Virus record (IMG/VR): IMGVR_UViG_3300009071_002768
Coordinates: 1-21,026 of that record
Length of the DNA: 21,026 nucleotides
Reading direction: 5' to 3' (one strand)
Origin: a virus
The notes beneath the pieces were generated by a model. That model saw nothing but the letters and a program-made list of their open reading frames with translations, was not told where the DNA came from and did no database searches. Shown here one piece after another: positions 1-21,026 of this stretch; the first letter of the stretch is position 1; every line of letters begins with the position of its first letter. A program made the position numbers and the translations under genes.

Positions 1-1590
1 CAGCCGGGTTACAACAAAGAGTTTGATAAAACTGTTGAAGGCGCTGCGCAAGTTTTGAATTCCAGGGCAGCTATGGGTTCGGATCTGCCCTCTCGTTCTG
101 CAATGGCTAAGCAGTTGCGGGAGCAGGGTTCAATCATTGTTAAAGATGATTGTGTAGTCGAGCGGGTAAGCGTCTTTGACATGCTCGTTGATTCTACGGC
201 TACGTCTATGAAGAACTTGCAGTGGATTGCGCAGCGTGTGCCGGTGCGTAGCGATGTGGCCCAGAACAACAAGAATTGGGCACCTCGGATTCGCAAGCAG
301 TTGCGTGCTGGGCAGAAGTCTATCGCCGAGGATCCTGAAGATGAGGGCTTTAACGCTCGGTACAACTCGCCTAACTCTTCTATAAGCCAGGGGCGTCCTG
401 GCGGAGAGAAGATTGAATGGGTGATTGTGTGGGAGTTTTACGATCTGCAAGAAGGGACTATGTGTGTCTTTGATGATAACATGGCTGACGATTTTCTTGT
501 AGAGCCTCAGCCGATGCCGTTCAAGTTTGGCCACCCGTTTATCCATATTGGTAATTATTCTGTGCCTGACAAGTTCTGGCACATTGGCGATCTTGAACGC
601 ATTGAAACTCTCCAGATGGAGATTAACAAAACACATTCGGCTCTGGTGAACGACCGTAAAGGTTTTCAGCGCAAATGGATGGTTCGTGAAGATTACTTGA
701 CTGACGCTGGCCCTAACTCGCTATCGGAAGTGTTGCGTTCTGAAGACGACAACTTGATCGCTTCGATCCCTATTAAGGGGCAGGGGGTCAGGATGGAAGA
801 CATTATTTCCAGAGTTCCTTCACCAGCGTTGGATCCGGCGTTGTACAGTGTGGGGTCTAAGCTGCAAAATCTCATGAATGAGGTGAGTGGCATTTCGGAT
901 TTCCAGCGTGGCAATTCTGGCGGCGGTAATACGGCTACTGAAGCAGCGATCATTAATGATGGCACTCTTGCTCGCATGAAAGAGAAGCAGGGCAAGCTTG
1001 AGCATCTGATGCGCGATGTGGCCCGCCGTCTTGTGCAACTTAAAATGCAGTACATGAAGTCTGAAAAGATGTTGCGCATTTCTTTGGGTGCCAACCCGCA
1101 GTCTGCCGAAAAGCTGCGTAATGCTGGTGTGGATTTGAAGGGAGCCAACTCGCAAGATCCGACTGAACTGTTTACGTCTTACACCGCCAAAGATATTCAA
1201 GGTGAGTACGACGTTATTGTGGAAGCAGGATCTTCTACGGCGTTTAATGAATCGCAGCGTCGCCGATCTATTCAAGAGATGCTGGCGACTGTCGGCCCGT
1301 TTTTGCAGATGGGCAAAATAGATGTTGACGCATTGTTGACTTATGTGTTGCGGTTTGGGTTTGGCATACCGAATGCTTCCGAGTTTATGGTCGGGACGGC
1401 CCCTGAGCCTGCGGGTCCGCAGGGCGGAATGGTAGAGCCTGGAGCGGGGCCTGGTGGGGGTTTGCCGCCTGATTTAATGGCCATGATGCAAGGCCAGGGT
1501 GGCCCTGCTGGGGTGCCGTCTGTGGCTGGCGGAGTGTTGCAGCCTTCTGGTGGGGTACCTCAGTCTGCGGCTCAACCACCACCTTATTAA
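1..1590 (+). CDS. Phage portal protein (5' end outside window)
   Basis: The reading frame is open from base 1, so the true start lies to the left; the TTG at 55 is only an internal codon. About 529 codons are visible. Portal proteins form the dodecameric ring at one capsid vertex through which DNA is packaged and ejected. The call rests on the central part, where a helical stretch around KTHSALVNDRKGFQRKW resembles the wing/stem region of podovirus-type portals, and on position directly before scaffold and major capsid genes. The last 80 or so residues are rich in Gly, Pro, Gln and Met, a low-complexity tail common in portals and probably disordered. The gene ends with TAA, then a short non-coding gap follows. 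The terminase expected upstream is not in the window. The family call comes from recognition and synteny, not from a database match. Confidence 0.82.
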   Translation, partial: QPGYNKEFDKTVEGAAQVLNSRAAMGSDLPSRSAMAKQLREQGSIIVKDDCVVERVSVFDMLVDSTATSMKNLQWIAQRVPVRSDVAQNNKNWAPRIRKQLRAGQKSIAEDPEDEGFNARYNSPNSSISQGRPGGEKIEWVIVWEFYDLQEGTMCVFDDNMADDFLVEPQPMPFKFGHPFIHIGNYSVPDKFWHIGDLERIETLQMEINKTHSALVNDRKGFQRKWMVREDYLTDAGPNSLSEVLRSEDDNLIASIPIKGQGVRMEDIISRVPSPALDPALYSVGSKLQNLMNEVSGISDFQRGNSGGGNTATEAAIINDGTLARMKEKQGKLEHLMRDVARRLVQLKMQYMKSEKMLRISLGANPQSAEKLRNAGVDLKGANSQDPTELFTSYTAKDIQGEYDVIVEAGSSTAFNESQRRRSIQEMLATVGPFLQMGKIDVDALLTYVLRFGFGIPNASEFMVGTAPEPAGPQGGMVEPGAGPGGGLPPDLMAMMQGQGGPAGVPSVAGGVLQPSGGVPQSAAQPPPY

Positions 1591-1598
1591 GTCGCGAG

Positions 1599-1628
1599 TT
1601 GTGGTGCATGCTCTTTTAGTGTCATAAT
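1599..1628 (+). promoter_or_regulatory. Possible promoter before scaffold/capsid genes
   Basis: TTGTGG (1599-1604) and CATAAT (1623-1628) are separated by 18 bases in the only substantial non-coding gap of the virion module. The -10 differs from TATAAT at one base; the -35 keeps only the TTG. A start near 1635 would give a separate transcript for scaffold and capsid, which are needed in high amount. This is inference from weak motifs. Confidence 0.3.
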
Positions 1629-1634
1629 AGGGAT

Positions 1635-1652
1635 TGTCCGTACAATCGGACA
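1635..1652 (+). other. Inverted repeat / hairpin upstream of scaffold gene
   Basis: TGTCCG (1635-1640) and CGGACA (1647-1652) are perfect 6-bp arms around the loop TACAAT. No T-run follows, so it is unlikely to be an intrinsic terminator. It lies where a transcript from the proposed 1599-1628 promoter would begin, so it could be a 5' stabilising hairpin, an RNA-processing site or an operator. Confidence 0.45.
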
Positions 1653-1679
1653 TTCGAACTATTAGAGGATGTGACCCCT

Positions 1680-2435
1680 GTGAATTCAGGACTAGTCAAT
1701 GCAGCCGAAGACTCGAACCCTTCCAAGCAAATAGATATGACCCAGATGGTCCCTGTCACCATTAAAGGTGTAACTACCGAAATGACTTTGCAAGAAGTTG
1801 TTAACGGCTACGCCTCAAGACAAATGGTGACAGAAGCCACAACGCGAGCAGCGGAGTTGCAGAAACAGGTCGAAGCTTTTGACCGTTTCAAACATCAGCT
1901 TCAGACAGATCCTAATCGGATTGTTACGGGGCTTGCTGAACGTTTTCAGGTTAATATATCTCCTACCAGGGCCAGCGATGATTACCCTGATGACGACCCA
2001 GAGGTGGACTCTGAGTTGGTGGAAGTCAAGAAACAAGTGGCAGAGACAACAAGGCAAATGGCTTTGTTGCAAAACCAGTTGGCAACCAAAGCACATGAAT
2101 CTGAGATTGAAACAAAACTTTCGGGCCTGCAACAGGCTCACGGCGATGCTTTCGACAAGGACAAGGTACTTAATTACGCGTTGGTTAATGATATTAACGA
2201 TGTGGAAACAGCGTTTAAGGCATGGCGTTTCGATGAAGGACTTTCAACCCCTTCTCCCGACGGCACGCTTGACAGTGCTGTCCAGGCATTGGGGCAGATT
2301 GCCCCTGGTGCACCTACCGCTACACCGGCCCCGGCTAAAGCCGCTTACGAAGCTCCTAAGGACATTCGTGAGTCGCTGCGCCGAGCGTATGCTGCAGCGG
2401 ATATGGACATGGATGAGATACTTAGTTCCGTATGA
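1680..2435 (+). CDS. Capsid scaffolding protein
   Basis: The product has about 251 residues and lies between portal and major capsid genes, the standard place for a scaffold that guides procapsid assembly and then leaves. It is charged and almost entirely helical by inspection. Two coiled-coil-like stretches are visible, one around AAELQKQVEAFDRFKHQLQ and one around VAETTRQMALLQNQLATKA. An Ala/Pro linker (APGAPTATPAPAKAA) follows, then a short charged C-terminal helix ending MDMDEILSSV. Scaffolds usually bind the coat protein through such a terminal helix. Start choice: GTG at 1680 lies 11 bases after the GAGG at 1665-1668. An in-frame GTG at 1671 is only 2 bases after it and would add three residues. 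There are no catalytic motifs; a protease-scaffold fusion is not supported. Confidence 0.75.
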   Translation: MNSGLVNAAEDSNPSKQIDMTQMVPVTIKGVTTEMTLQEVVNGYASRQMVTEATTRAAELQKQVEAFDRFKHQLQTDPNRIVTGLAERFQVNISPTRASDDYPDDDPEVDSELVEVKKQVAETTRQMALLQNQLATKAHESEIETKLSGLQQAHGDAFDKDKVLNYALVNDINDVETAFKAWRFDEGLSTPSPDGTLDSAVQALGQIAPGAPTATPAPAKAAYEAPKDIRESLRRAYAAADMDMDEILSSV

Positions 2436-2463
2436 TCCTGTGCAACATTTTTAGGAGAAAACA

Positions 2464-3417
2464 ATGGCAGTAGGTAACGCAGATTTTGGAGAGATCGCTT
2501 CAACGACTCTCAACGAGCATGCTTCAATGCTCGCTAATAACATTTTTGAGAATCAGCCGTACATGTTCTGGATCAACCAGGCTGGCCGGGTTAAGGATTT
2601 TGCTGGTGGTGCTACCATCGTCGAGCCTTTGATCCACGCAGTAAATGGCACGTTCTCGTCTTATTCGGGTTATGACACTCTGACCGTAACGCCTCAAGAA
2701 GGCATTTCGTCGGCAGTGTTTACGCCTCAGCAAGCATATGTCAGTGTTGCTATTGACGGTTTCAGTCAAATGGTTAACGCCGGGCCGGAAGCAGTCATTG
2801 ACTTGCTTGAAGCCAAGATGATGCAGGCTACCGAAACGGTCACTCAGGAAATGAACACCATGTTGGTGACTTCTGATGGCACAGGTAACAGTGGCAAGGA
2901 CTGGTTGGGTCTTACGGCTTTGATCGGTGACCACGTCACTGGTAACGCTAACGTCGGCGGCATTGTCGTGGCCGATAACACTTGGTGGCGTTCACAGGTT
3001 GATGATGTCGGCGCTGGCGCTCTGGTTCTGTCTGACATGAACACTATGGTGAATAACTGTAGTAATGGTGTAGACCGACCTGACCTCATTTTGACTTCGC
3101 AGAAGCAGTTTGAAGCGTTCGAGGCGCTGTTGGCTCCTCAGCAAATGTTCCGTGATCAGTCGATTGCAAACGCCGGTTTCCGCAACCTGCTTTACAAAGA
3201 CATCCCGGTCATTTATGATACGAATGTTGCCGACGATGACATGTACTTCTTGAACTCGAAGTATCTCAAGCTGCGCCCTAACCGTCGCACTTGGTTCACG
3301 ACAACTCCATTCGTGCGTCCCCACAATCAGGACGCAATTTATGCCCAGATTCTCATGGGCGGTCAGCAGACCGTAAATAACCGTGCGCGTCAGGGCTATA
3401 TGCACAACATCGGTTAA
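2464..3417 (+). CDS. Major capsid protein
   Basis: A 317-residue protein preceded by a strong AGGAGA ribosome site 6 bases before the ATG. It is the expected shell protein: right size, directly after the scaffold, and with the mix of a long helix (EAVIDLLEAKMMQATETVTQ) and beta-rich segments seen in HK97-fold coat proteins. Typical coat-like stretches are the N-terminal helical arm (EHASMLANNIFENQPYMFW) and the late segment MYFLNSKYLKLRPNRRTWF. There is no N-terminal prohead-protease region and no separate protease gene nearby, so maturation without proteolytic cleavage is likely; that is inference. The spacing to the next gene is 11 bases. I did not recognise a closer named subfamily. Confidence 0.85.
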   Translation: MAVGNADFGEIASTTLNEHASMLANNIFENQPYMFWINQAGRVKDFAGGATIVEPLIHAVNGTFSSYSGYDTLTVTPQEGISSAVFTPQQAYVSVAIDGFSQMVNAGPEAVIDLLEAKMMQATETVTQEMNTMLVTSDGTGNSGKDWLGLTALIGDHVTGNANVGGIVVADNTWWRSQVDDVGAGALVLSDMNTMVNNCSNGVDRPDLILTSQKQFEAFEALLAPQQMFRDQSIANAGFRNLLYKDIPVIYDTNVADDDMYFLNSKYLKLRPNRRTWFTTTPFVRPHNQDAIYAQILMGGQQTVNNRARQGYMHNIG

Positions 3418-3428
3418 GGGGATAATTC

Positions 3429-3839
3429 ATGGCATTAACTTTGAAAGCCACTGATGCAAGTGGTAATCCTGGCACGGTTGTCGGCCGGGCTATGGACCGT
3501 ATTGGGATTGGCGGTCGCCCTATCAAGGGCGTCGGCAAACTTCATTACGCTTCGTACCTGATCGACCTCGAAAACACTGCGTATGTGACTGGCGGTGTGC
3601 CCATTCCTGTGGGTACGTGCGGGTTCACACGCATCTTTGACATGTTGGTGCTCGCAGGTAAAGACCCTTACGGGGCTGCGGATGTGCCACACGTAACTAC
3701 CGGTTTGACGTTTACTTTGGACAGCACGGACCCTACCGTTCCGCTGCTGGTCATTAAAGACGACGCTGGTGAAGTAGCGGCCGCTTCAACTCAAGCTGCA
3801 GGTTCTGCAGTTTGGGTTGTGTTTGGTGGTTTGCGATGA
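3429..3839 (+). CDS. Small head-associated protein (unrecognised family)
   Basis: A 136-residue protein starting 11 bases after the capsid gene; the AAGGGG sequence bridging the capsid stop (3416-3421) serves as ribosome site. By inspection it is mostly beta-strand, Gly/Thr/Val-rich and nearly neutral, with two cysteine-poor halves and a hydrophobic end (SAVWVVFGGLR). Its position just after the major capsid gene is where head decoration, capsid-stabilising or head-completion proteins are usually encoded, so a structural role is inferred. No signal peptide or membrane segment is seen. The stop TGA overlaps the ATG of the next gene (ATGA at 3836-3839), implying translational coupling. The family is not recognised. 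Confidence 0.7.
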   Translation: MALTLKATDASGNPGTVVGRAMDRIGIGGRPIKGVGKLHYASYLIDLENTAYVTGGVPIPVGTCGFTRIFDMLVLAGKDPYGAADVPHVTTGLTFTLDSTDPTVPLLVIKDDAGEVAAASTQAAGSAVWVVFGGLR

Positions 3840-4066
3840 TACAGGGGGACCCAGCCCATGCGTGGTACGGTCCCCCTGGTTCTGAACCTGTTAGTGGGCC
3901 GGGGTCTAATCAGATCTCGGCCTACGACGGGCCAGGCCAGGGCGTTGTTCAAGTGTTTGAACCGCGTGAAGAGGCTGCAGTCGGATGCCAGGGCAAATTG
4001 TCTGACAATACTCGATGCCGTAAAGGCAAGAAACCTTTGTGTAAAGAGCACCTCCACCTGAAATAA
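3836..4066 (+). CDS. Small protein with C-terminal CCCH zinc-binding-like motif
   Basis: A 76-residue protein. The ATG at 3836 overlaps the preceding stop as ATGA, which is a better start than the open-frame start at 3812 inside the upstream gene. The first 40 residues are Gly/Pro-rich and probably flexible. The end carries C51-x9-C61-x7-C69-x2-H72 (core NTRCRKGKKPLCKEHLH). This spacing resembles the short 'CxxxTkkGxxCk...C..H' zinc motif found in many phage and bacterial mini-proteins (DUF5763-like). Zinc binding is inferred from the four ligands. It sits between the capsid and adaptor genes, an unusual place for such a protein, so it may be a minor virion component or an assembly factor rather than a DNA-binding regulator. 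A second frame (3858-4061) is open here but starts without overlap or ribosome site. Confidence 0.65.
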   Translation: MIQGDPAHAWYGPPGSEPVSGPGSNQISAYDGPGQGVVQVFEPREEAAVGCQGKLSDNTRCRKGKKPLCKEHLHLK

Positions 4067-4075
4067 GGATTATAA

Positions 4076-4870
4076 ATGTCAGTACTTGAACCGGGTGGGG
4101 CAACGACTTACGACAGGGTCCGCGATTGGGCTTTGGATGTAGGAGGCTGGGGGACGACGTGTCCTGTGCCTGCTGAAATAATGGATGCACTGCTGCTTGA
4201 TTGCTTGCAGACAATCCACACGCAAATCTGGGACCACGACAAATATAAAGCCAAGTGGTCATTCACTATTGCTGCTAACGATTACTTTGTGGACGCCGGT
4301 GGTGGCACTCCGAGTATTACTACCAGCATTTTCTCTCCCATGTTTGCTGTGTTGAATAAGATTCAACGGCGGAGAGATCATAAAGAACTGTTCCAAGCAG
4401 AGTCGTATCCTAAGATCCCGATGGCGGGTTTAGATGATCCGGTAAAATCGGAAGCTGAGCCTGCGCGTTTGGAATGGTTTACTTGGGGCGACGAGTTCGT
4501 TGTCTCCCCTCCTTCTACTGGCGCTGAAACGTACGACGCTTTCGGTTACCGCATTTTAAACCGTTCTATCTGGACGTATTCTGCGCCTACAACTACTTGG
4601 CAAATCGTGGATTTGCCTGATGCATACATTGAGACGTATCAGAAATGCGTGCTGGGCTTTTTGCTGACTGCAACTAATGACCATGTTGGTGCAGAGAAAT
4701 GGTTGCGTGCAGCTTCGGACGAGCTGGGGTCTTTGCAGTCTTTGAACAGCGGTAATGTGATGAACCGTTTGCCGCTGGAAGAGGATGAGCCTTTGCGAAT
4801 GGGCGGCACTCCTTACAAGAAGTATGGGGTTGGAGTGCCTTATTACCTTCCTGAGATTGTGACTCTGTAG
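4076..4870 (+). CDS. Head-tail adaptor (tail tubular protein A / P22 gp4-like)
   Basis: A 264-residue protein whose order (after the head genes and immediately before a nozzle-like gene) and shape fit the adaptor that sits under the portal in podoviruses. It starts with a helical region (AEIMDALLLDCLQTIHTQIW). A beta-rich middle ends with DLPDAYIETYQKCVLGFLL, and then a helix pair follows (DHVGAEKWLRAASDELGSLQ). The 'LPD.Y......A/C...' helix followed by a '...W......EL..L' helix is typical of this adaptor family. The ATG at 4076 lies 9 bases after the preceding stop. The TAG stop shares its last base with the GTG start of the nozzle gene, indicating coupled production of two proteins that would touch each other in the tail. 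The call is by pattern and synteny. Confidence 0.65.
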   Translation: MSVLEPGGATTYDRVRDWALDVGGWGTTCPVPAEIMDALLLDCLQTIHTQIWDHDKYKAKWSFTIAANDYFVDAGGGTPSITTSIFSPMFAVLNKIQRRRDHKELFQAESYPKIPMAGLDDPVKSEAEPARLEWFTWGDEFVVSPPSTGAETYDAFGYRILNRSIWTYSAPTTTWQIVDLPDAYIETYQKCVLGFLLTATNDHVGAEKWLRAASDELGSLQSLNSGNVMNRLPLEEDEPLRMGGTPYKKYGVGVPYYLPEIVTL

Positions 4871-6783
4871 TGGCGTTTAGAAACATGCTTGCTGCCCGTG
4901 CGCAAGCAAACGCTACCGAAGCAGTTGTGCAGGTCGATTTTACTGGAGGTTTGCGAATCGGGGCTGATGGCATGGAGTTGCAGCCGAACGAGGTGAGGGA
5001 TTGCATGAACGTTGACTTCCCTGCCACTGGCGGGGTTGAGCGACGCAAGGCCGTGTGGCCTTTGGCTGCTACTAGCGAACGCATTTCAACTACGACTGAC
5101 ATTGTGGAATACCGGACACCTACTGGGGTGTATTTGTATTGGAGCACGGAGGGGGCGAACGAGAAACAGTTGTTTGTTGACGGCTCCGACACGCTTGCTA
5201 CGTCTGCGTTTGTGCCGCCTGGTACTGGCAAGTCGTTTACGGGCACCCAGGTTGGGGACAAGCTTTACGCTCGTACGGCCAATGGCCCTAATGGGGGCTG
5301 GTCTTTGTGGGACGGTACTGCAGCGGTTGATGTGCGGAACAAGTTTCGTGAAGACGACTACGAGGGGACAGGTCTTCCTAACTTTTCTGAGTTTCATTTG
5401 ACAGGCACGCCTCGGGGTAAGAGGTGTTTGAGTTGGAACAGCCGCCTGTGGGTGTGGGGTAGCGAGGTGGAGTTAGAGGATGGCGCTTACGTGTACGATG
5501 CGGCCTTGGGAAAGGCCGTGTGGACTCCTGACGCTGGCCCTACCTCTTCGTTCTACGAGGACACGTCCACGCTGTATTTCTCGTTTGCTTATGGGCAGCG
5601 GGAAGACGAAGGGCCTCAAGACTTTTACGCTAATTGGGCGTTGAGGTTTGAGCCTGACGGCATGGGCGAGATTGTATCTTTAGCTTCTTTGGGCGAACGC
5701 CTGTTTGTGTTCGGTGATAATCGAATCCATGTGGTTAGCCCTAACTTTGCTGAGCCTGTGGAATTGTTTTATCAGGTGCAGGAGTATCGTTCGGATATAG
5801 GTTTGGCTAACAAGCACGCTATTGCTGCTTCAGGGAACAGTGTGTGGTTCTTTGATCAGGAGAAAGGGTTGATGGAAATCAATTCTGAGGGGGCGCTGGT
5901 CGGTCACATGGAAAAGATTGACGGCTTGATGCCGTTGCTGCTGCGTGATAAGTCTTCTGTGTGTTTGGGTTTGTATGACGACCGAGTGTGGGTGAGTGTC
6001 CCTGAGATCCTGCCTGGCGGGAGCGCTACGCCTGATGGCAACACTCGCACGTACGTTTATGACATTAAGACTCAGGCGTGGACCCGTTACAATTTTGGGG
6101 TTGACAGGTTTTTCTTCTACCGTGCTTATTTAGAAAACGGGGAAGACCGGTTGTTTGCTTGGCTGCATCAACACGCCGACAATCCTGACGTAGAAAACTC
6201 TATTGTCCAGTTGGATTATGATCCGGTGGATTTTGCTAACGACTATTATTTGCCTTCGACTGTCGCCGGAAGCGGCATGGTGCCGATTGAGTCTTATGTG
6301 GCCACGTCTTGGATTGATGCGGGGAGTCCCGAGCAGACGAAGGATTGGGTTGGAGCGGAAATGTTTTTTCGCACGCTGCCTGATGTGACTTGTTCTATTA
6401 CTGCGGCGAGTGATTGGGATCCGGCTTCTCCTGCGTTGAGTGTGGTTAAGGATGTGGGAAACGGGGGGACTTGGGATGACGGAGGGTTTTTGCCTACGTC
6501 GTTTACGGGCAATTACCCGAACTTTACTGCGGTGCCTAATGCTGTGGCTGGGGCGTGGAAAGAGAACTCGGTGTTGTTTCCGACGCTGGTTGCTCGTGAG
6601 GGGCGGGATGGGGAGTATGACCCTGTTGTGCCTGTGAGTGCTGAGCGGTTGGCTCAGCCTGTGCGGGTGAACAGGTTTTGTGCGTCTCGTTGTGTGAGTG
6701 TGAGGGTTGAGCCTGTTGAGGCTGGGAAGTGGAACTTGGATCGTTTGTCTTTGTTCTTTGAACGATGGCTGATTAGGACTTGA
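4870..6783 (+). CDS. Tail nozzle-like protein (tail tubular protein B / P22 gp10-like)
   Basis: A 637-residue protein starting at GTG 4870, overlapping the adaptor stop by one base. The N-terminus has the family-like opening: VDFTGGLRIG, then LQPNEVRDCMNVDF and a GGVERR segment. This matches the 'gGl....s...l..nE.....NvD....G....R' pattern of podovirus nozzle proteins. The middle contains repeated aromatic beta-blade segments (for example YVYDIKTQAWTRYNFG), consistent with a beta-propeller barrel around the DNA channel. It would close the short tail below the adaptor. The third quarter has strongly T/G-biased third positions like its neighbours. No fibre-like repeats or enzymatic domain are visible. 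An alternative would be a stopper/stabilisation protein of another short-tailed type. Confidence 0.7.
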   Translation: MAFRNMLAARAQANATEAVVQVDFTGGLRIGADGMELQPNEVRDCMNVDFPATGGVERRKAVWPLAATSERISTTTDIVEYRTPTGVYLYWSTEGANEKQLFVDGSDTLATSAFVPPGTGKSFTGTQVGDKLYARTANGPNGGWSLWDGTAAVDVRNKFREDDYEGTGLPNFSEFHLTGTPRGKRCLSWNSRLWVWGSEVELEDGAYVYDAALGKAVWTPDAGPTSSFYEDTSTLYFSFAYGQREDEGPQDFYANWALRFEPDGMGEIVSLASLGERLFVFGDNRIHVVSPNFAEPVELFYQVQEYRSDIGLANKHAIAASGNSVWFFDQEKGLMEINSEGALVGHMEKIDGLMPLLLRDKSSVCLGLYDDRVWVSVPEILPGGSATPDGNTRTYVYDIKTQAWTRYNFGVDRFFFYRAYLENGEDRLFAWLHQHADNPDVENSIVQLDYDPVDFANDYYLPSTVAGSGMVPIESYVATSWIDAGSPEQTKDWVGAEMFFRTLPDVTCSITAASDWDPASPALSVVKDVGNGGTWDDGGFLPTSFTGNYPNFTAVPNAVAGAWKENSVLFPTLVAREGRDGEYDPVVPVSAERLAQPVRVNRFCASRCVSVRVEPVEAGKWNLDRLSLFFERWLIRT

Positions 6784-6784
6784 T

Positions 6785-7801
6785 ATGAGTGACGATGTTT
6801 ATTTTTCAGTAAACGGCCAGACAGTTATTGCTACAGATTTGGAGGACGGGGGAGAATTTATAAATACAATTTTAGAATACGACCAAATAAATCCTGATAT
6901 AAAAATAAATTTAATTAACAACGCGCAGCCTTTTGAAACTGGTTCAGTTCCAGGTTTTGGTTTTGATTTTGATTTTTTAAAACCGTCTGATTTTACAGAA
7001 GAAAGTGCAATTACCAGAATTGACAATATTGCTAGATCTAAAAAAAGTTCGGCTTTGTCGCTACAACAAATTTTGGACTCTACGGCTGCCGCTGAACGGA
7101 CTGCTGCCGATAACAGACGATTTAATAACGCTATCTCTGCTTTTGATCGAGAGGTGCTGCTGCAGAATCGCAAGTTTGAGGATGAAGCCCGCAGGCTGTC
7201 AGACATTGCTGCGCAAACACAATCACAATACGACATCCAAGCGGCCCAGCGGGCTGTAGCTACCGCTGAAAGGAACCAGGCGGAACAGGCTGCGAACTTT
7301 GGATTGCAGATGGAAGCGTTTGGGAACACTCAAGGTGATTTCTTTCGTGATACTTCCACGGGGGCTGACCCTTCACGGGCTATGCGTTCGGCTTTTGTCG
7401 GTAACCAGTCTCCGTTGGCGCAGTATGCGAAGCGGGTGCAGGATCTTGCTACGGCTTCGGATCAGCAGAAACTTACTAACCAGCAAAAATTTATTGCGCA
7501 ACAAAACGCGCAGGCTCAGTCTGCTATACAGGATCGAAGAGACGAGGCTATAGCGTTAGAACTAAAACGCCAAAGAGACGAGGAACTGCGGATGCTGGCG
7601 GCTTCCGTTGTCGGCCAATCTACGGGAGCTAGTCGTGCGACGTTTGACCAGAGGAACAAAGCTGTCCAAATAAAGCTTGATGGCGGGGATTGGGAAGGAT
7701 ACATGGCAAGCTTAAACTTAAACACCGTGTCGACAGACATCGTGGCGGGTAGTTCTGCTGTCGATACTGCTTCGGATAATGCTGCTGGAGCTGGTGTATG
7801 A
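6785..7801 (+). CDS. Coiled-coil probable internal virion protein
   Basis: A 338-residue protein starting one base after the nozzle stop. Residues 1-85 are acidic and hydrophobic with a phenylalanine-rich stretch (GFGFDFDFLKP). Residues about 90-180 form a long Ala/Gln/Glu/Arg-rich coiled coil (AAQRAVATAERNQAEQAANF and similar), and a second helical Gln-rich section follows around 220-260. In podoviruses the genes after the nozzle often encode internal core or ejection proteins with this composition, so that role is inferred. No membrane segment or enzyme motif is seen. The DNA for the first 85 residues is clearly more A/T-rich than the genes on either side. It ends in an ATGA overlap with the next gene. 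A coiled-coil tail-fibre connector is a less likely alternative. Confidence 0.6.
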   Translation: MSDDVYFSVNGQTVIATDLEDGGEFINTILEYDQINPDIKINLINNAQPFETGSVPGFGFDFDFLKPSDFTEESAITRIDNIARSKKSSALSLQQILDSTAAAERTAADNRRFNNAISAFDREVLLQNRKFEDEARRLSDIAAQTQSQYDIQAAQRAVATAERNQAEQAANFGLQMEAFGNTQGDFFRDTSTGADPSRAMRSAFVGNQSPLAQYAKRVQDLATASDQQKLTNQQKFIAQQNAQAQSAIQDRRDEAIALELKRQRDEELRMLAASVVGQSTGASRATFDQRNKAVQIKLDGGDWEGYMASLNLNTVSTDIVAGSSAVDTASDNAAGAGV

Positions 7802-8325
7802 GCGAAAAACTTCCTCCTCGTGTAAAGCAGACAGAAGTCGATCACCGGCTGGCTGTCGAATCTGGTAGCGCTGGCTGGGACCAGCCGGGCGGCAAACCGT
7901 ACAAACAATCCCCTACCCCGAAAACGCGCAAACCTAAACTGCCTGCGGGCGACGGCATGGATCCCATGTTCCTGCCTGCACCGCAGTACAAGAAACCTGC
8001 TCGGGTTCGGCCTGAGAAAGCTAAAAAGAAACAGAAGGCCAAGCTGCCCAAGCAGCCGCCTAACGTAGACCAAGTGTTGATGGACCTTATTGATTTGCCT
8101 GTAGTAGGTGATGACGTGTGGGACATCCTGTTGGTTGAACCGTTAACTGTTGGTGCCCGTGCAAAGTCTACCAAAGCTGCCAGGCCAGCAGCCAGGAAAG
8201 CTCCTGCGTCTAGCAGGAAGGCTGCACCTAGGCAGGGGTTTGCTGCTTTGGCTGAAGACTTGGCGGTAGCGGAAACTTTAGAAGATGTGACGTTGGATAA
8301 ACCTCCACCGTTTAGGGGTGTGTGA
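7798..8325 (+). CDS. Lys/Pro/Ala-rich basic protein of the virion module
   Basis: A 175-residue protein beginning in an ATGA overlap. It has two strongly basic low-complexity tracts, residues about 33-90 (for example RPEKAKKKQKAKLPKQPP) and 121-145 (STKAARPAARKAPASSRKAA). They flank a small acidic/hydrophobic patch (VLMDLIDLPVVGDDVWDILL). The second tract resembles AKP-rich histone H1-type tails, which bind DNA without a fixed fold. Because it is encoded among probable internal-virion genes, it may be packaged with or condense the phage DNA; this is inference. No named family is recognised and no catalytic motif is present. Confidence 0.6.
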   Translation: MSEKLPPRVKQTEVDHRLAVESGSAGWDQPGGKPYKQSPTPKTRKPKLPAGDGMDPMFLPAPQYKKPARVRPEKAKKKQKAKLPKQPPNVDQVLMDLIDLPVVGDDVWDILLVEPLTVGARAKSTKAARPAARKAPASSRKAAPRQGFAALAEDLAVAETLEDVTLDKPPPFRGV

Positions 8326-9137
8326 TGGCTGAATTGTATGAATCGTTAGCTGCTCCTAGCGTGGACGCTATGGTCCGCTCAGGCAGTCTTGTTGAGGCTC
8401 CTGCGAGTGACCTGTCTAAGGTGGCTTCTCGGGCACAGTTGCGCCAGCAGCGCATTATTGACAGGGACCTATCTCCTGATCTGAATCAGGACATGCGTGT
8501 TGGTGCGTCAAAGAGGGATAGCGATAAGTCGGGGTTGGGGGACGTGAGCGGCCAGCCTCAGGGCGTTAAAGGTATAACAAACTCTGTACCTAAAGCCGCT
8601 GTGGAAGGCAGTATGGGTCAGGCCGACTTTGTGCTTGACGATATAGCTCCTTCTTCCGTGTCGACAAGGGTTGAGGCGCGTCCTTTGGACACGGATTACA
8701 CGTCCTTGTCTCCGACTCAGCGCGGCGCTGCTTTGCGCGACACAGGCATGGACGCTGTAGATTTTGCTGTAAGCGAAACGGATGGCAGCATGCGCAAGTC
8801 TCGTTCTGGGGCTGCGGTGTTGGCGTTCCAGTTGCCGTCTGTGGCTGAGCCTTTGTTCTTGGCTGAAGACGGCGCTCCAGCTCACGCCGCTTTAATCAAG
8901 GCTATTAAGAAGTCTGGGGTACGAGCGATTCCGACTAATGGGTCTGGCGAGTATGAGGTTTCTTACACTGTCCATCCTGAGGACCGTGCAAGGTTTGCTC
9001 GGATGGTAGATTATTTGGAAGCTGGCCGGATGGAAGAGCTTTCTGATGGCAAGTTTGCCGTGGAGTTCACTGAGTCTAATGCGGTGAATCGCGAGTTTAT
9101 GCGGGCACCGTTTGGTAGCCGGAAGAAGAAGGTTTAG
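8325..9137 (+). CDS. Virion-module protein of unknown function
   Basis: About 270 residues. ATG at 8325 is chosen because AGGGG at 8314-8318 lies 6 bases upstream and the start overlaps the previous stop as TGATG. The in-frame GTG three bases earlier is poorer. The N-terminal half is polar and probably disordered. Residues about 165-240 look like a folded alpha/beta domain (FLAEDGAPAHAALIKAIKK, then EYEVSYTVHPEDRARFARMV). The end is very basic (FGSRKKKV). No family is recognised. The position between internal-protein-type genes suggests a minor structural or DNA-associated role. It ends with TAG two bases before the next GTG start. Confidence 0.62.
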   Translation: MAELYESLAAPSVDAMVRSGSLVEAPASDLSKVASRAQLRQQRIIDRDLSPDLNQDMRVGASKRDSDKSGLGDVSGQPQGVKGITNSVPKAAVEGSMGQADFVLDDIAPSSVSTRVEARPLDTDYTSLSPTQRGAALRDTGMDAVDFAVSETDGSMRKSRSGAAVLAFQLPSVAEPLFLAEDGAPAHAALIKAIKKSGVRAIPTNGSGEYEVSYTVHPEDRARFARMVDYLEAGRMEELSDGKFAVEFTESNAVNREFMRAPFGSRKKKV

Positions 9138-9139
9138 TT

Positions 9140-10744
9140 GTGGTCAGGTTTCAGGTCTTAGACGAAAACGGCAATGAAACAGGTGAGCAGAATTTGCCTG
9201 CCGGGGTGCGGATGCTGATGAATCGGCAGCGCGCTAAAGAGGGAAGCGATGTTAGTCCGCGCGATGTGGCTTTAAATCAGAATTCGCTGCTAAACCGAAA
9301 GCCGCTGGCTAGGAATTCGTTTTTTCAGCCTAGTCAAATATTGGATCCGACGCCGCCTGTTCAGGTGCCTCAGCGGGCTGACGGGCTTCCAGACGTAGGG
9401 TTCGACGCTGGCCTGGCCTTTGGCTCTTTGGTCAATCGTAATGCGCCAGGGATAATGCGTCAACGTCTTCAAATGGAAGGCCCGCAACGGGAGGCGGAAG
9501 GGGAGCGTTTAAAAAATATTGGATCTTTATTTGACGAAAACGCTGGGACTTATAGCGATATGTCCCCTATGGAAAGCGTCATTGAGTCCAGGCTTTTAAG
9601 AGAGGCCGAAGAGTCTAGAGATATAAACTGGTTTGGAGAAACCGAAGAATATGAAATGCCTAAACGCATTTCAATGTCTAGACAGCAAAGAGAGTTTGCA
9701 GACGAACTTGACAATTTGGCTCCGGCTTTTGAGGAAATACAAGATATTTACGAATGGCTGGAAACGGAAGTTGGCTTTAATGATGATAATCAGTTAAACA
9801 GGCCCGGGGCCTGGATGGACTCTCAAATTGATTATCAACGCAAATTGGTAGACGCTGGCATCAATCCACCTGAAAGCCTTACCGAAATGTTGGTTGCCAG
9901 AAACGTTGCGGAAGTAGAAGCTCAAGAGAAATTGGATAGGCTTAACAACGGTTTACAGGGCGTAGTAAAACAATTTGGTTCGTTCGAGTCAATGGCGCAA
10001 GAAGTTACCGGAAATCCTAACCTTAACCTTTTTGATCTGGATATTAAAGATCTTTACCAAATTGGTTTAGAAACAATTGCGGCTGCAGAGGAAGACCGCC
10101 AAGAGGAAACAAGTGAAATCGAGATGGCCGTTGAAGCTCAAAGTAATAAAGAGTCTAGAATCCGTCAAGGGCTTTACCTGCCACAAATTAAAACACCGGA
10201 TGGGCTAAGTGAGTCCTTTGTCAATTTTTCAAATCGTGGGTTGCTGGCTGAAACGGGCGGCGAGTTTGTAATTAATTTTGACGCTGTAAATACGAGAGAA
10301 GACGCCATACAATCATTTGTCATAAATGCGAATCTAGATCCTTCTGGCATGTTTGGACCGTTTAACACTGATTTGCGTGACGATGATGGCACGTTATTGG
10401 GATACCCGTCTGACAGCCCAACCTTTATAAAAGATCTTGGAGACACCCCCAATTTTTATGCAAAATTTGCTGAACATCTTGCAGCCATTTCTGATGAAAC
10501 AGAGTTTGGTTTGGATTTCTTCAACACTCTGCCTCAAAACGAACAAATTTCAATTGCCAAGGAAGTCTATTCTGCAATAGTTGCTTCGGTTGACCCAAAG
10601 CTTGGATTTAACCAAAACGAAAACTTGAGGATTATTCGCAGGCAGCTTGGCTTGTCGGGCATCGACGATTCGATAGAGCGAGAACTTGCAGAAAACTTGG
10701 CTGCTCAGCAACTCAGTCTTCTTCAGACCGATGGAGAAGGTTGA
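9140..10744 (+). CDS. Acidic virion-module protein, unknown function
   Basis: A 534-residue protein from GTG 9140, two bases after the preceding stop. It is acidic, rich in Asp, Glu, Asn and Gln, with long predicted helices (for example FADELDNLAPAFEEIQDIYE) and no membrane segments. From about 9500 the DNA becomes more A/T-rich and uses more A/T-ending codons than the head genes, much like the start of the gene at 6785. Size, location and lack of enzyme motifs fit an internal or ejected virion protein, comparable in position to the middle-size core proteins of T7-like phages; this is synteny-based inference. The stop overlaps the next start as TGATG. Confidence 0.62.
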   Translation: MVRFQVLDENGNETGEQNLPAGVRMLMNRQRAKEGSDVSPRDVALNQNSLLNRKPLARNSFFQPSQILDPTPPVQVPQRADGLPDVGFDAGLAFGSLVNRNAPGIMRQRLQMEGPQREAEGERLKNIGSLFDENAGTYSDMSPMESVIESRLLREAEESRDINWFGETEEYEMPKRISMSRQQREFADELDNLAPAFEEIQDIYEWLETEVGFNDDNQLNRPGAWMDSQIDYQRKLVDAGINPPESLTEMLVARNVAEVEAQEKLDRLNNGLQGVVKQFGSFESMAQEVTGNPNLNLFDLDIKDLYQIGLETIAAAEEDRQEETSEIEMAVEAQSNKESRIRQGLYLPQIKTPDGLSESFVNFSNRGLLAETGGEFVINFDAVNTREDAIQSFVINANLDPSGMFGPFNTDLRDDDGTLLGYPSDSPTFIKDLGDTPNFYAKFAEHLAAISDETEFGLDFFNTLPQNEQISIAKEVYSAIVASVDPKLGFNQNENLRIIRRQLGLSGIDDSIERELAENLAAQQLSLLQTDGEG

Positions 10745-13700
10745 TGGGAGAGACTAGGCAACAAAGAGCTGCAAGAATTGCTAATTCTTTTGGAAGCTCG
10801 GGGCCAGCCCCCAGTAGCAGGGGAGGGGGTGGCGGCGGCGGAGAGATGAACCCAATGGCTCAACCTATTTTGGATGAGCTTTACAAGCTTAGGCGAGACC
10901 CAGCCTACAGGAACGATTTAGACAAAGTAAACGAAGCCATTGATCAAATCACTTCGGGCAGCACCGGGGAAAACATTTTAGGAACAGGTAGCAGTTTGTT
11001 GAAAACTGTTATCCCAGGTTTTCAAGCGTTGGATCTGCTGGGAAGCGCAGTCCGTTCTGGGGCGAACCAAGCCCCTGCGGCGGCCCGAAGCCTGCTAGGA
11101 CCGGATCTTAGCCGGCGTGTAGCTCCAGCTTTAAAATCGGTTGGCCTGCCTGGAACTATGCTGGGGTCAGGTCTACAGCAAGAAGAGTTCACGAAACAAG
11201 ACGAGTTCGGGTTGTCAGGTTTTAGGGCGGGGCTTTCCTTCGGAGAAGACCCGGTCTACGGCAAAGACCTGTGGTTTGAGAAAAAAGAAAAAGAAGCAGG
11301 CGAATCTTCTGAATCTTTAAACTTTTTAAAAATTTTAGAAAATACACCTTTAGATGTTTTGGCAAGGGTCCCCGATTGGGGATGGGCAGAAATAGCGAGC
11401 GGAGGGCAGGACAACCTTTTAGGCTTGGGTACCGAAATCGCTCTTGATCCTTTGACTTACGTAGGGGGGCCAGGCGTCGCTGCTGCAGGCAGGAGATTAC
11501 CTGCTGCGGGTACAAGGGGGGCGGCTGCTGCTCGCAGGGTTAAAGCTGCTGACCGCAGGCTGGGCCGTGAGGGTGTAGCTATGCGAATATTTAGTAACGC
11601 TGAACAAGCTGGCATTCAACTTAGCGACACAACTAAAGATCTTGTCCTTTCTTCAGCGAACCAAGGGGCCAGTCCTTTGGGCGGCATCCTGGCAAATCTC
11701 GATAAACTTGGTTGGGATGCCAACACGCTTGACGCCCTGGGGATCCAACGCAAACTGACATTTGCAGGCATGGAAATCGCAGGGACAGGAAGAGCGGCTC
11801 AGGCGTTAGGCAAAACCCGTACTGGCAAGACTTCTCTTGCAATCAAATCGTTCTTTACCCAATCGAAATTGGACAGAGCTGGTCGGGCGAAACGGAAAGC
11901 AGGGTTTGAGCTAAACAAGTCGGGTGTCCAAAACAGCCAGACTCCGTGGCTGGACGAATTCAAACTTAAGAGTGGCAGCAAGCAGGCCGCTCTTACTACT
12001 AGGGGGTTGGCCACTGACACCGAGCAGCGGTTGCGTTCTAAAATACAAGAAGATCCTTTGAGTTTTTCGATAAGCGAAAAAGACGTATCTGAGGTATTTG
12101 AAAATTTGCAAAATGAGCCTGCCAGTTTTCGCAAACTTGTAAACGAGTTTACTGAATTTGTTAATCAAGGAGACAGGCGTCCAACTTTTCAAGATGTGAC
12201 CAGGGAGCGCTCTAACGGTCGGAGTTTGTATGACGAATTTTTCCTTAGCAATGCATCCGAAGATTCTAAAATATTAGCTCCGGGCCTTGTGACCGCCTTG
12301 CAAGCGCTAGATGAATTAGCAAGGGGGAGGGGGTTGTCAGCGGGCAGGTCCGCTCGCGGCGCAGCCGATGTAGGCTTTTTGCTAGCCGACATGAGCGTGG
12401 CTTTGTCTGTTTCCGAGCTGCTGGATCAGGGGATCGGGAATGCTTTAGGGGCACAAGGGGCCGGGTCGCTAAAACAACTTTTCGGCAACATCTCAATTGC
12501 AAAATTGGCGGGGAGCGAGACCGTTTCTTCTACTTTGGGAAGCAGTTTCTTCAAAGCTTCAGAAGCTAATCCTAAAAATATTTTAGCTTATTTTAATAAA
12601 TTAGATTTAGATGCTGACGACGTTGCGTCTGGCCTTAACAGAGAACTTGAAAGTTTAGCTTTGGGGCTGGGCAAGGGCGGGGTGGAGGACGCTAAGAAGA
12701 TAATGCAACTTAATGTTGACCAGCTTTTCTTGGACACTTATGCAGCGTTGCAGGCAGGAGACCTGCGGGCGGTGAAAGCTAGCAATGAAAGAATGCGTGC
12801 TGTTGGGCTGGGACAACTGGATAAGCAAGAAGAATTTCTTCAAAAAATCTTGGGGCTTGTCCCAGCGCCTGCTAGCCGAGCCGAGTACGCAAAGAGGCTA
12901 GTGGACGCTCCGCTTAGTGCACAAGCTCCTATTAAAGCCAAAAATCTTGAAGCCCGGAAATTGGCAAATGGGCAATCAGCTTTAGAAGTTGAAGTACATC
13001 GAATCCTTAAGAACCAATTCTTTAATCCAAAACTTGCAGATTCCACAGTTTGGGACCGAGTAAACATTATCGAAGCCGGGGACGAAGAACTGCTAAAAGC
13101 GGCTTACAAGATTAAACCAGAATACGTTGAAGATTCTGTAAACGAAATCCGTTCTTGGTTTGAAGACTTTACCGCCACCTCCCAGAAGCGGATGGACCAG
13201 TATCTGGGCGGTGACGTTGACGCTATTGAAACTATAGAAAACCTTGACGTTTTTTTCACAACCGCAAGGTTGCATAACAACGTTTTTTCGCAGGGTTTGG
13301 AACAGGCTTCGGGGGTCTCTGCCAAGGCGGCTTTAGGGGGGCTGACCGAATCTGAAGCTGACATACTGGCGCGTCAAGTTATGAACTTGCATTACAAGGG
13401 CGGCGGAGTCGATTCGTTTGGACAGATTGACGGATGGGCCGGGCTTATGAAAGACTCGTCTGATTTCGTTAACAGTTTGAAGCGAAGCCAGTTGGTGGAT
13501 AAGAATCGGGCAACAAGGCTGCTTGCAAGCATGAATAAAGCTTTTAAAGATTTTGCAACGTTTGGCCCTGGGTTTGCTCTTCGCAACGCCACAGGCGCTT
13601 ATCGAAACAATTTCATACAGGGCGTGAGGACCCAAACCTACGAAGAATGGGCACCAAATTACAGCATAGCTTTGAGGGCTTTGGACGACGAGTTGACAAA

Positions 13701-15066
13701 CTTTCTGCCTTCAGGCGGTTCCCGCATATGGGAAGAAATTGGTGCTAGCGCTCAACGAGAGAAGGCGAAGGCGATAGCTAGTACGAAGATGTTGACTACA
13801 GGCGGTGTTGGGGCCGCTGCACGAGGTCTTGATTTGACAGAGCAGGCTTCCAAAAGGGTTAGCGGCTACCTGCAAGACCGGGTGGGGTTGGCTCAAAACC
13901 AAATCGAGCAAGCAATCATCCCCATTGTAGAAACCCTCACTACAGGTTTCAGAGGCGGGGTCGCGTCTCCGGGACTAAAGTCACGCGTGGCAACAGAAAA
14001 TGCCAATTCTGTGACTAGGAAAGAAATTGAAAGTTACATGCGCGGAGCTTTAGCTTGGCAAACTTTAAGCGATGGCGGAACTATCGAAGAAGCGTTGCAA
14101 AAGGTAAGTCGCTCCCACTTTGATTATTGGGATTTGACAGAGGCAGGGCAGGTCATAGATGAGTTTCTGCCTTTCTATGTGTTCCGTTCCCGCATGGCTG
14201 TTTTGGCTGCAGAGACAGCGATGGGATCTCCCGGAGTTGCGTCAACAATTTACAGGCTTGAAAACGAAGCGAAGGAAAGAGACCCCTGGGGTGCAGGCAA
14301 GTTTGACCGGTATACGTTCGGAGTTGGGGGAAAAGGTGGCGCTACGTTGGCGTTTGATTTTGAAGACCCGTTTGTCGCAGGGTTTTCTACTTTAGAATCT
14401 TTGGCGTCAGTTGACCCTAGCCCCTCGTCGCTGTTAAACGTGTTTGGGGACGAGGCTTTAGGCACGTTGGCCCCAACCCCCAAGTATCTAGTGGAAAGAA
14501 ACTTCAACGTAGTTTCTGGGCCTGACGGATTTTACGAAGACAGCTTGCAGCCTTTGCGGGACAGGGACGGGCTTCTCGCTCGGGTTTTGGGAGCCAAATA
14601 CGCTAGCCCTTTAAGGTCAATGTTGACTGACGCTAGGGTATTGCGAGAAACGGATGGGGAGATTCTGATTTCTGCTAGTTCCGCCAGGTACCTGTCTCAG
14701 GCCATCCCGATTTTAGGCAGGCTGGAAAGCTTGTTCACTGGCCAGGCAGTAGTGGAAAGCGATAAGACGAGACGGCGGAGAGACGCTCAGCGCAAAGCAA
14801 GCCCTGGGGAAATAGGGGAAGCCAGCAGGAAAGCTTGGAACACTTTTTTTACTTTCACGGGCGCTCCGTTAGAAATTTTTGATGAAAGCTACCAGCTTTC
14901 TCAGGTACAAAATACGGTTTGGGATGTCCGGGGCTACGATGACCCGTTTAGTTCATTAAAAACTTTGAGAGAAGGGGACGAAATGGAAGGGCCAAGAAAA
15001 GATAGCCTAGATTATTTTTTCAATAACCAATTTACTTTTTTTGATGATCTGGCTTTTGGGGACTGA
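10744..15066 (+). CDS. Giant (1440-aa) probable internal virion / DNA-ejection protein
   Basis: This is the largest gene of the window. ATG 10744 is chosen over the TTG at 10741 because GGAGA at 10733-10737 is correctly spaced and the start overlaps the preceding stop as TGATG. The N-terminus has a glycine run (SSRGGGGGGGEMNP). Several Gly/Ala/Leu-rich amphipathic stretches follow, for example LLADMSVALSVSELL. The clearest conserved-looking block is near residues 935-965 (DFATFGPGFALRNATGAYRN), followed near 1140 by FDYWDLTEAGQVIDEFLPF and FRSRM. Comparable 'F.P.F.LRN' and 'FLPFy.f.R' motifs occur in very large virion proteins of other short-tailed phages. It is the last gene of the rightward module, like the giant ejection proteins of podoviruses. 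No transglycosylase or polymerase motif was found by eye. A tape-measure role is the alternative. Its 3' end overlaps the convergent gene by 35 bases. Confidence 0.65.
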   Translation: MGETRQQRAARIANSFGSSGPAPSSRGGGGGGGEMNPMAQPILDELYKLRRDPAYRNDLDKVNEAIDQITSGSTGENILGTGSSLLKTVIPGFQALDLLGSAVRSGANQAPAAARSLLGPDLSRRVAPALKSVGLPGTMLGSGLQQEEFTKQDEFGLSGFRAGLSFGEDPVYGKDLWFEKKEKEAGESSESLNFLKILENTPLDVLARVPDWGWAEIASGGQDNLLGLGTEIALDPLTYVGGPGVAAAGRRLPAAGTRGAAAARRVKAADRRLGREGVAMRIFSNAEQAGIQLSDTTKDLVLSSANQGASPLGGILANLDKLGWDANTLDALGIQRKLTFAGMEIAGTGRAAQALGKTRTGKTSLAIKSFFTQSKLDRAGRAKRKAGFELNKSGVQNSQTPWLDEFKLKSGSKQAALTTRGLATDTEQRLRSKIQEDPLSFSISEKDVSEVFENLQNEPASFRKLVNEFTEFVNQGDRRPTFQDVTRERSNGRSLYDEFFLSNASEDSKILAPGLVTALQALDELARGRGLSAGRSARGAADVGFLLADMSVALSVSELLDQGIGNALGAQGAGSLKQLFGNISIAKLAGSETVSSTLGSSFFKASEANPKNILAYFNKLDLDADDVASGLNRELESLALGLGKGGVEDAKKIMQLNVDQLFLDTYAALQAGDLRAVKASNERMRAVGLGQLDKQEEFLQKILGLVPAPASRAEYAKRLVDAPLSAQAPIKAKNLEARKLANGQSALEVEVHRILKNQFFNPKLADSTVWDRVNIIEAGDEELLKAAYKIKPEYVEDSVNEIRSWFEDFTATSQKRMDQYLGGDVDAIETIENLDVFFTTARLHNNVFSQGLEQASGVSAKAALGGLTESEADILARQVMNLHYKGGGVDSFGQIDGWAGLMKDSSDFVNSLKRSQLVDKNRATRLLASMNKAFKDFATFGPGFALRNATGAYRNNFIQGVRTQTYEEWAPNYSIALRALDDELTNFLPSGGSRIWEEIGASAQREKAKAIASTKMLTTGGVGAAARGLDLTEQASKRVSGYLQDRVGLAQNQIEQAIIPIVETLTTGFRGGVASPGLKSRVATENANSVTRKEIESYMRGALAWQTLSDGGTIEEALQKVSRSHFDYWDLTEAGQVIDEFLPFYVFRSRMAVLAAETAMGSPGVASTIYRLENEAKERDPWGAGKFDRYTFGVGGKGGATLAFDFEDPFVAGFSTLESLASVDPSPSSLLNVFGDEALGTLAPTPKYLVERNFNVVSGPDGFYEDSLQPLRDRDGLLARVLGAKYASPLRSMLTDARVLRETDGEILISASSARYLSQAIPILGRLESLFTGQAVVESDKTRRRRDAQRKASPGEIGEASRKAWNTFFTFTGAPLEIFDESYQLSQVQNTVWDVRGYDDPFSSLKTLREGDEMEGPRKDSLDYFFNNQFTFFDDLAFGD

Positions 15067-15460
15067 CGGGGATGACGCCTGTGTGGCGGAGGAAGATGCG
15101 TCCTTGTATGGTGCGTATCTCAAACTCGCCGTACTCGGCTGCGTGTTCTTTAGCTTTGCGTTTTAACCGGCGCAGGGCTTTGTCTTGACGTGACTTGACG
15201 TTCTCCACTGTCATCAGTCCTTCAGGGCAGATTTCTTTCGGTAACGCTATGACGTACTCTGCTTGCGTGTCGTACACACAGATCCAGTTGTCTTCACCGT
15301 CAGGGTGGATGACGTGTTTGGCCCGTGCCATGTGGAATAGAGGCTTGTATCTGTCCCAGTGGGTTTCGTCGGGTAGTGCTGTGAACCCTTCGAAGTGGGT
15401 GAGCGCTGATTCGAGCTGCTTGTAGAATGCTCGTTGTTCTGCGGTCAGGTACCTAGCCAT
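15032..15460 (-). CDS. Hypothetical protein, last gene of replication operon
   Basis: A 142-residue protein read leftward from ATG 15460, with AGGG 8 bases upstream. Its start overlaps the RusA-like gene by 16 bases. The N-terminus is helical (LTAEQRAFYKQLESALTHFE). The middle is beta-rich with two Cys (NWICVYDTQAEYVIALPKEI). A strongly basic helix follows (RQDKALRRLKRKAKEHAAEY), and then a short beta hairpin (FEIRTIQGRIFLRHTG). The basic helix suggests nucleic-acid contact but no family is recognised. Its stop lies inside the convergent giant virion gene, so there is no room for a terminator between the two modules. Confidence 0.68.
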   Translation of the reverse strand: MARYLTAEQRAFYKQLESALTHFEGFTALPDETHWDRYKPLFHMARAKHVIHPDGEDNWICVYDTQAEYVIALPKEICPEGLMTVENVKSRQDKALRRLKRKAKEHAAEYGEFEIRTIQGRIFLRHTGVIPVSPQKPDHQKK

Positions 15461-15858
15461 ATGTTTACCCTAAGCTGTGGGGAGACGGCGTCAGGGTCGA
15501 TGCCGCCTTTGAGGAAGTTGACTCCGTATAGGTAGTCTGGGTTGTCTTCAACGAGCAGTCCGTCTAGGACCAGCCGGTCTACGATGGCTTTGATGGCCCC
15601 GTACCAGTTGCCGAGGTCGAGGTGGTGGGCGTTGGAGTGGTAGTCCATCCATGTTTCTACCCTGAATTCGCCTTCGTGGGGGGTGGCTCCGAGGTCGAGG
15701 AGTTGGGCTACTGCTTCTTCACCGTAGGTGTCTCGCCATAGTTTGGTGTCTGCTGATCGTTTGTAGCGGCCTTGTGCGCGTTCTTGGTTTAGGCTGCGTG
15801 GCTTGTCTGCCACGTCAATAGCCCAAAGTCTGGGCCACACCGCCGCTACTACAGTCAT
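15445..15858 (-). CDS. RusA-like Holliday junction resolvase
   Basis: A 137-residue protein. RusA-type endonucleases cut four-way DNA junctions and clear branched replication intermediates before packaging. Seen here: an early NQERAQGRYKRS segment with W41 (like the RusA 'N..R...R....W' start), and the key D81-x2-N84-x5-K90-x3-D94 block in DLGNWYGAIKAIVDRLVLDG. LLVEDN follows with acidic E104/D105, then a closing strand. Classical RusA has D-x-D-N; here the first position is His-Leu before D81, and D81-L-G-N replaces D-D-N spacing, so the metal site may be slightly altered. The length fits the family. ATG 15858 overlaps the previous stop as ATGA, so it is translated together with the primase-linked small gene. 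Confidence 0.68.
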   Translation of the reverse strand: MTVVAAVWPRLWAIDVADKPRSLNQERAQGRYKRSADTKLWRDTYGEEAVAQLLDLGATPHEGEFRVETWMDYHSNAHHLDLGNWYGAIKAIVDRLVLDGLLVEDNPDYLYGVNFLKGGIDPDAVSPQLRVNIWLGT

Positions 15859-16190
15859 TTCATTTCGTCCATGATGGATGCGACTGTGGACAGCAGGGTC
15901 GATCCGTGTTCGCAGTCAAGGATCTTGCCTGCTAACGCTTTGATTAACGCTAGTTCCAGTCCGGCTGCGGGCACTGCTTCTACTGGTTCTGGTTCTTGTT
16001 TCAGTGGGGCAAGGTTGATGACTTCGAGGAGGAGGTCAACGTACATGGCCTGCTCGACTGCGGAGTCTACTTGTGTGAGCCGGTGTCGGATGCCGTCCCA
16101 TTTAGCTTCGTTTAGCCTGCGCATGATCCCCCAGTTGGGGGGTGATTTGAAATCGGGGATGTCTTCGATGTCGAGCAGTTCGGTGGTCAC
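15855..16190 (-). CDS. Small helical protein between primase and resolvase
   Basis: A 111-residue protein from GTG 16190 with AGGA about 7 bases upstream, starting 3 bases after the primase stop. It is helical and acidic overall: an N-terminal segment (LLDIEDIPDFKSPPNWG), a central helix (DSAVEQAMYVDLLLEVINL), a Pro/Glu linker (QEPEPVEAVPAAG) and a C-terminal helix. There is no Cys cluster and no enzyme motif. Its place inside the operon suggests a replication accessory role, perhaps bridging primase or resolvase, but the function is unknown. Confidence 0.62.
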   Translation of the reverse strand: MTTELLDIEDIPDFKSPPNWGIMRRLNEAKWDGIRHRLTQVDSAVEQAMYVDLLLEVINLAPLKQEPEPVEAVPAAGLELALIKALAGKILDCEHGSTLLSTVASIMDEMK

Positions 16191-16193
16191 TGG

Positions 16194-17123
16194 TTATCCT
16201 TGGTTGTAGACTCGGTGGACTTTACTGACTGCTTCTTTGTATGGGAAGGAGGCTTTGTCTTCGGTTTGTTCTTCCCATACTTCTTGGACTACTGAGATGG
16301 CTTCGTCTCTGTCCATGCCCATGCCTTTGAGGTGGGAGGCAAGGGTGAAGAACACTAGGTCCCGCTCGCCTTTCTTAACGTCAGTTTCGCCCCTGAATAC
16401 TGACACTATGTGCGAGTTGTTCTCCCCCCTGCCTCCTGTCCTGTCTCCGTTGAAGCTCGATTGTGTGCGCTGTACCGGTTGTGGTTTCCATAGCGCTGCG
16501 AGGCGCTGCAGGGATGGGACTGGGGTGCGGTATTCTTCTGCTTGGTCTAGCCAGTCATCGATTTCTAGTGGGGTGGAGCGGTCGGCCCACATTACTTGGC
16601 GTACTGTCCCTGCGCCTGCTGCCGGGTAGGGGAGGCGGACACAGTTCCCGTAGCCTCCTGTTTCAAGGAGTTCTTGTTTGGGGTTGAGTTCAATCGCCTC
16701 GATCTCCGCTAGCTCGTGGACCCACAACCCTGCGCGTCGGGCGATGGTGCCGCTCATCCAGTCGTCTGCGAACACCCAGACGTGGTATCCCTTGGAACGG
16801 GAGGTTTCAACCCATGCTTGGATGCCGTAGTATTCCCATGCCTCGGCGTATCGCCAGGCAAGTTCTTCTGCCTCGCTGGTGTCGAAGTCGCTGCAGATCC
16901 ATTTGCATCGGTTGCCGCCTTCGAGCGGGTAGATGCCGATGGGGGTGGAGCCGTGGAGGTGGAGGTCGACTAGGCCGAACAGGTCTCCTTCTTCAAGTTT
17001 TTCTTGGTGAGGGTGGGGTTGGTCAAGGAACGCTACGTCTTCCCGGCCTTCGAATAGTTCGTAGAACAGGTCTGTTCGTTCGGCCTGGATGGCTTCACTC
17101 ATCTCGTCGGTCACTAGCCTCAT
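16194..17123 (-). CDS. Archaeo-eukaryotic-type DNA primase (AEP/PrimPol-like)
   Basis: A 309-residue protein. ATG 17123 is chosen because TAATG couples it to the helicase stop and AGGAGG lies 9 bases upstream; an open frame extends to 17243 but runs inside the helicase gene. The AEP core is visible. CKWICSDFD gives the catalytic D79-x-D81. ETSRSKGYHVWVF gives S108/H114, the 'S-x-s-kGyH' nucleotide-binding motif. NPKQELLETGGYGNCVRLP gives the third motif with K149 and the GN-x-x-x-LP end. This arrangement resembles the TOTE/CRISPR-associated branch of AEPs. The last 75 residues (GERDLVFFTLASHLKGMGM and then FPYKEAVSKVHRVY) look like a PriCT-type C-terminal helical domain that links primase to helicase. 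It would make primers, and possibly short DNA, for the adjacent helicase. No separate DNA polymerase is in the window. Confidence 0.78.
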   Translation of the reverse strand: MRLVTDEMSEAIQAERTDLFYELFEGREDVAFLDQPHPHQEKLEEGDLFGLVDLHLHGSTPIGIYPLEGGNRCKWICSDFDTSEAEELAWRYAEAWEYYGIQAWVETSRSKGYHVWVFADDWMSGTIARRAGLWVHELAEIEAIELNPKQELLETGGYGNCVRLPYPAAGAGTVRQVMWADRSTPLEIDDWLDQAEEYRTPVPSLQRLAALWKPQPVQRTQSSFNGDRTGGRGENNSHIVSVFRGETDVKKGERDLVFFTLASHLKGMGMDRDEAISVVQEVWEEQTEDKASFPYKEAVSKVHRVYNQG

Positions 17124-18097
17124 TACCTGTAGCCTCCTGGCCTTACGTCTCTGATCCCTGAAAGTAGCAGGTCTCCTGGCTTGATGGGCCGCACAAGCCC
17201 TGACTCTTTGGTGATGGCGTATTGTACTTCGTGGCCTTGCCACTTGCCGTCGAGGTAATTGTAGGTCTGTTTGTTTTTGATCATGCCTACGGTGAGGAGG
17301 GGCTGGTGTTCTTCCTGCATCTGGTCTCGTGTGGTCATGCTTGGGTCTGACGGTTGTGGTCGTCGGACTGTGAGGATGGTCACGGCCTGCTGTTCACCGC
17401 CGTATGAAAGGGATGAGGCTGAGAGTTGCCCGCCTTTCGATGCCGAACGGTTGGCCTGGTGCAGCATCAGCCACGGTATGCGGGTGTCTCTGGCCAGGTC
17501 TTTCGCCACGTTCGCTGCCTTCTGCATCGACCCTCCGAAGTCTTCCCCTCGTGAGCTGGCCAAATACCCCATGTAGTCGTAAGCGGCCATCTTTATTTTC
17601 TGTTGCCAAAACTGCTCTGCCTCTTGGATGTAGGTGATCATGTCGTATTTGGATCGCTTCTCATCATCGATCGCTAGGAGGGGGAACCACTCGGTGATGA
17701 TCCCTCGTTTCCAACTGGCGCTCATGCCAAGGATTTCGGTGAGGGGGGTTTCGGTTACGAGCGAGATGAGTTTGAACATGACTTGCTCGGCGTCTTCGTC
17801 TGGCGAGAACAGGATCATTGGCTTGTCCCTGTTCTCATGCAGGAGCCGCAGTAGGAGCTGGGTTTTGCCGTTGTGTTGGAACCCTACGAGCAGGTGGAGT
17901 CCGGCCCTGAGGCCACCTCCAAGGGCCGTGTCGATTTCGGGTAGCCCAAACGGTATGGGCGGGGTGAGATCGGGGTCGTTCAGCAGGGAGGCTGATGGGC
18001 GGAACAGCCAGCCTGACCTCTCGGCCAAGAGTGCGGCTTCCCGCTCCTCAAGGCCAAGAGAAGGTGTTTCTGTTTCTTGTTGTAACTCGATGCTCAT
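17123..18097 (-). CDS. DnaB-like replicative helicase (RecA-fold ATPase domain only)
   Basis: A 324-residue protein from ATG 18097 with AGGAAGA just upstream and an ATGA overlap with the preceding gene. Motifs: FGLPEIDTALGGGLRAGLH precedes the Walker A G72-FQHN-GKT79. SPDEDAEQVMFKLIS is a DnaB-like 'E.s..q...Rl.s' equivalent. Walker B sits at KMAAYDYMGYL with D174. The sensor-type histidine/glutamine lies in PWLMLHQANR (H213, Q214), and a C-terminal strand region with TVGMIKNKQ. The 'GLP..D..LGGGL..G....' entry is shared by DnaB, RadA/Sms and KaiC-type ATPases. The gene order, followed directly by the primase, favours a replicative helicase. The protein lacks the DnaB N-terminal domain, and the first 45 residues are short and low in motifs. 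A RadA-like recombinase is the alternative. Confidence 0.75.
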   Translation of the reverse strand: MSIELQQETETPSLGLEEREAALLAERSGWLFRPSASLLNDPDLTPPIPFGLPEIDTALGGGLRAGLHLLVGFQHNGKTQLLLRLLHENRDKPMILFSPDEDAEQVMFKLISLVTETPLTEILGMSASWKRGIITEWFPLLAIDDEKRSKYDMITYIQEAEQFWQQKIKMAAYDYMGYLASSRGEDFGGSMQKAANVAKDLARDTRIPWLMLHQANRSASKGGQLSASSLSYGGEQQAVTILTVRRPQPSDPSMTTRDQMQEEHQPLLTVGMIKNKQTYNYLDGKWQGHEVQYAITKESGLVRPIKPGDLLLSGIRDVRPGGYR

Positions 18098-18360
18098 TCT
18101 TCTTCCTTGTCAGCGGGCAAGTACTGCCATGCGTGGATGGTTCTTGCCGTGTGGCGGAGTTGGGCTGCAAGAATTTCGCAGTCGTACAAGATGGTTTCCC
18201 TGTACTTCTCCCAGATTGCTTCCTGTTCGGGGTGGCGTCTGGTGTTGAAGTCGGTTAAGAAGTCGACAACCAAGTCAGCGATGATGTCTGCTGTCGGTAG
18301 TACAGGGTTGGGCGCAAGTTGTAGTGTGTATGTCCTCCCTCCTATCTGCAATGGTTCCAC
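18094..18360 (-). CDS. Small hypothetical protein before helicase
   Basis: An 88-residue protein if read from GTG 18360, which lies two bases after the preceding stop and 7 bases after a GGAAC sequence. An ATG at 18405 is in frame but has no ribosome site and would overlap the upstream gene by 43 bases. By inspection there is a beta start (LQIGGRTYTLQLAPNPVLP) and then helices with Trp, Tyr and Arg (EAIWEKYRETILYDCEILAA and HTARTIHAWQYL). The stop overlaps the helicase ATG as ATGA. Its location suggests a helicase-loading or accessory role, but no family is recognised and that role is only inferred. Confidence 0.6.
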   Translation of the reverse strand: MEPLQIGGRTYTLQLAPNPVLPTADIIADLVVDFLTDFNTRRHPEQEAIWEKYRETILYDCEILAAQLRHTARTIHAWQYLPADKEEE

Positions 18361-18362
18361 AG

Positions 18363-19088
18363 TTAAAGTTCCACGCCGAACTGGGCGCAGTATTTGTCGG
18401 GGCATGCGTTGAGCCAGAGTGCTTTCGCTTCCTTCTTCTCTTCGGGGGATGCGTTGCGGTCCACCTTCATCTTGAAGTCGGGTGCGTTAGGGTTGGTTTT
18501 GCCTGCACGGTTGTCCCAGAACTTGGACGGGTCTGCTACGAGCATGTCCCAGTACTGGAGGTCGTTACCTGAAGGGGTCTTGTTGCGGCGGATGCCTCCT
18601 GGGCTGGCGGTGGGGGCACCGGCGAACCCCCCGGTTGACGGGGCAGGCATCTGGGTGGGTGCAGGCATTTGTGCTGGCGCAGCGGTTGACGCTACGACCA
18701 TCACTTCGTTCTCACCGAATACCTCTTGCACCATCCGCTCGTTCTCGGAAAGCTCGAATGGCAGGTTCTGCTGTGAGAGGACGGCTGCTTTCACGAGCAT
18801 CATCTCGTTCTCGTAGACGCTCATGGCTTCTTCGAGCGTGCAGTTGGCTGGCAGGTCTGCTTCCATGGTGGCCGACACGGTGGCAGGTTCAAACTGGCGG
18901 GCCTGCACTGTGCGTGAGTAGCTGATGATCAGCTTGCGCTTGACGGGTTCAACAAACTGGGTCTGCTGCTGTGGTGCGTATTGTTCTTGGGTGTCGTAAC
19001 TCATATTTTTGCTTTCTGTTTGGTGTTCGCCTGGCCGGAGTGGCCCGGTGTCTACTTTTTGGTTGAAGAAATCGTCTGCGTCGCTCAT
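18363..19088 (-). CDS. ssDNA-binding-type protein with a PDF motif
   Basis: A 241-residue protein. ATG 19088 overlaps the preceding stop as ATGA and has AGGA 10 bases upstream (19098-19101); a second in-frame ATG at 19004 would remove 28 polar residues. Residues about 49-110 look like a compact beta/alpha domain starting KRKLIISYSRTVQARQFEP, similar to N-terminal domains of phage proteins in replication modules. A linker with the repeat AQMPAP/TQMPAP follows at 139-150. Residues about 175-230 contain YWDMLVADPSKFWDNR, then NPNAPDFKMK, then ALWL. This closely follows the 'PDF motif' (W..l..dP..wwDNR..K.nP.aPdFKhK....aLWL) that binds single-stranded DNA in plant organellar OSB proteins. It also resembles the Cys-containing 'WDNR...PDF.Ck' tails of phage proteins; here the zinc cysteines are absent. 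It probably coats ssDNA for the primase, helicase and nuclease of the operon. Confidence 0.62.
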   Translation of the reverse strand: MSDADDFFNQKVDTGPLRPGEHQTESKNMSYDTQEQYAPQQQTQFVEPVKRKLIISYSRTVQARQFEPATVSATMEADLPANCTLEEAMSVYENEMMLVKAAVLSQQNLPFELSENERMVQEVFGENEVMVVASTAAPAQMPAPTQMPAPSTGGFAGAPTASPGGIRRNKTPSGNDLQYWDMLVADPSKFWDNRAGKTNPNAPDFKMKVDRNASPEEKKEAKALWLNACPDKYCAQFGVEL

Positions 19089-19309
19089 CCCATTAGTCCT
19101 AGCCAGTCGCATTCGGGGTCATGCCAGTCCCAGTTGTCTTCGCTCAAGACTGTCGGGGAGATCATGCCGCACCACAAGCATCGCGAGTGGGTGGCTTTGA
19201 TGCGTGGGTCTTCGGGCAGCAGCCCTTGGACTAAAGACTCTAGACGGTCCAGCCTTTTTTGCATCGATTTGGTGGTGTCAGTTGTGTCACTGCTGGTTGG
19301 GCTAATCAT
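19085..19309 (-). CDS. CxxC...HxxxC zinc-binding-like mini-protein
   Basis: A 74-residue protein from ATG 19309, with AAAGG 7 bases upstream and an 8-base overlap (ATGATTAG) with the WhiB gene. Residues 14-31 are a short coiled coil (KSMQKRLDRLESLVQGLL). Then come C44-x2-C47-x15-H63-x3-C67 around CLWCGM and WHDPECDWL, suggesting one zinc site. No named family is recognised. The coiled coil suggests a dimer or a docking helix. Being wedged between WhiB and the ssDNA-binding-type gene, it could be a small regulator or a replication adaptor. Its stop overlaps the next ATG (ATGA). Confidence 0.66.
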   Translation of the reverse strand: MISPTSSDTTDTTKSMQKRLDRLESLVQGLLPEDPRIKATHSRCLWCGMISPTVLSEDNWDWHDPECDWLGLMG

Positions 19310-19577
19310 TGGCGTGCCTTTCTCTATGTTCGCTGATGCGTTGGCGTTGGGTTGTCCCGCCCCAGACTCCTTGGTACATGTCTAGGTTGGAGTCGGCTTC
19401 CCGCCTGCACTCGGCTTTAACTTTGCATGTGTTGCAGACTGCAACGGCGAAGGTGGGTTTTTTGTGCGGCGGGTCTGGGAAGAACACTTCGATGTCCATG
19501 CCCAGGCATGCGGCTTTCTCCCGCCATAACGGTTTAGCTGCCACAAGTTTTTCGTATAGGCCCCTGATGTCACTCAT
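19302..19577 (-). CDS. whiB: WhiB-family [4Fe-4S] transcription factor
   Basis: A 91-residue protein with all the WhiB hallmarks. W18 precedes AACLGMD with C24, FFP sits at 32-34, and C48-NT-C51-KVKAE-C57 completes the four cluster cysteines. G70-VWGGTT is the signature turn that contacts the primary sigma factor, and a basic Arg-rich tail (QRQRISEHRERH) can contact DNA. WhiB proteins occur only in Actinobacteria and their phages, which makes this the strongest host indicator in the window. Phage members such as mycobacteriophage TM4 WhiB can interfere with host WhiB function; whether this one redirects host RNA polymerase or represses host genes is inference. The start overlaps the upstream nuclease stop by 8 bases (ATGAGTGA), with GGAG upstream, so both are made from the same transcript. 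Confidence 0.92.
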   Translation of the reverse strand: MSDIRGLYEKLVAAKPLWREKAACLGMDIEVFFPDPPHKKPTFAVAVCNTCKVKAECRREADSNLDMYQGVWGGTTQRQRISEHRERHAND

Positions 19578-20514
19578 CGGGGTGGTGCTCCGTTGGTGCA
19601 GCCACTAGCCCTGCGTCGACCTTGCGTTTCAGTTCGACAAGCACGGAGGGTTCGTCTGGCCAGAAAGAGTCTTCGTGACTGCCCCGGCATTTGCCGAGAG
19701 CGAACTCGCTGCACCAGCGTGGGCTGCAGTGCCAGTCATCTGGGCCTAGGGGCCACGTACTGGCCGTGCCAAGCTTGAGGATGGTGTTGCCCCATGATTG
19801 TACTTCGGCGAGCATCATGGCCCATTTCTGTTGGCCTAGGGTCATGCCCCAAGTGTTGACACCGGCCTTGCCTCGGGGCACGTAACCGAAGTTGAAGCCG
19901 ACAGCCGCTAAGCCCAGCTCTAGGTGCTTGGCGTACGTGTAGATGGGTGCTTGGATGTCGTAGCGGGATTTCTTCCAGCCGTCTCTGGAATCAAAGCGTC
20001 CTGTCTTCCAGTCCCAGATGGTTCCGTTGCCGTCGTAGAAGTCGATGCTTCCTCGCAGTCTTATCTGGTCGCCGTCTATCGAAGAGACTGGGATGTCGAA
20101 TCGTTTCTCGATCTCCCAGCCTGCAGTGTTGGTCTGGTCGAGGCTTGGAATCATTTCGTTGTACCAGCGCTGGCAGCAATCTTCAAGTTCTCTGACGGCG
20201 GTGTAGAGATCTTCGACCATGTGGGGGTGGAGCCACATGGATGGCCAGGCTTCTTCAAGCAGGGTGACTTCTTGTGCGAGCTGGTCGAGGAGGGGCTGGC
20301 CTGAGGGCCATTCACCGTGGTCTTGCCTGTGGTGGAGGCACCATTCGATGAACGAGTGGGTGCGTGTGCCGATGGCGGCTACGTCAGAGTCAGGGTCAAA
20401 GTATTCGCCGGTGAGCTTTAGCCGGGCCTGTTCGGGGCACATGCGTAGTGTGCCGATGTCTGACTGGTGGAGGTACAGAGTTCTGTGCCCGTGGTCGTCG
20501 GTGAGGAGTTTCAT
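19570..20514 (-). CDS. Cas4/RecB-like PD-(D/E)XK nuclease with Fe-S-type cysteines
   Basis: A 314-residue protein, first gene of the leftward operon. Seen in order: LHQSDIGTLRMCP with C26, G49-TRTH53 (the RecB-family 'iG...H' motif), and RGSIDFY with D158. WDWKTGR follows with D168 and K170, the D...DxK catalytic core. Then comes Q188-APIYTY (the 'QxxxY' motif), and a terminal cysteine group C263, C268, C276 in WHCSPRWCSEFALGKC. One early and three late cysteines are the pattern that holds a 4Fe-4S cluster in Cas4, AddB and Dna2-type nucleases. Expected activity is on DNA ends or ssDNA, for recombination, end processing or degradation of host DNA. There is no CRISPR array or other cas gene nearby, so an adaptation role is not implied. 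ATG 20514 has only a weak GAAAG site; the leader upstream is rich in inverted repeats. Confidence 0.82.
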   Translation of the reverse strand: MKLLTDDHGHRTLYLHQSDIGTLRMCPEQARLKLTGEYFDPDSDVAAIGTRTHSFIEWCLHHRQDHGEWPSGQPLLDQLAQEVTLLEEAWPSMWLHPHMVEDLYTAVRELEDCCQRWYNEMIPSLDQTNTAGWEIEKRFDIPVSSIDGDQIRLRGSIDFYDGNGTIWDWKTGRFDSRDGWKKSRYDIQAPIYTYAKHLELGLAAVGFNFGYVPRGKAGVNTWGMTLGQQKWAMMLAEVQSWGNTILKLGTASTWPLGPDDWHCSPRWCSEFALGKCRGSHEDSFWPDEPSVLVELKRKVDAGLVAAPTEHHPDE

Positions 20515-20543
20515 AGGGTCTTTCGGTGTGGGTTTGCGGGCAC

Positions 20544-20559
20544 CATAGGAAAACCTATG
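20544..20559. repeat. Inverted repeat CATAGG-AAAA-CCTATG
   Basis: Perfect 6-bp arms with a 4-base loop, 30 bases upstream of the nuclease ATG. The leftward transcript would form a stable-sized hairpin with a UUUU loop in its leader, or a repressor could use it as an operator. It shares the final ATG with the next palindrome. Confidence 0.7.
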
Positions 20560-20569
20560 ACAATGTCAT
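20557..20569. repeat. 13-bp palindrome ATGACA-A-TGTCAT
   Basis: Perfect 6-bp arms around a single central base, centred at 20563. A one-base loop is poor for an RNA hairpin, so a DNA operator for a dimeric regulator is the likelier role. The half-site ATGACA recurs at 20641-20646. Confidence 0.65.
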
Positions 20570-20585
20570 TGACGAGCAGCCGTCA
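20570..20585. repeat. Inverted repeat TGACG-AGCAGC-CGTCA
   Basis: Perfect 5-bp arms with a 6-base loop, adjacent to the 13-bp palindrome. It lies in the probable untranslated leader of the leftward operon and could fold in RNA. Confidence 0.55.
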
Positions 20586-20595
20586 GAGCCGTCAG
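20579..20595. repeat. Tandem direct repeat GCCGTCAG x2
   Basis: GCCGTCAG occurs at 20579-20586 and again at 20588-20595, a 9-base period. It overlaps the right arm of the neighbouring inverted repeat. Tandem half-sites like this may be regulator or initiator binding sites. Confidence 0.5.
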
Positions 20596-20611
20596 GCGAT
20601 AGGCGGTGCAT

Positions 20612-20622
20612 TGCCAGTGGCA
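20612..20622. repeat. 11-bp palindrome TGCCA-G-TGGCA
   Basis: Perfect 5-bp arms around one central base, centred at 20617, in the divergent control region just downstream of the proposed leftward promoter. Confidence 0.55.
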
Positions 20623-20637
20623 TATGGTGGGAGCAAC

Positions 20638-20667
20638 ACCATGACATGGGAGTGTTGTTGTTGTCAA
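20638..20667 (-). promoter_or_regulatory. Probable leftward promoter of the replication operon
   Basis: On the minus strand a perfect TTGACA -35 box lies at 20667-20662, and CATGGT at 20643-20638 follows after 18 bases. The -10 fits the relaxed actinobacterial TANNNT pattern except for its first base. Transcription would start near 20631, giving a leader of about 117 bases with several inverted repeats before the nuclease ATG. The -10 overlaps the CCATG-A-CATGG palindrome, so a bound regulator would block it. Confidence 0.42.
20639..20649. repeat. 11-bp palindrome CCATG-A-CATGG
   Basis: Perfect 5-bp arms around one central base, centred at 20644, overlapping the proposed -10 box of the leftward promoter. 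Placed as a repressor operator would be. Confidence 0.55.
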
Positions 20668-20677
20668 GTTATTCTTT

Positions 20678-20711
20678 TTGACTGTGCAAGCATTGCTTCC
20701 TGTGCTAGGGT
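20678..20711 (+). promoter_or_regulatory. Weak candidate rightward promoter for the exported protein
   Basis: TGTGCTAGGGT ends in TAGGGT (20706-20711), which matches the actinobacterial -10 pattern TANNNT with an upstream TGNG-like extension. TTGACT at 20678-20683 would be the -35, but the spacer is 22 bases, too long for a standard promoter, so the -10 may act alone or with an activator at the palindrome between them. Confidence 0.28.
20688..20698. repeat. 11-bp palindrome AAGCA-T-TGCTT
   Basis: Perfect 5-bp arms around one central base, centred at 20693. It lies between TTGACT (20678-20683) and TAGGGT (20706-20711), the candidate rightward promoter elements. Confidence 0.5.
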
Positions 20712-20748
20712 TGGCTTTGTTGTTATCGATCTCAAAGGATCCCGCTCG

Positions 20749-21026
20749 ATGAAACGTTTCATGCCTCCGTTGCTGGCTGTCACTGCTGCTATCGCCTTGC
20801 TCGGCTCTGCCGCTGACGCCCAAGGCCCTGTCACTCCTCTGAGTGAAGAGCCTGAGTCTCTTCATGTGCAAGGGAACCAGGCCATCACTGATCACGTCTC
20901 GATCCCTGCCACTTGCACTCTGCTCGTTGACCGGGTCGGCGGGAAATCCTGCCTGGAGGTGGTGACTGACTGGATCTGTCCTGCTGGCCCGCTCGGTTTG
21001 AATCCTTTGAGTGAGGATGCGAAGCA
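20749..21026 (+). CDS. Sec-exported protein, N-terminal part (3' end outside window)
   Basis: The frame is open from ATG 20749 to the right edge, 92 full codons, with AAGGA 9 bases upstream. Residues 1-24 form a clear signal peptide: MKRF, a hydrophobic core (LLAVTAAIALLG) and an ADA-Q cleavage site after residue 24. The exported part starts acidic (SEEPES) and then has three cysteines (C56, C68, C77) in a compact region (PATCTLLVDRVGGKSCLEVV and DWICPAG), possibly disulfide-linked outside the cell. It is transcribed away from the replication operon. Function is not recognisable from the visible part: an exported lysin/transglycosylase with a downstream domain, a superinfection-exclusion factor or a host-derived secreted protein are all possible. 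The window does not show the rest. Confidence 0.68.
   Translation, partial: MKRFMPPLLAVTAAIALLGSAADAQGPVTPLSEEPESLHVQGNQAITDHVSIPATCTLLVDRVGGKSCLEVVTDWICPAGPLGLNPLSEDAK

Follow-up and report, generated by a model that had tools for sequence, protein, structure and literature searches.

Does a phage gene whose product ends in a block that may resemble the PDF motif of plant organellar OSB proteins encode a single-stranded DNA (ssDNA) binding protein, and what is this block related to? We analyzed the gene, P0001, in a stretch of 21,026 nucleotides (the window) from the IMG/VR virus record IMGVR_UViG_3300009071_002768. A first-pass annotation had proposed that P0001 may be the SSB of the phage and had asked whether plant PDF motifs have a phage-related origin.

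The P0001 gene and its domain layout

The open reading frame at 18363–19088 lies on the minus strand, encodes 241 residues and carries the C-terminus that the first-pass annotation had quoted. It starts with an ATG at 19088 that shares bases with the stop of an upstream 74-residue ORF (ATGA). Against a 55% identical relative on contig L012, dN was 0.39 and dS 1.24 over the whole protein; for residues 188–228 we obtained a dN of 0.22 and a dS of 1.50, i.e., a dN/dS of about 0.15. From these values we conclude that P0001 is a real gene under purifying selection, with the tightest constraint in its C-terminal WDNR-PDF block. Given the conservation of the minus-strand protein and the purifying selection on it, an opposite-strand ORF at 18394–18816 (plus) was taken as a shadow ORF.

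P0001 had no match in a Pfam search, and an annealase domain of the Erf, RecT or Rad52 type was absent by both Pfam and PHROG. PDB sequence searches matched nothing, and tblastn against cultured phages, with the whole protein or the tail alone, gave no relevant match.

The protein consists of an N-terminal beta/alpha domain, a Pro/Ala/Met linker and the WDNR-PDF block, as the first-pass annotation had described. For the N-terminal domain (residues 51–124; 18717–18938, minus), AlphaFold models of P0001 and of the L012 relative predicted a strand-strand-helix arrangement, with pLDDT values of about 57–69 and about 77–84, respectively. It is followed by an extra strand in the P0001 model and by a helix instead in the L012 model. 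Both models were built on one common sequence set and are hence incompletely independent; the input alignment for P0001, whose model has a mean pLDDT of 60, held four zinc-less proteins and trimmed zinc-form fragments. It had been suggested to look for an OB fold in this region. Neither model, both of modest confidence, contains one, and the prediction is beta-beta-alpha instead. No structural hit from Foldseek fell below E 0.001, leaving the N-terminal domain without a significant fold match, and its sequence weakly matches phrog_13442 (E=0.0014 and 0.0043).

The linker (residues 131–165; 18594–18698, minus) is of low complexity and has no charged residue; residues 125–164 have a pLDDT below 50 in the P0001 model. 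The WDNR-PDF block follows at residues 178–227 (18408–18557, minus), with WDNRAGKTNPNAPDFKMK...ALWL at residues 191–226. A WDNR-x8-PDF DNA pattern matched the window once and none of 100 shuffled versions. Over most of its length the block is modeled with a pLDDT of about 80–89, with a helix at 174–185, strands at 190–192 and 205–207 and further short helices. Its charge is near neutral (9 K/R, 8 D/E), and it is free of cysteines, as had been claimed for the core. Cysteines elsewhere in the protein are C83, C229 and C234, all three conserved in the L012 relative and across the four zinc-less proteins. The latter two belong to a C-terminal tail (CPDxxC...FGV; 18366–18404, minus) that is conserved in all four zinc-less relatives. 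P0001 ends in CAQFGVEL, i.e., an acidic SSB-type C-terminal tip is absent.

The relative on contig L002 (L002:5627-6574, plus) has an N-terminal insertion of 74 residues with two copies of the motif VxTGPLxPGEyQ; the window and L012 proteins have one copy, at their start.

Kinship with four-cysteine phage tails

The first-pass annotation had stated that related phage tails exist which carry cysteines, and this was borne out in IMG/VR. A DNA pattern scan for WDNR-x8-PDF matched 72 contigs, of which three (L006, L050 and L074) were chance matches by inspection. Among 56 distinct domain sequences, 52 have PDFxC within a CxxC-WDNR..K..PDFxC..C arrangement, a predicted zinc ribbon. The PDFxC cysteine is missing only in the window, L041, L048 and L012, where L041 and L048 come from other parts of the contigs that also hold L001 and L002. 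The search pattern fixed only W-D-N-R and P-D-F; nevertheless, K197, K206 and W225, which lie outside it, are invariant or nearly so across the zinc and zinc-less forms.

Profile comparison of the block with the phage zinc tails, as had been proposed, gave a clear match. With hhalign, the zinc-less block aligned to 18 zinc-form tails with a probability of 97.7 (P 1.6e-12; 46% identity over 35 columns). In hmmsearch, the zinc-form profile scored 26.7 bits on the window ORF, and the best of 10,000 shuffles reached 11.0. Searched against the whole record, zinc-form profile A3 matched the block with E=5.8e-8 (27.9 bits); the top-scoring stretch was the block core SKFWDNRAGKTNPNAPDFKMK (18465–18527, minus). 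Judged by these profiles, the P0001 block is homologous to the four-cysteine phage tails, and these, not plant proteins, are its closest computable relatives.

Both forms have in common the WDNR-x8-PDF[K/R] core, an invariant lysine and a following tryptophan. The four-cysteine tail of phage Erf, Rad52 and RecT proteins likewise stands C-terminally after a Pro/Ala-rich linker and in a DNA recombination setting. In contrast to it, the P0001 block lacks all four cysteines and has a helical insert between PDFK and ALWL; moreover, the N-terminal domain of P0001 is a different one, and the acidic SSB-like tip is missing.

We further analyzed to which proteins the zinc-form tails are attached. By Pfam, with PHROGs in agreement, an Erf domain is present in 10 of 28 zinc-form representatives and a Rad52 domain in one; the N-termini of the others have no Pfam match. 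P0001 has no such domain, although attachment to one is found in only 11 of the 28. L021, a zinc-form protein, is similar to a phage protein that bears the annotation DNA repair and recombination. In plasmids, a search with the tail alone yielded a Gemmatirosa kalamazoonensis protein (L083:3134-4474, plus; 446 residues) that joins a RecT domain (E=2.5e-29) to a WDNR-PDF tail with four cysteines and terminates in DDDIPF. As far as sequence tells, one tail occurs on three annealing-protein families, i.e., Erf, Rad52 and RecT. Pfam and NCBIfam yielded no name or match for it.

An SSB-like acidic tip, by a strict pattern, forms the C-terminus of 15 of 36 proteins. DDDIPF and its variants end many zinc-form proteins, above all those of the Erf type (L004, L008, L014, L026, L039, L059 and others).

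Two phage proteins of 137 and 140 residues (L019 and L070) are parallel in layout. Like P0001, they have a short N-terminal segment, a linker and a C-terminal WDNR-PDF tail but no recognized annealase domain; unlike P0001, they keep the cysteine ligands. An N-terminal homology with P0001 was considered, and the alignment was not convincing.

In IMG/VR, only the window and three contigs related to it yielded the zinc-less form. Relaxed patterns that excluded the third cysteine gave the three contigs already known and nothing further, and pattern scans of GTDB genomes found no zinc-less relative; these patterns are tied to exact codon choices and spacing, and rarer variants may escape them. The simplest reading would be that zinc was lost in one phage lineage, a direction of change that we infer.

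Operon context and proposed function

P0001 lies in a recombination/replication operon, which the first-pass annotation had described as a replication operon. The same operon encodes a 314-residue exonuclease (19570–20514, minus; phrog_69, E=7.3e-14), a DnaB-like helicase (17123–18097, minus; phrog_19, E=2.2e-16), a primase or PrimPol-like protein (16194–17243, minus; phrog_5362, E=2.4e-8; NF040561, below its cut-off with E=4.4e-14; PDLC01465, E=2.7e-18) and a RusA-like Holliday junction resolvase (15445–15858, minus; phrog_34, E=2.3e-7). A 103-residue protein of the operon (18094–18405, minus) overlaps the end of P0001 downstream and has no family match; L012 has a similar ORF in the same position.

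The primase resembles the CRISPR-associated PrimPol models NF040561 and PDLC01465. In the same operon, upstream of P0001, the 74-residue ORF (19085–19309, minus) has a C-x-x-C pair, a later H/C region and no family match, and is possibly a small zinc finger. The adjacent WhiB-like protein of the operon (19302–19577, minus; phrog_472, E=2.1e-17) suggests an actinobacterial host. Proteins of 191 and 182 residues are conserved in two relatives (38-kb L002 contig, 34386-34961, plus; L012:6923-7471, minus); by eye they look like a sliding clamp and have no PHROG match.

The window has no SSB family match, in line with the earlier statement that the operon has no recognized OB-fold SSB. SSB was likewise found in none of the three relatives' contigs (20, 38 and 39 kb), and Erf and RecT neither in the window nor in these contigs. 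Two sub-threshold Rad52 matches (11.9 bits) in the window and these contigs lie in a stop-containing frame and were regarded as chance. The contigs have no terminal repeats that would establish the genomes as complete; on inspection, the two ends of the 39-kb contig show a gene order that would fit circular permutation.

The annealing proteins Erf, RecT and Rad52 act on ssDNA. Because the tail recurs on these three families, it most likely helps in ssDNA handling, which makes an ssDNA role of P0001 plausible as well. P0001 has the tail in its zinc-less form and on a different N-terminal domain, and its operon includes an exonuclease but no recognized annealase or SSB. For these reasons our main reading, to which we assign a probability of roughly one half, is that P0001, as part of the phage recombination/replication operon, binds ssDNA in an accessory role, possibly annealing strands, and does so with a zinc-less derivative of the annealase tail.

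According to this proposal, the block would derive from a small ssDNA-interaction tail, the four-cysteine zinc ribbon on Erf, Rad52 and RecT proteins of other phages. In the window lineage the four ligands would have been lost, with a helix (YWDMLVADPS) in place of the CxxC and a helical insert (ASPEEKKEAK) parting PDFK from ALWL, while the WDNR/K/PDFK/W core is retained. The N-terminal beta-beta-alpha domain would probably serve oligomerization or partner contact, and the putative flexible linker would join it to the block. P0001 may supply an SSB or annealase function beside the exonuclease. On the other hand, these genomes could encode an SSB or annealase of an unrecognized family at another place, and the phage may get by with the SSB of its host.

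Plant PDF motifs and alternative roles of the block

The plant motif, which we take to be W..WDNR..K.NP..PDFK.K..ALWL, fits the window block. By this motif only, plant OSBs would resemble P0001 in the WDNR/PDFK/ALW spacing, in having no cysteines and in the position of the motif C-terminal to an N-terminal domain. The OSB PDF motif comprises about 50 residues, lies C-terminal to an SSB-like degenerate OB domain, suffices on its own for ssDNA binding in AtOSB1 and has been reported from green plants only; OSBs combine the OB-like SSB domain with one to three PDF motifs (PMC6963530; PMC4166229). In P0001, by contrast, a predicted beta-beta-alpha domain precedes a single block, and an OB-like SSB domain was not found.

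It is possible, although we hold it only tentatively, that the block shares true homology with the plant PDF motif and that OSBs inherited the mini-domain from an annealing protein of phage or bacterial origin, both forms being zinc-less. The fit of the motif, the published size and ssDNA binding of the PDF motif and the occurrence of the phage tails on ssDNA annealing proteins speak for this, whereas the confinement of the zinc-less pattern to known contigs and the N-terminal domain, not predicted as an OB fold, speak against it. Such a homology concerns origin and is compatible with an accessory ssDNA-binding role. Because the zinc-less state is a narrow exception, on four contigs, in a broad zinc-bearing phage family, the resemblance to the zinc-less plant form may also be parallel loss. 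We treat the plant link as no more than a lead, one that is more aptly framed around the annealase zinc ribbon. The right comparison is between OSB PDF motifs and the annealase zinc-ribbon family, beyond the window block alone.

The ribbon could also contact protein rather than ssDNA. Then the block would be an interaction module, e.g., for a helicase, an exonuclease or host factors, in P0001 and in the annealing proteins alike. The near-neutral charge of the block would fit this, as would the acidic tip of 15 of the 36 zinc-form proteins, a likely partner-recruiting signal that such tails already carry. However, P0001 has no such tip, which in the other proteins lies apart from the ribbon, and the invariant aromatic and basic residues W191, R194, K197, F205 and W225 are, as we infer, of the kind that contacts nucleic acid. 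We consider an interaction module unlikely. Quite improbable is that P0001 is the main SSB of the phage, coating ssDNA at the fork: its operon position and the lack of an SSB family match in the window and the related 38-39 kb contigs would agree, but P0001 has neither the OB fold or Pfam SSB match nor the acidic C-terminal tip of bacterial-type SSB (PF00436), the contigs are not proven complete, and many phages rely on the host SSB.

A tail type that recurs on three annealing-protein families, and that neither Pfam nor NCBIfam matches, suggests a module of general help in ssDNA handling. A lineage that has the core but no zinc ligands shows which residues remain important when metal is absent. 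Plant PDF motifs and the phage block might be branches of one mini-domain, originally the zinc-ribbon tail of phage or bacterial annealing proteins, a view that we rate as possible rather than probable. If so, the window lineage shows that the mini-domain can persist without zinc, as in plants, and homology of the plant PDF motifs, if borne out, would make it testable where this ssDNA-binding element of plant organelles, specific to plants, came from.
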